Source: Acidobacteriota bacterium
GTDB lineage: Bacteria > Acidobacteriota > Aminicenantia > Aminicenantales > Saccharicenantaceae
Length of the DNA stretch: 64,000 nt
Assembly (NCBI GenBank): GCA_039683095.1
Contig: JBDKSB010000001.1
Span: forward strand, 1 to 64,000
Direction: 5' to 3'
Positions within the stretch are counted from its first letter, which is position 1, and the number at the start of each line of letters is the position of its first letter. Position numbers and translations under genes: made by a program. Positions 1-64,000 of this stretch are shown here, piece by piece. Under the pieces are notes generated by a model that ran no database searches, had not been told where the DNA came from, and saw only the letters and a list, made by a program, of their open reading frames with translations.

Positions 1-78
1 CTAACCACCCCTGGCGGAGGTGGGAGCCTCAACTTCATCACAACAGTTACCTGGAACGTGCCTGCCGATGAGAAAAGC

Positions 79-120
79 GGAAGTATTCACGTTGGTAGAA
101 ACCGGAAGTATTCATGTTGG
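79..120. repeat. Pair of 17-bp direct repeats, possible insertion-sequence end
   Basis: Two copies of GGAAGTATTCAYGTTGG lie at 79-95 and 104-120, one mismatch apart and with a 25-bp period. Bases 1-78 hold no gene I can recognise and are cut by the window edge. Multiple short repeats at a terminus are typical of some transposons with rve-type transposases (IS21-like), so this may be the right end of an element lying to the left. That reading is inference; no transposase is visible. Confidence 0.35.
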
Positions 121-143
121 CTTGACAAGCGAGCCGGGGGAAC

Positions 144-172
144 TTGCCTCCGGCCCCGTTTTATGGTATAAA
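144..172 (+). promoter_or_regulatory. Promoter of rpmB
   Basis: TTGCCT (144-149), a 17-bp spacer and TATAAA (167-172) lie 33 bp before the rpmB start codon. A TTGACA at 122-127 has no -10 box at a suitable distance, so it is not used in this call. Confidence 0.6.
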
Positions 173-205
173 GACGGCTCAATCCGAGACGAAAGAGACA
201 CGACC

Positions 206-397
206 ATGCCGAAAGTCTGCGAGATCTGCGAGAAAGGCCCCGTCTTCGGGCATAGCGTCAGCCATTCCCACAAGTCGTCCCCCAAGAAGTGGAAGCCCAA
301 TCTCCAGCGGGTCAAAGCCCGGACGCCCTCAGGCGTGCGCCAGATCTGGGTCTGCTCTAGATGCCTGCGCTCCGGCAAGGTGGCCAAGGCCGCCTAG
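206..397 (+). CDS. rpmB: 50S ribosomal protein L28
   Basis: This 63-residue protein is a structural component of the large ribosomal subunit. It matches L28 over its whole length, including the N-terminal region around GPVFGHSVSHS, the basic KKWKPNLQRV segment and a final CSRCLRSGKV. Four cysteines (5, 8, 50 and 53) make it the zinc-binding C+ form of L28. The ATG at 206 was chosen because it gives the standard L28 length; an open frame runs upstream to about position 20 but has no family similarity. The gene stands alone, with its own promoter, and converges on rel with an 11-bp gap. Confidence 0.95.
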   Translation: MPKVCEICEKGPVFGHSVSHSHKSSPKKWKPNLQRVKARTPSGVRQIWVCSRCLRSGKVAKAA

Positions 398-408
398 CCC
401 GGGCCGGG

Positions 409-2556
409 TCAAACCCTCTCCACCGACTGAACTTCCTTCAGGCCGTCGATCCGCTTCGCGATGGCCTCCAGCTGCTTGATGTCCCTGATCTTGAGGTCCA
501 GCCGGATGCGGGCCCGTCCTTCCGCGATATTGGCCGCTTCCGCCCGGGTGATGTCGGCCTCGAGGCCGGCCACGGCCGCGGCGACCTTGGCCAGCACGCC
601 CGGCGTATCCTGGGCCTTGACCAGGAGCCGGGCCTTGAACGTCCCGGCCAGGGCCGGGTCCCACGACACCTCGACCAGCCGCTGGCCGTCGAGCATCTCC
701 CGCTTCACGAGCGGACAGCGCAGCGAGTGCACGGTCAGGCCCTGGCCGGCCGTGAGGTAGCCGACGACCGGTTCGCCCTTGACCGGCGCGCAGCACTTGG
801 CCAGCTTGATCATCTGCCCGTCGATGTCCCTGATCCGGACGGACGCGTCGGGCCCGAGGGCCAGCCGATCCGCGGCCTTTTCGATGAGGCCCGGCCGGCG
901 CGGCGCCACGGGGCCGAAGACGGCCTCGACCAGCCTGGCGTCGACGACGACCCGGCCCAGGCCGGCCTGGCGGTAGAACTCCTCGAGCGACGGGGCCTTC
1001 GGCCCGAGGGCGGCGGCCAGGCGGGCGGCCGTCGCTTCTTCGCCGCGCAGCTCGGCGGGAATGGAGAACTTGCGGAGCTCCTTCTCCCAGAGCTTGCGTC
1101 CCAGCGCGATGCTCGTGGCCCGGCTCTTGACGTCGAGGGCCCGCCGCAGGGCCTGGCGGGCGCCCGAGGTGGCCGCGGCGGCCAGCAGGCTTCGCATCGG
1201 GGCCTTGGCCGGATCGGTCAGGATCTCGACGATGTCGCCGGTCCGGAGCGCGGTCTTGAGCGGGGCGGGCGAGCCGTTGACCCGCGCGGCCGCGGCATGG
1301 AGCCCGATCTCCGTGTGGACCTTGAAGGCGAAGTCGAGGGCCGTCGCGCCGGGCGGCAGGTTGATGACGCGGCCCTTGGGCGTGAAGACATAGACCTCCT
1401 CGGGGACGAGGTTGGTCTTCAGCGTGCGCAGGAACTCCTGGGGGTTCTTCTTCTCCTCGAACAGGGCGGCCATCTCCCGGAGCCAGTGCAGGCGGCGGTC
1501 CTCGACCATCGGGCTCGGCGGCGTGTCGTCCTTGTACCGCCAGTGGGCGGCGATGCCGTTCTCGGCCAGGTCGTGCATCTCCCGTGTCCGGATCTGGATC
1601 TCGAACATCTGCTTGTTCCCGGTGATGACCGTTGTGTGCAGGGCCTGGTAGAGGTTCGGCTTGGGCATGGCGATGAAATCGCGGAAGCGCTGGGGCAGGT
1701 GGGTCCAGCGCTGGTGGATGATGCCCAGTATGCCGTAGCAGTCCTGGACCGAGCCGGTGATGACGCGCAGGGCCAGGAAGTCGAAGACCTGGTCGAAGCC
1801 GATGTCCCGCCGTTTCATCTTGCTCCAGACGCTGTAGGGCCGCTTGATCCGGCAATAGATCTCGGCCGGCAGGCCGTTGGCGGCCATGAGCTCCTCGAGG
1901 GTCTTCTTCATGGCCGCCAGGTCCGCCTCGGCGGCCTTCCTCTGGGGCTCGATCTCCGCGGCGATCTTGGCGAACTCCTCCGGCTCGACGTAGCGGAAGG
2001 ACAGGTCCTCGAGCTCGGCCCGGATGCGCCCCATGCCCAGCCGGTTGGCGATCGGCGCGTAGATGTCGAGCGTCTCGCGGGCGATCTGGCGCTGCTTCTC
2101 CTCGCCGAGGAATCCCAGGGTCTTGAGGTTGTGGATCCGGTCGGCCAGCTTGATGAAGATGACCCGGATGTCGTCGGTCATGGCCAGGATGATCTTGCGC
2201 AAGGTCTCGGCCCGGCGGACCTCCGGCGAGACCTCCTGGACCCGGCTGATCTTGGTCACGCCCTCGACGAGGTCGGCGACCTCGCGGCCGAAGCTCTCCC
2301 GGATCGCGGCCGCCGTCGTGTCCGTGTCCTCGAGGACGTCGTGGAGGAGCGCGGCGACGAGGGTCGTCTTGTCGAGGCGCATGTCGGCCAGGCAATCCGC
2401 GACCTCGAGCGGGTGGCTGAGGTACGGCTCGCCGGAGCGGCGGACCTGGCCCTTGTGGGCCTGGCCGGCGAAGACGTAGGCCTTGCGGAGGGCGGCGACC
2501 TCCTTCTCGCTGACGTAGGAGGAAACCTTCTCGACGATGTCGTCAAACCTGACCAT
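409..2556 (-). CDS. rel: Bifunctional (p)ppGpp synthetase/hydrolase, Rel/SpoT family
   Basis: This 715-residue cytosolic enzyme makes and degrades the alarmone (p)ppGpp. The order is an N-terminal HD hydrolase domain (H34, H48 and the H72-D73 pair in LLHDVLEDT, so probably active), the synthetase domain at about 220-350 (RFRDFIAMPK, then YQALHTTV), a TGS domain at about 385-450 and a C-terminal ACT domain from about 640. Length and order match full-length Rel proteins. The ATG at 2556 follows a good Shine-Dalgarno (AGGAGAGG); the frame stays open upstream but overlaps gmhB without similarity. It overlaps the end of gmhB by 14 bp and is probably co-transcribed with it. I use rel because HD and synthetase motifs both look intact. 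Confidence 0.93.
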   Translation of the reverse strand: MVRFDDIVEKVSSYVSEKEVAALRKAYVFAGQAHKGQVRRSGEPYLSHPLEVADCLADMRLDKTTLVAALLHDVLEDTDTTAAAIRESFGREVADLVEGVTKISRVQEVSPEVRRAETLRKIILAMTDDIRVIFIKLADRIHNLKTLGFLGEEKQRQIARETLDIYAPIANRLGMGRIRAELEDLSFRYVEPEEFAKIAAEIEPQRKAAEADLAAMKKTLEELMAANGLPAEIYCRIKRPYSVWSKMKRRDIGFDQVFDFLALRVITGSVQDCYGILGIIHQRWTHLPQRFRDFIAMPKPNLYQALHTTVITGNKQMFEIQIRTREMHDLAENGIAAHWRYKDDTPPSPMVEDRRLHWLREMAALFEEKKNPQEFLRTLKTNLVPEEVYVFTPKGRVINLPPGATALDFAFKVHTEIGLHAAAARVNGSPAPLKTALRTGDIVEILTDPAKAPMRSLLAAAATSGARQALRRALDVKSRATSIALGRKLWEKELRKFSIPAELRGEEATAARLAAALGPKAPSLEEFYRQAGLGRVVVDARLVEAVFGPVAPRRPGLIEKAADRLALGPDASVRIRDIDGQMIKLAKCCAPVKGEPVVGYLTAGQGLTVHSLRCPLVKREMLDGQRLVEVSWDPALAGTFKARLLVKAQDTPGVLAKVAAAVAGLEADITRAEAANIAEGRARIRLDLKIRDIKQLEAIAKRIDGLKEVQSVERV

Positions 2557-3127
2557 GGCCGTCGGGCCTCTCCTGTCCGAGTATCCAGGACGCCGCCGCG
2601 AAAATGTCCGCGGCCGTGTGGGCTGGCCGGACGCCGCGGGCGGCCAGGGCGGCGGCGGACCGGCGGCCGTAGCCGGTGAGGACCAGGACGGGGGCCGCGC
2701 CGATGTTCCTTCCGAACAGGACATCGGCCGGCTTGTCCCCGATCATGTACGAGGCGTTGAGATCGAGGCCGAGCTCGCGGGCCGCCTGTAGGCCCAGGCC
2801 CGGCCGCGGCTTGGCGCAGGGGCAATCCGGCTCCGGACCCTCGCCGGCGTGAAGGCAGGAATAGATGGCGTCGAGCGGCGCGCCCTGTCGGGCGAACTCT
2901 TCGGCGAAGCGGCGGTGCAGGTCCCCGAGCTCCTCCGCGGCGATGTAGCCGCGGCCGACGCCCGACTGGTGGGTCACGACGACGGCGGCGAAGCCGGCCT
3001 TCCTGAGGGCGCGGACGGCCTCGAAGGCGGCCGGATAGATGTGGATCTGGCGGAAGTCGGCCGGATAGCCGGTATCCTCGTTGAGGGTGCCGTCACGGTC
3101 GAAAAAAACGGCCCTGCGCGTCTTCAT
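2543..3127 (-). CDS. gmhB: D-glycero-D-manno-heptose 1,7-bisphosphate phosphatase (HAD family)
   Basis: The 194-residue protein is a HAD-superfamily phosphatase. It carries the DRDGTLN motif (D10 nucleophile, D12) and the GmhB zinc loop C91-x-H93-x8-C102-x-C104 followed by KPRPG. GmhB removes the 7-phosphate from heptose 1,7-bisphosphate in the cytoplasm, on the route to ADP-heptose for lipopolysaccharide core. This supports an outer membrane with heptose-containing lipid. No other heptose gene is present in the window. The related histidinol-phosphatase of HisB shares the zinc loop, but no his genes are nearby. The upstream gene ends 40 bp before the start. Confidence 0.85.
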   Translation of the reverse strand: MKTRRAVFFDRDGTLNEDTGYPADFRQIHIYPAAFEAVRALRKAGFAAVVVTHQSGVGRGYIAAEELGDLHRRFAEEFARQGAPLDAIYSCLHAGEGPEPDCPCAKPRPGLGLQAARELGLDLNASYMIGDKPADVLFGRNIGAAPVLVLTGYGRRSAAALAARGVRPAHTAADIFAAASWILGQERPDGHGQV

Positions 3128-3167
3128 GGCTCGGGTTCGCCGGCGGGGAAAACCTCCGCTCGAACGG

Positions 3168-3479
3168 TCAGGACGAGGACTTGCCGCACCCGGCCCCGGC
3201 CGTGCCGCAGGACCCGCTGGCGGCCTCGGACTTGGTCTCGGCCGGCGATTCGGCGCCGGCCTTGCGGTCCCTCGCGGTATGCCCGGCGGGGACGGAATCC
3301 TTCTTGGCGTAGTCGGTGATATACCAGCCGCTGCCCTTGAACTGGATGGCCGGCGAGGAGATCCTCTTGGCCACCGGCCCGCCGCACTTGGGGCACTTCT
3401 CGAGGGGCTTATCCTTGGCCTTCTGGAGAACTTCGGTCGTCTCCCGGCACTTCTTGCACTGATATTCGTAGATCGGCAT
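3168..3479 (-). CDS. FmdB-family small zinc-ribbon protein
   Basis: This 103-residue protein starts MPIYEYQCKKC and has CxxC pairs at C8/C11 and C29/C32, which is the FmdB/CxxC_CXXC_SSSS putative regulatory family. The N-terminal 45 residues carry the zinc ribbon. The tail is low-complexity (Ala, Ser, Glu, Gly) with two further cysteines near the end. The family was first noted beside formamidase and amide-degradation genes, but its molecular role is unsettled and none of those genes is here. It has its own promoter (3510-3538) and ends 40 bp before gmhB, so gmhB and rel may share this transcript. Confidence 0.85.
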   Translation of the reverse strand: MPIYEYQCKKCRETTEVLQKAKDKPLEKCPKCGGPVAKRISSPAIQFKGSGWYITDYAKKDSVPAGHTARDRKAGAESPAETKSEAASGSCGTAGAGCGKSSS

Positions 3480-3509
3480 TTTGGTCTAACTCCGCATAAA
3501 CAATAGACC

Positions 3510-3538
3510 ATTATAGCAGAATTCGATCGGTTGATTAA
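3510..3538 (-). promoter_or_regulatory. Promoter of the FmdB-family gene
   Basis: Read on the minus strand, a perfect TATAAT (3515-3510) lies 17 bp downstream of TTAATC (3538-3533). The -35 box is poor, the -10 is consensus. It sits 31 bp before the start codon. Confidence 0.55.
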
Positions 3539-3558
3539 AAACAATGGCCACCGCGAGG

Positions 3559-4995
3559 CTATTCGTGGAAGACGATCGCCTCGAAGACCGAGAGCTTCGC
3601 CCCGCGCTTCCAGGCGTCGGCCGGCAGGCCGGCCTTGAGCGAGGCCTGGGCCAGGAACGTCTCGCGGTCCCAGCCGTTCTCGACCGGCACCTGGGGCAGG
3701 AGCAGGCCCTTGCGCCCGTCCCTCTCGACGACGACACCGTGGGTGCCGACCTTGACCAGCCCGGGGTCGGCGATCTCCCGGACCGGCGTCAGGACCGAGA
3801 TCTCGACCCGCAGGCGCCCGATCTCGGACGCGGCGACGGGCGGGAAGCGGGGGTCCTCCGTGGCCGCGTAGATCGCGCAGCGGATGACGGCCTGGCCGAG
3901 CGGCATGACGGGCTCGATGAAGCCGATGCAGCCGCGCAGGTCCCCGCTCTTCGTCAGCGTCACGAAGGCGCCGCGCGGCGTCCGGAACTTCTCCCGGCCG
4001 GAGAGGTCGTCGATAGTCGCCCCCCGCTCCAGGAACGCGGCCAGGGAGGCGCGGGCCATTTTCAAGAGCTCGGCCTTTTCGTCCGCGGTCAGCGTGAAGG
4101 CCTCGGGCGCCGCGTGGCCCTGCGTCCGGACCGCCGCGGCCAGGTAGCCGACGACCGGGCCGCCGAACGCAGCCGAGTCCGTCCGGGCCAGCACCTTGAC
4201 CTCGGGCCGGCCGAGCCTGGCCGCGTAGAGAAGAAGGGAGGCGACACCGCCGCCGCCGCACATGATATTCTCGCCCGCCTCGACCCGGCGGATGAGCGTC
4301 TCGGTCTTGCGGCCTTCGAGCAGCGCGGCCGTGGCGGCGTCCGTGGACCGGGCCTGAGCCTCCGGCAGGTAGTGCGACAGGTCCGTCGAGGCGACGACCA
4401 GGACCTTCCGGTCCCGGCAGTTCTTGGCCAGGGCCGAGGCGAGGGCCCTGATGGTCGTCGCCGCCTGCGCGCCCATGACGATGGGGACGATGGCCGCGCC
4501 GGGCAGGACGCGCTGGACGAAGGGCACCTGGACCTCGACCGAGTGCTCTTCGGCGAAGGCCTCCGGCCGGAAGCGGAAGCCCGAGGCCTTGGCGATGGCC
4601 TTGGCCAAGTCCGCGTCGACCCGGGCGGTCCCGAGCGGCGTCTCGAACCCTCCGTCCGGCCAGACCGAGACCCCCTCGAAGGCGAAGCGGTGGGACGGCC
4701 CGATGATGACGACGGTGTCGATGGCCTGGCCGCGGACGAGGGCGTAGGCGGCGGCCGCCGTCCGGCCCGAATACGCGTAGCCGGCGTGAGGCGCGATTAT
4801 CCCGATGATGCGACCGGATGCGGCCGGCCTGGCCGGGGCGGCCGCGGCCAGGTAGCCGTCGATATCGGCGGCCAGCCGGGCCGGGTCGGCCGGGTAGAAC
4901 TGGCCGGCGAACACGGCCGGCCTGAGGCCCTGGGCGAAAGCCGCCGCCGGGGCGAAGACAAGCAGGAGGACGATCGAGCGAAGGGTTCTGGTCAT
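3559..4995 (-). CDS. Exported Memo-AMMECR1 fusion (AmmeMemoRadiSam system B+A domains)
   Basis: The 478-residue protein begins with a signal peptide (MTRTLRSIVLLLVFA, then AAAFAQ), followed by a Memo domain at about 24-290 and an AMMECR1 domain at about 300-478. The Memo part keeps the putative metal-site residues: APHAGYAYSG, GPSHRF, EEHSVEVQVP, STDLSHY and the Cys in ENIMCGGGG. AMMECR1 keeps its signature LRGCIGFIEP. Memo is related to extradiol dioxygenases; the physiological substrate of either domain is not established. The radical-SAM partner of this system is not in the window. The start at 4995 has a Shine-Dalgarno (GGGAGAG); an upstream ATG at 5028 would fall at the predicted transcription start. 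Confidence 0.85.
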   Translation of the reverse strand: MTRTLRSIVLLLVFAPAAAFAQGLRPAVFAGQFYPADPARLAADIDGYLAAAAPARPAASGRIIGIIAPHAGYAYSGRTAAAAYALVRGQAIDTVVIIGPSHRFAFEGVSVWPDGGFETPLGTARVDADLAKAIAKASGFRFRPEAFAEEHSVEVQVPFVQRVLPGAAIVPIVMGAQAATTIRALASALAKNCRDRKVLVVASTDLSHYLPEAQARSTDAATAALLEGRKTETLIRRVEAGENIMCGGGGVASLLLYAARLGRPEVKVLARTDSAAFGGPVVGYLAAAVRTQGHAAPEAFTLTADEKAELLKMARASLAAFLERGATIDDLSGREKFRTPRGAFVTLTKSGDLRGCIGFIEPVMPLGQAVIRCAIYAATEDPRFPPVAASEIGRLRVEISVLTPVREIADPGLVKVGTHGVVVERDGRKGLLLPQVPVENGWDRETFLAQASLKAGLPADAWKRGAKLSVFEAIVFHE

Positions 4996-5035
4996 CGGCG
5001 CTCTCCCGCGGCGCGTCCGCCGCTTCATCGCCCTC

Positions 5036-5064
5036 AATATAGGGGCGGGACGGGGAAAAATCAA
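5036..5064 (-). promoter_or_regulatory. Promoter of the Memo-AMMECR1 gene
   Basis: On the minus strand TTGATT (5064-5059), a 17-bp spacer and TATATT (5041-5036) form a strong promoter. It is back to back with the promoter at 5089-5116. Confidence 0.65.
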
Positions 5065-5088
5065 TCTGGTTTCCGCGGCTGAACGAGA

Positions 5089-5116
5089 TTGACTTTTTCA
5101 CGTAATTTAAGATAAA
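5089..5116 (+). promoter_or_regulatory. Promoter of the small-protein/lolB/ispE gene group
   Basis: TTGACT (5089-5094), a 16-bp spacer and GATAAA (5111-5116) precede the 44-codon gene at 5137. It diverges from the Memo-AMMECR1 promoter. Confidence 0.6.
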
Positions 5117-5136
5117 ATGCTCACGGGAAGGATCAG

Positions 5137-5271
5137 ATGAAAGGCTTCTTCAAGTTCCTGCTGGCTGTGTTGACGCTGGGCCTGGTGTTTTTCCTCGGTC
5201 ATCGTCTCGGACAAGAAAAAGAAAAAGCCAAGATCCCGATCTTCCAGGACGAGCCCGAAGGCCGCGAATAG
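5137..5271 (+). CDS. Small single-span membrane protein, 44 residues
   Basis: The ATG at 5137 has a clear Shine-Dalgarno (GGAAGG) five bases upstream and a promoter just before it. The product begins MKGFFKFLLAVLTLGLVFFL and then turns charged (GHRLGQEKEKAK) and acidic at the end (DEPEGRE). It looks like one N-terminal transmembrane helix with a short hydrophilic tail, or an uncleaved signal anchor. I do not recognise a family. It leads the group that continues into the LolB-like lipoprotein and ispE, so an envelope role is possible but not shown. Confidence 0.65.
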   Translation: MKGFFKFLLAVLTLGLVFFLGHRLGQEKEKAKIPIFQDEPEGRE

Positions 5272-5343
5272 CGCGTCCGGAACCGGCGCGGCCCGAGCGC
5301 GCCCGTTCGGCCGCCGGCCCGGGCGAAGGCAAGGCAACCGACC

Positions 5344-5529
5344 ATGAAGTGGAGCACGACGGCGATCCTGATCATTTTCGCTGCTTTCGTTCTGCTCCTT
5401 ATCATTAATCCCAACATGTCCTGCTTCGGCCGGCGCCTCAAGTCGCCGTTCTATCCCCTGTTCCGGAAGGGGAAGATGAAGGACGGGGCGAAGAAGCCTC
5501 CCAAGACCGAAGATTATGGCTTCAAGTAG
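5344..5529 (+). CDS. Small single-span membrane protein, 61 residues
   Basis: The product starts MKWSTTAILIIFAAFVLLLI, a single hydrophobic helix, followed by a basic tail (RKGKMKDGAKKPPK). It has the same architecture as the 44-residue protein upstream but no close sequence match. Its last 14 bases overlap the start of the LolB-like gene, which suggests translational coupling. The ribosome-binding site is weak (AAGG nine bases or more before ATG). No family is recognised, and the gene is supported mainly by its position and the overlap. Confidence 0.55.
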   Translation: MKWSTTAILIIFAAFVLLLIINPNMSCFGRRLKSPFYPLFRKGKMKDGAKKPPKTEDYGFK

Positions 5530-6205
5530 AGCGGCCGTCCGGAGCCGGTTCCCGCCCGCGGCAGCCCTGCTCGTCGCTTCGTTCCTCGGGTCCCTGTCCT
5601 GCGCGGCCCCTCCGCCGCGTCTCGTGCCGCCGTCCGGCGGCGTCGAGGCCGTCGAGGGCTTCGGCTCCGCGTCCATAGCGGGTGCGGAAGCCTCGATCAG
5701 GGGCAAGTTCGGATTCGTCTTCCGCCAGCCGGACCTCGGCCGGATCGAGGCCGTCGATCCGCTCGGCCGCACGGCCTTCCTCATCGTTTTCCGCGGCGAG
5801 CGGGCCTGGTTCGTCCTGCCGGCTCGCGGCATCTACGCCGAGGACGCCGCGGCGGTCATGATGGAGCGTTTCCTCGGCGTCGCGCTTCTGCCCGGCGAGG
5901 CCGTCCGCCTCCTGTCCGGTTCCTGGGGCGCCGGCGGCGACGGCGCCTGGGCCGTCGAGCGGGACGCCGAAGGCCGCGGCGCCCGCGGCGCCCGCGACGG
6001 GTTCGCGCTGGAGGTCCGGGCCTTCTTCCCCGGCGGCGCGGTGCCCCGCGAGATCGCGGTCAAAGGGCCCGGGGCCTCCGGCCGGGTCAAGGTCCTGAAG
6101 CTCGGCTTCAATCCGCAGCCGCGCGACGAGCCGTTTGACACGGCTTTCCTGCGCGGCTACGCGGCCAAGACCTGGGAGGAGATCCTGGATCTCGTCGACC
6201 GATGA
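5516..6205 (+). CDS. lolB: LolB-like outer-membrane lipoprotein
   Basis: The 229-residue protein has a signal sequence ending in a relaxed lipobox (GSLSC, Cys near residue 29), and the body reads as an open half-barrel rich in hydrophobic ligand-facing positions (GKFGFVFRQPDLGRIEAVD). LolB inserts lipoproteins into the outer membrane. The call rests largely on context: lolB-ispE-(tRNA)-prs is a conserved order in many Gram-negative bacteria. Sequence identity to LolB is low, so a DUF4292-type relative is possible. The stop overlaps the ispE start (ATGA). Confidence 0.55.
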   Translation: MASSRAAVRSRFPPAAALLVASFLGSLSCAAPPPRLVPPSGGVEAVEGFGSASIAGAEASIRGKFGFVFRQPDLGRIEAVDPLGRTAFLIVFRGERAWFVLPARGIYAEDAAAVMMERFLGVALLPGEAVRLLSGSWGAGGDGAWAVERDAEGRGARGARDGFALEVRAFFPGGAVPREIAVKGPGASGRVKVLKLGFNPQPRDEPFDTAFLRGYAAKTWEEILDLVDR

Positions 6206-7068
6206 CCATCCGCTCTTTCGCCAAGATCAACCTCGGCCTCGAGATCGTCGGCAAGCGGCCCGACGGCTACCACGATATCCGGACGCTCTTCCAGACCATC
6301 GCCCTGTCCGACGAGCTCGACCTCGGGCCGGCCCCGGACGGCGTCATCGAGCTTTCCGGCGACGACCGGTCGATCGCCTGGGACCGGACGAACCTCATCG
6401 ACCGGGCCGCCCGGCGGCTTTGCGAGGAGAGCGGGACGGTCCGGGGCGTCCGGATCGCCGTCCGGAAATCGATCCCCGCCGGGCGCGGCCTGGGCGGCGG
6501 CAGCTCCAACGCCGCGGCCACGCTTCTGGCCCTGGACGCGCTCTGGGGCCTGGGGCTGGGCCCGGCCCGGCTGGCCCCCCTGGCCCGGGGGCTGGGAGCC
6601 GATGTCCCCTTTTTCCTGAAGGGCGGGCTCTGCCTGGGAGAGGGGATCGGCGACCGGCTGACGCCCCTGCCGGACCTGGCGCCGCTCGCCTGCCTGCTGG
6701 TCTTCCCCCCGTTCCCGATCTCCACGCCGTCCGTCTACGCCGGCGTCGAGGCGTCCTTGACTTCCCCCGGGAAAGTCAGTAAAATTGAGCGCTTTCTGGA
6801 GTCCGGAGACTTCGGACTGTTGGATAATGACCTGGAACGCGTCATTTTCCGGGCCCATCCCGAGCTCGAGCGCTGGACAAGATTTTTCCGGGAGCGGGGG
6901 GCTTTGGTGTCCCAGGTCAGCGGTTCGGGCTCCGCGGTGTACGGGCTGTTCCCCGACGCCGCGAGCGCCGAGGCGGCGCGGAGCAGGCTCCCCGGCACGC
7001 CGGACGCCCGCCTCGCGGCAACGCTGCCGCGGGAGCACTATTGGGCCCAGCTCGGTGCTGGGGCGTAG
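6202..7068 (+). CDS. ispE: 4-diphosphocytidyl-2-C-methyl-D-erythritol kinase
   Basis: This 288-residue GHMP kinase phosphorylates CDP-methylerythritol, the fourth step of the MEP isoprenoid pathway. It shows the N-terminal FAKINLGLEIVGKRPDGYH motif, the ATP loop IPAGRGLGGGSSNAA and the C-terminal VSGSGSAVYG motif. Its start overlaps the previous stop by 4 bp. Its last 10 bases, including the TAG stop, are also the first part of the tRNA-Gln gene. ispD and ispF for the neighbouring steps lie at 14.4-15.6 kb in the same window. Confidence 0.95.
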   Translation: MTIRSFAKINLGLEIVGKRPDGYHDIRTLFQTIALSDELDLGPAPDGVIELSGDDRSIAWDRTNLIDRAARRLCEESGTVRGVRIAVRKSIPAGRGLGGGSSNAAATLLALDALWGLGLGPARLAPLARGLGADVPFFLKGGLCLGEGIGDRLTPLPDLAPLACLLVFPPFPISTPSVYAGVEASLTSPGKVSKIERFLESGDFGLLDNDLERVIFRAHPELERWTRFFRERGALVSQVSGSGSAVYGLFPDAASAEAARSRLPGTPDARLAATLPREHYWAQLGAGA

Positions 7069-7129
7069 CCAAGCGGTAAGGCAACGGACTTTGGCTCCGT
7101 CATCGGAGGTTCGAATCCTCCCGCCCCAG
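7059..7129 (+). tRNA. trnQ: tRNA-Gln(UUG)
   Basis: The cloverleaf folds cleanly. The acceptor stem pairs 7059-7065 with 7122-7128, the anticodon stem ACGGA/TCCGT encloses the loop CTTTGGC with anticodon TTG, and the T arm GGAGG-TTCGAAT-CCTCC spans 7105-7121. The discriminator is G7129 and CCA is not encoded. The first ten bases overlap the 3' end of ispE, whose TAG stop uses the invariant U8 of the tRNA. Confidence 0.95.
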
Positions 7130-7158
7130 TTCGGACGATATGAGACGAGGATAGGACG

Positions 7159-8088
7159 ATGAAGGTATTCACGGGATCATCGAATCCGGCCCTGGCCCAG
7201 GAGATCGTCGATTACCTGAAGATCGACCTCGGGCGCTGCGTCCTCAAGCGCTTCAGCGACGGGGAGATCCGGTTCTACATCGACGAGAACGTCCGCGGCG
7301 AGGACGTCTTCATCATCCAGTCGGGCTGCTGTGACGCGAACAGCTACCTGATGGAGCTGTTCATCATGATGGACGCCTTCAAGAGGGCCTCGGCCGGGCG
7401 CATCACGGCGGTCGTCCCCTACTTCCCCTACGCCCGCCAGGATTGGAAAGACAAGCCGCGGGTGCCGATCAGCGCCCGCCTCGTGGCCGACCTCATCGAG
7501 ACGGCCGGCGCCAACCGCGTCCTGACGATGGACCTTCACTCGCCCCAGATCCAGGGCTTCTTCGACATCCCCGTGGACAATCTGATGGCCGCGCCCGTGC
7601 TGGCCAACCACATCAAGACGCTCAAGCTCGACGACGTGACCGTCGTCTCCCCGGACGCCGGCGGCGTGGGCCGGGCCCGCGTCTTCGCCAAGCGCCTCGA
7701 CGCCAAGCTGGCGATCATCGACAAGCGGCGTCCGGCGCCCAACGTGGCCGAGGTCCTGCACGTCATCGGCGACGTCGCCGGCCGGAACGTCGTCATCTAC
7801 GACGACATGGTCGACACCGCCGGCACGCTGACGCTCGGCGCCGAGGCCCTGGCCAAGGAAGGCGCGAAGAGGATCTTCAGCGCCTGCACCCACCCCGTTC
7901 TCTCTGGTCCGGCCGTCGACCGGATCATGCCATCGAAGCTCGAGCGGGTTTTCGTGACCAACACGATCCCGCTGAACCCGCAGGCCGCCGCTTCCGGCCG
8001 GTTCGCCGTCCTGTCCGTCGCCGAGCTCTTCGGCGAGGCCATCCGGCGGATCAACGAGGGCAGCTCCGTCAGCTCCCTGTTCGCCTAA
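7159..8088 (+). CDS. prs: Ribose-phosphate pyrophosphokinase (PRPP synthetase)
   Basis: The 309-residue cytosolic enzyme makes phosphoribosyl pyrophosphate from ribose 5-phosphate and ATP for nucleotide, His and Trp synthesis. Visible motifs are the N-terminal FSDGEIRFYIDENVRGEDVF, the ATP/flexible-loop region RQDWKDKPRVPISA (Trp where most relatives have Arg) and the PRPP loop VVIYDDMVDTAGTL. Length is normal for the family. It starts 29 bp after tRNA-Gln behind a GAGGATAGG ribosome site and is followed by rplY after 10 bp, the common ispE-tRNA-prs-rplY-pth order. Confidence 0.95.
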   Translation: MKVFTGSSNPALAQEIVDYLKIDLGRCVLKRFSDGEIRFYIDENVRGEDVFIIQSGCCDANSYLMELFIMMDAFKRASAGRITAVVPYFPYARQDWKDKPRVPISARLVADLIETAGANRVLTMDLHSPQIQGFFDIPVDNLMAAPVLANHIKTLKLDDVTVVSPDAGGVGRARVFAKRLDAKLAIIDKRRPAPNVAEVLHVIGDVAGRNVVIYDDMVDTAGTLTLGAEALAKEGAKRIFSACTHPVLSGPAVDRIMPSKLERVFVTNTIPLNPQAAASGRFAVLSVAELFGEAIRRINEGSSVSSLFA

Positions 8089-8098
8089 GGAGAACACC

Positions 8099-8767
8099 AT
8101 GAACATCGTCGTCAAGACCGAAAAACGCCAAGGCCTCGGGACCAACGCCTCGCGGCGGCTACGGGCCCAGGGATTCGTCCCGGCCGTCCTCTATGGGGAG
8201 TCCATCGAGACGATGCCCCTGGTCCTGGCCAAGAAGGACATCGTCGAGATCCTCCGCCTGGAGAGCGGCGAGAACACGATCTTCAAGGTCGCCGTCGACG
8301 CCGACTCGTACGACGCCATGATCAAGGAACTGCAGGTCGACCCGGCCACGGACGAGCTGCTCCACGTCGATCTCATCCGGATCAACATGGACAAGCCGAT
8401 CCGGGTCACCGTCCCGGTCATCCACACCGGCGAGCCGTTCGGCGTCAAGAACGAAGGCGGCTTCATCGACTTCGTCACCCGCGAGGTCGAGGTCGAGTGC
8501 CTGCCGCGCGACATCCCGGAGAGCCTGACGATCGACATCTCCGATCTTCACGTCAACCAGTCCTTCAAGGCCCAGGGCATGACGGTGCCCGCCGGGGTCA
8601 AGGTCCTGACCGACCCGAACACCGTCCTCGTCCTCATCTCCATGCCGCACAAGGAAGAGGAAGCCTTCCCCGGCGAGAAGCCGGAAGGCGAGGTGGCGGC
8701 CGAGGAGCCCAAGGAGCCCGAGGTCATCAAGAAGGAACGGGCCGAGAAGGAAGAGCCGGAGAAATAA
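8099..8767 (+). CDS. rplY: 50S ribosomal protein L25/general stress protein Ctc
   Basis: The 222-residue protein is the long TL5/Ctc form of L25, which binds 5S rRNA. The N-terminal L25 barrel (about 1-95) contains RRLRAQGFVPAVLYG, and the C-terminal domain (about 96-190) contains FIDFVTREVEVECLP. The tail is a Glu/Lys-rich extension. The ribosome-binding site AAGGAG lies before ATG 8099. It sits between prs and pth, the usual place. Confidence 0.95.
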   Translation: MNIVVKTEKRQGLGTNASRRLRAQGFVPAVLYGESIETMPLVLAKKDIVEILRLESGENTIFKVAVDADSYDAMIKELQVDPATDELLHVDLIRINMDKPIRVTVPVIHTGEPFGVKNEGGFIDFVTREVEVECLPRDIPESLTIDISDLHVNQSFKAQGMTVPAGVKVLTDPNTVLVLISMPHKEEEAFPGEKPEGEVAAEEPKEPEVIKKERAEKEEPEK

Positions 8768-8770
8768 TCC

Positions 8771-9352
8771 TTGTGGCTGGTCGTGGGCCTGGGCAACCTG
8801 GGTGACGAGTACGCGGGGACAAGGCACAACGCGGGCTTCCTCGTCGTCGACCGGCTGGCCCGGGCCTGGGGCGTCGAGCTCCGGGGCCGGCTGTTCAAGT
8901 CCCGCACGGCCCTGGCCCGGCGGGGCGGCGAGGACGTCCTCCTGGCCGAGCCCAAGACCTACATGAACCTCAGCGGGACCGCCGTGCGGGCGGCCCTCGA
9001 AGGCAAGGGCATCGGCCCTGACCGGCTGGTCGTTATCTACGACGATCTCGATATCCCGCTCGGCGAGATCCGGGTGCGCAGGACCGGCCGGCCCGGCACC
9101 CACAAGGGCATGATCTCGATCGTCAACGAGATCGGGTCGGCCGAGTTCCCGCGGGTCCGCGTCGGCATCGGACCGCTTCCGGGCGGCCGGGACGCGGCCG
9201 ATTATGTCCTCGAGCCTTTCCGCAAGGCCGAGCGGGCCGACCTCGAGCTGGGCCTGGACCAGGCCGCCGAGGCCCTGGAGATGGTCCTCGACGGGGACAT
9301 CGAGAAGGCCATGACCCGGTTCAACAAGCGGGTGGCCCAGGCCGAGGGTTGA
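8771..9352 (+). CDS. pth: Peptidyl-tRNA hydrolase
   Basis: This 193-residue enzyme hydrolyses peptidyl-tRNA released from stalled ribosomes. It uses a TTG start; reading from there gives MWLVVGLGNLGDEYAGTRHNAGF, which aligns with the family N-terminus. The catalytic His is in RHNAGF, the tRNA/peptide Asn residues are in GLGN and YMNLSG, and the Asp is in IYDDLD. The usual GNPG is GNLG here. The Shine-Dalgarno lies inside the end of rplY, three bases away. Its TGA stop is part of the -35 box of the rpsF promoter. Confidence 0.95.
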   Translation: MWLVVGLGNLGDEYAGTRHNAGFLVVDRLARAWGVELRGRLFKSRTALARRGGEDVLLAEPKTYMNLSGTAVRAALEGKGIGPDRLVVIYDDLDIPLGEIRVRRTGRPGTHKGMISIVNEIGSAEFPRVRVGIGPLPGGRDAADYVLEPFRKAERADLELGLDQAAEALEMVLDGDIEKAMTRFNKRVAQAEG

Positions 9353-9376
9353 TTTTTCGCGGATTTCGTTTAAAAT
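9349..9376 (+). promoter_or_regulatory. Promoter of the rpsF-rpsR-rplI-dnaB operon
   Basis: TTGATT (9349-9354), 16 bp and TAAAAT (9371-9376). The -35 box contains the pth stop codon. Confidence 0.65.
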
Positions 9377-9390
9377 AGCCTTTTCTCCTT

Positions 9391-9412
9391 GCTCCTTCCC
9401 GAAGGAAGGGGC
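9391..9412 (+). promoter_or_regulatory. Leader hairpin before rpsF
   Basis: A 9-bp stem (9391-9399 with 9404-9412, one G-U pair) closes a CGAA tetraloop in the about 55-nt leader. S6:S18 is known to bind an RNA structure in rpsF leaders of many bacteria; whether this hairpin contains that motif cannot be decided by eye. Confidence 0.5.
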
Positions 9413-9436
9413 TGCTTAAACCACAAGGAGGTCTCG

Positions 9437-9820
9437 TTGAGACAGTACGAAACGGGGTTCGTTCTCTCCCCCAGCCTTTCCGAAGAAGAGACGACGCAGT
9501 TCGTGCAGCAGATGGCCGAGATCGTGGCCCAGAAGAAGGGGCACATGGTCAAGCAGGACATCTGGGGCAAGCGCCGCCTGGCTTTCCCGATCAAGCGCTT
9601 CCAGGAAGGCGTCTACGTGTTCTTCACCTACGACGGCGGTGGGGACGTGTCCGCGGAGCTGGAGCGCCGGTTCAAGCAGACCGACCATGTCATCCGCTTC
9701 ATGACCGTGCTCAAGGACCCGCGTGACCTGGCCCGGCGGAAGAAGAAGAGGCGCGCCGAAGAGGCCGCCCCGGCCCCGGCCCCGGCGCCCGCCCCGGCCG
9801 AAGTGAAAGAGGAGAAGTGA
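9437..9820 (+). CDS. rpsF: 30S ribosomal protein S6
   Basis: This 127-residue protein binds S18 and 16S rRNA on the small subunit platform. Family features include [17 protein letters not shown] at the start, [20 protein letters not shown] in the centre and [13 protein letters not shown] near the end. The start is TTG 9437, chosen because AAGGAGG ends five bases before it; an earlier in-frame TTG at 9389 lies inside the leader hairpin. The C-terminal extension is basic and then a Pro-Ala run. It is the first gene of an operon with rpsR, rplI and dnaB. Confidence 0.95.
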
Positions 9821-9821
9821 C

Positions 9822-10097
9822 ATGCCGCGCGACGAACGACCCGAAAGACCCGAACGCAGCGAACGCGGCGGCTACCGGAAGTATTTCGCCCCCAAGAGGA
9901 AATTCTGCCGGTTCTGCCAGCGGGATGTCCGCGGCATCGACTACAAGGCCGTCGAGATCCTGAAGAAGTACATCCCCGACCGGGGCCGCATCACCCCGCG
10001 CCGGATCACCGGGACCTGCGCCTTCCATCAGCGCAAGCTGGCCCTGGCCGTCAAGCGGGCCCGCCTCATGGCCCTGCTGCCCTACGTCGAGGACTGA
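9822..10097 (+). CDS. rpsR: 30S ribosomal protein S18
   Basis: The 91-residue protein partners S6 on the small ribosomal subunit. It has the core [24 protein letters not shown] and [28 protein letters not shown], typical of S18. The two cysteines in CRFC, with the later Cys/His, suggest a zinc-binding form. The N-terminus has an added charged stretch of about 20 residues. It starts one base after the rpsF stop behind GAGGAG. Confidence 0.95.
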
Positions 10098-10098
10098 C

Positions 10099-10602
10099 AT
10101 GAAAGTCATCCTGAAACAGGACGTGGAGAAGCTGGGCCGCCGCGGCGACGTCGTCAACGTCGCCCCCGGCTACGGGCGCAACTACCTCATCCCCCGGAAG
10201 ATGGCCATGGCCGTCACTGCGACGAACATCAAGGCCATCGAGATCGAGCGGGCGGCCCTGAAGAAGAAGCTCGAGGCCGAGCGCAAGGCCTTCCAGTCTC
10301 TGGCCGAGAAGCTCAACCAGGTCTCCCTGACCTTCGCCCGGCGGGCCGGCGACAAGGACGTCATCTTCGGCTCCGTCTCGGCCGGCGACGTCAAGGACGC
10401 GCTGGACAAGCTGGGCTACGACATCGACAAGAAGAAGATCCTTCTGGACGAGCCGATCAAGCGGCTCGGCCATTTCGCCGTCCCGGTCAAGATCAGCATG
10501 GACGACCGGGCCGAGGTGAAGATCGACGTCGTCCGCGAGGCGGCCGAGGGGGAGGCCCCGGCCGCCGGACCGGCCGAGACCCCGGCGCCCGAGAAATCCT
10601 GA
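10099..10602 (+). CDS. rplI: 50S ribosomal protein L9
   Basis: The 167-residue protein is an elongated two-domain L9. The N-domain reads MKVILKQDVEKLGRRGDVV and GYGRNYLIPRKMA; a long helix of about 45-75 links to the C-domain with FGSVSAGDVKDAL. A 20-residue Pro/Ala/Glu tail follows. The gap to rpsR is one base. Confidence 0.95.
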   Translation: MKVILKQDVEKLGRRGDVVNVAPGYGRNYLIPRKMAMAVTATNIKAIEIERAALKKKLEAERKAFQSLAEKLNQVSLTFARRAGDKDVIFGSVSAGDVKDALDKLGYDIDKKKILLDEPIKRLGHFAVPVKISMDDRAEVKIDVVREAAEGEAPAAGPAETPAPEKS

Positions 10603-10639
10603 CCGTTCCCGGCCGCGGCCCGGCCGGACCGAGGGGGCT

Positions 10640-11995
10640 ATGGAACTCGACACGATGTTCCTGAAGAAGACCCCGCCGCACAGCGTCGAGGCCGAACGGA
10701 CCGTCCTTGGCGGGATCCTCGTCCAGAACAGCAACCTCAACGTCGTCCTCTCGACCATCTCCCCCGAGGACCTCTACCTGGAGGCCCACCGGAAGATCCT
10801 CGAGCGCATCATCGTCATGGTCGACAAGGGCCAGCCGGTGGAGCTGCTCAGCCTGACAGAGGACGCCCAGCGGGCCGGCATCCTGGAGGAGGTCGGCGGG
10901 GCGGCCTACCTGGCCTCGCTCCTCGACGGCGTGCAACGCAACCTCAACGTCGAGTACTACGCCCAGATCATCAAGGAGAAGGCCCTGCTGCGGCGCCTGA
11001 TCCTTTCCTCGACCAGGATCATCCAGGACAGCTACGACCAGAAGGAGGACGCCGACGAGCTGCTCAACGCGGCCCAGGCGGCCATAGTCGAGGTCGCCGA
11101 TCAGCGCATCAAGCCCGGCTTCCGGCCCATGAGCCAGCTGACCGGGCCGACCCTGGAGCTCATCCGAGAGACGGCCGCCCGCAAGGAGGCCGTCACCGGC
11201 GTGCCGACGGGCTTCCGCTATCTCGACGCCATGACGGCCGGCTTCCAGCCTTCGGAGCTGGTCATCCTGGCGGCCCGGCCGTCGATGGGCAAGACGGCCC
11301 TGGGCCTGAACATCTCCCACCACGTCGGGCTCAAGACCGACAAGGCCGTCGGCTTCTTCTCCATGGAGATGTCGGAAACGCAGATCGTCATGCGCCTGCT
11401 CTGCGCCGAGGCCAAGCTCGACATCAAGAAGACCAGGACCGGCTTCCTCAGCGACCGCGAGTTCGAGAGGCTCAAGCTGGCCGGGGAGGCCCTGTCCCGG
11501 GCCCGCATCTACGTCGACGAGTCCCCGGCCCTGACCATCATGGAGATGAAGGCCAAGAGCCGCCGCCTGAAGATGGAGCAGCGCCTGGACATCGTCTTCA
11601 TCGACTACATCCAGCTCATGCGCACGGGCGGGCGGTTCGAGAACCGCAACCAGGAGATGTCGTTCATCTCCCGGTCCCTCAAGGAGCTGGCCAAGGAGCT
11701 GCGCATCCCGGTCGTCGGCATCTCCCAGCTCAGCCGGGCCCCGGAGAAGGGCCGGCGCGAGCCCAAGCCCATGCTCTCCGACCTCCGCGAATCGGGGGCC
11801 ATCGAGCAGGACGCCGACGTCGTCATCTTCATCTACCGGCCTGAGTTCTACCACCCGGACGACGAGAGCCTCCGGGGCGTGGCCGAAGTCAACATCGCCA
11901 AGCAGCGGAACGGGCCGATCGGGAACCTCCAGCTGGCGTTCATCCGCGAATACGCCCTCTTCGCCGACATGGAACAGCTCGCGCCGGAGTACTGA
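10640..11995 (+). CDS. dnaB: Replicative DNA helicase DnaB
   Basis: This 451-residue hexameric 5'-3' helicase unwinds DNA at the replication fork. The N-terminal domain (about 8-110; PPHSVEAERTVLGGIL) is followed by the RecA-like C-terminal domain with Walker A ARPSMGKTA, Walker B DIVFIDYIQLM and DLRESGAIEQDAD. It has the normal length and no intein at the P-loop. The rpsF-rpsR-rplI-dnaB order is widespread. A ribosome-binding site (GAGGGGG) lies just before ATG 10640. Confidence 0.96.
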   Translation: MELDTMFLKKTPPHSVEAERTVLGGILVQNSNLNVVLSTISPEDLYLEAHRKILERIIVMVDKGQPVELLSLTEDAQRAGILEEVGGAAYLASLLDGVQRNLNVEYYAQIIKEKALLRRLILSSTRIIQDSYDQKEDADELLNAAQAAIVEVADQRIKPGFRPMSQLTGPTLELIRETAARKEAVTGVPTGFRYLDAMTAGFQPSELVILAARPSMGKTALGLNISHHVGLKTDKAVGFFSMEMSETQIVMRLLCAEAKLDIKKTRTGFLSDREFERLKLAGEALSRARIYVDESPALTIMEMKAKSRRLKMEQRLDIVFIDYIQLMRTGGRFENRNQEMSFISRSLKELAKELRIPVVGISQLSRAPEKGRREPKPMLSDLRESGAIEQDADVVIFIYRPEFYHPDDESLRGVAEVNIAKQRNGPIGNLQLAFIREYALFADMEQLAPEY

Positions 11996-12008
11996 CGACG
12001 GGGCGGGG

Positions 12009-13373
12009 ATGAAGGACAAGACCGTTTTCATCTGCCAGAGTTGCGGCGCCCGCTATCCGAAATGGATGGGCCGCTGCTCGTCCTGCGGCGAGTGGAACTC
12101 GCTCGTCGAGGAGATCGAGGAAGAGGCCCAGGCCGGCCCCGGCGGCCTGACGTACGCCCCGGCCGAGCCGGTCCTCTACAAGGACATCCGGGAGATCCCC
12201 CGCCAGCGGATCGCCGTCGGCATCGAGGACGTCAACAAGGTCCTCGGCGGCGGGCTGGTCGCCGGCTCGCTCGTCCTGGTCGGCGGCGAGCCCGGCATCG
12301 GCAAATCGACGCTCCTGCTCCAGGTGGCCCGCGACATGGCCACGGACGAGACGCCGGTCCTCTACGTCTCGGGCGAGGAATCCCTGGAGCAGATCAAGCT
12401 CCGCGGCGACCGCCTGGGCGTCCGCGACGGCCGGCTCTTCCTCCTGGCCGAGACCAACCTCGAGCGCATCCTGGCCCAGGCCGAGCGCCTGGCGCCCGGG
12501 ATCCTGGTCGTCGACTCGATCCAGACGGTCTTCTCGGCCAAGATGACCTCCGGGCCGGGGACGATCAGCCAGGTCCGCGAGGCGGCCAACCAGATCTTCC
12601 GCTTCGCCAAGACCCGCCAGATCCCGGCCTTCATCGTCGGCCACATCACCAAGGACGGGTCGCTGGCCGGCCCGAAATCGCTCGAGCACATCGTCGACGT
12701 CGTCCTCCTGTTCGAGGGCGAGCGGGACCACAGCCAGCGGGTCCTGCGGGCCATGAAGAACCGCTTCGGCCCGGTCTCGGAGCTGGCCGTGTTCGAGATG
12801 ACCGCGGCCGGGCTCCAGCCGATCCTCAACCCGTCGGCCTTCTTCCTCCGCGAGCGGCCCCGCGACGAGGCCGGCAGCGCCGTCGTCTGCACGGTCAGGG
12901 GCACGCGCCCGTTCCTGGCCGAGATCCAGGCCCTCGTCTCCTCGACCCTTTTCACCGGCAACCCCAGGCGCATGACCATCGGCCTCGACCACTACCGGAC
13001 GGCCATGCTGCTGGCCCTGGTCGAGAAGAAGGCCGGCTACAGCTTCGCCGGCGAGGACATCTACCTCAACGTGGCCGGCGGCATGTCGATCGACGAGCCG
13101 GCCGTCGACCTGGGCGTGGTCATGGCCGTCGTCTCTTCGCTCAAGAACATGCCGCTGCCCCAGGACATGGCCTTTTTCGGCGAGGTCGGGCTCAGCGGCG
13201 AGATCCGCTCCGTGGCTCAGCCCCTCGTCCGCATCAAGGAGGCGCAGGCCCTGGGCTTCGGCGGCATAATGCTGCCGGCCGGCAACCTGGACGCCCTGGA
13301 CCGGAAGGACCTGCCGGAGATCGAATGCCTGGGCGTCCGGACCGTCCGCGACGCCCTGCAGCGCGTTTTCTGA
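12009..13373 (+). CDS. radA: DNA repair protein RadA (Sms)
   Basis: The 454-residue protein is a RecA-like ATPase that drives branch migration in recombination. It has an N-terminal zinc finger (C-x2-C ... C-x2-C within the first 30 residues), Walker A GGEPGIGKST, the RadA signature KNRFG and a C-terminal Lon-protease-like domain. It follows dnaB after 13 bp and probably shares its transcript. The following order, PIN/TRAM-ispD-ispF, is the same as around radA in Bacillus subtilis, but disA is absent. Confidence 0.95.
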   Translation: MKDKTVFICQSCGARYPKWMGRCSSCGEWNSLVEEIEEEAQAGPGGLTYAPAEPVLYKDIREIPRQRIAVGIEDVNKVLGGGLVAGSLVLVGGEPGIGKSTLLLQVARDMATDETPVLYVSGEESLEQIKLRGDRLGVRDGRLFLLAETNLERILAQAERLAPGILVVDSIQTVFSAKMTSGPGTISQVREAANQIFRFAKTRQIPAFIVGHITKDGSLAGPKSLEHIVDVVLLFEGERDHSQRVLRAMKNRFGPVSELAVFEMTAAGLQPILNPSAFFLRERPRDEAGSAVVCTVRGTRPFLAEIQALVSSTLFTGNPRRMTIGLDHYRTAMLLALVEKKAGYSFAGEDIYLNVAGGMSIDEPAVDLGVVMAVVSSLKNMPLPQDMAFFGEVGLSGEIRSVAQPLVRIKEAQALGFGGIMLPAGNLDALDRKDLPEIECLGVRTVRDALQRVF

Positions 13374-13428
13374 AGTCCCTATGGATCGCAAGGGATAAGA
13401 GATAGGTCCGATCGTAAGGAGCGCGGAG

Positions 13429-14414
<986 letters not shown>

Positions 14415-14418
<4 letters not shown>

Positions 14419-15080
14419 GCGGCGCCTCGGCCATCATCGTGGCCGCCGGGGCCGGCAAGCGCTTCGGCCAGCCGAAGCAGTTCGCCTACCTCCGGGCCAA
14501 GCCGGTCCTCGAATGGACCCTGGAGCGGTTCCAGGGCCACGCCGAGGTGGAGGCCATCGCCCTGGTCCTGCCCGACGAGCGGGACCTCAAGCATTACCGG
14601 CTGCGCTATCCCAAGATCGTCGACATCGTCCGCGGCGGGGAGCGGCGCCAGGATTCGGTCTGGCAGGGATTCCGTCTCCTGGCCGCGACGGCCCCCGAGA
14701 TCGTCCTCGTCCACGACGGGGCCCGGCCGCTGGCCGGCGCGGACCTCGTCAGCCGGGTCATCGCCGCGGCCCGGGCCGGCGGGGCGGCCGTGCCGGTCCT
14801 GCCGGTCGAGGACACGATCAAGGAGGTCCGCGAGGGGCGTGTCACGGCCACGGTCGACCGGGCGCTCCTGGCCCGGGCGCAGACGCCCCAGGGCTTCCGT
14901 TATGCCGTCCTGAGCGCAGCCCTCGAGGCGGCCCGCAGGGACCGGTTCTACGGAACGGACGAAGCGGCCCTCGTCGAGCGGATCGGCCTGGCCGTGACGG
15001 CGGTCCCCGGCGATCCCCGGAACATCAAGATCACGACGCCCCTCGACATCCCCATCGCGGAGGCCCTCCTCAATGCCTAA
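14415..15080 (+). CDS. ispD: 2-C-methyl-D-erythritol 4-phosphate cytidylyltransferase
   Basis: This 221-residue enzyme transfers CMP to methylerythritol 4-phosphate, the third MEP-pathway step. It has the nucleotide-binding loop AAGAGKRFGQPKQF, GGERRQDSVWQG, VLVHDGARPL and RAQTPQGFRY. The GTG start at 14415 overlaps the upstream stop and lies behind GGGGAGG. It overlaps ispF by 8 bp. Confidence 0.95.
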
Positions 15081-15552
15081 GATCGGCTTCGGCTACGACA
15101 TCCACCGTCTCGGGGCCGGGCCCCGGCTCGTCCTCGGCGGGACGGAGATCCCGTTCGCGTCCGGCCTGATCGGGCATTCCGACGGCGACGCCCTCGTCCA
15201 CGCCCTGATCGACGCCCTGCTCGGGGCGGTCGGCGAAGGCGACATCGGGACGCATTTCCCCGACACGGACCCCCGCTACAAGGGCGCGAGGAGCCTCGTC
15301 CTCCTCGAAACGGTCATGGACCTCGTCCGGCGCCGCGGCGCGGCCGTCGTCAACGTCGATACGGTCATCGTCGCCGAAGAGCCGAGGATGGGGCCGCACA
15401 TCCCGGCCATGAAGGCCGCGCTGGCGCCCGTCCTCGGCATCCCCGAGACGGCCGTCGGCATCAAGGCCAAGACCAACGAAGGGCTCGGCCCCGTCGGCGA
15501 GCAGCGGGCCATCGCCTGCTTGGCCGTCGTCCTGGTGGACCTGTCCGTCTGA
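15073..15552 (+). CDS. ispF: 2-C-methyl-D-erythritol 2,4-cyclodiphosphate synthase
   Basis: The 159-residue enzyme cyclises CDP-methylerythritol 2-phosphate in the MEP pathway. The metal-site motif GFGYDIHRLGAG and the GHSDGDALVHALIDALLGA block are intact, as is GDIGTHFPDTDP. It is of standard length and ends the radA-ispF gene run. About 240 bp of non-coding DNA with a long inverted repeat follows. Confidence 0.96.
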   Translation: MPKIGFGYDIHRLGAGPRLVLGGTEIPFASGLIGHSDGDALVHALIDALLGAVGEGDIGTHFPDTDPRYKGARSLVLLETVMDLVRRRGAAVVNVDTVIVAEEPRMGPHIPAMKAALAPVLGIPETAVGIKAKTNEGLGPVGEQRAIACLAVVLVDLSV

Positions 15553-15632
15553 CGGTCCTTCTCCGGCCGATTTTCCCCCGGATATCGCCGCGCCTCCGCG
15601 CCTCGTTATCGGGGCCCGGACGTTTCGCCGAG

Positions 15633-15773
15633 GCGAAGCTTCCTGGGATCGGCGCCGGGCGGCCCGGAGGGGGAAGGGAGTCTGTTCCCCTCCGCCGGCG
15701 GGGGGAGGGGTGGAGCCGAAGCCGAACGGAGGCGCCACCGGACAGGACCCGGCGCCGATGCCGGAAAGCTTGC
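15633..15773. repeat. Long imperfect inverted repeat, about 140 bp
   Basis: The arms contain a perfect 12-bp pair, ATCGGCGCCGGG (15648-15659) and CCCGGCGCCGAT (15748-15759). The similarity extends outward to AAGCTT-containing segments at 15633-15643 and 15763-15773. Inside lies a second hairpin, GGAGGGG(G)AA at 15666-15675 with TTCCCCTCC at 15685-15693. It may be a strong terminator after ispF, a structured RNA or a MITE-like element. The rest of 15553-15796 shows no gene. Confidence 0.6.
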
Positions 15774-15796
15774 GGCTGGAAAGGTTCGGTCCCTGG

Positions 15797-15825
15797 TTGA
15801 CTTGGCCGGGCGTTGCGCATATCCT
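15797..15825 (+). promoter_or_regulatory. Promoter of the M14 peptidase gene
   Basis: TTGACT (15797-15802), 17 bp, TATCCT (15820-15825), followed 31 bp later by the start codon. Confidence 0.6.
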
Positions 15826-15856
15826 CCGGTCCTTATCGGCTTCACGAGGAGGACGC

Positions 15857-17770
15857 ATGAACACGCGCGCTCTCAGGCTCGGCGCGGCCGCGGCTTTCGC
15901 GGCGGCCCTGATCATCGGCCTCGCGGCTCAGGAATACGGGCCGCCAGGGAGGAGGCAGGCCTCGAAGCTGCCCCCGACCTACACCGTCGGCGGCATCCGC
16001 CACGGGATTAGCTACTTCCCGAAGACCGATTATGCCTTCACCAAGCCGAAGAAGGCCGGCGAGATCGACTTCGAGCACTACCACACGTACGACGAGGTCA
16101 CGGCCATCCTGCGCAAGTGGGCGGCCGACTACCCGAACCTGGTCGATGTCTATTCGGTCGGCCGGACTTTCGAGGGGCGCGACATCTGGCAGATCACGAT
16201 CACGAACAAGGCGACCGGCAAGGACGCCGACAAGCCGGCCATGTTCATCGAGGGCAACCGGCACTCCGGCGAGGTCACGGCGGCCGAGTCCGCGCTCTGG
16301 TTCGCCGCCCATGTCCTCGGCGGCTACGGGCGGGACCAGGCGCTGACGAAGCTCGTCGACACCAAGGCGCTCTACGTCCGGGTGAAAAACAATCCCGACG
16401 GGTCCGAGCTTTATCTGAACACGGCTCAGTCGAACCGCAGCACGGTCCGGCCGTACGACGACGACGGGGACGGCCTGCTCGACGAGGACCCGCCCGAGGA
16501 CCTGGACGGCGACGGCTTCATCCTCCAGATGCGCCAGAAGGTCGAACCGGGCAAGGGCGCGATGATCATCGACCCTGCGGACCCCTCGGGCCGGCTGATG
16601 AAGCGGGCGCCGGCGGGCCGGGGCGATTATATGATCTATCCGGAAGGGATCGACAACGACCATGACGGGCGGACGAACGAGGACGGCATCGGCGGGCTCG
16701 ACCTGCACCGCAACTATCCCGAGAACTGGCGGCCCATGCCCGGCCGCGACCAGACCGGCCGCGGCTTCACCCAGGGCGGGGCGGGCGAGTATCCGCTGTC
16801 CGAGCCCGAGACCAGGGCCGTCTTCTCCTTCCTGCTCGAGCACCCGAACGTCAGCATCGGCCAGACCATGGACACGACCGTGCCCATGCTGCTCCACGGC
16901 CCGTCGACGAGCCGCATGAGCGAGTCCATGTTCCCCGAGGACATGAAGATCTTCAAGGACTTCGACGAGCAGGGGAAGAAGATCACCGGCTATCCCTACG
17001 CCGGCGACACCTACTGGGACTACGCCAACATCGGCCGCGGCGACCGGAACGCGCGGGCCATGGCCGCCGAATCCGGGTTCGAGATGGCCCCGGAGCCCCA
17101 GGGCGAACCTCTCTTCGGCCACTCCCCCGACTTCGGCTACCTCTATTACGGCGCGGTCTGGTACGGCGACGAGCTCTGGAACGGAGGCCGGGTCAAGGAC
17201 TACGACGGCGACGGCCGGGTGACGGACCTAGAGGCCCTTCGCTATATCGACGAAGAGCTCGGCGGCCGCTATTTCAAGCCCTGGACGAAATTCAACCACC
17301 CGACGCTCGGCCAGGTCGAGATCGGCGGCTTCAATCCCAAGTTCTGGCGCCAGAACCCGCCCGTCGAGCTTCTCGAGGAGTGGATCAAGAAGGAAGCGAT
17401 GTTCAACCTCTTCCTGGCCCAGTCGCTGCCCCAGGTCAGAGTGGTCTCGGCGGAGGCCCGGCCCGTCAGGAAGGAGCCGGGCCTTATCGAGATCGCGGCC
17501 GTGTTCACCAATGACGGCTGCTTGCCCACGGCGCTCAGGATGGCCGACCGGATAAAGATCGTCCGTCCCGACGCGGCCGCGATCCGGCTGCCCGAGGGGG
17601 CCGAGCTCGTCGGCGTCCGTGAACGCCAGGACATCGGCTTCCTCCGGCAGAACGAGAAGAAAGAGGTCCGTTGGAAGGTTAAGGTCAAGCCGGGGACGGC
17701 CGGGGAGGCCGAGATCTCCATCCTGTCCACCCGCGGCGGCGTGGCCCGGACGACGGTCAAGATCGGCTAG
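15857..17770 (+). CDS. Secreted M14-family zinc carboxypeptidase
   Basis: The 637-residue protein begins with a signal peptide (cleavage probably after GLAA, residue about 24). An M14 domain follows with the zinc motif in EGNRHSGEVTAAE, an Asn-Arg-like substrate segment (KNNPDGSELY) and a later His in GGLDLHRNYP. Between them is an Asp-rich insert (DDDGDGLLDEDPPEDLDGDGF) that resembles a calcium loop, and a similar DYDGDGRVTD lies further on. The last 120 residues look like a beta-sandwich. It should remove C-terminal residues from extracellular peptides. The start has a strong GAGGAGGA site; the frame stays open upstream without similarity. Confidence 0.88.
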   Translation: MNTRALRLGAAAAFAAALIIGLAAQEYGPPGRRQASKLPPTYTVGGIRHGISYFPKTDYAFTKPKKAGEIDFEHYHTYDEVTAILRKWAADYPNLVDVYSVGRTFEGRDIWQITITNKATGKDADKPAMFIEGNRHSGEVTAAESALWFAAHVLGGYGRDQALTKLVDTKALYVRVKNNPDGSELYLNTAQSNRSTVRPYDDDGDGLLDEDPPEDLDGDGFILQMRQKVEPGKGAMIIDPADPSGRLMKRAPAGRGDYMIYPEGIDNDHDGRTNEDGIGGLDLHRNYPENWRPMPGRDQTGRGFTQGGAGEYPLSEPETRAVFSFLLEHPNVSIGQTMDTTVPMLLHGPSTSRMSESMFPEDMKIFKDFDEQGKKITGYPYAGDTYWDYANIGRGDRNARAMAAESGFEMAPEPQGEPLFGHSPDFGYLYYGAVWYGDELWNGGRVKDYDGDGRVTDLEALRYIDEELGGRYFKPWTKFNHPTLGQVEIGGFNPKFWRQNPPVELLEEWIKKEAMFNLFLAQSLPQVRVVSAEARPVRKEPGLIEIAAVFTNDGCLPTALRMADRIKIVRPDAAAIRLPEGAELVGVRERQDIGFLRQNEKKEVRWKVKVKPGTAGEAEISILSTRGGVARTTVKIG

Positions 17771-17784
17771 GGGAGTCCGCGGGG

Positions 17785-17801
17785 CGGCCCGGATCGGGCC
17801 G
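17785..17801 (+). terminator. Possible terminator after the M14 peptidase
   Basis: Perfect hairpin CGGCCCG-GAT-CGGGCCG just after the stop codon, followed by a pyrimidine-rich stretch but no clear T run. Confidence 0.4.
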
Positions 17802-17867
17802 GGCCTTCTCTTCCGTACCCGCTGATCGTCCGTCAGGCCCGGCATGGCCTGCCCACGGTGAATCCTG

Positions 17868-18028
17868 TATAATTGACGCCGGTAGGCCCCTGGGAACCGG
17901 CCGTTCAGGGGAATGCGCCGCTGAAACGGGACTCCCCGGGCCGGCGTCTTGGGGAAAGACCCCGTTCCGGGAAGAATTGCCTCCTCCCCCCGTCTAACAG
18001 GGTGCGGAGGACAAGTGAGCTTATCCGC
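17868..18028 (+). promoter_or_regulatory. Promoter and structured leader of the ECF sigma operon
   Basis: A consensus TATAAT (17868-17873) has only a weak -35 (TGGCCT at 17845-17850). Downstream are an 8-bp long-range pair GACGCCGG (17875-17882) with CCGGCGTC (17941-17948), an inner CCCCTG (17887-17892)/CAGGGG (17906-17911) hairpin and a GGGG-AAAGA-CCCC hairpin at 17951-17963. A CCTCC (17983-17987) can pair with the GGAGG Shine-Dalgarno (18006-18010). GGGAAG-16 bp-CGTCTA (17969-17996) also resembles an ECF-type promoter, which would allow autoregulation. All functional readings are inference. Confidence 0.45.
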
Positions 18029-18613
18029 ATGGAAGAGAAACAGCTGGTTCGACTGGCTCAGGAAGGAAGCCCAGGTGCTTTCGAGCAGCTGGTCACGAAA
18101 TACCAGCCGAAGGTGTTCAGCATGGCTTTGAGTTTCACCCGCAACCGGGAGGCGGCCGACGACCTGGCCCAGGAGATCTTCCTGAAGGCCTATCTCGCCC
18201 TGCCCCGGTTCCACGGGAAGTCGGAGTTCGGGACGTGGCTTTACCGCGTGTCCATGAACCATATAAAGGATTTTCTCCGGAAGAAAGGCCGGGCCAAGGA
18301 AGTGTCCCTGGACGATGTCGGCGAGGCCGCCTTCTCCGACAAGGAGCAAGCCGAGCGGGCCGAACAGGAGCGGGAAACGGAAGCCCGCCGGTCGCTCGTC
18401 CGGAACGTGGTCCAGGGCCTGCCGGAGAAATACCGGATCATCCTGACGCTCCGCGACATCCAGGGGCTGGCGTACGAGGACATCTCGCGGATCCTGCGCC
18501 TGTCGCCGGGGACGGTCGACTCCCGCCTCCACCGGGCGCGCCGGATGCTCCGGATCAAGCTGGAGCCGTATCTCGCCGGCGAAGGAGGGGCCTATGAACT
18601 GCCGCAAAGCTGA
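18029..18613 (+). CDS. ECF-type RNA polymerase sigma factor
   Basis: The 194-residue protein has sigma region 2 (NREAADDLAQEIFLKAYLAL, FGTWLYRVSMNHIKDFLRKK) and region 4 (LPEKYRIILTLRDIQGLAYE, SPGTVDSRLHRARR), with no region 1 or 3, as in RpoE-like factors. It should direct RNA polymerase to a small stress regulon. The ATG at 18029 gives the usual ECF N-terminus; the best Shine-Dalgarno (18006-18011) is 17 bases away, so an earlier start such as GTG 18002 remains possible. It overlaps the anti-sigma gene by 20 bp. The downstream genes suggest envelope or efflux stress. Confidence 0.92.
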   Translation: MEEKQLVRLAQEGSPGAFEQLVTKYQPKVFSMALSFTRNREAADDLAQEIFLKAYLALPRFHGKSEFGTWLYRVSMNHIKDFLRKKGRAKEVSLDDVGEAAFSDKEQAERAEQERETEARRSLVRNVVQGLPEKYRIILTLRDIQGLAYEDISRILRLSPGTVDSRLHRARRMLRIKLEPYLAGEGGAYELPQS

Positions 18614-19082
18614 GGAGCTGCTCCTTCGGTCTATCGACGGCCGCCTCGGCGGGCGCGACAGGGACCGCCTGGCGGCCCACCTCGCGGCTTGTCCGGCCTG
18701 CCGGAAGGTCGAAGCGGAATACCGGTCGATGCTCCGTCTCCTGAAGGACGGGCGGGAAGCCCAGCCGCTGCCCCGCTTCTGGGAGCGCCTCGAACCCCGG
18801 CTCCGCGAAGAGACGGACCTCGTGCCCCTGCTCTTCTGGGAACGCTGGAGCCTCAAGGCCATTCCCGTGTTCCTGGCCCTGGTCATCCTCCTGGGCGGCT
18901 TCCTCTTTTTCGCCCCCAGGGTCCGCGAGCTGAGCCAGTCGGCGGCCCTGCTCCTCGAGAACAGGGATCCGATGTCGGAGACCACGGCCATTTTCGAGAC
19001 CGACAAGCCGGAGACGCGGACCATGATGCTCATGTTCGCCTCCCTGGACGATAAGTCGCCCCTGAGGAGGCCGACGCCATGA
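18594..19082 (+). CDS. Zinc-finger anti-sigma factor, membrane-anchored
   Basis: The 162-residue protein begins with a zinc-binding anti-sigma domain (MNCRKAEELLLRSIDGRL, then HLAACPACRK, the H-x3-C-x2-C core). One transmembrane helix lies at about 88-110 and a short periplasmic tail follows. Such proteins hold the partner ECF sigma at the membrane until a signal releases it. The 20-bp overlap with the sigma gene and 4-bp overlap with the next gene point to one operon. Confidence 0.88.
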   Translation: MNCRKAEELLLRSIDGRLGGRDRDRLAAHLAACPACRKVEAEYRSMLRLLKDGREAQPLPRFWERLEPRLREETDLVPLLFWERWSLKAIPVFLALVILLGGFLFFAPRVRELSQSAALLLENRDPMSETTAIFETDKPETRTMMLMFASLDDKSPLRRPTP

Positions 19083-19531
19083 AGACGAAATACAAGATCC
19101 TGATCGCGCTGACGCTCGTCGTCGTCTTCGGGCTCGGCGTCGCGGCCGGCGTCATCGGCGAGCGCTACTTGGTGCACCGGGCCGCCCGTCGGGCCGCGGC
19201 CTCGCGGCTGCACTCCCCGTCCCCCGAGGAATGGACCAGGGAGCTCGGCCTGACGCAGGAGCAGCAGGACAAGATCCACGAGATCTTCAGGAAGAACGAC
19301 GAGCGGATGAAGGCCTATCGGACCGAAAGCCGGGCCAGGCTGGGCGAGCTCCGCAAGATGCTCAGGGACGAGATCGACGCGGTCCTGACGCCCGAGCAGA
19401 AGCAGAAGAACGATGAGATGATCCGCCGCTTCGAGGAGTGGCGCAAGAAGGAATCGGACCGGAACCCCTCGCGCGAGCGGCGGGACCAGGATCCCCCGAA
19501 GGATCCCCCCCGGCCGGATCGCGAACATTAA
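19079..19531 (+). CDS. Spy/CpxP-like periplasmic sensor or chaperone
   Basis: The 150-residue protein has an N-terminal signal anchor (ILIALTLVVVFGLGVAAGVI) and then a helical, highly charged region with LGLTQEQQDKIHEI and LTPEQKQKNDEM. These LTxEQ repeats are typical of the Spy/CpxP and heavy-metal-resistance (CnrR-type) group, small periplasmic proteins that sense or buffer misfolded protein or metal. Its place between an anti-sigma factor and an efflux pump supports a sensing role. The tail is rich in Pro, Asp and Arg. Confidence 0.7.
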   Translation: MKTKYKILIALTLVVVFGLGVAAGVIGERYLVHRAARRAAASRLHSPSPEEWTRELGLTQEQQDKIHEIFRKNDERMKAYRTESRARLGELRKMLRDEIDAVLTPEQKQKNDEMIRRFEEWRKKESDRNPSRERRDQDPPKDPPRPDREH

Positions 19532-19543
19532 AGGAGATCTGAG

Positions 19544-20932
19544 ATGAAGAAGAAAGTCCTCTGGATGATCGTCGCCCTGGTCGCGGTGACCGCCCTGGTC
19601 CTCGGCCTGACCGTTCTCAAGGGCGGCAAGGGCAACGAAGTCAAATACAGGACGGAAGCCATCGGCCGCGGCGACATCGAGGCCGTGGTCGTCACCTCGG
19701 GCACGCTGAACCCGATCGATACGATCGACATCGGAGCCCAGGTGTCGGGCAAGGTCACCAAGCTCTACGCCGACTTCAACACCCCGGTCAAGGCGGGCGA
19801 CATCGTGGCCGAGCTCGACCAGGAGCAGTTGAAGATGAAGATCCAGCAGAACGAGGCCAGCTATCAGACCCGCTCGGCCGCGCTGGAACAGGCCAAGGTC
19901 AGCCTCCAGACGTCTCAGAAAGCCTACGAGCGGGCCAAGGCGCTGTTCGCCAAGAGCCTTCTTTCGGTCGAGGAGATGGACACGGCCGAAGCGAACTATC
20001 TCACCGCCAAGAGCTCGCTCGTCTCGGCCCAAGCCGGCCTGTCCCAGGCCAAGAGCTCCCTCGACCAGAGCCGGGTCGACCTGAGCTATGCCATCATCCG
20101 GTCGCCGGTCGACGGCGTGGTCATCACCCGCAAGGTCAGCCTCGGCCAGACGCTCCAATCGGGCTTCAACGTGCCGGTCCTGTTCCAGGTGGCCACCGAC
20201 CTGACCAAGATGAAAGTCGAGTGCGACGTCGACGAGTCCGATATCGGCAAGGTCAAGGAGAGTCAGGCGGTCCGCTTCGGCGTCGAAGCCTACCCGAACG
20301 AGCAGTTCCGCGGCATCGTCCAGCAGGTCCGGGTCTCGCCGACGACGACCAACAACGTCGTCACCTACACGATCATCGTCAACGTCGACAATCCCGAGAA
20401 GAAGCTGCTGCCGGGCATGACCGCCACCGCGTCCATCATCGTCGGCGAGGCCAAGAACGTGCTGCGGGTGCCCAACGGCGCCCTTCGCTTCACGCCCACC
20501 CTGTCCGAGGCCGAGCTCAAGAAGATGCAGGACGAGATGCGGGAGCGCTTCATGGCCCAGCGGCAGGCCCAGGGCGGCCAGCCCGGCGCGGCCGGCCCCG
20601 GCGGGGCCGCTCCGGCGGCCTCCGGCGCTCCGCAGGGCGCGCCTCAGGGCGGTCCGGCCGGCCAGCCCGGGACCCTCACCCGCCAGGGCGGAGGCCAGAG
20701 CCGGCCGCAGATGCCGCGCGTCTGGATCCTCGACGCCCAGGGCAAGATGCGGATGGCCATGATCCGGACGGGCGTCTCCGACACGAGCTACTCGGAGATC
20801 GTCCGCGGCGACGTCAAGGAAGGCGATCTGGTCATCCTCGGGACGCAGGGTTCGACCCAGGCGGCGGGCGCCAACCAGCCCGGCATGGGCGGCATGATGT
20901 TCATGGGCGGGCCTCCGGGCGGGCGGCGCTGA
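19544..20932 (+). CDS. MacA/HlyD-family periplasmic adaptor
   Basis: The 462-residue membrane-fusion protein is anchored by one N-terminal helix (about 5-25). The lipoyl/barrel halves flank an alpha-hairpin at about 95-180 (Q/A/K-rich heptads). SPVDGVVITRKVSLGQTL is the second lipoyl half, and the beta-barrel and membrane-proximal domain follow. An insertion of about 40 residues rich in Gly, Ala, Pro and Gln (about 340-390) splits the membrane-proximal domain, which is unusual. It should connect the ABC permease to TolC. Adjacent genes supply the ATPase, permease and TolC. Confidence 0.9.
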   Translation: MKKKVLWMIVALVAVTALVLGLTVLKGGKGNEVKYRTEAIGRGDIEAVVVTSGTLNPIDTIDIGAQVSGKVTKLYADFNTPVKAGDIVAELDQEQLKMKIQQNEASYQTRSAALEQAKVSLQTSQKAYERAKALFAKSLLSVEEMDTAEANYLTAKSSLVSAQAGLSQAKSSLDQSRVDLSYAIIRSPVDGVVITRKVSLGQTLQSGFNVPVLFQVATDLTKMKVECDVDESDIGKVKESQAVRFGVEAYPNEQFRGIVQQVRVSPTTTNNVVTYTIIVNVDNPEKKLLPGMTATASIIVGEAKNVLRVPNGALRFTPTLSEAELKKMQDEMRERFMAQRQAQGGQPGAAGPGGAAPAASGAPQGAPQGGPAGQPGTLTRQGGGQSRPQMPRVWILDAQGKMRMAMIRTGVSDTSYSEIVRGDVKEGDLVILGTQGSTQAAGANQPGMGGMMFMGGPPGGRR

Positions 20933-20964
20933 ACGCCGGGACCAGCCCCGAAAGGACCATCATC

Positions 20965-21654
<690 letters not shown>

Positions 21655-21688
21655 GGCCGACGGGAAGGCCCGCGCTGGAGCAACCATC

Positions 21689-22933
21689 ATGATCAAACGA
21701 ACCTTGAAACATATCGGCAAGACCTTCAAGATCGCCTTCCGGGCCCTGGGCCGGAACAAGATGAGGTCGTTCCTCACGGCCCTGGGCATCATCATCGGGG
21801 TCGGCGCGGTCATCGCCATGGTCAGCATCGGCGAGGGGGCCAAGCGCGGCATCGAGGACCGGTTCGCCTCCATGGGCACGAACCTGCTGTTCGTCATGCC
21901 CGGCAGCCAGAACGCCCGGGGCGTCCGGCAGAGCTGGGGCAGCATGACGACCCTCAAGGAGGACGACGCCCTGGCCATCGAGCAGCAGTGCCCGTCGGTC
22001 ATGTACATCTCGCCCTCGGTCAACGCCCGGGCCCAAACGGTCTACGGCAACAAGAACTGGAACACGTCGATCTCCGGGACCGGGTCCCGCTACCCGGACG
22101 TCCGCAACTGGGACGTCGAGTTCGGCACGTACTTCGACGAGGCCATGGTCAAGGCCGGCGCCAAGGTCTGCGTCCTCGGCTACGACGTCAAGCAGAACCT
22201 GTTCGAGAGCGAGGACGCCATCGGCAAGGTCATCCGCATCAAGAAGATCCCGTTCCGGGTCCTGGGAGTCCTGAAGAAGAGGGGCGAGTCGGGCGGCTTC
22301 GGCAGCCGCGACGACATGATCACCATCCCCTACACGACGGCCATGCGCCGGCTCCAGGGCATCGACTACATCCAGTCGGTCGACGTCCGGGCGGTCTCCT
22401 CCGACAAGATCCACGAGGCCCAGACCGAGATCGAAGAGCTGCTGCGCCTCCGCCACCGCATCGCGCCCGGGGCCGAGGACGATTTCACCGTCCGCAACAT
22501 GTCCGACGTCGCCGAAACGGCGGCCTCGGCGACGCAGATGATGACCGTCCTGCTCGGCAGCATCGCCGGCATCTCGCTCCTGGTCGGCGGCATCGGCATC
22601 ATGAACATCATGCTGGTCTCGGTGACGGAGCGGATCCGCGAGATAGGCCTGCGGATGGCCGTCGGGGCGCGGGAGAAGGACATCCTTCTCCAGTTCCTGA
22701 CCGAGGCCATCGTCCTCAGCCTGTTGGGCGGCCTGATCGGCATCGGGGTCGGCGTGGGCGCGTCCAAGCTGCTCAAGAACATCAAGATGTTCGCGTCCAT
22801 GAAGACGGTCGTGTCGCTCAACTCGGTCCTGCTGGCCTTCGGCTTCGCCGCCGCGATCGGCATTTTCTTCGGCTTCTACCCGGCCCGGAAGGCCTCCCGG
22901 CTCGATCCGATCGAGGCCCTGAGATATGAATGA
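21689..22933 (+). CDS. MacB-type ABC transporter permease (FtsX fold)
   Basis: The 414-residue protein has one N-terminal helix (about 27-47, SFLTALGIIIGVGAVIAM), a large periplasmic MacB_PCD domain and three C-terminal helices in an FtsX domain (GIMNIMLVSVTERIREIGLR is the conserved cytoplasmic coupling segment). It pairs with the ATPase just upstream. Proteins of this type drive mechanotransmission efflux of peptides, macrolides or lipids through TolC; the substrate is unknown here. Confidence 0.92.
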   Translation: MIKRTLKHIGKTFKIAFRALGRNKMRSFLTALGIIIGVGAVIAMVSIGEGAKRGIEDRFASMGTNLLFVMPGSQNARGVRQSWGSMTTLKEDDALAIEQQCPSVMYISPSVNARAQTVYGNKNWNTSISGTGSRYPDVRNWDVEFGTYFDEAMVKAGAKVCVLGYDVKQNLFESEDAIGKVIRIKKIPFRVLGVLKKRGESGGFGSRDDMITIPYTTAMRRLQGIDYIQSVDVRAVSSDKIHEAQTEIEELLRLRHRIAPGAEDDFTVRNMSDVAETAASATQMMTVLLGSIAGISLLVGGIGIMNIMLVSVTERIREIGLRMAVGAREKDILLQFLTEAIVLSLLGGLIGIGVGVGASKLLKNIKMFASMKTVVSLNSVLLAFGFAAAIGIFFGFYPARKASRLDPIEALRYE

Positions 22934-22981
22934 CACCCGGCGGAGCGCGTCCGGCCGCCGGCTCGCGATAAGGAGATGGAT

Positions 22982-24577
22982 ATGACGAAGAAAGCGATCT
23001 TCCCCCTCATAGCCGCCGCGCTTCTCGCGGCGGTCCCCGTCCTGGCCCAGGAAACCCAGGCCCGGACGGGGGTCCTGTCGATGTCCCTCGACGAATGCAT
23101 CGCCAAGGCCCTCAAGGACAACCTGGGCGTGGCCATCCAGGTCCTCGGCCCGCAGATGTCGGCCGAAGCGGTCAGCCAGGCCCGGGAAAAGTACATCCCC
23201 ACGCTCAGCCTGAGCGCCCGGTCCTCGAAGTCCGAGAACGCGGCCTATTCGTACCTCGATTCCCCCGGCGACAGCACGATCAGCCGGAACCAGAACTACC
23301 AGTTCCTGAACGCCACCGAGACGCTGCCGACCGGCGGCACGCTGAGCCTGGGCTTCAACGGCTCGAGGACGACGGCCAACACCCGCGGCATCACGATCGA
23401 CCCGCGCTACTCCACGACCCTGTCCTTCAACCTGACCCAGCCCCTGCTCCGGAACTTCGGCCTCAAGGTTAACCAGAACGAGATCCTGGTGGCCCGCAAC
23501 AACCTGGGGGTCTCCGAGGAGACGCTCAGGAATACGCTGATGACGACGGTCTTCGACGTCGAGAGCGCCTACTGGAACCTGGTTTACAGCGTCGAGAACC
23601 TCGACGTCCGCCAGCAATCCCTCCAGCTGGCCAAGGACCTGCTCGATAAGAACCAGCGTTCGGTCGAGGTCGGCACCCTGGCCCCGATGGAGGTCCTCAG
23701 CGCCCAGGCCGAGGTGGCGACCCGCGAGGCCGACCTGATCCAGGCCGAGACGCAGATCAAGAGCAACGAAGACCAGCTGAAGCTCCTGCTCCACATCACC
23801 GGCGAGGAGGACAAGGCCTTGACCGCTCTCGTCCCCAAGGACAAGCCGACCTACGTCCCGCGCGAGGTCAACCTGGACGAAGCCCTGGCCGCGGCCATCC
23901 AGAACCGGACCGACCTCAAGATCGCCGAGTACGGGCTCGCGAGCGACCGGCTCAACCTCAGCTACGCCAAGAACCAGATCCTGCCCGACCTCAGCCTTTC
24001 GGCGTCCTATTCCAGCCCCGGCATCGACGGCACCCGGATCTATTATAACGGCAACCCCCTCGACAATGACATCGCTTACACCGTCCCTGGCGATATCGGC
24101 GGCGCCCTGAAGCAGACGTTCAAGCTGAAATACCCCAACTGGAACCTCGGCCTGACCTTCAGCCTGCCCCTGGCCAATATCTTTTCGAAGGCCTCCCTGG
24201 CCCAAGCCAAGCTGAACCTGCGCCAATCCATCCTGGACCTCGAGAACCAGAAGGACCAGATCTACGTCGAGGTCAAGAACGCCGTGCGGTCCGTCGAGGC
24301 CAACTACAAGCGCATCCTGGCCTACACCAAGGCCCGGGAGCTGGCCGAGCAGAAGCTGGCGGCCGAAGAGGAGAAGCGCCGCGTGGGAATGAGCACGAAC
24401 TACATGGTCCTGTCCTACCAGCGCGACCTGGCCAACGCCCGGATCTCCGAGCTCAACGCCATCGTGTCCTACAATGTCTCGATCGCCTCCCTGGAAAAGT
24501 CGATGGGCACGAACCTGAAGTCCAGGAATATCCAGCTCGCCGACTTTGCGCCCGACCTTCATCAGGATCGACCCTGA
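22982..24577 (+). CDS. TolC-family outer-membrane efflux protein
   Basis: The 531-residue protein has a signal peptide (KKAIFPLIAAALLAAVPVLA) and two repeats of the TolC outer-membrane-efflux domain, with long coiled-coil segments (for example LFKVNQNEIL-like and ALAAAIQNRTDLKIAEYGLA). It should form the outer-membrane duct for the adaptor and ABC genes upstream. ATG 22982 was preferred over 22976 because AAGGAG lies six bases before it. It is the last gene of the operon that begins with the ECF sigma factor. Confidence 0.88.
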   Translation: MTKKAIFPLIAAALLAAVPVLAQETQARTGVLSMSLDECIAKALKDNLGVAIQVLGPQMSAEAVSQAREKYIPTLSLSARSSKSENAAYSYLDSPGDSTISRNQNYQFLNATETLPTGGTLSLGFNGSRTTANTRGITIDPRYSTTLSFNLTQPLLRNFGLKVNQNEILVARNNLGVSEETLRNTLMTTVFDVESAYWNLVYSVENLDVRQQSLQLAKDLLDKNQRSVEVGTLAPMEVLSAQAEVATREADLIQAETQIKSNEDQLKLLLHITGEEDKALTALVPKDKPTYVPREVNLDEALAAAIQNRTDLKIAEYGLASDRLNLSYAKNQILPDLSLSASYSSPGIDGTRIYYNGNPLDNDIAYTVPGDIGGALKQTFKLKYPNWNLGLTFSLPLANIFSKASLAQAKLNLRQSILDLENQKDQIYVEVKNAVRSVEANYKRILAYTKARELAEQKLAAEEEKRRVGMSTNYMVLSYQRDLANARISELNAIVSYNVSIASLEKSMGTNLKSRNIQLADFAPDLHQDRP

Positions 24578-24667
24578 CCGGCCCTTCGATCGCCCGCCCG
24601 GCCGTCGCTTTACCGGCGCCCGCCGGGCGGGATTTTACCCTTTTCCTGTTGACACTAAACGATTTAC

Positions 24668-24696
24668 TTGCATTCGGACCGCCGCTGTGCTATCTT
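24668..24696 (+). promoter_or_regulatory. Promoter of hfq-pdxA
   Basis: TTGCAT (24668-24673), 17 bp, TATCTT (24691-24696). A consensus TTGACA at 24649-24654 lies further upstream without a matching -10 box. Confidence 0.6.
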
Positions 24697-24704
24697 TAAA
24701 TAAA

Positions 24705-24746
24705 GGGGTTTCAAACCCGATCCAACCCAGACGTTGGAGTAATTCA
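24705..24746 (+). promoter_or_regulatory. hfq leader with a hairpin touching the Shine-Dalgarno
   Basis: Two small hairpins, GGGTT-TCA-AACCC (24706-24718) and CCAAC-CCAGAC-GTTGG (24722-24737). The second includes the first two bases of the GGAG ribosome site (24736-24739). Translational control is possible but inferred. Confidence 0.4.
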
Positions 24747-25115
24747 ATGAACAGAAAACTCATCCGGCCGGACCTCACCGAGATCAAGGAACGCATGAGC
24801 CAGGAAAAAGAGCGCGAGCGCGAGCGCGAACGGGAGCGCGATAAGGACGCGTCCCGCAAGCGTATGCACCCGCCGACCGACACCTTCGCCGAGAGCTACT
24901 ACTATCTCAAGCAGATGAACAAGAAGACGCCCATGACCGTCGTCTACACCGACGGCGAGGTCGTCGAGGGTTATATCGAGTGGTACGACCGCAATTGCAT
25001 CAAGCTCAACCGCGAGGGCGCCCCCAACCTGCTCATCTATAAGTCCAGCATCCGCTGCGTCTACAAGGCCGGCGAAGTCCCCGACGACGAGGGAGCCGCG
25101 CCGGGCCGGAAATGA
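24747..25115 (+). CDS. hfq: Hfq-family RNA chaperone with charged N-terminal arm
   Basis: The 122-residue protein has an Sm/Hfq core at about 48-105: DTFAESYYYLKQMNKKTPMT aligns with the Hfq N-terminal helix and first strand, then GEVVEGYIEWYDRNCIKL (Sm1) and LLIYKSSIRCVYK (Sm2, equivalent of the Hfq YKHAIST motif with His replaced by Ser). The first 45 residues are a non-standard arm with alternating Glu and Arg (about 20-33) coded by a GAGCGC-type repeat. Hfq hexamers pair small RNAs with mRNAs. Arm function is unknown. It overlaps pdxA by 4 bp. Confidence 0.78.
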   Translation: MNRKLIRPDLTEIKERMSQEKERERERERERDKDASRKRMHPPTDTFAESYYYLKQMNKKTPMTVVYTDGEVVEGYIEWYDRNCIKLNREGAPNLLIYKSSIRCVYKAGEVPDDEGAAPGRK

Positions 25116-26089
25116 CGATCCCCACGATCGGGGTGACCTCCGGCGATCCGGGCGGCATAGGCCCCGAGATCGTCGTCAAGGCCCTGTCCCGTGCCGGCGC
25201 CCTGCCGCCGGCCGCCTATATCCTCTACGCCGACCCCCGCGTGATCGAGTCCGAGGAAAAGCGCCTCGGGCTCCGGATCGACCGCCGCGACTGGCGCCCC
25301 GACGGTCCCGCGGAGCCGGGCGTGTTCCTGGCCGCAGTTCCCGGTCCTGACGGTCCCGCCGCTGTCGGCCGCGTGTCCGCGGAGAACGGCGAGGCTTCCT
25401 TCCGCGCCTTCGAAACGGCCGTCGAGGCCGCCCGCGCCGGCCGGCTGCGGGCCGTTGTCACCGCGCCCATCTCCAAGGCCGCCTGGGCCCTGGCCGGACA
25501 CCCCTTCCGGGGCCATACCGAGTACCTGGCCCGGCTCTATCCTGACGCCGTCATGACCTTCTGGTCGGAGCGGCTCAAGGTGGCCCTTTTCAGCCACCAC
25601 CGTCCCCTCCGGGAGGCCGTGGAGGCCGTCCGGGCCTGCGCCTTGGCCGAATTCCTCGGGACCCTTAATCGCGGCCTGGCCCGGGTCCCCGGCGGGCCTT
25701 ACCGCCTGCTCCTGGCCGGCTTGAACCCGCACGCCGGCGAGAACGGCGAGCTGGGCCGGGAGGAGATCGACGAGATCGGCCCCGCCCTGGAGAGGGCGGC
25801 GGCCGCGGGCATCCCCGTGACCGGGCCCTACCCGCCCGACATCGTGTTCCTGGAAGCGCTGGGGAAAAAGGACGCCGTGGCCGTGGCCCTCTATCACGAC
25901 CAGGGGCTCATCGCCTTCAAGATCATGGCCTTCGTCACGGGCGTCAACGCCACCCTCGGGCTGCCGTTCGCGCGCACCTCGCCGGACCACGGCACGGCCT
26001 TCGATATCGCCGGGAAAGGCGTCGCGGACGCCCGCAGCTTCGAAGAGGCGGTCCGCCTGGCCGCGGCCTTCAGCGCGACCGGTTCTTGA
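25112..26089 (+). CDS. pdxA: 4-hydroxythreonine-4-phosphate dehydrogenase
   Basis: The 325-residue enzyme oxidises 4-phosphohydroxy-L-threonine in the DXP-dependent route to pyridoxal phosphate. It shows TSGDPGGIGPEIV at the start, the metal-binding His in GHTEYLA, LNPHAGENG and YHDQGLIAFK, and the PDHGTAFDIAG block. Length is normal. The last 20 bp overlap tail-to-tail with smpB on the other strand. Confidence 0.95.
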   Translation: MTIPTIGVTSGDPGGIGPEIVVKALSRAGALPPAAYILYADPRVIESEEKRLGLRIDRRDWRPDGPAEPGVFLAAVPGPDGPAAVGRVSAENGEASFRAFETAVEAARAGRLRAVVTAPISKAAWALAGHPFRGHTEYLARLYPDAVMTFWSERLKVALFSHHRPLREAVEAVRACALAEFLGTLNRGLARVPGGPYRLLLAGLNPHAGENGELGREEIDEIGPALERAAAAGIPVTGPYPPDIVFLEALGKKDAVAVALYHDQGLIAFKIMAFVTGVNATLGLPFARTSPDHGTAFDIAGKGVADARSFEEAVRLAAAFSATGS

Positions 26090-26522
26090 GCGCGGCCCGG
26101 ATCTCCCGGTCCGTGTCCCTCTTCTTGATGGCTTCGCGCTTTTCGTGCTCGCGCTTGCCCCGGGCCAGGGCGAGTTCCAGCTTGATCCGGCCCTTGTCGC
26201 CGATATAGACCCGCGTCGGGACGAGGGTCAGGCCCCGTTCCTGGGTCTTGCCGGCCAGCCGCCTGATCTCGCGCCGGTGGAGAAGGAGCTTGCGGTCGCG
26301 GAGCGGCTCGTGGTTGAAGATGTTGGCCGCCTCGTAGGGGCTGATGTGGCACTTGACGAGGAAGACCTCGCCGCCGCGGACCTCGGCGTAGCTCTCCTTG
26401 AGGCTGACGCGGCCGGCCCGGACCGACTTGACCTCGCTCCCGACCAGGGCCAGGCCCGCCTCGAAGGTCTCCAGGACGATATAATCGTGCGAGACCGTCT
26501 TGTTGAGGGCGACGTTCTTCAT
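26070..26522 (-). CDS. smpB: SsrA-binding protein SmpB
   Basis: The 150-residue protein brings tmRNA to stalled ribosomes for trans-translation. It has the conserved NKTVSHDYIVLETFEAGLAL, GSEVKSVRAGRVSLKESY and KCHISPYEAANIFNHEPLRDRKLLLH segments and the basic C-terminal tail (KREHEKREAIKKRDTDREI) that enters the ribosome. Its start overlaps the stop of the CNNM gene by 4 bp (ATGA). The tmRNA gene itself is not in the window. Confidence 0.95.
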   Translation of the reverse strand: MKNVALNKTVSHDYIVLETFEAGLALVGSEVKSVRAGRVSLKESYAEVRGGEVFLVKCHISPYEAANIFNHEPLRDRKLLLHRREIRRLAGKTQERGLTLVPTRVYIGDKGRIKLELALARGKREHEKREAIKKRDTDREIRAALKNRSR

Positions 26523-27793
26523 GACCCGGCGGCTCCGGCCGGCTGGGCCGGCGCGATCTCGACGAGGGTGATGCGGCGCTTGCTCATCTTTTCGACGGTC
26601 AGGCGATAGCCGCCGAACACGAGGGAATCCTTCTCGCGGGGCAGGCGCCCGAACTCGTCCAGGAAGAAGCCGGCCAGGGTGGTGTACTCCGGTTTCTCGG
26701 GGATGCGGAGGGGCACGAGGGCGTTGACGTCCTTGACCGGCGCCGCTCCGGCCACGCGGACGCGGCCGCCGTCGAGGCGCGAATACCAAGCCTCGGCCTG
26801 GCCGTCGTGCTCGTCCTGGATGTCCCCGACGATCTCCTCGATGATGTCTTCCAGGGTCACCAGGCCGTCGACATTGCCGAACTCGTCGACGACCAGGGCC
26901 ATGTGCACGGCCTTCTCCTGCATCTGGAGGAGGACCTTCTCGAGCGAGGCAAGGTCCGGGACGAACATCGGGCTGCGCAGCACGTCCTTTACCGTAAACG
27001 CTTTATTGTCTATGAGATAACCGACAATGTCCTTGCTGTGGACGATGCCTTCGATGTTGTCGAGGCGGGTCCGATAGACGGGGTAGCGAGAATAGCCGGT
27101 CGAGCGGACGGCCGCCAGGACGGCTTCGCGGCCGGAGTCGATCTCGATGGCCTTGATCTCGGGCCGCGGGACCATGACCTCCTTGACCGGCCGCAGGCCC
27201 ATGTCGAGGGCGCCCGAGACGATCCGGCGGCGGAGCGAGGACAGGCCCCGGGCCCCGGCCCGGAGGGCGATGCGGGTTTCCTCTTCGTTGAGCAGGCGCC
27301 CGGGGGCGTCCTTGGACGACCGTGACGAGGGCATGATCAGGCCGGTCATCAGGGTGAACAGCTTGAGGAGGGGCGAGAGCAGGAACATGATGCCCCGCAG
27401 GGGGTAGGCGAAGGCCATGGCCAGCCGGACCGGGTTATGGGCGGCGAAGGTCTTTGGATTGATCTCGCCGAAGATGAGGAGCAGCAGGGTCGTGGCCGCG
27501 GTGGCGTATAGCACGGCCTGGTTCCCCTTCCCGGCCGGCAGGAGGCTGGCGATGACCGACGTCGCGAGGGACGCCGCCGCGGCGTTGACCAGCGTGTTCC
27601 CGAGCAGGATCGTGGTCAGGAGGTCGTTCGTCCGGCCCTTGATCTTGCGGGCCAGGGCGGCCCCCCTGGAGCCTTTCTTTTCCTGGTATTCGAGCGAATA
27701 AGGGTTGGCCGCTATGAAGGCCGTTTCGGAGGAAGAGAAAAAGGCGCTCAGGCCCAGGCACAGGAGAAAAAGGAGGATCCCCGTGAGGATCAT
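26519..27793 (-). CDS. CNNM/CorC-type transporter (CBS domains)
   Basis: The 424-residue inner-membrane protein has an N-terminal DUF21/CNNM domain with three to four helices (about 1-160; LSAFFSSSETAF is the family start), two CBS domains at about 205-330 (MVPRPEIKAIEID; VVDEFGNVDGLVTLEDIIEEIVGDI) and a C-terminal CorC_HlyC domain (about 345-415). Members are linked to magnesium or cobalt efflux, older notes call them hemolysin-like. It lies between carD (10 bp) and smpB, in one likely operon. Confidence 0.92.
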   Translation of the reverse strand: MILTGILLFLLCLGLSAFFSSSETAFIAANPYSLEYQEKKGSRGAALARKIKGRTNDLLTTILLGNTLVNAAAASLATSVIASLLPAGKGNQAVLYATAATTLLLLIFGEINPKTFAAHNPVRLAMAFAYPLRGIMFLLSPLLKLFTLMTGLIMPSSRSSKDAPGRLLNEEETRIALRAGARGLSSLRRRIVSGALDMGLRPVKEVMVPRPEIKAIEIDSGREAVLAAVRSTGYSRYPVYRTRLDNIEGIVHSKDIVGYLIDNKAFTVKDVLRSPMFVPDLASLEKVLLQMQEKAVHMALVVDEFGNVDGLVTLEDIIEEIVGDIQDEHDGQAEAWYSRLDGGRVRVAGAAPVKDVNALVPLRIPEKPEYTTLAGFFLDEFGRLPREKDSLVFGGYRLTVEKMSKRRITLVEIAPAQPAGAAGS

Positions 27794-27803
27794 AGGCGTC
27801 GGG

Positions 27804-28322
27804 TCAGGCGGCGGCGCGGTGCTTGGCGGTCTTGAACGAGCGGGACAGCGTGTCCAGGAGCTTCTCTTCGATCTTGGCCTTGGGGCCGTCGACGGCCTCG
27901 GAGATCTCGGAGACGATGAGTTCCCTGACCTTCTCCATCATCTTCTTTTCCCGGAAGGACAGCGGCTTCTGGGTGCTCAGGTAATAGAGGCTCTTGAGCA
28001 CGGTGGCCATGTCGAGGAGCGTCCCCGACCTCATCAGGTTGAGATGCTCCTTGTAGCGCCCTTTCCAGTCGGTCGTGACGTCGACCTCGCCGTTGCCCAG
28101 GAATTGGAGGACCTTCCGGATGGTGTCTTCCGCCACCGGGCGCCGGATGCCGAGCTCCAAAGCGGTCGAGCTTGGGACCGTGACCAGGGTGTTGTTGGAG
28201 ATGATCCTCAGGTTGAAGACCCGGAACCTCTCCCCGTTATAGGCCTCCTCGTGGATGGCTTCGACGACGCCAAGGCCCTGATTTGGATAAATGACCTTAT
28301 CGCCGATTTTCAATGATTTCAT
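27804..28322 (-). CDS. carD: CarD-family transcription regulator
   Basis: The 172-residue protein has a CarD/TRCF Tudor-like RNA-polymerase-interacting domain (about 1-60; KIGDKVIYPNQGLGVVEAI) and a C-terminal helical DNA-binding domain (about 70-160; the family's NLMRSGTLLDMATVLKSLYY block). CarD binds the polymerase beta subunit and stabilises open complexes at many promoters. The predicted transcription start is only one or two bases before ATG, so the mRNA may be leaderless. It leads the carD-CNNM-smpB operon. Confidence 0.93.
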   Translation of the reverse strand: MKSLKIGDKVIYPNQGLGVVEAIHEEAYNGERFRVFNLRIISNNTLVTVPSSTALELGIRRPVAEDTIRKVLQFLGNGEVDVTTDWKGRYKEHLNLMRSGTLLDMATVLKSLYYLSTQKPLSFREKKMMEKVRELIVSEISEAVDGPKAKIEEKLLDTLSRSFKTAKHRAAA

Positions 28323-28330
28323 TTCCTCAT

Positions 28331-28359
28331 ATTATACGCGCCTTCAGGGGGAAAATCAA
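28331..28359 (-). promoter_or_regulatory. Promoter of carD
   Basis: On the minus strand TTGATT (28359-28354), 17 bp and consensus TATAAT (28336-28331). Only 8 bp separate the -10 box from the start codon. Confidence 0.7.
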
Positions 28360-28380
28360 AGATTCCAGGGGACGCCGGCC

Positions 28381-28409
28381 TTGACAGGCAGGGGGGGTTC
28401 GGGTAACAT
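28381..28409 (+). promoter_or_regulatory. Promoter of rpmH-rnpA-yidD-yidC-jag
   Basis: Consensus TTGACA (28381-28386), 17 bp and TAACAT (28404-28409), 26 bp before rpmH. It diverges from the carD promoter. Confidence 0.75.
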
Positions 28410-28435
28410 ACCGTTTCCATTAAAGTTGGGTCACC

Positions 28436-28573
28436 ATGAAGAGAACGTTTCAGCCGAACAACAGAAGACGCAAGAAAACACACGGTTTCCGGGTCCGCAT
28501 GAAGACCAAGGCCGGCCAGGAAGTCATCAAGAGCAGAAGGCGCAAAGGCCGCAAGCGCATTTCTGTCGGATGA
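28436..28573 (+). CDS. rpmH: 50S ribosomal protein L34
   Basis: This 45-residue, very basic protein matches L34 end to end: [19 protein letters not shown], then a central RMKTKAG and GRKRISVG at the end. It is part of the large ribosomal subunit. No clear Shine-Dalgarno precedes the ATG. The stop overlaps the rnpA start (ATGA), the usual rpmH-rnpA arrangement. dnaA, often found upstream of rpmH, is absent; carD lies there instead. Confidence 0.97.
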
Positions 28574-28926
28574 ACGAGCGCCTGACGCCTCTCGAGAGAA
28601 TCCGTAAAAAGGGCGATTTCGCGGGCATTTACAGGGAAGGAAGCCGCTTCAGGGGACGGTATTTCACCCTGGTCTTCCGGGGGAACGGGCTGGCCTATTC
28701 GCGCCTGGCGGTCGTCGCCAGCCGGAAGGTCGGTTCGGCCGTCGTCAGGAACAAGGTCAAGCGGCGGTTCCGGGACCTGTTCAGGCGGAATAAGGGCCTC
28801 CTCGGGACGCCCCTCGACCTGATCGTCGTCGCCCGGCCGGAGGCCGGGACGGCGGCCTGGCCCGACCTTAGGGATTCGTATCTCTCGTCGTTGACAACGA
28901 TTTTTCGAAAACGGATATCATCGTGA
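28570..28926 (+). CDS. rnpA: Ribonuclease P protein component
   Basis: The 118-residue protein is the protein subunit of RNase P, which matures tRNA 5' ends. It contains the [21 protein letters not shown]-terminus, and the RNR motif region ([20 protein letters not shown]) that binds RNase P RNA. It overlaps rpmH and yidD by 4 bp each. The RNA subunit gene is not in the window. Confidence 0.95.
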
Positions 28927-29132
28927 AAGCCGTCGCCCTGGCCCTGATCCGCCTGTACCAGATCGCCCTCTCCCCGCTCGTCGGCAACCGTTGCCGCTTC
29001 CACCCGACATGCTCGGCCTACACTTATGAGGCGATCGCCAAGTACGGCTTCCTTCGGGGCTCCTGCCTGGGGGCCCGCAGGCTCCTGCGCTGCCATCCGT
29101 TCCACGCGGGCGGGATCGATCCCGTACCCTGA
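28923..29132 (+). CDS. yidD: Membrane protein insertion efficiency factor YidD
   Basis: The 69-residue protein has the family hallmarks [20 protein letters not shown] and [13 protein letters not shown], with an amphipathic N-terminal helix. It assists YidC-dependent membrane insertion. It uses a GTG start overlapping the rnpA stop and lies 12 bp before yidC. Confidence 0.95.
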
Positions 29133-29144
29133 GAGTGAGCCTAT

Positions 29145-30815
29145 ATGGAAAAGCGACTCATCCTGGCCATTGTCCTGTCCTTCCTGGTCCTGATGGGCTA
29201 CCAATATCTCTTCGTCAAACCCCAGCAGGCCCACCTTAAGCCGCCGGTCACCGCGGCCGCCCCGGCCCCCGAGGCGCCGCTGCCGGCAGCAGCGGCGCCA
29301 GCCCCGGCCCCGGCCGCGGCCAGGCCGGAAGCCGCTCCGGCCCTGCCGCCGCAGGATCTGGCCGCCGTGGCCGGCCAGTCCGAGAAGGACGTCGTCGTCG
29401 ATACGCCGCTCTACCGGGCGGTCTGGTCGAACAAGGGTGCCGTCCTCAAGAGCTGGACGCTCAAGAAATATAAAACTAGCCGGAAGAAGGACCAGAAGGA
29501 CCTGGAGATGGTCCCCGCCCTGGCCGCCGAGCTCGGCCGCTATCCCTTCTCCGTCGGCCTCGACGACGCCGCCCTGGCCGGCCAGATCAATGCCGCGCTC
29601 TTCGAGGCCTCCGCCCCCGGCCTAGACCTTGCAGAAGGGGCCAAGGGCGAGATCCGCTTCGTTTATTCGGACGGCGCCAGCGTCAAGGTCGAGAAGAACT
29701 TCGGCTTCGCCGGCGGCACCTATGCCATGACCACAGAGATCAAGGTCTGGAAGGCCGGCCAACCGGTCGCGGCCTGGTCCCTGTGGGGGCCCGGCATCGG
29801 CAACATGACCATCGAGGAAGCCAAGCAGAGCTATAGCGCCGTGCGCGGCTCGGCCGTCTATACGGGCGGCAAGGTCGTCCGGATGAACGAGCGCAAGTTC
29901 AAAGCCGGCCAGAACAGCTACGCCTCCGTCGACTGGGCGGCCTACGATGAGAACTATTTCACGGCCCTGTTCCTGTTGGCGCCGCAGCTGGGACAAGCGG
30001 CCTTCCAGCAGGAGCCCGGCCAGGCCGCGGCCGGTCCCGTGACCGCCTATTTCCTCTACGTCACCCAGCCGGCCGAGACCTTCATCGGGCCCAAGGAATC
30101 GCTGGCCCTCAAGGCCTTCGGCCACGGCGCGACGAAGGTCATCAACTACGGCACCTTCGGCTTCATCGCCGAGATCCTGCTCGTCGCCACCCGGTACTTC
30201 CACACGCTCATCCCGAACTGGGGCGTGTCCATCATCCTCCTGACCATCCTCCTGAAGATCCTGTTCTTCCCCCTGACCTACAGCTCGACGAAGTCCATGA
30301 CCAAGATGGCCGAGATCCAGCCGAAGGTCCGGACCCTGCAGGCCAAGTACAAGAAAGCCAAGACCGATATCGAGCAGCGCCAGGCGATGAACGAAGAGCT
30401 GATGAGGCTCTATAAGGATAACGGCATCAATCCGGCCGGCGGCTGCCTGCCTCTGCTCATCCAGCTGCCCGTCTTCTGGGGCGTGTTCCGGATGCTCGTC
30501 GCGGCCGTCGAGTTCCGGCATGCCCCCTTCGCCCTGTGGATCACCGACCTGTCGGTCAAGGATCCCACTTACATCACGCCTATCCTCATGGGCGTCACCC
30601 AGTTCATCTCCCAGAAGATGACGCCGTCGACAGCGCCGCCGTCGCAGGCCAAGATGATGCTCGCCATGCCGTTCGTAATGACCATATTTTTCATCAACTT
30701 CCAGAGCGGCCTGGTCCTCTACTGGCTGACCACGAACGTCCTCCAGATCGTCCAGCAGGCCATCATGAACGACATGATGAAGAAGGCCAAGCCCAAGACC
30801 GCCAAAGCGAGATGA
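29145..30815 (+). CDS. yidC: Membrane protein insertase YidC (Gram-negative type)
   Basis: The 556-residue inner-membrane protein inserts and folds membrane proteins with or without Sec. It starts with helix 1 (ILAIVLSFLVLMGYQYLF), then an Ala/Pro-rich linker (about 30-70), a large periplasmic beta-domain (about 75-320) and the conserved five-helix insertase core (about 340-540; ILLKILFFPLTYSSTKS, GGCLPLLIQLPVFWGVFRML). The large periplasmic domain is characteristic of diderm bacteria. It overlaps jag by 4 bp. Confidence 0.96.
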   Translation: MEKRLILAIVLSFLVLMGYQYLFVKPQQAHLKPPVTAAAPAPEAPLPAAAAPAPAPAAARPEAAPALPPQDLAAVAGQSEKDVVVDTPLYRAVWSNKGAVLKSWTLKKYKTSRKKDQKDLEMVPALAAELGRYPFSVGLDDAALAGQINAALFEASAPGLDLAEGAKGEIRFVYSDGASVKVEKNFGFAGGTYAMTTEIKVWKAGQPVAAWSLWGPGIGNMTIEEAKQSYSAVRGSAVYTGGKVVRMNERKFKAGQNSYASVDWAAYDENYFTALFLLAPQLGQAAFQQEPGQAAAGPVTAYFLYVTQPAETFIGPKESLALKAFGHGATKVINYGTFGFIAEILLVATRYFHTLIPNWGVSIILLTILLKILFFPLTYSSTKSMTKMAEIQPKVRTLQAKYKKAKTDIEQRQAMNEELMRLYKDNGINPAGGCLPLLIQLPVFWGVFRMLVAAVEFRHAPFALWITDLSVKDPTYITPILMGVTQFISQKMTPSTAPPSQAKMMLAMPFVMTIFFINFQSGLVLYWLTTNVLQIVQQAIMNDMMKKAKPKTAKAR

Positions 30816-31519
30816 CAATGGACAACGATACTAAGATCGAGACCGGCCAGCCGGACGAAGAGCCCCGGGAAGCCCCGGGCGCGGCCGCCGGCGCGCCGGC
30901 CAACGGACAGCCGGCCGACGAGCGGCCCGAGTACAAGGGCCGCAACCTCGAAGAGGCCATCAGCCTGGCCGAGCACCGGCTGAAGCTGCCGCGCGAGAGA
31001 TTCAACTACGAGATCGTCACGGAAAAGACGCGGCTCTTCGGCATGAAGAGCAAGGAGATCGTCATCCGGGCCTGGCCCAAGGACGAGGACGCCGAGAACG
31101 CCGCCGAGCGCTTCCTGGAGCAGCTGATGACCGTCTTCCCGCTGGAGCTGACCTTCCAGGTCAAGAAGCGCGCCGACATCCTATTCGTCATCTTCGACGG
31201 CCCGGACAAGGCTATCCTCCTGCGCAACGACGGCTCGCTGCTGCTGGCCGTCCAGCATGTCCTGAACAAGATCTCCCCGGTCAAGGTCCAGGTCGATTGC
31301 GAGTTCTACCGCAAGCGCAAAGAGAAAAAGCTCAAGGACTACGCCCAGCGGATCGCCCGGCAGGTGGCCGATTCGGGGCGCGAGGAGATCCTCGACCTGA
31401 TGAACCCGTACGAGCGGCGCATTGTCCACATCGTCGCCAACGAGACCCCCGGCGTAACGAGCGAGAGTCTCGGCGAAGGGTTCCTGAAGAAGGTCAAGAT
31501 CTTCAAAGTCCGCCGCTGA
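30812..31519 (+). CDS. jag: Jag/KhpB RNA-binding protein
   Basis: The 235-residue protein has an acidic, Ala/Pro-rich N-terminal stretch, a Jag-N domain (GRNLEEAISLAEHRLKLPRE; FGMKSKEIVIR), a KH domain and a C-terminal R3H domain (LMNPYERRIVHIVANE). It binds RNA and is linked to cell-envelope or cell-division control in Gram-positives. The yidC-jag-mnmE order is conserved. Start ATG 30812 overlaps the yidC stop; ATG 30818 is an alternative. Confidence 0.92.
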   Translation: MTMDNDTKIETGQPDEEPREAPGAAAGAPANGQPADERPEYKGRNLEEAISLAEHRLKLPRERFNYEIVTEKTRLFGMKSKEIVIRAWPKDEDAENAAERFLEQLMTVFPLELTFQVKKRADILFVIFDGPDKAILLRNDGSLLLAVQHVLNKISPVKVQVDCEFYRKRKEKKLKDYAQRIARQVADSGREEILDLMNPYERRIVHIVANETPGVTSESLGEGFLKKVKIFKVRR

Positions 31520-31522
31520 TTC

Positions 31523-31545
31523 GGCGGGCTGAAGCCGCCCTTTCC
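31523..31545 (+). terminator. Terminator after jag
   Basis: Hairpin GGCGG(G)C-TGAA-GCCGCC (31523-31539) followed by CTTTCCT, just after the jag stop. Confidence 0.65.
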
Positions 31546-31621
31546 TCGTTCATGGATCGTCATGTCCGGCCGCCGGGCGGCCTCGGGGGTCGCCTCCGCC
31601 TGCGGCAACGCTGCTGAAACC

Positions 31622-31650
31622 TTGTCAACGGCCGTCGTGTCACCTAGAAT
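31622..31650 (+). promoter_or_regulatory. Promoter of mnmE-mnmG-parAB-bactofilin
   Basis: TTGTCA (31622-31627), 17 bp, TAGAAT (31645-31650), 18 bp before mnmE. Confidence 0.65.
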
Positions 31651-31667
31651 GGGGAATTGGACAAGAG

Positions 31668-33043
31668 ATGCATATGCTCGAGGATACGATCATCGCCATC
31701 GCGACGCCGCCTGGCTTCGGCGGTCTGGGCATCGTCCGGATCAGCGGGAAGCAGGCCTTGGCCGTGGCCCGGCGGATCTTCGAACCGAAAGGAAGAGCCG
31801 GAAAGCTGTTCCCGGAAAGGACGCAGATCTTCGGCACCGTCCGGGACCCGGAGAACGGAGCGGCCTTCGACGAGGCCTTCCTGACCTATTTCAAGACGCC
31901 CCGGTCGTACACCCGCGAGGACGTGGCCGAGATCTCCTCCCATGGCAGCCCGGCCGTTCTTGACGCCATCCTGAGGATGGGGACGCAGGCCGGGGCCCGG
32001 CTGGCCCGGCCGGGGGAATTCACCCTGAGGGCTTATCTGAACGGCCGGCTGGACATCCTTCAGGCCCAGGCCGTTGACGATCTTGTACGTTCCGTGTCCC
32101 TGGCCCAGGCCCGCGTCTCGTCACGCCAGCTTGGCGGCAGCTTGTCCCGGAACGTCCTGCAGCTCCGGGGGCGCCTCATCGGGCTGCTCTCGCGGATCGA
32201 GGCCGGCCTCGAATTCCCCGAGGATGGGGTCCGAACCAGCGCCGCGGCCGTCCTGAAGACCATGGACCATCTCGCCGGCGAGGTCGGCCGGCTCGTCTCC
32301 AGCTACGAGGCCGGCCGGGCCCTGGCCGAGGGCGTCACCCTGGCCATTGTCGGCCGGACGAACGTCGGCAAGTCCACCCTGTTCAACGCCCTCCTCGAGG
32401 AGGACAGGGCCATCGTCACGCCGTTCCCCGGCACGACCCGGGATTACCTCCGGGAGCGGGTGGTCATCGACGGGGTCATTTTTCACCTGGTCGATATGGC
32501 CGGGCTCGGGCGTCCCGCCCATCCCATCGAGAGGACAGGCATGGCCAGGGGAAGGAAGATCGCCGGGCAGGCCGACGGCCGGCTGCTCGTTCTCGACGCT
32601 TCCAGCCCCGACAGCGGGGAAGACGCCAGGCTCATCCGGAAATACCGGGGGAAACGGTCGATCATCGTCTTGAACAAGTGCGACCTGCCCAGGAAGATCG
32701 GCGGGGCGAAGATCAGGAAAATGGCCGGCGCCAGCCCCGTCATCGAAGTCTCGGCCCTGAAAGGCCGGAATATCGCCCGTTTGCGCTCGCAGCTCAGATC
32801 CTTCTTCGTTCCCGGCGCGGGCAAGAACGAGGAGATCGTTCTCCACGCTGGACAGAGAGACATCCTTCGGGACATCCACGAGGCCCTTGGCCGGGCCCGG
32901 GCCATCCTGGCCAGGGGGCACGACGATGAGCTCGCCGCCGAAGAGATCCGGGCGGCCCTCGAGCGGGTCGGCCAGCTGACCGGAGAAGTCCGGTCGGAGG
33001 AGATCCTGAAGGAGATCTTCGGACGCTTCTGCGTCGGGAAATA

Positions 33044-33044
<1 letters not shown>
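31668..33044 (+). CDS. mnmE: tRNA modification GTPase MnmE
   Basis: The 458-residue protein works with MnmG to place the 5-carboxymethylaminomethyl group on U34 of certain tRNAs. It has the N-terminal tetrahydrofolate-binding domain, a helical domain, an inserted G domain ([26 protein letters not shown] where most have DTAG, NKCDLP) and the essential C-terminal FCVGK. An ATG at 31674 is a possible alternative start. It overlaps mnmG by one base. Confidence 0.95.
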
Positions 33045-34929
<1,885 letters not shown>

Positions 34930-34933
<4 letters not shown>

Positions 34934-35685
34934 ACAAGGTAATCGCCGTAGCCAACCAGAAGGGCGGGGTCGGCAAGACCACGACCTCCATCAATTTGTC
35001 CGCCTGCCTGGCTCTCAAAAGCCGCAGGACGCTTCTTATTGACCTGGATCCGCAGGGCATGTCGACGCTCGGCCTGGCCAAACCGAAGGAGAACGGCAAG
35101 GGGATCTACGAGGCCATGATGAATGGCCGCGATTTCATGGATTGCGTCCTGGGGACCGAGCTGGAGAACCTTTATCTTTGCCCTTGTTCGCCCGAGCTGG
35201 CCGGGATCGAGGCCGAGCTCTACGAGGCCGATCAAAGAGAAAAGCGCCTGGTCGAAGCGGTCGAAAAGGGGCGGCGATATTTCAACTACATCATCATCGA
35301 CTGTCCGCCCTCGCTCGGCTTCCTGACGATCAACGCCCTGTCCGCGGCTGACTCTTTGATCATCCCGGTCCAGACGGAATTTTTCTGCATGGAAGGGATC
35401 CCGGATCTCTTCCAGACCCTCGAGACAGTCCGGACCTATTTCAATCCCAGGCTGGCCGTCGAGGGCATTCTGCTGACCATGTACGACGAGCGGACGAACC
35501 TGTCCAAGCAAGTCGCCGACGAGATCCGCAAGTCCTTGAAGCATATCATGTTCGAATCCATCATCCCGCGCAGCATCCGTCTGGCCGAGGCCCCGAGCTT
35601 CGGCAAGCCCGTCGTTCTCTACGACGTCAAGTCCAAGGGCGCGGAAGCCTATATCAACCTGGCCGAGGAGATCATCCGCCGATGA
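34930..35685 (+). CDS. parA: Chromosome-partitioning ATPase ParA (Soj)
   Basis: The 251-residue protein has the deviant Walker A KGGVGKTT (residues 11-18), [15 protein letters not shown] and [14 protein letters not shown], and no N-terminal HTH, as in chromosomal Soj. With ParB and parS it segregates replication origins. The gene overlaps both neighbours by 4 bp. Length is typical. Confidence 0.96.
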
Positions 35686-36530
35686 GCAAGAAAGCCCTGG
35701 GAAAAGGTCTGGGAGCGTTCATCCCCGAGGAATTCAGCATCCTCAAGGACGAGCGCTTCGCCGAGCTCGATCTCGAGCAGGTCAAGCCGAACCCGTTTCA
35801 GCCGAGGACGAAGTTCGTCGACCAAACCATAGACGAGCTGGCCCAATCGATCAAGGAGACGGGTATCGTGCAGCCGATCGTCGTCACTCCCGACGAAGAT
35901 CATTACATGATCATCGTCGGGGAGCGCCGGTGGCGGGCCGCCCAGAAGGCGGGTCTGCGCAAGGTGCCGGTCCTCATCCGCAATATTCCTAAGGAAAAGC
36001 AGCTCGAGATCTCCCTCATCGAGAATATCCACCGGGAGGAGTTGAACGCCCTGGAGATCGCCCAGGCTTACCAGAGGCTGATCGACGACCACGGCTACGC
36101 CCAGCACGAGCTGGCCGACAAGGTCGGCAAGGACCGCAGCTCGGTCACGAACTATCTCCGGCTGCTCAAGCTTCCTCCGGAGATCCAGGAACGGCTGACC
36201 AACGGGGAGATCTCCATGGGGCACGCCCGGGCCCTGTTGGCCCTCGAGGACGCGGCAACCCAGCTCTTCTGCTGCAAGCAGGTCATCGAGCGGGGGCTGT
36301 CGGTGCGCAACACCGAGTCCCTGGTCAACCGGCTCAAGAAGAGGGCGCCCCGGACCCAGCGCAGCCTGTCCGATCCCGACCTCCATGCCCTGCAGGAGGA
36401 GATGCTCAAGATGCTGGGCACCAAGGTCCTGGTCTCGGGCTCCAGGAACAAGGGCGTCCTGAAGATCTTTTATTTCTCCCTGGACGACCTCAATCGGATC
36501 TATGATAGGATCAAAGGAGCAAACGCATGA
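35682..36530 (+). CDS. parB: Chromosome-partitioning protein ParB (Spo0J)
   Basis: The 282-residue protein has an N-terminal CTPase domain (GERRWRAAQKAG; ENIHREELNALEIA), a central HTH (HELADKVGKDRSSVTNYLRL) and a C-terminal dimerisation domain. It should bind the adjacent parS and spread. Its stop overlaps the bactofilin gene by 4 bp. Confidence 0.96.
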   Translation: MSKKALGKGLGAFIPEEFSILKDERFAELDLEQVKPNPFQPRTKFVDQTIDELAQSIKETGIVQPIVVTPDEDHYMIIVGERRWRAAQKAGLRKVPVLIRNIPKEKQLEISLIENIHREELNALEIAQAYQRLIDDHGYAQHELADKVGKDRSSVTNYLRLLKLPPEIQERLTNGEISMGHARALLALEDAATQLFCCKQVIERGLSVRNTESLVNRLKKRAPRTQRSLSDPDLHALQEEMLKMLGTKVLVSGSRNKGVLKIFYFSLDDLNRIYDRIKGANA

Positions 36531-36919
36531 AAGACAAGCCTCGCGAGCTCAACGAAACCAAACTGGCCGGCCTGATCGACATGGATTCGGAGTTCAAGGG
36601 CGACCTGACCTTCAAGGGCTCGTTCCGGATCGAGGGCACCTTCAAGGGCACGATCAACTCGGACTCCCTCCTCGTCATCGGGGAGCGGGGCAAGGTCGAG
36701 GCCGACGTCAAGGTCGGGCAGCTGGTCATCAACGGCGAGATCCGCGGCACGCTGCAGGCGACCGAGCGGATCGAGGTTCACGACAAGGGCCGCGTTTTCG
36801 GCACGCTCCTGGCGCCGACGCTCATCGTCGAGGAAGGCGCGTACCTCGAGGCGACCTGCCAGACCAAGGGCGAGCCGCGGCGCGGCGCGTCTTCGGCGCA
36901 AGAGCCGGCCGCGGTCTGA
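36527..36919 (+). CDS. Bactofilin
   Basis: The 130-residue protein has the beta-helical bactofilin repeats ([39 protein letters not shown]) with a short tail. Bactofilins polymerise without nucleotides into membrane-associated scaffolds; in Myxococcus bacNOP filaments lie next to parABC and position ParABS. The 4-bp overlap with parB suggests the same kind of coupling here. Confidence 0.93.
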
Positions 36920-36954
36920 GGCGGACTTTCGTAGATCGCTCCCCGGCGCGGCGC

Positions 36955-36983
36955 TTGAGTGCGGCGCGCGGCCGAGATATAAT
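36955..36983 (+). promoter_or_regulatory. Promoter of pyrG
   Basis: TTGAGT (36955-36960), 17 bp, TATAAT (36978-36983), 30 bp before the start codon. Confidence 0.7.
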
Positions 36984-37013
36984 CGGGGCGACAGTTTCCG
37001 CGAAGTGAGTTCC

Positions 37014-38675
<1,662 letters not shown>

Positions 38676-38711
38676 GATATTAAGGGAGACGTCTTAACCG
38701 AGGAGGGCGGC

Positions 38712-40079
38712 TTGGACATCAACCCAAAGATCTTCAGGGAATACGACATCCGCGGCATCGCCGGCGTGGACCTCGACGAGCCCGTGGTCGAGATCCTGGG
38801 CCGGGCCATGGGCACGTTCTTTCTCGGCCGCGGCCAGAACGACGTCGCCCTCGGACGCGACGTCCGGTTGAGCTCGCCCGGCTTCGCCCAGGCCCTGACC
38901 CGCGGGCTTCTCTCGACGGGCTGCGACGTCGCCGACCTGGGCGTCGTGCCCACGCCGCTCCTGTACTTCTCCGTGTTCTATAAAAGGATGCCGGCCGGGG
39001 TCATGATCACGGGATCGCACAACCCGCCGGAGCACAACGGCTTCAAGATTATGTCCGGGGAGGAGACGCTCTACGGCAAGACGATCCAGGGCCTCTACGA
39101 GATCGTCCGCAAGGGCGTCTTCCCGCGCGGCCAGGGCCGCGTCCGCCCGCTCGACATCGTCCCCGAGTACCAGGACTATGTGGCCGGGAACGTGCATCTC
39201 GCCCGCCCGGTCAGGATGGTCGTCGACGCCGGCAACGGCACCGGCGGCGTCGTGGCCGTTCCCCTTCTCCGCCGGCTGGGCGCCGACGTGACCGCGCTTT
39301 TCTGCGAGCCGGACGGCCGCTTCCCCAACCACCATCCCGACCCGACCATCCCCGAGGCGATGGAAAAGCTTGTCGCCAGGGTCCGCGAAACAGGCGCCGA
39401 GGTCGGGGTCGCCTACGACGGCGACGCCGACCGGATCGGCGTCGTGGACGACGCCGGCCGGATCCTGTGGGGCGACCAGCTGCTCATCGTCTTCGCCCGG
39501 GACATCCTGCCGTCGCGGCCCGGCGCGGCCGTCATCTCCGAGGTCAAGGCCTCCAAGGTCCTCTACGAGGAGATCGAGAAGCTCGGCGGCCGGCCGATCA
39601 TGTGGCGCACCGGCCACTCGCTGATCAAGGAGAAGATCAAGGAGGAGAACGCCCCGCTCGCCGGCGAGATGAGCGGTCACATCTTCTTCAACGACCGCTG
39701 GTTCGGCTTCGACGACGCCATCTACGCCTCGGCCCGGCTCATCGAGATCCTGTCCCGCTCCCGGGACAAGCTCTCGGTGATGATGGCCGGCCTGCCGAAA
39801 ACCTGCGTCACGCCCGAGATCCGCATCTACGCTTCCGACGAAGTCAAGTTCAAGATCGTCGACGAGGTCCGCAAGATCCTGGCCGCCCGCCATCCGGTCA
39901 TCGACATAGACGGCGTCCGGGCCGTCTTCCCGAAGGGCTGGGGTCTGGTCCGGGCCTCGAACACCCAGGCCGTCATCGTCATGCGCTTCGAGGCCGACAC
40001 CGAGGCCGACCTGGCCGCGATCCAGGCCGAGGTCCGCGGCGTCCTGCAGCAGGTCATCAACAGCCTCGGAGCGTCATGA
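38712..40079 (+). CDS. Phosphomannomutase/phosphoglucomutase
   Basis: The 455-residue alpha-D-phosphohexomutase interconverts 6- and 1-phosphates of mannose or glucose. It has the phosphoserine loop ITGSHNPPEHNGFK, the metal loop YDGDADRIG and the sugar loop GEMSGHIFF. The TTG start at 38712 follows GAGGAGGG. It overlaps the next gene, a GDP-mannose pyrophosphorylase, by 4 bp, which favours mannose 1-phosphate production (ManB-like). Confidence 0.92.
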   Translation: MDINPKIFREYDIRGIAGVDLDEPVVEILGRAMGTFFLGRGQNDVALGRDVRLSSPGFAQALTRGLLSTGCDVADLGVVPTPLLYFSVFYKRMPAGVMITGSHNPPEHNGFKIMSGEETLYGKTIQGLYEIVRKGVFPRGQGRVRPLDIVPEYQDYVAGNVHLARPVRMVVDAGNGTGGVVAVPLLRRLGADVTALFCEPDGRFPNHHPDPTIPEAMEKLVARVRETGAEVGVAYDGDADRIGVVDDAGRILWGDQLLIVFARDILPSRPGAAVISEVKASKVLYEEIEKLGGRPIMWRTGHSLIKEKIKEENAPLAGEMSGHIFFNDRWFGFDDAIYASARLIEILSRSRDKLSVMMAGLPKTCVTPEIRIYASDEVKFKIVDEVRKILAARHPVIDIDGVRAVFPKGWGLVRASNTQAVIVMRFEADTEADLAAIQAEVRGVLQQVINSLGAS

Positions 40080-41164
40080 AAGGGCGTGACGTCCGCGCCG
40101 TCATCCTGGCCGGGGGCCGGGGGACCCGCTTCTGGCCGCTCGGCCGGGCGGCCCGGCCGAAGCAGTTCCTGCGCATCGCCGGGCCCGACCCCATGCTGCT
40201 CGAGACGGTCCGGCGCATCCGGCCGCTCGTCCCGCCGCGGCGGCTGACGCTCGTAGCCGACGCCGTCCAGACGCGACAGGCCCGCAAGCTCCTGCCGAAA
40301 CTGCCCAAAGGCTGTTTCCTGGTCGAGCCGGAGGCCCGCAACACCGCCCCGGCCCTGATGCTCGCGACCGCCCGGGTCTGGCTCGAGAACCCGGAAGCCG
40401 TAGTGGCCGTCCTGCCCGCCGACCATCTGGTCCGCGGGCAGGACAGGTTCCTGCGGCGGCTCGGCGACGCGGCCGAGGCCGCGGCCCGCGAGCGGGTCCT
40501 CGTCACCTTCGGCATCCCGCCGACCTACCCCGCGACCGGGTTCGGCTATATCCGCCATGATCGGGGCGCCGGCCGCAGGATCGGCGGCACGATCTTTTTT
40601 CCGGCCCGGGAGTTCAAGGAAAAGCCCAGCCTGGCCCAGGCCGACGAGTACCTGGCTTCGGGCGATTACGCCTGGAACTCCGGCATGTTCCTGTGGCGGG
40701 CCGGCGTGTTCGCCGAGAAGCTCGAGCGGTTCGCGCCCGAGCTGGTCCCCGCCTGGAAGGCCATGACAGCCGCGCTGAGATCGGGGAGCCGGGCCAGGCT
40801 CAAGGCCGCTTTCAAGCTCGCCCCCGCCCTGTCGATAGATTACGCCCTCATGGAAAAGGCCGGGGGCGTCCTCGTGGCCGACGGCGATTTCGGCTGGTCG
40901 GACGTCGGCTCCTGGTCGACGCTGGCCGAGATCTGGCCCCGGGACCCGTCCGGCAACGCCGCCCGCGGCGACGTCCTCGCCCTCGATTCCAGGGATTGCC
41001 TCGTCTGGAACCCGGGCCGGTTGACGGCGCTCGTGGGCGTCCGCGACCTCGTCGTCATCCAGGCCGGCGACGCCCTGCTCGTCTGCGACGCCGCGCTCGA
41101 CCAGAAGGTCAAGGACGTCGTCGAGGCCCTCAAGCGGAAGAAGCGGCTCCGCAAGTACGTCTAA
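40076..41164 (+). CDS. manC: Mannose-1-phosphate guanylyltransferase
   Basis: The 362-residue protein makes GDP-mannose for surface glycans. It shows the pyrophosphorylase motif ILAGGRGTRFWPLGR, PKQFLRI, VLPADHLV and FKEKPSLAQADEYL. It lacks the C-terminal isomerase domain of bifunctional AlgA-type enzymes, so it is monofunctional. It is coupled to the phosphohexomutase gene. Confidence 0.93.
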   Translation: MKGRDVRAVILAGGRGTRFWPLGRAARPKQFLRIAGPDPMLLETVRRIRPLVPPRRLTLVADAVQTRQARKLLPKLPKGCFLVEPEARNTAPALMLATARVWLENPEAVVAVLPADHLVRGQDRFLRRLGDAAEAAARERVLVTFGIPPTYPATGFGYIRHDRGAGRRIGGTIFFPAREFKEKPSLAQADEYLASGDYAWNSGMFLWRAGVFAEKLERFAPELVPAWKAMTAALRSGSRARLKAAFKLAPALSIDYALMEKAGGVLVADGDFGWSDVGSWSTLAEIWPRDPSGNAARGDVLALDSRDCLVWNPGRLTALVGVRDLVVIQAGDALLVCDAALDQKVKDVVEALKRKKRLRKYV

Positions 41165-41200
41165 ACGGTCGGTACCGTCAATCCCCAGGAGGTGTCGGAG

Positions 41201-42718
41201 ATGAACAAGCGCATCGTTGTCCTCGCCGCGGCCGCCTTCCTGCTCGCGGCCTTCGCCGCCGCCGCCGACGTGACCCTGAACGTCCAGGAGCACGTCCTCG
41301 CGAACGGCATGAAGATCCTCATGATCCCCAAGCCGGGCGTGCCCCGGGTCGTCTGCCACATCTACTTCAAGGTGGGTTCGATCAACGAGCGGCCGGGCAT
41401 CACCGGCAGCGCCCACGTCCACGAGCACCTGATGTTCAAGGGCACCGAGGTCATGGGCGTCACGGATTATGCCGCGGAGTCCAAGATCGACGCCCGGATC
41501 GACGAGCTCATGGGCCTGGTCTACAAGGAGAAATACTGGAAGGCCGACGGCGACCAGGCCAAGATCGCCGCCTGGCAAAAAGAGGTCGACGATCTGGTCA
41601 AAGCCCAGAAAGCCTACATCATCAAGGACGACCTCTGGACGCAGTACATGAAGAACGGCGGCACCGGGCTCAACGCCTCGACCAGCCAGGAGACGACCGG
41701 CTACTACGTTACCCTGCCGTCCAACAAGGTCGAGCTCCAGATGCTCATGGAATCCGACCGGCTGATGAACGCCCGCTTCCGCGAGTTCTACTCCGAGAAG
41801 GACGTCATCATGGAGGAGCGCCGGTTGAGCGAGAACCAGCCCGGCTACTTCTTCAACGAGCAGGTCAACGCCGGGTTCTACACGGCCTCGCCCTACCACT
41901 GGGACGTCATCGGCTGGATGGACGACCTGAAGAAGATGACCAAAGAGGACCTGGTCGCGTTCCACAACACCTACTACGTCCCCAACAACGCCGTGGCTAT
42001 CTACGTCGGCGACTTCGATCCGAAAGCGATCGTGGCCATGGCCGAAAAATATTTTGGGCGCATCCCCAAGGGCCCGGACCTCGAGCCCATCCGCGACGGC
42101 GAGCCGCCCCAGTACGGGGAAAAACGCTTTTACGGCGAGGGCCCGGCTCCCACCAGCCTGCAGATGATGTTCCACACGCCGCGCGACGGCGATCCGGATA
42201 CGCCGGCCCTGTCCATCCTGGCCACCACGCTGGGTTCGGGCGGCGGCGGCTTCCGCGGCGGCATGGGCGGCGGGGGCGGCACGGGCCGCCTCTACAAGAC
42301 GCTCGTCCGCGACAAGCAGCTGGCCGTCAGCGCCTCGGCCTCGAGCCGGCCCCAATGGTACGTCGGGGCCTTCCAGTTCCGGGCGACGCCGCGCGTCGAC
42401 AAGGGCGTCAAGCCCGAGGACCTGGAGAAGGAGATCTGGGCCGAGATCGACAAGATCAAGAAGGACGGCCTGACGGAGGACGAGATCCAGAAGGCCAAGA
42501 ACCAGGGCGAGGCCATGTTCGTCCGCAGCCTCGGCAGCGCCATGGGCCTGGCCAGCCGGGTCGGCCGGGCCGAGCTCATGCGCGGCTGGCGGGCCATCCT
42601 GACCGACCTCGACGCCCTCAAGCAGGTCACCAATGACGACATCAAGCGCGTCGCCGCCAAGTACCTCGTCAAGGACAACAGCCTGGCGGCGATCTACACC
42701 CGGAAGTCGGGCCGGTAA
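41201..42718 (+). CDS. Secreted M16 zinc peptidase, catalytic subunit
   Basis: The 505-residue protein has a signal peptide (KRIVVLAAAAFLLAAFAAAA) and an intact inverted zinc motif HxxEH (H72, E75, H76 in AHVHEHLMFKGTE). The second half carries a Gly-rich stretch (GSGGGGFRGGMGGGGG). The start at 41201 follows AGGAGG. It is followed after 10 bp by an M16 homologue lacking the motif, the usual active/inactive pair, which probably forms a periplasmic peptidase. Confidence 0.92.
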   Translation: MNKRIVVLAAAAFLLAAFAAAADVTLNVQEHVLANGMKILMIPKPGVPRVVCHIYFKVGSINERPGITGSAHVHEHLMFKGTEVMGVTDYAAESKIDARIDELMGLVYKEKYWKADGDQAKIAAWQKEVDDLVKAQKAYIIKDDLWTQYMKNGGTGLNASTSQETTGYYVTLPSNKVELQMLMESDRLMNARFREFYSEKDVIMEERRLSENQPGYFFNEQVNAGFYTASPYHWDVIGWMDDLKKMTKEDLVAFHNTYYVPNNAVAIYVGDFDPKAIVAMAEKYFGRIPKGPDLEPIRDGEPPQYGEKRFYGEGPAPTSLQMMFHTPRDGDPDTPALSILATTLGSGGGGFRGGMGGGGGTGRLYKTLVRDKQLAVSASASSRPQWYVGAFQFRATPRVDKGVKPEDLEKEIWAEIDKIKKDGLTEDEIQKAKNQGEAMFVRSLGSAMGLASRVGRAELMRGWRAILTDLDALKQVTNDDIKRVAAKYLVKDNSLAAIYTRKSGR

Positions 42719-42728
42719 GGAGGACGCC

Positions 42729-44189
42729 ATGAACAGAAAGATCTTCGCCATCCTGGCCCTCACGCTCGTCTGCGCCGGACTCGGGCTGGCCCAGGCCAAG
42801 CACCCGTCCGAGCTCAAGTACCCGGCCCTCAAGTACGATCCGCCGGACCCGAAAGCGTTCAAGGTCGTCTACGCCGGCGGCCTGCGGGCCTATGTCCAGG
42901 AGGACAAGAGCCTGCCTCTCTTCAACATCACCGCGCTCGTCAACTGCGGCGATCTCTACGTCCCAAAAGATAAGACGGGGCTGGGCACCGTCCTCGGCGA
43001 CCAGCTCATCAAGGGCGGCACCGCGGCCAAGGACGGCTCGGCCATCGAGGAGCGCATCGATTTTCTCGGCGGCACGCTGAGCTTCATGGTCGGAGAGCGG
43101 ACCTCGACGCTGAGCCTCTCGGTCCTGTCGAAGGACCTCGACGAGGGCCTGGCCACGTTCTTCGACGTCCTTCGCAACCCGGCCTTCCGCGAGGAGCCCC
43201 TGAAGCTGGCCAAGGCCCGCTTCGTCGAACAGCTGCGGCAGGCCAACGACCAGCCGAGCCAGGTCCTCAACCGGGAGTACGAGCGGCTTCTCTACGGCGA
43301 CAACGCCGTGACCTGGCAGCCGACCAAGGCCGTGTACGAAGGCCTCACGGCGGCCGACCTCAAGGCCTTCCACGCCAAATACTTCTCGCCGAAGAACGTC
43401 ATCCTGGCCGTATCGGGCGACTTTTCCAAGGCCGCCCTCAAGGCCAAGATCGAGAAGCTCGCCGCCGGCTGGCAAGGCGGCGCCGCCTCGTTCCCGGCCC
43501 TGCCCAAGTCTTTCCCGTCGCCCGAGCCGGGCGTATATTTCGTCCAGAAGGCCATCAACCAGGGCTACATCAGCCTCGGTCACCTCGGGTTCGAGGACAC
43601 GAATCCCGACTATTTCGCCGTCCAGGTCATGAACTTCATCCTCGGCGGCGGCAGCTTCACCTCGCGGATCACGACCAAGGTCCGCTCGGACGAGGGCCTG
43701 TCCTATAACCAGGGCAGCCGCTTCAACTTCCGCTGGGGCCTGCCGGGCACGTTCGCCGGTTACGTCCAGACGAAATCCGCCACGGTCGGCTACGCCATCT
43801 CCCTGATCCTGGCCGAGTTCGACCGCATCCGCAGGCAGCCCGTTACGGACGCCGAGATGGAGACGGCGGTCAACTACTACCTTGAAAGCTTCGCCGACAA
43901 TTTCCAGTCGCCGCAGACGACCATGATGAATTTCGCCAATCTGGAGATGACCGGCAAGCCGGCGGACTACTACAAGACCTACCTCGCGAAGATCAAGGCC
44001 GTGACCAAAGCCCGGGTCCAGGAGGTGGCGACGAAATACATCCAGCCGCAGAAGATGGCGATCATGATCGTCGGCGACTGGGAGCCTTGCAACAAGGGCG
44101 GCGACAAGTGGCCCGGCCCGCTCGACAGGCTGGGCAAGGTCCACAGGGTCAGTCTGACCGACCCGATGACCGGACAGGAGATCAAGTGA
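42729..44189 (+). CDS. Secreted M16-family protein, non-catalytic partner
   Basis: The 486-residue protein has a signal peptide (KIFAILALTLVCAGLGLAQA) and M16 domains (GLGTVLGDQLIKGGTAAKDG, where the HxxEH is replaced), plus the conserved C-terminal NFILGGGSFTSRI and RSDEGLSYN segments. Loss of the zinc motif with retention of the fold fits the alpha-type partner of the preceding peptidase. It ends before a strong hairpin. Confidence 0.9.
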   Translation: MNRKIFAILALTLVCAGLGLAQAKHPSELKYPALKYDPPDPKAFKVVYAGGLRAYVQEDKSLPLFNITALVNCGDLYVPKDKTGLGTVLGDQLIKGGTAAKDGSAIEERIDFLGGTLSFMVGERTSTLSLSVLSKDLDEGLATFFDVLRNPAFREEPLKLAKARFVEQLRQANDQPSQVLNREYERLLYGDNAVTWQPTKAVYEGLTAADLKAFHAKYFSPKNVILAVSGDFSKAALKAKIEKLAAGWQGGAASFPALPKSFPSPEPGVYFVQKAINQGYISLGHLGFEDTNPDYFAVQVMNFILGGGSFTSRITTKVRSDEGLSYNQGSRFNFRWGLPGTFAGYVQTKSATVGYAISLILAEFDRIRRQPVTDAEMETAVNYYLESFADNFQSPQTTMMNFANLEMTGKPADYYKTYLAKIKAVTKARVQEVATKYIQPQKMAIMIVGDWEPCNKGGDKWPGPLDRLGKVHRVSLTDPMTGQEIK

Positions 44190-44216
44190 TCCGCATCAGC
44201 CTCGATTGACGCGCTA

Positions 44217-44271
44217 GCGCGGGAGGGCCGGGGGCGGGACGCTCCGCGGCCGGGCCCCGGCCTTCCCGCGC
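44217..44271. terminator. Very strong hairpin between the M16 pair and aspS
   Basis: A 17-bp stem (44217-44233 with 44255-44271, one G-U pair) with a 21-nt loop, preceded by the perfect 12-bp palindrome CGCGCTAGCGCG (44210-44221). It probably ends transcription from the M16 genes. Between here and 44343 I see no gene. Confidence 0.65.
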
Positions 44272-44342
44272 GGCGATCTTCGTATGTCCATCGTTATAGC
44301 GATTAGAAGTTCCCCGTCCGATAACGGCTGGCTGCCCGAGCC

Positions 44343-44353
44343 GGGCTGAAGAT

Positions 44354-44360
<7 letters not shown>
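44343..44360. terminator. Hairpin at the end of aspS
   Basis: Perfect inverted repeat GGGCTGAA-GA-TTCAGCCC that includes the aspS stop codon (minus strand). No T run follows. Confidence 0.5.
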
Positions 44361-46117
<1,757 letters not shown>

Positions 46118-46133
46118 GGGGATCCCCGGGAGG

Positions 46134-47399
46134 TCAGCTTGGCCGGAGGAGCGCCAGCAGCTCCTCGCGGGGGCCGTCGACCTGGCGGCCCGTGGCCATA
46201 TCTTTGAGGGCGAAGCGGCCGGACTTCATCTCGTTCTCGCCGACGATGAGGACCCAGTCCGCGCCAAGCTTGTTGGCCCGGCCGAAGTGGGCCTTCATGC
46301 CCCGGTCTTTGTATTCGACCAGGCACTCGACGCCGTTCGCCCGCAGCCAGCGGGCCAGCTCGAGGCCCGCCATCTTGGCCTCGTCGCCGAGGTAAGCGAG
46401 GTAGACCAGCTTCCTCTTCGGCGCGGCGATCTGGGCCATCGACAGGACCCGCTCGATGCCCATGGCGAAGCCGGTGCCGCAGATGTCCGGGCCGCCGAAA
46501 TCCTTCATCATGTCGTCGTAGCGGCCGCCGCCGAGCAGGGCGTTCTGGGCGCCGAGGCCGGCCGAGACGATCTCGAAGGTCGTCTTGGTGTAGTAATCGA
46601 GGCCGCGGACGAGCCGCGGGTCGACCTTGTAAGGGATCTTGAGCGCGTCCAGGCAGGCCAGGAGCTTGCGGAAATGCTCCCGGCATTCCTCGCAGAGGTA
46701 GTCCTGGATGCTGGGGAAGGACGCGGCGATCTCCCGGCAGGCCTCGATCTTGCAGTCGAAGATGCGCAGGGGGTTGGTCTCGGCCTTGCGCTGGCAGTCG
46801 GGGCAGAGCTCCGACTTGCGCTTGGCGGCCGCCTCCCGCAGGGCGGCGCTGTAGGCCGGGCGGCAGGCCCGGCAGCCGACCGAGTTGACCAGCGTCTCGG
46901 TCCCGGCCACGCCGAGCTTGCGGAGCAGGGCGTGGGCCATCTCGATGATCTCGGCGTCGACGGCCGCGTCCTTCTCGCCGAAGACCTCGATGTCGACCTG
47001 GTGGAACTGGCGGTAGCGGCCCTTCTGGGGCTTGTCGTAGCGGAACATCGGGCCCATAAAGTAAAAGCGCAGTGGCGCGCCCTCGAGGTCGAGCCGGTGC
47101 TCGACGATGGCCCGGACGACCGAGGGCGTGTACTCGGGCCTCAGGGTCAGCGACCGGCCGCCCTTGTCGACGAAGGTGTACATCTCCTTGGTGACGACAT
47201 CGGAGGTGGCCCCGCTGCCCTTCTCGAAGAGCTCCGTGGCCTCGAAAACGGGGGCCCGCAGCTCGCGGAAGCCGTAGAGCTCGAAGGTCGTGCGGGCCAG
47301 GGCCTCGAGGGCCTGCCACTTCTCGACCTCGCCGGGCAGGATATCGCGCGTGCCCTTGACGGCGGCGAGCTCTTTCTTGACCGCGGCGTCTTCGCTCAC
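46134..47399 (-). CDS. hisS: Histidyl-tRNA synthetase
   Basis: The 421-residue class II synthetase charges tRNA-His. It shows KGTRDILPGEVEKW, the motif 2 region FRYDKPQKGRYRQFHQ, the HisRS signature LVRGLDYYTKTTFE and GGGRYDDM. Cysteine pairs CRAC, CPDC and CEEC mark the zinc-type insertion found in many bacteria. The GTG start at 47399 overlaps the accA stop. Confidence 0.96.
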   Translation of the reverse strand: MSEDAAVKKELAAVKGTRDILPGEVEKWQALEALARTTFELYGFRELRAPVFEATELFEKGSGATSDVVTKEMYTFVDKGGRSLTLRPEYTPSVVRAIVEHRLDLEGAPLRFYFMGPMFRYDKPQKGRYRQFHQVDIEVFGEKDAAVDAEIIEMAHALLRKLGVAGTETLVNSVGCRACRPAYSAALREAAAKRKSELCPDCQRKAETNPLRIFDCKIEACREIAASFPSIQDYLCEECREHFRKLLACLDALKIPYKVDPRLVRGLDYYTKTTFEIVSAGLGAQNALLGGGRYDDMMKDFGGPDICGTGFAMGIERVLSMAQIAAPKRKLVYLAYLGDEAKMAGLELARWLRANGVECLVEYKDRGMKAHFGRANKLGADWVLIVGENEMKSGRFALKDMATGRQVDGPREELLALLRPS

Positions 47400-48352
47400 C
47401 GCTCTTCGAAGACCCCGATCTTGCGGATTTTCCTGTAGCGGGCGTCGAGCAGTTCCTCGACGGGCACGGCCTCGAACTTTTTCAGGGCCTGATAGATGGC
47501 CTTGTCGACGTTCTTGAAGGTCTGCTCGGGGTCGATATGGGCGCCGCCCGGCGGCTCGGGGATGATCCTGTCGATGATCCCGAGATCGAGGAGGGTCTGG
47601 GCCCGCAGGCCAAGGTTCTCGGCGGCCTCCTCGACGGCGTTCTGGTCCTTCCAGACGATGGCGGCGCAGCCCTCGGGGGAGATGACCGAGTAGAAGGAAT
47701 GCTCGAGCATCATCAGCTGGTCGCCGTAGCCGATGCCGAGACCGCCGCCGCTGCCGCCCTCGCCGATGACGACGTTGATGATCGGCACCTTCAGCCGGGC
47801 GATGATCTTCAGGTTGTAGGCGATGGCCTCGGCCTGGCCGCGCTCCTCGGCCCCGATGCCGGGATAGGCCCCGGGGGTGTCGATGAAGGTGATGACCGGG
47901 AAGCCGAACTTCTCGGCCTCCTGCATGACCCGCAGGGCCTTGCGGTAGCCCTCCGGGTTGGCCTGGCCGAAGTTGCGTTCGATCCGGGCCCGGGTCGTCC
48001 GGCCTTTCTGGTGGCCGATGACGGCCGCCGTCCGGCCCTTGTAGAAGGCCAGGCCGGCCACAATGGCCGGGTCGTCGGCGAAGCGGCGGTCGCCGTGCAT
48101 CTCCATGAAATCCTGGAAGAGGCAAGCGATGTAATCGAGGGTGTAGGGGCGCCTGGGGTGGCGGGCGATCTGGACGATGTTGATGGTCGAGAGCCGGGGC
48201 AGTATCTCGGCCCACTCCTTCTCGATCTCGGCGCGGAGGGCGGCGATCTTGTCCTTTCGGGCGAGGTCGTCCGTCTCGTTCAGGGCGTCGATCTGCTCCT
48301 TGAGGGAGACGATGCCCTTCTCGAGAGTATAAAACTCCAGCGCTCTGTCCAT
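47396..48352 (-). CDS. accA: Acetyl-CoA carboxylase carboxyltransferase subunit alpha
   Basis: The 318-residue alpha carboxyltransferase, with AccD, transfers CO2 from biotin to acetyl-CoA for fatty-acid synthesis. It has the N-terminal coiled segment, HPRRPYTLDYI, and GHQKGRTTRARIERNFG and EGGSGGGLGIGYGD crotonase-fold blocks. ATG 48352 was preferred because GAGAG lies eight bases upstream; 48358 and TTG 48367 are also in frame. Other acc genes are not in the window. Confidence 0.95.
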   Translation of the reverse strand: MDRALEFYTLEKGIVSLKEQIDALNETDDLARKDKIAALRAEIEKEWAEILPRLSTINIVQIARHPRRPYTLDYIACLFQDFMEMHGDRRFADDPAIVAGLAFYKGRTAAVIGHQKGRTTRARIERNFGQANPEGYRKALRVMQEAEKFGFPVITFIDTPGAYPGIGAEERGQAEAIAYNLKIIARLKVPIINVVIGEGGSGGGLGIGYGDQLMMLEHSFYSVISPEGCAAIVWKDQNAVEEAAENLGLRAQTLLDLGIIDRIIPEPPGGAHIDPEQTFKNVDKAIYQALKKFEAVPVEELLDARYRKIRKIGVFEER

Positions 48353-48387
48353 GTTCATCGCTCTCAACAGGTTAGGATAACGGGGCT

Positions 48388-48416
48388 ATTCTATGGCCGC
48401 CGGGGGGCTAAGTCAA
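48388..48416 (-). promoter_or_regulatory. Promoter of accA-hisS-aspS
   Basis: On the minus strand TTGACT (48416-48411), 17 bp, TAGAAT (48393-48388). The -10 box contains the rlmB stop codon. Confidence 0.65.
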
Positions 48417-49137
48417 GGACGCCGCCCCGGCGCTGGCGGACGACCTCGAAGAAGAAAACGGCCGCGGCGGCGGCCACGTTCAGGGAGTTCACCTTGCCTG
48501 TCAGGGGGATGGCCAGGACCTTGTCGCAGGTCCGGCGGACCAGGGGACGGAGGCCCCTGCCCTCCGAGCCGAGGACGATGCCGACCGGCCCGGTGTAGTC
48601 GAAGGAGTACCAGGGCTCGTCCCCCGAGCCCTCCGCCCCGACGAGCCACAGGCCCTTGTCCTTGAGCTCCTCCATGGCCCGGACCAGGTTCGGCACCCGG
48701 GCCACGAGGAGGTGCTCGAGGGCGCCGGCCGAGACCGTATCGACCGTCTCCGTCAGCCCGGCCGAGCGGCGCTCCGGCAGGATCAGGCCGTCGGCCCCGG
48801 CTCCCTCGGCGCTGCGGACGATGGCCCCCAGGTTCTGCGGGTCCTCAACCTCGTCGAGGATGACGACGAAAGGCTTGGGAGAACGGGCCAGGATGTCCTC
48901 CAGGGAGGCGTAGCCCTTGGGCGCGACCTCGGCCATGACGCCCTGATGGCCGGGCGCGATCTGGTCCAGCCGCCGGGCGGGCACGAAGACCACGGGCACG
49001 CGCCGGGTCTTGGCTTCCCGGATGACCTCGCCGAGCCGGGCGTGGCCCCGCTCCTCCTGGACGAAGACCTTGTTGACCCGTTCCGGCGCGGACCGCAGGG
49101 CTTCGAGCAGGGGATTGATGCGGATGATCCTGTCCAT
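48391..49137 (-). CDS. rlmB: 23S rRNA (guanosine-2'-O-)-methyltransferase RlmB
   Basis: The 248-residue SPOUT methyltransferase has an N-terminal substrate-binding domain (INPLLEALRSAPERVNKVFV) and the C-terminal knotted domain with ILDEVEDPQNLGAIVRSAEG and IVLGSEGRGL, then IPLTGKVNSLNVAAAAAV. It should methylate G2251 of 23S rRNA. The start at 49137 follows GGAG. An open frame continues upstream without similarity. Confidence 0.93.
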   Translation of the reverse strand: MDRIIRINPLLEALRSAPERVNKVFVQEERGHARLGEVIREAKTRRVPVVFVPARRLDQIAPGHQGVMAEVAPKGYASLEDILARSPKPFVVILDEVEDPQNLGAIVRSAEGAGADGLILPERRSAGLTETVDTVSAGALEHLLVARVPNLVRAMEELKDKGLWLVGAEGSGDEPWYSFDYTGPVGIVLGSEGRGLRPLVRRTCDKVLAIPLTGKVNSLNVAAAAAVFFFEVVRQRRGGVLDLAPRRP

Positions 49138-49153
49138 GGCCAGCTCCGGCACC

Positions 49154-49191
49154 ATTATACATTTGTTTCGGCCCGGCGCATCGGGTAAAAT
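49154..49191. promoter_or_regulatory. Divergent promoters of rlmB and the membrane-protein gene
   Basis: Minus strand: TATAAT (49159-49154) with no good -35, for rlmB. Plus strand: TTGTTT (49163-49168), 17 bp, TAAAAT (49186-49191), for 49219. Confidence 0.5.
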
Positions 49192-49218
49192 GAGCCCGAG
49201 AACAGGAGGATCCGGGAC

Positions 49219-49638
49219 ATGCCGAACAGCATCAAGACGACCAGGATCGCGTTCATCGTCGCCGCGGGGCTCGATTTCGCCGCGGCGGCCCTCCTCCTCT
49301 TCATCTTCTTCGCCGGCGCCGTCTTCATCGGCTGGGGCACGGAGCGGGCCGCGCTCCTGGGCAACGTCCTGCTCGGCGCGACCGGGATCATCCTGGCCGC
49401 GATCTTCGCCGCTTTCGGCATCATCGCCCTCGTTGTCGCGGCCGGGATCGCCAAGGGCCGGCCCTGGGCCCGGATCGCGGGCATCGTCCTGTCCGTACTC
49501 TATCTCGCCGCCGTCCCGGTCGGCACGATCATCGGTCTCGTCGCCCTGGCCGGTCTCCTCGGGCGGGACTCCCGCGACTGGTTCCTGGGCGGCCGTCCGG
49601 CCGCCGGCATCCCCCAGGTCCCGCCCGCTTCCGTCTGA
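49219..49638 (+). CDS. Hypothetical membrane protein, three to four helices
   Basis: The 139-residue protein has hydrophobic segments at about 8-38, 45-75 and 85-112, and a short polar tail (GRDSRDWFLGGRP). It has a strong AGGAGGATC ribosome site and its own promoter. Small proteins with an internal KGRPWARI turn are common in Actinobacteria and Acidobacteria, but I do not recognise a named family. It ends 9 bp before uppP and may be co-transcribed with it. Confidence 0.75.
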   Translation: MPNSIKTTRIAFIVAAGLDFAAAALLLFIFFAGAVFIGWGTERAALLGNVLLGATGIILAAIFAAFGIIALVVAAGIAKGRPWARIAGIVLSVLYLAAVPVGTIIGLVALAGLLGRDSRDWFLGGRPAAGIPQVPPASV

Positions 49639-49647
49639 CCGCTTCCC

Positions 49648-50460
49648 ATGGATTACCTTTATTCGCTTCTGGCCGGCGTCATCCAGGGCCTGACGGAGTT
49701 CCTGCCCGTTTCGAGCTCCGGGCACCTGGTGCTCATCCACGACATCCTCAAATTCGATTTCTTCGACAACGTCCTCTTCGACGTCGCGATGCACCTGGCG
49801 ACGCTTGTCGCCCTGGTCGTCTATTTCCGCCGGGACATCGTCCGCCTCGTCCGGGGCTTCTTCGCCAGCCTGTCCCGCCGCGACCTGAGGAACGATCCGG
49901 ACCAGCGCCTGCCCTGGCTCATCCTGCTGGCGATGGTTCCGGCCGTCGCCGTCGGCTACCTGCTCGAATCCTTCATCGGCGCCGTCCTGCGCCGGCCGGC
50001 CGTTGTGGCCGCCGCCCTGGCCTTGGTGGCCGGGCTCTTCTTCGCCGCCGAACGGTTCGCCGCGAAGACGAAGACGCTGGCCGGGATGACGGCCGCGGAC
50101 GCGGCGGCCATCGGCGCCGCCCAGGCCGTGGCCTTCATCCCCGGCGTCTCCCGCTCGGGCATCACCATGGCGGCCGGCATGGGCCGGAAGCTGACCCGGA
50201 CGGACGCGGCCCGCTTCTCGTTCCTTCTATCCATCCCGACGGTCTTCGGCGCGGCGGTCAAGAAGGGGCTCGAGATCGGCGCCGCCGGCGGGGCCGACTG
50301 GGCCGTTCTGGCAGTGGGATTCGTCGCCGCCCTGGCCAGCGGGATCCTGGCCATCCGCTTCTTCATGGGTTTCGTCGGCCGCCATTCCCTCCGTCCCTTC
50401 GCCTGGTACCGGCTGGCCCTCAGCGCCCTGGTGATCGTCTGGCTCCTGGCCAAAGGCTGA
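49648..50460 (+). CDS. uppP: Undecaprenyl-diphosphatase UppP (BacA)
   Basis: The 270-residue inner-membrane phosphatase recycles undecaprenyl diphosphate, the lipid carrier for peptidoglycan and glycans. It has the family motifs LTEFLPVSSSGHLVL and PGVSRSGITMAAG. About eight helices are expected. It converges on the YhhN gene. Confidence 0.95.
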   Translation: MDYLYSLLAGVIQGLTEFLPVSSSGHLVLIHDILKFDFFDNVLFDVAMHLATLVALVVYFRRDIVRLVRGFFASLSRRDLRNDPDQRLPWLILLAMVPAVAVGYLLESFIGAVLRRPAVVAAALALVAGLFFAAERFAAKTKTLAGMTAADAAAIGAAQAVAFIPGVSRSGITMAAGMGRKLTRTDAARFSFLLSIPTVFGAAVKKGLEIGAAGGADWAVLAVGFVAALASGILAIRFFMGFVGRHSLRPFAWYRLALSALVIVWLLAKG

Positions 50461-50518
50461 TCCCCGGGCCTCGACGGCGGGAAGCACAGGGGGCAAACGA
50501 CGCGGGCCGCGGGACGGC

Positions 50519-51169
50519 TCAGATCGAAAGCGCGATCAGGAGCTGGGCGGGGAAATACGTTCCGAGGATGATGACCCGGGCGGCCGGGACCTTCTTGCCG
50601 AACTTGTCATAGGCCAGGACCGAGTCGGAAACCAGGAAGAGCACGGCCCCGGCGAAGGCCAGGAGCGGTTTCGTGCCGCCCCGATAGACGAACCGGCCGG
50701 CCGCGAACCCGGCCATGGTCGTGATCGCCCCGACGTAAACGAGGACCGGCAGCTTCATCGGGCCGAGCCCGGGGGCCAGAAGGAAAAACATCAGCAGGCC
50801 ATAGAGGACGAAGGACAGGAAGACCGCCGCCGGGACCGGCTGCCCCGGTTCCGGCCTGAAGGCCAGGACATACAGGGCTTGGGCGGCCAGGAAGGCTGCC
50901 AGCCCGGCCGTGAACCACTTGCCGGGGAACATCAGGGCGATGTCCCCCAGGAGCGAGCAGGCCAGCCCGGCCAGGATGAGGACCTTGTAGGCCGCCGGGG
51001 CGGGAGCCGGGGCGAGAGCGGCCACGGCGATGATCAGCCCCGTGGCCAGCGGCTTGGCGGCGTAATGGAGCCTTTTGCGCCCCCCGGCCAGGGACCACGC
51101 GGCCAGGGCCGCGGCGACGAGCGCGCAGGCCGGCAGGATCATGATCCGGAGCGTCGCCGCCGCGTTCAT
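50519..51169 (-). CDS. YhhN/lysoplasmalogenase-family membrane protein
   Basis: The 216-residue protein has eight predicted helices and the YhhN features AAKPLATGLII, LACSLLGDIALMFP, and FLVSDSVLAYDKF. The human homologue TMEM86B hydrolyses lysoplasmalogens; the bacterial substrates are less clear. Its start overlaps the stop of the thymidylate synthase-like gene by 4 bp. Confidence 0.88.
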   Translation of the reverse strand: MNAAATLRIMILPACALVAAALAAWSLAGGRKRLHYAAKPLATGLIIAVAALAPAPAPAAYKVLILAGLACSLLGDIALMFPGKWFTAGLAAFLAAQALYVLAFRPEPGQPVPAAVFLSFVLYGLLMFFLLAPGLGPMKLPVLVYVGAITTMAGFAAGRFVYRGGTKPLLAFAGAVLFLVSDSVLAYDKFGKKVPAARVIILGTYFPAQLLIALSI

Positions 51170-51990
51170 TTCCCCGCTTCCCGTTCCTGACGCAGGCGCT
51201 CGCGGGCTTCCTCGAACATGGGCTCGGCGTAGGCGCTGGGCCAGGTCCGGTCCCCGAACGAACGTCTCTCGACCATCTTCAGGAAGCCCTCGAACTCGCG
51301 GAAGTACGAGCCGTAGATGTGAAAGCTGTCGACCAGGTCGGCGTAGCGGCCGACCCGGACGGCTCGCCCGGCCTTCGCGGCGACGCGGCCGGCCACGACG
51401 CGCTGGAGGTCGGTCAGGGCGAAGACGTTCATGTAGGCGGCCTTGTAGGCGTCGCGGGACCGCCAATGGGCGTTCATGTTGAGGACGAGCTCTCCCCGGT
51501 CGTCCTCGAGCATGCGGAACCAGAGCCGCTGCAGGCAGGGCGGATCCTCGGTCGGCGCGTCGAGCTTGGGATTCCAGGTGATGGCCTGGGCCCGGCGGGT
51601 GTGGCCCGTCCGCGACAGCCGGTCGACGGCCGCGGCGATCTGGTCGATCGTCCGGCCCTCGATGTCGTAGGCGAAGAGCCGCTTGTGGTAGGTGTAGGTC
51701 CACTTGCCCTCTTCCGGCGAGATCCAATGGTCGTGGATGCCGTCGACGACCTCCTGGCGGTAGATCTCGAGGTCCTCCAGGCCGCCCGGGAAGGCCCGGT
51801 GGATGCGCGGCTCGGCGAAGGGGTCCTCGACCGTCCAGAGCATGGTGCAGTCCCGGCTGGGCGGGTCGCCGGGCTTGTCGTACTCGGTCTGGATGGGGAC
51901 GCCCTCATTCCAACAGGCCAGGACGGCCTTTTCCCAGGCTTCCGGAAGGGTACGTCCGGAGACCGCCAGGGCCGGGATGTTTCCGTTCAT
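51166..51990 (-). CDS. Thymidylate synthase-like protein (methanogen type)
   Basis: The 274-residue protein aligns with the thymidylate synthase fold: a phosphate-binding Arg pair in HTRRAQAITWNPKLDAP, the nucleophile Cys in EDPPCLQRLWFRM (the His of the usual PCH is Leu), RSRDAYKAAYMNVFAL and the nucleotide site DSFHIYGSY. The first 110 residues (IPALAVSGRTLPEAWEKAV; EPRIHRAFPGG) resemble the methanogen-type enzyme, not E. coli ThyA. It may make dTMP or a hydroxymethyl-pyrimidine; neither can be shown here. It has its own promoter and Shine-Dalgarno GAGGTGAG. Confidence 0.75.
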   Translation of the reverse strand: MNGNIPALAVSGRTLPEAWEKAVLACWNEGVPIQTEYDKPGDPPSRDCTMLWTVEDPFAEPRIHRAFPGGLEDLEIYRQEVVDGIHDHWISPEEGKWTYTYHKRLFAYDIEGRTIDQIAAAVDRLSRTGHTRRAQAITWNPKLDAPTEDPPCLQRLWFRMLEDDRGELVLNMNAHWRSRDAYKAAYMNVFALTDLQRVVAGRVAAKAGRAVRVGRYADLVDSFHIYGSYFREFEGFLKMVERRSFGDRTWPSAYAEPMFEEARERLRQEREAGK

Positions 51991-52015
51991 GAGCTCACCT
52001 CGATCGTCTTCCCCG

Positions 52016-52044
52016 CTTTTAGCACACGGCGCCGGCCCCGTCAA
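52016..52044 (-). promoter_or_regulatory. Promoter of the thymidylate synthase-like gene
   Basis: On the minus strand TTGACG (52044-52039), 17 bp, TAAAAG (52021-52016). It faces away from ogt, for which only an AT-rich -10-like region (52116-52130) is visible. Confidence 0.55.
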
Positions 52045-52143
52045 CGCGGCCGGGGGACCGGCGTCCCCGTTTTCCGTCCGGCCCCCCCGGCGGGATTGAA
52101 GGTCCGGCCGGAAAGTATTATTGTTATAAGGAAGGAGGCGGCT

Positions 52144-52641
52144 ATGCCCGAATCCGACGCTTATAGGGCCCGTTATGAATCGCCCATCGGAACGATCGAG
52201 GTCGTGGGCACGGACGCCGGGGTTTCCGGCCTGAGCTTCGTCGACATCAAAGAAGAAAAGAACGACCGCCGGGCCGGTGGACGGCTGCCCGCCCCGCTCG
52301 CCGCCGCCCTGGCCCAGCTCGAAGGCTATTTCCGGGGCGACCGCAAGGTTTTCACCGTCAAGCTCGATCTTCGCGGGACCGACTTTCAGAAAATGGTCTG
52401 GTCCAAGCTCCTCCAGGTCGAATACGGCCGGACGACGACCTACGGGGCCTTGGCCGCGGCCGTCGGCCGGCCCGCGGCGGGCCGGGCCGTCGGCGGGGCC
52501 AACCACAGCAACCCCGTCTCGATCATCGTCCCCTGCCACCGGGTGGTCGGCAGCGACGGCCGCCTGACGGGCTACGGCGGCGGCCTGTGGCGGAAGGAAT
52601 GGCTCCTCCGCCACGAAGGCCGGGACGGACTTTTCGTTTGA
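52144..52641 (+). CDS. ogt: Methylated-DNA--protein-cysteine methyltransferase
   Basis: The 165-residue protein repairs O6-alkylguanine by transferring the alkyl group to its own Cys. It has the active site IVPCHRVVGSDG, the Arg-finger region GRAVGGANHSNP, and the C-terminal GYGGGLWRKEWLLRHEG. A strong ribosome site (AAGGAGG) precedes ATG 52144. It lacks the Ada N-terminal domain, so it is an Ogt-type single repair enzyme. Its stop is part of the next promoter. Confidence 0.94.
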   Translation: MPESDAYRARYESPIGTIEVVGTDAGVSGLSFVDIKEEKNDRRAGGRLPAPLAAALAQLEGYFRGDRKVFTVKLDLRGTDFQKMVWSKLLQVEYGRTTTYGALAAAVGRPAAGRAVGGANHSNPVSIIVPCHRVVGSDGRLTGYGGGLWRKEWLLRHEGRDGLFV

Positions 52642-52665
52642 CAGCCCCCGGCCGGAGCATAGAAT
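52638..52665 (+). promoter_or_regulatory. Promoter of the acyl-CoA synthetase gene
   Basis: Consensus TTGACA (52638-52643), 16 bp, TAGAAT (52660-52665). The -35 box contains the ogt stop codon. Confidence 0.7.
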
Positions 52666-52697
52666 AGAGTCCGCATCCGACAGGAAGGAGAATCCCG

Positions 52698-54473
52698 ATG
52701 GTCGAAACCCTCAGCCAGCTTTTTCTCAACACGCTCAAGACGCACGTCCGGCCCGATCTCCTGGCTGCCAAGATCGACGGGGAATACGTCCCGATCTCGA
52801 CCGAAGAGTACGGCCGCCGGGTCCGGCACCTGTCCCTGGGGCTGGCCGATCTCGGCCTGGGCGCCGGCGACAAGCTGATCCTTCTCTCCGAGAACCGCCC
52901 CGAATGGACGATCACGGACATGGCCGCCCTCTGCGCCGGAGCGATCACCGTGCCCATCTACACCTCGCTCATGCCGGAGCAGATCAAGTACATGATCAAC
53001 GATTCGGACGCGAAGATCGTGGTCTGCTCCAATCGGAATCTCTGGCTCAAGGTCGAGGCCGTCCGGTCCGGGCTTCCCAAGGTCCGGCACTTTGTCCTCA
53101 TGGACGAGGAGGGCCCTGAGGGCGTTCTCAGCCTGTCGGAGATCGCGGCCCGGGGCAAGACCGTCGAAGCCGCCGACCCGGGGCTGTTCGAGAAGCGGGC
53201 CCTGGCCATCAAGCCCGCCGACGTGGCTTCGATCATCTACACGTCGGGGACGACGGGCATCCCCAAGGGCGCCATGCTGACCCACGCCAATTTCGTGGCC
53301 AACACGAAGTCCCTGGACGCGGTGACGGACTTCAGCGACAAGGACACGATCCTGTCCTTCCTGCCGCTGTCCCACGTCCTCGAGCGGATGACGACCTTCT
53401 CCTTCCTCTACAAGGGCGCCGCGATCTATTACGCCGAGAGCATCGAGACCGTGGGCGAGAACCTGCTCGAGGTCCGGCCGACGATCATGATCAGCGTCCC
53501 CCGGGTCTTCGACAAGATCTACGCCAAGGTCATGGACAACGTCCTGGAGGGATCGGCCCTCAAGCGCAAGATCTTCTTTTGGGCCGTCGGCGTCGGCAAG
53601 AAGTACGGGGCCCGCCAGATCCGCCACCGGTCGATCCCGTGGGGGCTCGAGGTGCGGCGCGGCATCGCGGCCAAGCTTGTCTACGGCAAGATCATCGAGA
53701 AGACCGGCGGCCGGGTCCATTTCTTCGTCTCCGGGGGCGCGCCCCTGTCGGCCGACGTGGCCGAGTTCTTCTACGCCATCGGCATCACCATCCTCGAGGG
53801 CTACGGCCTGACCGAGACCTCGCCCGTCCTGGCCTGCAACACGTTCGACAGGATGAAATTCGGGACGGTCGGACCGCCGGTCCCAACCGTCGAGATCAAG
53901 ATCGCCCCGGACGGAGAGATCTGGGCCAAGGGCCCCAACGTCATGAAGGGCTACTACAAGAGGGAGCAGGAGACGCGCGAGGCCTTCCAGGACGGCTGGT
54001 TCAAGACGGGCGACATCGGCCATATCGACGAGGACGGGCTGCTGGTCGTCACCGACCGGAAGAAGGACATCCTGGTCACGGCCGGCGGCAAGAACGTCGC
54101 CCCGCAGCCGATCGAGAACCTGCTCAAGACCAATCCCTACATCGAGACGGCGGTCGTGGTCGGCGGCGGCCGGAAGTTCATCTCGGCCCTGATCGTGCCG
54201 AAATTCGACAAGCTCGAAGCTTATGCCAGGGCCCAGGGCATCCCCTTCGCCGGCCGCAAGGAGCTGGTCGAGCGCGAGGAGATCCGGAGCTTCATGCTGG
54301 CCGAGGTCAACCGGGCTACGCCCAACCTGGCCTCCTACGAACGGATCAAGAAGATCGTCCTGCTCGACCACGACTTCGACCCCGACACCGAGATGACGCC
54401 GTCGCTCAAGGTCAAGCGTCACATCGTCGAGAAGGTCTTCAAGCCGCTGATCGACCTCCTGTATAAGGACTAG
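52698..54473 (+). CDS. Long-chain acyl-CoA synthetase (AMP-binding)
   Basis: The 591-residue enzyme activates fatty acids through acyl-AMP. It has the AMP-binding motif IIYTSGTTGIPKGAML, GYGLTETSPVLA, FKTGDIGHIDEDG and the C-terminal catalytic Lys context (DRKKDILVTAGGKNVAPQ). Length and motifs match FadD15/FAA-type long-chain synthetases; the exact chain length preferred is unknown. It stands alone with its own promoter and an AAGGAGAAT ribosome site. Confidence 0.93.
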   Translation: MVETLSQLFLNTLKTHVRPDLLAAKIDGEYVPISTEEYGRRVRHLSLGLADLGLGAGDKLILLSENRPEWTITDMAALCAGAITVPIYTSLMPEQIKYMINDSDAKIVVCSNRNLWLKVEAVRSGLPKVRHFVLMDEEGPEGVLSLSEIAARGKTVEAADPGLFEKRALAIKPADVASIIYTSGTTGIPKGAMLTHANFVANTKSLDAVTDFSDKDTILSFLPLSHVLERMTTFSFLYKGAAIYYAESIETVGENLLEVRPTIMISVPRVFDKIYAKVMDNVLEGSALKRKIFFWAVGVGKKYGARQIRHRSIPWGLEVRRGIAAKLVYGKIIEKTGGRVHFFVSGGAPLSADVAEFFYAIGITILEGYGLTETSPVLACNTFDRMKFGTVGPPVPTVEIKIAPDGEIWAKGPNVMKGYYKREQETREAFQDGWFKTGDIGHIDEDGLLVVTDRKKDILVTAGGKNVAPQPIENLLKTNPYIETAVVVGGGRKFISALIVPKFDKLEAYARAQGIPFAGRKELVEREEIRSFMLAEVNRATPNLASYERIKKIVLLDHDFDPDTEMTPSLKVKRHIVEKVFKPLIDLLYKD

Positions 54474-54558
54474 CAGGACTGCGGTTTCGGGCGCTCTCCC
54501 ACTTTGTCGATCGTGCGATTAAATCGGCCTCTGCGTCGTCCCTTATAACAGGGACGTC

Positions 54559-55308
54559 ATGAGCGACCAGGCGAGCGGGCCGGACAGGCCGGACGATCCT
54601 GCCCCCGACGGGGCCGGGCACCGGGACCGCCTGCGCCAGAAGTTCCTCAACGGCGGGCTGGCGGCCTTCCTGGACTACGAGATCGTCGAGCTGCTGCTGA
54701 CCCTGGGGACGCCGCGGCGGGACTGCAAGAAGCCGGCCCGCGAGGCCCTCCGGGAATTCAAGACCTTCGGCGGCGTCCTCGAGGCCCGGCCGGAGGACCT
54801 CCAGCGCATCCCGGGCATCGGGGCCCGGAACGTCTTCGGCCTCAAGCTCATCCACGAGGTCTCCCGTCGCTTCCTCAAGGACAGGATGATGAGCCGGCCG
54901 GTCTGCCACTCCTCCCAGGAGGTCCATGATTACCTCTGCCACGCCCTGCGCGACCTCAAGACAGAGCGCTTCAAGGTCATCTTCCTCGACCCCAAGAACC
55001 AGGTCATCGAGGAGAGGACCCTGTTCGAGGGCACGGTCGACTCGAGCGCCGTCTACCCGCGGGAGGTCATCCGGGACGCCCTGCGCTACGAGGCTTCGGC
55101 CCTCATCTTCGCCCACAACCACCCCTCCGGCGATCCGGAGCCTTCGCTCTGCGACCGGGAGGTCACCCGGGACCTCGTCTTCGCCGCCCGGGTGGTCCAG
55201 ATCAAGGTCCTCGACCACATCATCATCGGCCACAACCGCTACTTCAGCTTCGCCGACCAGGGGCTGATCGACGACTACGACCTGATGTTCAACGGCCTCC
55301 CGCGATGA
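54559..55308 (+). CDS. radC: DNA repair protein RadC (JAMM domain)
   Basis: The 249-residue protein has N-terminal helix-hairpin-helix motifs (LQRIPGIGARNVFGLKLIHE) and a JAMM/MPN+ domain with the metal motif HNHPSGDPEPS. The role of RadC is debated; a direct part in recombination repair was not upheld in E. coli. A TATAAC at 54544-54549 is only 9 bp before the start codon, so the mRNA may be nearly leaderless. Confidence 0.93.
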   Translation: MSDQASGPDRPDDPAPDGAGHRDRLRQKFLNGGLAAFLDYEIVELLLTLGTPRRDCKKPAREALREFKTFGGVLEARPEDLQRIPGIGARNVFGLKLIHEVSRRFLKDRMMSRPVCHSSQEVHDYLCHALRDLKTERFKVIFLDPKNQVIEERTLFEGTVDSSAVYPREVIRDALRYEASALIFAHNHPSGDPEPSLCDREVTRDLVFAARVVQIKVLDHIIIGHNRYFSFADQGLIDDYDLMFNGLPR

Positions 55309-55504
55309 CCACGATTCATGAAAGCGCCGGCCTTCTCCACGGATCAACAAGACCGAGACCGGCGTTTCACCCTGCGGGCAAGCCGGTCCGGCCGCATCCG
55401 CTTCGCTGCAGAGGGCGCGCAGCGCTCCGAGTACAGCTTCGCCCTTCGACGCCTTGCATCCGCAGCCGCCTTGGCTTGTGAGCGGCCCAGGCGATCGCCC
55501 CGGG
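55309..55504. other. Non-coding stretch before recA with several possible hairpins
   Basis: There is no gene with family similarity here. Possible stems are GACCGGC/GCCGGTC (about 55355-55387), GGGCG/CGCCC and GCCGC/GCGGC. It does not match a known RNA family that I can recognise. Confidence 0.4.
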
Positions 55505-55533
55505 TTGAAACCCCGGAGCAATCCGGGTAAACT
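55505..55533 (+). promoter_or_regulatory. recA promoter with a palindromic candidate operator
   Basis: TTGAAA (55505-55510), 17 bp, TAAACT (55528-55533). The spacer is filled by the perfect inverted repeat CCCGGA-GCAA-TCCGGG (55512-55527). A repressor bound here would block polymerase, as LexA does at recA in other bacteria. Operator function is inference. Confidence 0.6.
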
Positions 55534-55555
55534 CTGAGAGCACGAAAGGGACACG

Positions 55556-56677
55556 ATGGCCAAGAAAGAGACGGAAAAGGAGCGAGCCGACATGGTGAAA
55601 AAGGACACGCGCGAGCCGGACCAGGTCAAGAACGCCGAGATCGACGAGAAGCAGGCCTCGCGCCATAAGGCGATCGACGCCGCGCTGTCGCAGATCGAGA
55701 AGCAGTTCGGCAAGGGCACGATCATGAAGCTCGGCCAGAAGGGCGCGGCAGTGGCCATCGAGGCCATCCCGACCGGCTCGATCTCCTTCGACCTGGCCCT
55801 GGGCATCGGCGGCTTCCCCCGCGGCCGGGTAATCGAGATCTACGGTCCCGAGGCCACGGGCAAGACGACCCTGGCCCTCCACGTCATCGCCGAGGCCCAG
55901 AAGCGGGGCGGCCAGGCGGCCTTCATCGACGCCGAGCACGCCCTGTCGCCCGAGTACGCCGCCAAGATCGGGATCGACATCGACAACCTCCTCATCTCCC
56001 AGCCGGACTTCGGCGAGCAGGCCCTGGAGATCGCCGAGGTCCTGGTCCGCAGCGGCGCGGTCGACGTCATCGTCGTCGACTCCGTGGCCGCCCTCGTCCC
56101 CAAGGCCGAGCTCGAGGGCGAGATGGGCGACGCCCACATGGGGCTCCAGGCCCGGCTGATGTCCCAGGCCCTGCGCAAGCTGACGGCCATCGTGGCCCGC
56201 TCCAAGACCTGCTTCATCTTCATCAACCAGATCAGGGAGAAGATCGGCGTCTTCATCGGCAACCCCGAGACGACGACCGGCGGCCGGGCCCTCAAGTTCT
56301 ACGCCTCCCTCCGGATCGACGTCCGCCGGCTGTCCATCATCAAGGACGGCGAAAGCGTCGTCGGCAACCGGGCCAAGGTCAAGATCGTCAAGAACAAGAT
56401 GGCCCCGCCCTTCCGCGAGGCCCAGTTCGACATCATTTTCGGCGAGGGCATCTCCAAGGAAGGCGACCTGGTCGACACCGGTTTCGACCTCGGCCTCCTG
56501 GAGAAGACCGGGACCTGGTATTCCTACAAGGGCGAGCGGCTCGGCCAGGGGCGGGAGAACGTCAAGAAGCTCCTCAAGGAGAACACGAAGCTGGCCGACG
56601 AGCTCGAGGAGGAGATCCGGGCCAAGGTCGGGCTGGCGGGCGGGCCGGACGGTGAGGAGAAGCCGGCCGCGAAGTGA
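55556..56677 (+). CDS. recA: Recombinase RecA
   Basis: The 373-residue protein drives strand exchange and stimulates LexA-type self-cleavage. It has Walker [11 protein letters not shown], Walker [20 protein letters not shown], loop L2 residues around [17 protein letters not shown] and [11 protein letters not shown] at the start of the core. An extra charged N-terminal arm of about 35 residues precedes the core; a start at the Met 13 residues in is possible. No intein. The ribosome site is AAAGGG. Confidence 0.97.
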
Positions 56678-56695
56678 GCTCCCTCCGTCGGCGCC

Positions 56696-56724
56696 TTGCT
56701 TGATTCCTACAAATCTGCTAGGAT
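56696..56724 (+). promoter_or_regulatory. Promoter of the superoxide dismutase gene
   Basis: TTGCTT (56696-56701), 17 bp, TAGGAT (56719-56724), 26 bp before the start. Confidence 0.55.
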
Positions 56725-56749
56725 TCGGGCGGAAAAAGGAGGGACGATC

Positions 56750-57328
56750 ATGAACTATACGCCGAAGGACTTCGCCCGGCTCCTGGGCACGCCCGGTTTC
56801 AGCGACACGCTCCTGAAGAACCACTTTGCGCTCTACCAGGGCTATGTCGCCAACACCAACAAGGTCCTGGACATCCTCGGCCTGATGGCCAAGGACGGCA
56901 AGACAGGCATGCCCGAATACGCCGAGCTCAAGCGCCGCCTGGGCTGGGAGTTCGACGGCATGCGGCTGCACGAGCTGTACTTCGGAAACCTCGGGGGCAA
57001 GGCCCCGCTCGACCCGGCGAGCCGGCTCGCCCGCGGGATCGTCGAGCAGTACGGCGACATCGAGTCCTGGGAGAAGGACTTCCGGGCCGCGGGCGCCATG
57101 CGCGGCATCGGCTGGGTCGCGCTCTACGAGGACAACGCCAACGGCCGGCTGATCAACTTCTGGATCAACGAGCACGACGCCGGCCACCCGGCCGGGTGCG
57201 CGCCGCTCCTGATCATGGACGTCTTCGAGCACGCCTTCATGCTCGATTACGGCCTGAAGCGGGCCGATTACATCGAGGCCTTCTTCAAGGCGGTCGATTG
57301 GGCCGCCGTCGGGTCGCGGCTGAAGTAG
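56750..57328 (+). CDS. sod: Superoxide dismutase, Fe/Mn family
   Basis: The 192-residue enzyme dismutates superoxide. Metal ligands fit NHFALYQGYVANTNK (His 1), GMRLHELYFGNLGG (His 2) and IMDVFEHAFMLDY (Asp and His). The first ligand region is the short HxxLYxGYV form, not the longer HH form of E. coli SodB. Iron or manganese preference cannot be read from sequence. No signal peptide, so it is cytosolic. A terminator follows. Confidence 0.92.
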   Translation: MNYTPKDFARLLGTPGFSDTLLKNHFALYQGYVANTNKVLDILGLMAKDGKTGMPEYAELKRRLGWEFDGMRLHELYFGNLGGKAPLDPASRLARGIVEQYGDIESWEKDFRAAGAMRGIGWVALYEDNANGRLINFWINEHDAGHPAGCAPLLIMDVFEHAFMLDYGLKRADYIEAFFKAVDWAAVGSRLK

Positions 57329-57382
57329 CCGGGCGGCGGATCCGGGCGGGACACGGCCCCTCCCGGGCGAAGGGCGGCGCGC

Positions 57383-57412
57383 GGGCCGGCGGCCCCCGGG
57401 GACGGTTTTTTT
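57383..57412 (+). terminator. Terminator after sod
   Basis: GC-rich hairpin region (GGGCC-GGC-GGCCC at 57383-57395, then further C/G runs) followed by seven T bases (57406-57412). Confidence 0.6.
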
Positions 57413-57474
57413 CACAGCTGGAAAATCGCGCCCCATCGGTCTATCCTTGGGGAAACGTCCGCAAGGAGCACGGC

Positions 57475-58539
57475 ATGACCAGCGACGAGATCAAGCGATC
57501 GGAGAAGGCGGGACTCTCGCCCGGTACCCTGATGTACATCGGCGACAAGGAGCCCCGGCCGCCCCGGATCACGGTCATCGACTACGACGGCTCGGGCTTC
57601 CTCGAGAAGCAGGCGGCCGTCGTCGACGAGTGCTTCCCCTTCAAGGAGACCTCGACCGTGACCTGGATCAACGTCGACGGGGTCCGGGACGCCTCGGTCA
57701 TCGAGAAGCTGGGCGCGAAGTTCGACATCCACCCGCTGGTCCTCGAGGACATCATGACCACGACCCAGAGGCCCAAGGCGGAGGACCTGGGGAACGCCGT
57801 GTTCGTCGTCCTGCGCATGATCGAATGCGACAAGGACGGGGCGGACCTGACGGCCGACCAGCTCAGCCTCATCCTCGGGCCGAACTATGTCCTCTCGTTC
57901 CAGGAGACGCCGGGCGACTGCCTCGACCTGGTGCGCGAACGGATCCGCGGCGGCAAGGGACGCATCCGCAAGCTCGGTCCGGATTATCTGGCCTACGCCA
58001 TCGTCGACGCGGTCGTCGACAACTATTTCTTCGTCCTGGAGAAGCTCGGCGAGCGGATCGACGCCCTGGAGGAGGTCCTCGTCGAAGCGCCGCGCCGGGA
58101 GATGCTCCACGAGATCCACGCCCTCAAGCGCGAGATGATCGAGCTGAGGAAGTCGGTCTGGCCCCTCCGGGAAGTCGTCAGCGCCCTGGAGCGGATGGAG
58201 ACGCCCTTCATCCGCAAGTCGACGGGCGTCTTCCTGCGCGACGTCTACGACCACGCCATCCAGGTCATCGACACCGTCGAGTCCTTCCGGGAGATCCTGT
58301 CCAGCATGGTCGAGACGTACCTCTCGTCCGTCTCCAACCGCATGAACGAGGTCATGAAGGTCCTGACCATCATCTCGACGATCTTCATCCCCATCACCTT
58401 CATCGTCGGGGTCTACGGGATGAACTTCCCGAACATGCCGGAGATCGGCTGGCGGTGGGGCTATCTCCTCGTCTGGGCGGCGATCGTCGCCTCGGTCGGA
58501 GGGATGATCGCGTTCTTCCGCAAGCGGAAGTGGTTCTGA
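57475..58539 (+). CDS. corA: CorA-type magnesium/cobalt transporter
   Basis: The 354-residue protein has the large cytoplasmic funnel domain (TWINVDGVRDASVIEKLG; HPLVLEDIMTTTQRPK), a long stalk helix and two C-terminal helices with the selectivity motif YGMNF between them. It forms a pentameric Mg2+/Co2+/Ni2+ channel in the inner membrane. A possible promoter is TGGAAA-17-TATCCT (57419-57447), and AAGGAG precedes ATG 57475. Confidence 0.95.
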   Translation: MTSDEIKRSEKAGLSPGTLMYIGDKEPRPPRITVIDYDGSGFLEKQAAVVDECFPFKETSTVTWINVDGVRDASVIEKLGAKFDIHPLVLEDIMTTTQRPKAEDLGNAVFVVLRMIECDKDGADLTADQLSLILGPNYVLSFQETPGDCLDLVRERIRGGKGRIRKLGPDYLAYAIVDAVVDNYFFVLEKLGERIDALEEVLVEAPRREMLHEIHALKREMIELRKSVWPLREVVSALERMETPFIRKSTGVFLRDVYDHAIQVIDTVESFREILSSMVETYLSSVSNRMNEVMKVLTIISTIFIPITFIVGVYGMNFPNMPEIGWRWGYLLVWAAIVASVGGMIAFFRKRKWF

Positions 58540-58543
58540 GGCC

Positions 58544-58771
58544 TCAGGGCGCGGGCTGGCCGGCGCCGATGCCGTAGCGGCTGATCTTGTGGTAGAGGGT
58601 CGAGCGCGAGATGGCCAGGATGCGGGAGACCTCGGCCCGGTTCTGGTCGGTGATGTCGAGCAGGAAGCCGATGTAGTCCCGCTCCAGGGCCTTCAGGGTC
58701 GGGAAGCCGGCGGGGGAGGGGAATGCGCCCTCCTCGTTGAGCCCCAGATAGCGCTGGAGATAGACGTTCAC
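58544..58771 (-). CDS. Orphan Fis-type helix-turn-helix protein
   Basis: The 75-residue product ends in a Fis/NtrC-type HTH_8 (about 28-70: LKALERDYIGFLLDITDQNR, SRILAISRSTLYHKISRYGI). Such motifs normally end sigma-54 activators; here there is no receiver or AAA+ domain. It may be a small DNA-binding regulator or a remnant. GTG 58771 was chosen because GGAG lies ten bases upstream; TTG 58789 is also in frame and overlaps the upstream stop. It is likely co-transcribed with the membrane-protein gene before it. Confidence 0.7.
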   Translation of the reverse strand: MNVYLQRYLGLNEEGAFPSPAGFPTLKALERDYIGFLLDITDQNRAEVSRILAISRSTLYHKISRYGIGAGQPAP

Positions 58772-58785
58772 GGCCGGCCGGCTCC

Positions 58786-59355
58786 TCAACGGGCCCTGGC
58801 CATCTGGATCTGGCGGTAGTTGTTGGCCACGACGTAGGACAGGAGGACGTTGCTGGCCGTGGTCATGATCCAGGCCATGGTCCGGTTCCTTTTGAACAGG
58901 ACCTTCATGCTGACGTAGGACAGGGCCGTCGTCCCGAACTTGATCGCGGCGAAGGCGGCCGGGTCCTTGACGAATGGCCGCATCAGCGGGTTGGTCTCGA
59001 CCAGGCCCGGGTATTTCAGGGCCTGGCGGGTCGAGACGTAGTCGGCGACGTTGAGACCGAGCATGATGATCAGGTTGGCCTCGAAGAGGGCCTTGCCGGG
59101 CCGGTAGGCCGGCTGCAACGAGGGCAGGCGCGGCGCGATCGTCATGTCCGCCGCGAGCGGCACCGGCTCGATGGACAGGACCTCGAGGGTCGTAGGCGCC
59201 GGCGCCGGCAGGGGCGTCGGCAGCATCATCGTCGAGGGGGTGAGGGTCGTCGGCACGATCACGTCCCAGGTGGCTTCCGAGTCGTCGGATGCGCGGGCGG
59301 GCACGGCCGCGACAAGGCAGGCCGCGAGGGCGAAGATGGCGATCTTGGCTTTCAT
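58786..59355 (-). CDS. DUF5658-like membrane protein
   Basis: The 189-residue protein has a signal peptide (KAKIAIFALAACLVAAVPARA), a Pro/Thr/Leu-rich linker (about 35-75) and a C-terminal domain with three helices. LNVADYVSTRQALKYPGLVE followed by NPLMRPFV resembles DUF5658, a family of unknown function. The start at 59355 has AAGGAG eight bases upstream; an earlier Met (59382) would add nine residues. No clear promoter is seen. Confidence 0.7.
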   Translation of the reverse strand: MKAKIAIFALAACLVAAVPARASDDSEATWDVIVPTTLTPSTMMLPTPLPAPAPTTLEVLSIEPVPLAADMTIAPRLPSLQPAYRPGKALFEANLIIMLGLNVADYVSTRQALKYPGLVETNPLMRPFVKDPAAFAAIKFGTTALSYVSMKVLFKRNRTMAWIMTTASNVLLSYVVANNYRQIQMARAR

Positions 59356-59399
59356 TGGCGCCGCTCCTTTTCCTTCGTTCACGCCCTTATTATTGGCAA

Positions 59400-59640
59400 G
59401 AACGGTGCCAGGACCGTGGAATTATGTTAAACGAAAGATATAAAACAAGTAGCGGATATCATGCAGACGAAGTGGGTATCAACAAAAAGTATAAAAAATG
59501 AACACATTAGACAGCCTAGGGCGTCGCATCTATATTTATTATAGCTATTTATGGCCTTAATCGGCTATGCAGTTCAATAAATGAACACATAATGGACAGT
59601 CGGTAACATTTTGTGGACCCGATAATGAACGGTTTTGCTG
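59400..59640. other. AT-rich gene-free island, possible element remnant
   Basis: This stretch is visibly AT-rich against its GC-rich surroundings. It contains two related motifs, AATGAACACATTAGACAG (59497-59514) and AATGAACACATAATGGACAG (59580-59599), then TCGGTAACATTTTGTGGACC. No family-like gene is present. Repeats of this kind occur at ends of rve-type insertion sequences, but no transposase is visible, so element origin is inference. Confidence 0.45.
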
Positions 59641-59679
59641 ACGTGATGCCGCGGCCCCGGCGGGGGGCTCAGGCTTCGT

Positions 59680-62439
<2,760 letters not shown>

Positions 62440-62458
62440 AGGACCGTCGGAATCATCT

Positions 62459-62529
62459 ATTATAGCATGGACCGGCCGCAAAGGGACCGTCGGGGTCCGT
62501 CCCTCTTTGCCCGGCTCCTCTGCTATAAT
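62459..62529. promoter_or_regulatory. Divergent -10 boxes of uvrA and mntP
   Basis: Minus-strand TATAAT (62464-62459) faces uvrA and plus-strand TATAAT (62524-62529) faces mntP. Neither has a good -35. I saw no copy of the recA palindrome here, and the space after the mntP -10 box is too short for an Mn riboswitch. Confidence 0.45.
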
Positions 62530-62549
62530 GGGCCGTTCGGAGAGAACCT

Positions 62550-63116
62550 ATGGCTTTCGTCTTCATCCTGGGAATAGCCGTGGCCCTGGCCATGGATTGC
62601 TTCGCCATCACCATGGGGATGGCCTGCGGCGGCCAAGGGCTGACGGCGAAGCAGGCCGTCCGGATGGGGGCCTTTTTCGGCGGCTTCCAGTTCCTCATGC
62701 CCGTGATCGGCTGGTTCGCCGGGGAACGGGCCCTCGGGCTGATCAGGAGCTTCGACCACTGGGTGGCGTTCGGGCTGCTGGCCCTGATCGGCGGCCGGAT
62801 GATCTACGAGTCGTTCGCGATGAGCGACGAGGAGAAGGCCTGCCGGCCCGACCAGACCCGGGGCACGCGGCTGCTCGTCCTGGCGCTGGCGACGAGCATA
62901 GACGCGCTGGCCGTGGGCCTCAGCCTCGGGGTCGTCCGCACGGGCATCCTCTATCCCGCCATCGTCATCGGGATGACCAGCTTCGTCATGACCCTCGTCG
63001 GCGCCAGGCTGGGTCCGGTCCTGGGCCGTCTCGTGGGCAAGCGGGCCGAGCTCGCCGGCGGGCTCATCCTGATCGCCATCGGCGTCAAGATCCTGTTCGA
63101 GCACGCCGCCCGCTGA
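62550..63116 (+). CDS. mntP: Manganese efflux protein MntP
   Basis: The 188-residue protein has six predicted helices and the MntP motifs LGIAVALAMDCFAITMG and LALATSIDALAVGLSLG, where the Asp residues sit in two repeated halves. It exports Mn2+ from the cytoplasm. GGAGAG precedes ATG 62550. Confidence 0.92.
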   Translation: MAFVFILGIAVALAMDCFAITMGMACGGQGLTAKQAVRMGAFFGGFQFLMPVIGWFAGERALGLIRSFDHWVAFGLLALIGGRMIYESFAMSDEEKACRPDQTRGTRLLVLALATSIDALAVGLSLGVVRTGILYPAIVIGMTSFVMTLVGARLGPVLGRLVGKRAELAGGLILIAIGVKILFEHAAR

Positions 63117-63129
63117 GACCTCCCGCTCT

Positions 63130-63795
63130 TTATAGGAACCGGAAGAACGGGAAGAGCAGGAAGACCGCCAGGTCCCAGGCCGTGTGGCTGACGACGTTCA
63201 GGAGGGGCGAGCGGAAGCGCATGTAGAGCCAGCCCCAGAAGACGCCGCAGACCGCGGCGGCCAGCACCAGCATGAGGTTCCCGTAGGCCAGGTGGACGGC
63301 GGTGTAGAGCATCGCGGTCAGGGCGAAACCGTAGCTGGGGCAGGTCGTGGCGGCCGCCCGTTCCTGGAAAAAGCCCCGCCAGAAGAGCTCCTCGCCGGGC
63401 CCGATGATGAGCCCGAGGAGCAGCGCGACGCGCCAGCTCGAAGAGCCGGACTTCAGGGCGTAGATGTTCGCGATACTGGCCTCGGCGAAAGAGAACAGGC
63501 GCAGGGCCAGGTCCCGGCCGATGACGAAGAGGACGTAGAGGGCCGCGGAGGAAACCGCCCCGATGGCCAGCTTCCGGCCGAGGCCGGAGCGGACGTCCTG
63601 CCGGAGCCGTCCGGCAAAACCTTTGTCGAGGAGGAGGGCGAGGACGACCAGCAGAACGATGTTCAGGGTCATCCAGGACCAGAAATCGAGCGGGCCCAGG
63701 CGCCGGAGCCGGAACAGGGCGATGAACAGGGTCGCCGCCAGCGCTCCCATCGCGCCGACGAGGAGAGAGTCCTTGCGCCTGGTCCCGTCGCTCAT
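63130..63795 (-). CDS. CPBP-family intramembrane metalloprotease
   Basis: The 221-residue protein has about six helices and the three CPBP motifs: GPGEELFWRGFF (EExxxR), TAVHLAYGN and VSHTAWDLAVFL. The family includes Rce1-type proteases and bacteriocin-related proteins. It overlaps the upstream partial gene by 4 bp, so the two are coupled. Confidence 0.9.
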   Translation of the reverse strand: MSDGTRRKDSLLVGAMGALAATLFIALFRLRRLGPLDFWSWMTLNIVLLVVLALLLDKGFAGRLRQDVRSGLGRKLAIGAVSSAALYVLFVIGRDLALRLFSFAEASIANIYALKSGSSSWRVALLLGLIIGPGEELFWRGFFQERAAATTCPSYGFALTAMLYTAVHLAYGNLMLVLAAAVCGVFWGWLYMRFRSPLLNVVSHTAWDLAVFLLFPFFRFL

Positions 63796-64000
63796 CCAAG
63801 CCTCAGCATGCCTTCGAGGATGACGGCGGCCGTGCTGAGCAGGCCGAAGACCAGGTTATGATCGGCGGTCGCCCCGTCGAGGATGACGAAATCCAGGGGC
63901 CGGCGCGGAGCCGACCGGCGCACGGCCCGGCCCCAGAGACGAAGCGCGCTCGGCAGGGCGAGCAGCACGAGGAGGAACGTCCAGGGCATGGGGCGCAGCC
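63792..64000 (-). CDS. C-terminal end of a UbiA/MenA-like prenyltransferase (partial)
   Basis: Only the last 69 codons are visible; the gene runs off the window at 64000. The tail MPWTFLLVLLALPSALRLWG plus LDFVILDGATADHNLVFGLL resembles the final helices of UbiA-family prenyltransferases, which attach isoprenoid chains to quinone or other aromatic rings. An ATG at 63989 lies inside the frame and is probably not the start. Confidence 0.5.
   Translation of the reverse strand, partial: LRPMPWTFLLVLLALPSALRLWGRAVRRSAPRRPLDFVILDGATADHNLVFGLLSTAAVILEGMLRLG

What the first reader, a model, noticed from the sequence alone, without database searches (positions are those of the whole stretch)
3559..4995. 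Memo and AMMECR1 fused and exported
These domains usually form separate cytosolic proteins, often encoded with a radical-SAM enzyme. Here they are one polypeptide with an apparent signal peptide and intact candidate active-site residues. Export would move this little-understood system to the periplasm, where radical-SAM chemistry is unlikely.
Basis: partly seen in the sequence, partly recalled or inferred. Interest (0 to 1): 0.55.

Follow-up and report, generated by a model that had tools for sequence, protein, structure and literature searches.

The report
Exported Memo-AMMECR1 with exported radical-SAM partner
An enzyme trio of unknown function that normally sits inside cells seems to have a second, exported version here, in which even the radical-SAM enzyme carries an export signal, although such chemistry is not expected outside the cytoplasm.

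Summary
The minus-strand gene 4995..3559 encodes one 478-residue protein: a Sec-type signal peptide, a Memo domain and an AMMECR1 domain, with the candidate active-site residues intact.

The genome also has unfused Memo and AMMECR1 genes without signals, and two radical-SAM genes of the partner family TIGR04337. One is cytosolic; the other starts with a twin-arginine (Tat) signal. Among 138 radical-SAM relatives the Tat-signalled ones form one branch (signal called in 79 of 82 members; 2 of 56 outside, both judged false). In 149 genomes of the phylum the fusion and the Tat-type enzyme occur together in 42, singly in 7, neither in 100. They are often neighbours, with DUF362 and a membrane spermidine-synthase-like gene, also in Desulfoferrobacter's phylum and in Bacteroidota. 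The radical-SAM cluster cysteines are intact.

Best reading: the window gene is the Memo-AMMECR1 part of an extracytoplasmic AmmeMemoRadiSam module. Location rests on signals and gene linkage, not on experiment. Substrate, SAM source and electron donor are unknown.

The parts
3559..4995 (-). coding sequence of the exported Memo-AMMECR1 fusion, 478 aa
4933..4995 (-). predicted Sec signal peptide, residues 1-21, cleavage AFA|QG
   Evidence: read from the sequence; by rule in 57 of 63 distinct fusions, 0 of 37 stand-alone AMMECR1, 4 of 37 stand-alone Memo
4141..4914 (-). Memo domain, residues 28-285, with metal-ligand candidates H70, H102, C246
   Evidence: Pfam and NCBIfam; conservation; predicted fold matches MEMO1 structures
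3568..4065 (-). AMMECR1 domain, residues 311-476, with invariant R354 and C356 (LRGCIG motif)
   Evidence: Pfam and NCBIfam; conservation; fold matches 1zq7, 1vaj, 1wsc

Best explanation
The window gene is the Memo+AMMECR1 component of a second, extracytoplasmic copy of the AmmeMemoRadiSam system. The fusion leaves by Sec and would take up its metal (His, His, Cys site) outside. Its radical-SAM partner, on another contig of this genome (C10), leaves by Tat, the route for folded, cofactor-loaded proteins. Outside they would do together what the unfused proteins do in the cytosol: the radical-SAM enzyme starts a radical reaction, and the Memo metal site and the AMMECR1 domain act on its substrate or product. 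SHOWN: the fusion, conserved residues, signal-like N-termini, one Tat-signalled radical-SAM branch, co-occurrence, gene linkage, TatC in the genome. INFERRED: actual export, partnership, catalysis outside. UNKNOWN: substrate, SAM source, electron donor. Guesses: periplasmic cytochromes as donor (some of these enzymes carry their own CxxCH motif); few SAM molecules needed if the reaction is activase-like or recycles SAM, or a role in SAM supply for the linked membrane spermidine-synthase-like protein.
For: Own genome: unfused Memo and AMMECR1 without signals, cytosolic radical-SAM copy and Tat-type copy MNRRGFLRGAAGAGLALGAG; TatC. Tree: 79 Tat-called and 3 unclear proteins on one side of a branch with SH-aLRT 97, none without; outside 2 of 56 called, both judged false. 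Curated model TIGR01409 in 46 of 78 Tat-type N-termini, own copy over the cut-off, 0 of 53 controls. Cluster cysteines in 81 of 81 Tat-called; fold of PFL-activating enzyme. Co-occurrence 42 / 2 / 5 / 100 in 149 genomes. Neighbourhood: in 102 Tat-type loci (with overlaps) fusion 37, DUF362 41, spermidine-synthase-like 42; in 57 loci with other copies 1, 0, 1, the one being a mislabelled fragment L124. CxxCH before the domain in 11 of 81.
Against: No localisation data. Signals were called by home-made rules, and the Tat-type start codons were chosen with the RR motif in view, so the RR conservation is partly by construction. The own Tat-type protein is 0.1 bit under the TIGR01409 cut-off when scanned whole and over it as its first 50 residues. 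Five genomes have the fusion without a Tat-type enzyme found (G007, G021, G046, G091, G102); in G046 and G102 the fusion has a signal by rule, and the radical-SAM copy read in G102 has none (L122). Fusions L022, L024, L029 have no signal. The linked DUF362 has no Tat signal in the own genome. Topology of the spermidine-synthase-like protein is inconclusive. No known periplasmic SAM supply.
Confidence: 0.65

Rival explanations
1. Both proteins are exported, but the Tat-type radical-SAM enzyme does its chemistry in the cytosol, where SAM and ferredoxin are, and is exported afterwards, in a complex with its product or as a pre-charged single-turnover enzyme.
For: SAM and low-potential electrons are cytosolic by general knowledge. 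Tat proofreads folded proteins and can carry partners. The DUF362 neighbour lacks a Tat signal in the own genome, and the nearest other families by profile are activases that act once per target.
Against: The fusion uses a Sec-type signal, so it would not be folded with the enzyme inside. The CxxCH subset (11 of 81) points to a redox role on the outside.
Confidence: 0.2
2. The fusion is exported for a job of its own, such as metal binding or dioxygenase-like redox chemistry in the periplasm, and the Tat-type radical-SAM enzyme is an unrelated exported protein that shares its distribution.
For: In the own genome they lie on different contigs; so they do in 10 of 13 same-class-or-closer genomes with a Tat-type enzyme. 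Five genomes have the fusion without a Tat-type enzyme found.
Against: Adjacent genes in 37 of 102 loci over several phyla, co-occurrence 42 of 49 genomes that have either, and both belong to one recognised system.
Confidence: 0.1
3. The N-termini are not export signals, only hydrophobic segments that hold cytosolic proteins at the membrane, or wrong start codons.
For: No localisation data; start codons are inferred.
Against: Tat and Sec rules or models separate these sets from their paralogues, and the twin-arginine pattern recurs in N-termini that are otherwise 13-90% identical to the own copy.
Confidence: 0.05

Closest known systems
AmmeMemoRadiSam system, NCBIfam TIGR04335 / TIGR04336 / TIGR04337 (called 'Memo-Ammecr1 systems' in PMC7159879, passages read, citing Burroughs et al. 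2019, which I could not read)
   Same: All three components are present and exceed the family cut-offs in this genome; cluster cysteines and Memo/AMMECR1 key residues kept.
   Different: Memo and AMMECR1 are one polypeptide with a Sec-type signal; the radical-SAM enzyme of this branch has a Tat signal; DUF362 and a membrane spermidine-synthase-like gene are linked. The genome holds a signal-free set as well.
Human MEMO1 (PDB 7kq8, 7l5c, 3bcz)
   Same: Fold of the Memo half (Foldseek E about 1e-20) and the His, His, Cys metal site.
   Different: MEMO1 is cytosolic and has no AMMECR1 domain in the same chain.
Pyruvate formate-lyase activating enzyme (PDB 3cb8)
   Same: Closest solved fold of the Tat-type radical-SAM enzyme (E 1.2e-13, 16% identity); activases are its nearest other NCBIfam families.
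   Different: No Tat signal and a cytosolic location (recalled); the N-terminal four-cysteine segment and C-terminal CxxC pairs belong to TIGR04337 proteins.

Membership tests
AmmeMemoRadiSam system | Memo and AMMECR1 components matching TIGR04336 and TIGR04335 | tested here: met
   251 bits (cut-off 26) and 171 bits (cut-off 99)
AmmeMemoRadiSam system | a TIGR04337 radical-SAM enzyme in the same genome | tested here: met
   two matches over the cut-off of 220 bits (378 and 338); neither is next to the window gene
AmmeMemoRadiSam system | the three parts act in one pathway | not testable with these tools
   only co-occurrence and linkage
Sec-exported proteins (window fusion) | basic n-region, hydrophobic h-region, AxA cleavage site | tested here: met
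   sequence and a home-made rule with controls; no SignalP, no experiment
Tat substrates (own C10 radical-SAM enzyme) | twin-arginine signal: RR-x-F-L, hydrophobic region, TatC in the genome | tested here: met
   sequence; TIGR01409 18.7 bits over cut-off 16.7 on the first 50 aa but 16.6 on the whole protein; Pfam TAT_signal 18.2, under its cut-off 22.7; TatC E 2e-69
Tat substrates (own C10 radical-SAM enzyme) | actual Tat-dependent export and cleavage | not testable with these tools
   needs experiment
Radical SAM superfamily | CxxxCxxC cluster motif and partial barrel fold | tested here: met
   cysteines in 81 of 81 Tat-called proteins; Pfam Radical_SAM 64.5 bits; fold match to 3cb8
c-type cytochrome-like segment | CxxCH motif | tested here: not met
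   absent from the own copy; present before the domain in 11 of 81 Tat-called proteins and in L265; the one control hit, L141, is part of the domain's own cysteines. Haem binding not tested

The most novel reading that the evidence does not exclude
Radical-SAM catalysis takes place outside the cytoplasm in bacteria of at least three phyla: a Tat-exported radical-SAM enzyme, in some species with its own c-type haem as electron entry, works with an exported Memo-AMMECR1 protein. This would require that S-adenosylmethionine is supplied to, or carried into, the periplasm.
Probability: 0.45. Interest if true: 0.92.

Novelty: new variant of a known kind. Interest (0 to 1): 0.72.

Why it matters
Memo and AMMECR1 occur from archaea to humans without an agreed function, and radical-SAM enzymes are regarded as cytosolic (general knowledge). 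An exported version of the whole set narrows what the reaction can be and can be deleted while the cytosolic set stays. If the radical-SAM enzyme works outside, SAM and low-potential electrons must reach the periplasm, which would be new biology. If it works inside and is then exported, it is an unusual maturation route. Linked DUF362 and membrane spermidine-synthase-like genes become testable parts of one pathway.

Tried and rejected
Selenocysteine: one search reported an internal TGA in both radical-SAM copies; reading the frames shows the natural stop at the end of the match. Rejected.

That the fusion is peculiar to this genome: rejected, 47 of 149 genomes of the phylum have it.

That Tat calls are scattered artefacts: rejected by the tree. 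The two calls outside the branch are L062 (own C3 copy, motif in the 5' extension of the frame) and L048 (AMMECR1-radical-SAM frame). Inside the branch L177 is cut by a contig edge, L202 has a short N-terminus, L089 lacks a usable start near the motif. A first, cruder count (41 of 65 against 0 of 25) is superseded.

Topology of the membrane spermidine-synthase-like protein by charge bias was inconsistent, so none is claimed. In one search one of six queries (a short peptide upstream of the window gene) was translated out of frame; its hits are not used. In one search the DUF362 rule gave 16 of 33; by eye L119 is false and L092 and L064 were missed, so 17 of 33.

Rows dropped or limits: twelve loci that duplicate longer ones and radical-SAM matches weaker than 1e-60; identical domains. 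The 102 loci include overlapping fetches of one gene, and flanks are shorter around many control copies. The Memo list is cut at about 1e-38, so weaker fusions may be missing. Tat-type genomes were assigned by score (at least 352 bits, with G071 removed because its enzyme, L051, has no signal); the N-termini of G064 and G136 were not fetched and that of G121 is unclear.

Full report
THE OBSERVATION. The open frame 4995..3559 on the minus strand encodes 478 residues. Pfam places Memo at 28-285 and AMMECR1 at 311-476; NCBIfam names the halves AmmeMemoRadiSam proteins B and A. The model of the mature protein (mean pLDDT 94.2, pTM 0.64) matches MEMO1 and the archaeal AMMECR1 structures; the pTM leaves the arrangement of the two domains uncertain. 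The first 21 residues read as a Sec signal.

ACTIVE SITES. In human MEMO1, H49, H81 and C244 hold iron or copper (PMC11081632, passages). The matching window residues are H70, H102 and C246; the two histidines follow from the alignment, C246 from its place in the family motif. They are conserved in 63, 63 and 62 of 63 fusions, and AMMECR1 R354 and C356 in 68 of 68. One position varies: S452 of the window is Cys in 51 of 68 fusions and in 28 of 37 stand-alone AMMECR1 proteins.

THE REST OF THE SYSTEM IN THIS GENOME. A second, unfused Memo without signal lies on C2, and a third, divergent one with a signal-like N-terminus on C1. A stand-alone AMMECR1 without signal lies on C12. Two TIGR04337 radical-SAM genes exceed the family cut-off. 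The C3 copy starts at the domain; the C10 copy starts MNRRGFLRGAAGAGLALGAG. The genome encodes TatC.

TAT SIGNAL, SYSTEMATICALLY. Radical-SAM relatives came from the window's phylum, from 12 genomes behind other loci and from the phylum of Desulfoferrobacter (Thermodesulfobacteriota). Of 138 distinct proteins 81 carry a Tat-like N-terminus by rule. On a maximum-likelihood tree built without the signal (quick search, LG+G4, with long-branch warnings) one branch with SH-aLRT 97 has on one side 79 of these, 3 unclear proteins and none without; the other 56 include 2 calls that I judge false. The curated model TIGR01409 matches 46 of 78 Tat-type N-termini (own copy 18.7 bits, cut-off 16.7) and none of 53 controls. 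Pfam's TAT_signal matches 34 of 78, the own copy under its cut-off. Scanned whole, the own protein is 0.1 bit under the TIGR01409 cut-off. Start codons were chosen with the RR motif in view, so the RR conservation seen is partly by construction.

STILL A RADICAL-SAM ENZYME. Cluster cysteines and the N-terminal four-cysteine segment are conserved in 81 of 81 Tat-called proteins. All 78 aligned Tat-type proteins match TIGR04337. The predicted structure (pLDDT 93.4, pTM 0.87) matches pyruvate formate-lyase activating enzyme (3cb8, E 1.2e-13). In 11 of 81 Tat-called proteins a CxxCH motif stands before the domain; the single hit among 57 others, L141, belongs to the domain's own cysteines. L265, outside that set, has one too. 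The own copy has none.

FUSION AND TAT-TYPE ENZYME TRAVEL TOGETHER. Tallied by hand, 47 of 149 genomes have both domains in one frame and 44 have a Tat-type enzyme: both 42, Tat-type only 2, fusion only 5, neither 100 (Fisher p 6e-29, not corrected for ancestry). The six further genomes with close fusion relatives that reached (G154-G157, G159, G160) all have a Tat-type enzyme, 64-87% identical. Around Tat-type genes one search finds the fusion in 37 of 102 loci, DUF362 in 41 and the membrane spermidine-synthase-like gene in 42 (the loci overlap, and many are short). Around other copies it finds them in 1, 0 and 1 of 57; that one locus, L124, is a fragment of a Tat-type gene labelled wrongly. 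In 10 of 13 same-class-or-closer genomes with a Tat-type enzyme the fusion lies on another contig, and in the own genome the Tat-type gene sits between DUF362 and the spermidine-synthase-like gene; so it does in L145-L150, six of six. By eye 17 of 33 distinct DUF362 neighbours have Tat signals; the own one and its 12 nearest relatives read (L057, L058, L095, L102, L111, L119, L145-L150) do not, while L071 of the same class does.

OTHER PHYLA. In one search, 193 of 198 genomes have some match to the own enzyme; of the 30 best loci fetched, 28 have a Tat-like start and the other two are L177 and L202. Desulfoferrobacter suflitae DRH4, a named strain, has a signal-bearing fusion directly followed by a Tat-type enzyme, and a second fusion without signal (L022). 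In the phylum of a Bacteroidetes MAG 64 of 198 genomes match; of the 12 loci fetched or already held, L152, L265, L266 and L267 have Tat-like starts, with fusion, AMMECR1 or spermidine-synthase-like genes beside them. A Proteobacteria-labelled MAG (L030) has fusion, Tat-type enzyme and spermidine-synthase-like gene in a row.

EXPORT OF THE FUSION. By rule 57 of 63 distinct fusions have a Sec-like signal against 0 of 37 stand-alone AMMECR1 and 4 of 37 stand-alone Memo (L003, L202, L221, L259; L221 looks false). Of the six misses, L089 and L065 have a hydrophobic segment outside the rule's limits, L128 is weak, and L022, L024 and L029 have none.

AGAINST. Five genomes have the fusion without a Tat-type enzyme found: G007, G021, G046, G091, G102. 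G091 is fragmentary here, and G021 has an unread partial match some 3 kb from its fusion. In G046 and G102 the fusion has a signal by rule; the radical-SAM copies read there (L138, L122) have none.

HOW IT PROBABLY WORKS. I commit to an extracytoplasmic AmmeMemoRadiSam module: the metal-binding fusion goes out by Sec, the cluster-loaded radical-SAM enzyme by Tat. Whether radicals are made outside is the open step (about 0.45); the alternative is action inside followed by export. The SAM source is the weakest point. An activase-like or SAM-recycling reaction would need few SAM molecules, and the linked spermidine-synthase-like membrane protein is a candidate, but its topology was inconclusive.

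WHAT IS IN PRINT. Searches of the open full-text library: AMMECR1 + Memo + radical SAM, 1 paper; AmmeMemoRadiSam, 5, listing only; MEMO1 + AMMECR1 + bacteria, 0; radical SAM + twin-arginine + periplasm, 10, of which I saw passages of PMC10924467 (an unrelated neighbouring gene) and only the listing of the rest; radical SAM + Tat signal, 3, listing, apart from that paper; DUF362 + radical SAM, 0; MEMO1 + AMMECR1, 2, listing; AMMECR1 + radical SAM, 1; dioxygenase, AMMECR1, LigB, Memo (any three), 14, with passages of PMC11081632 read; phrases such as 'periplasmic radical SAM', only PMC7159879, for 'Memo-Ammecr1'. PMC7159879 (passages) cites Burroughs et al. 2019 for Memo-Ammecr1 systems; that paper was not held. 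In these searches I found no description of a Tat-exported radical-SAM enzyme or an exported Memo-AMMECR1 system, but a key paper is unread.

VERDICT. New variant of a known kind; interest 0.72, more if catalysis outside the cytoplasm is shown.

Noticed in passing
L010:7442-8494 (own genome, contig C1, about 332,500): A third, divergent Memo-like protein, unfused, with a signal-like N-terminus; by eye it keeps His, His and Cys at the metal-site motifs.
   Followed up: partly
L061:7480-9624 (own genome, contig C10): Membrane protein with a spermidine-synthase domain (PF01564; NF037959 'fused MFS/spermidine synthase' over its cut-off) next to the Tat-type radical-SAM gene. Substrate and topology unknown.
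   Followed up: partly
L061:11746-12702 (own genome, contig C10): DUF6599 protein with a signal-like N-terminus, divergent from the DUF362 gene; similar genes beside Tat-type loci L057, L058, L095, L119, L145-L148.
   Followed up: no
L185, L189, L191, L193, L194 (phylum of Desulfoferrobacter): Near some Tat-type genes lies a second, distant radical-SAM-like gene that also starts with a twin-arginine pattern.
   Followed up: no
L048 (G027, same phylum) and L029 (Planctomycetota MAG): Other fusions of the system: AMMECR1 with the radical-SAM domain in one frame (L048), and AMMECR1 before Memo in one frame beside a radical-SAM gene fragment (L029).
   Followed up: no
window 3168-3479 minus: A small protein with paired cysteines (FmdB-like zinc ribbon; name recalled) follows the fusion; a similar gene is near the fusion in 14 of 17 related loci examined.
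   Followed up: partly
window 5137-5271 plus: Divergent from the fusion, a 44-residue frame MKGFFKFLLAVLTLGLVFFLGHRLGQEKEK... that reads as a single-pass membrane peptide (by eye).
   Followed up: no
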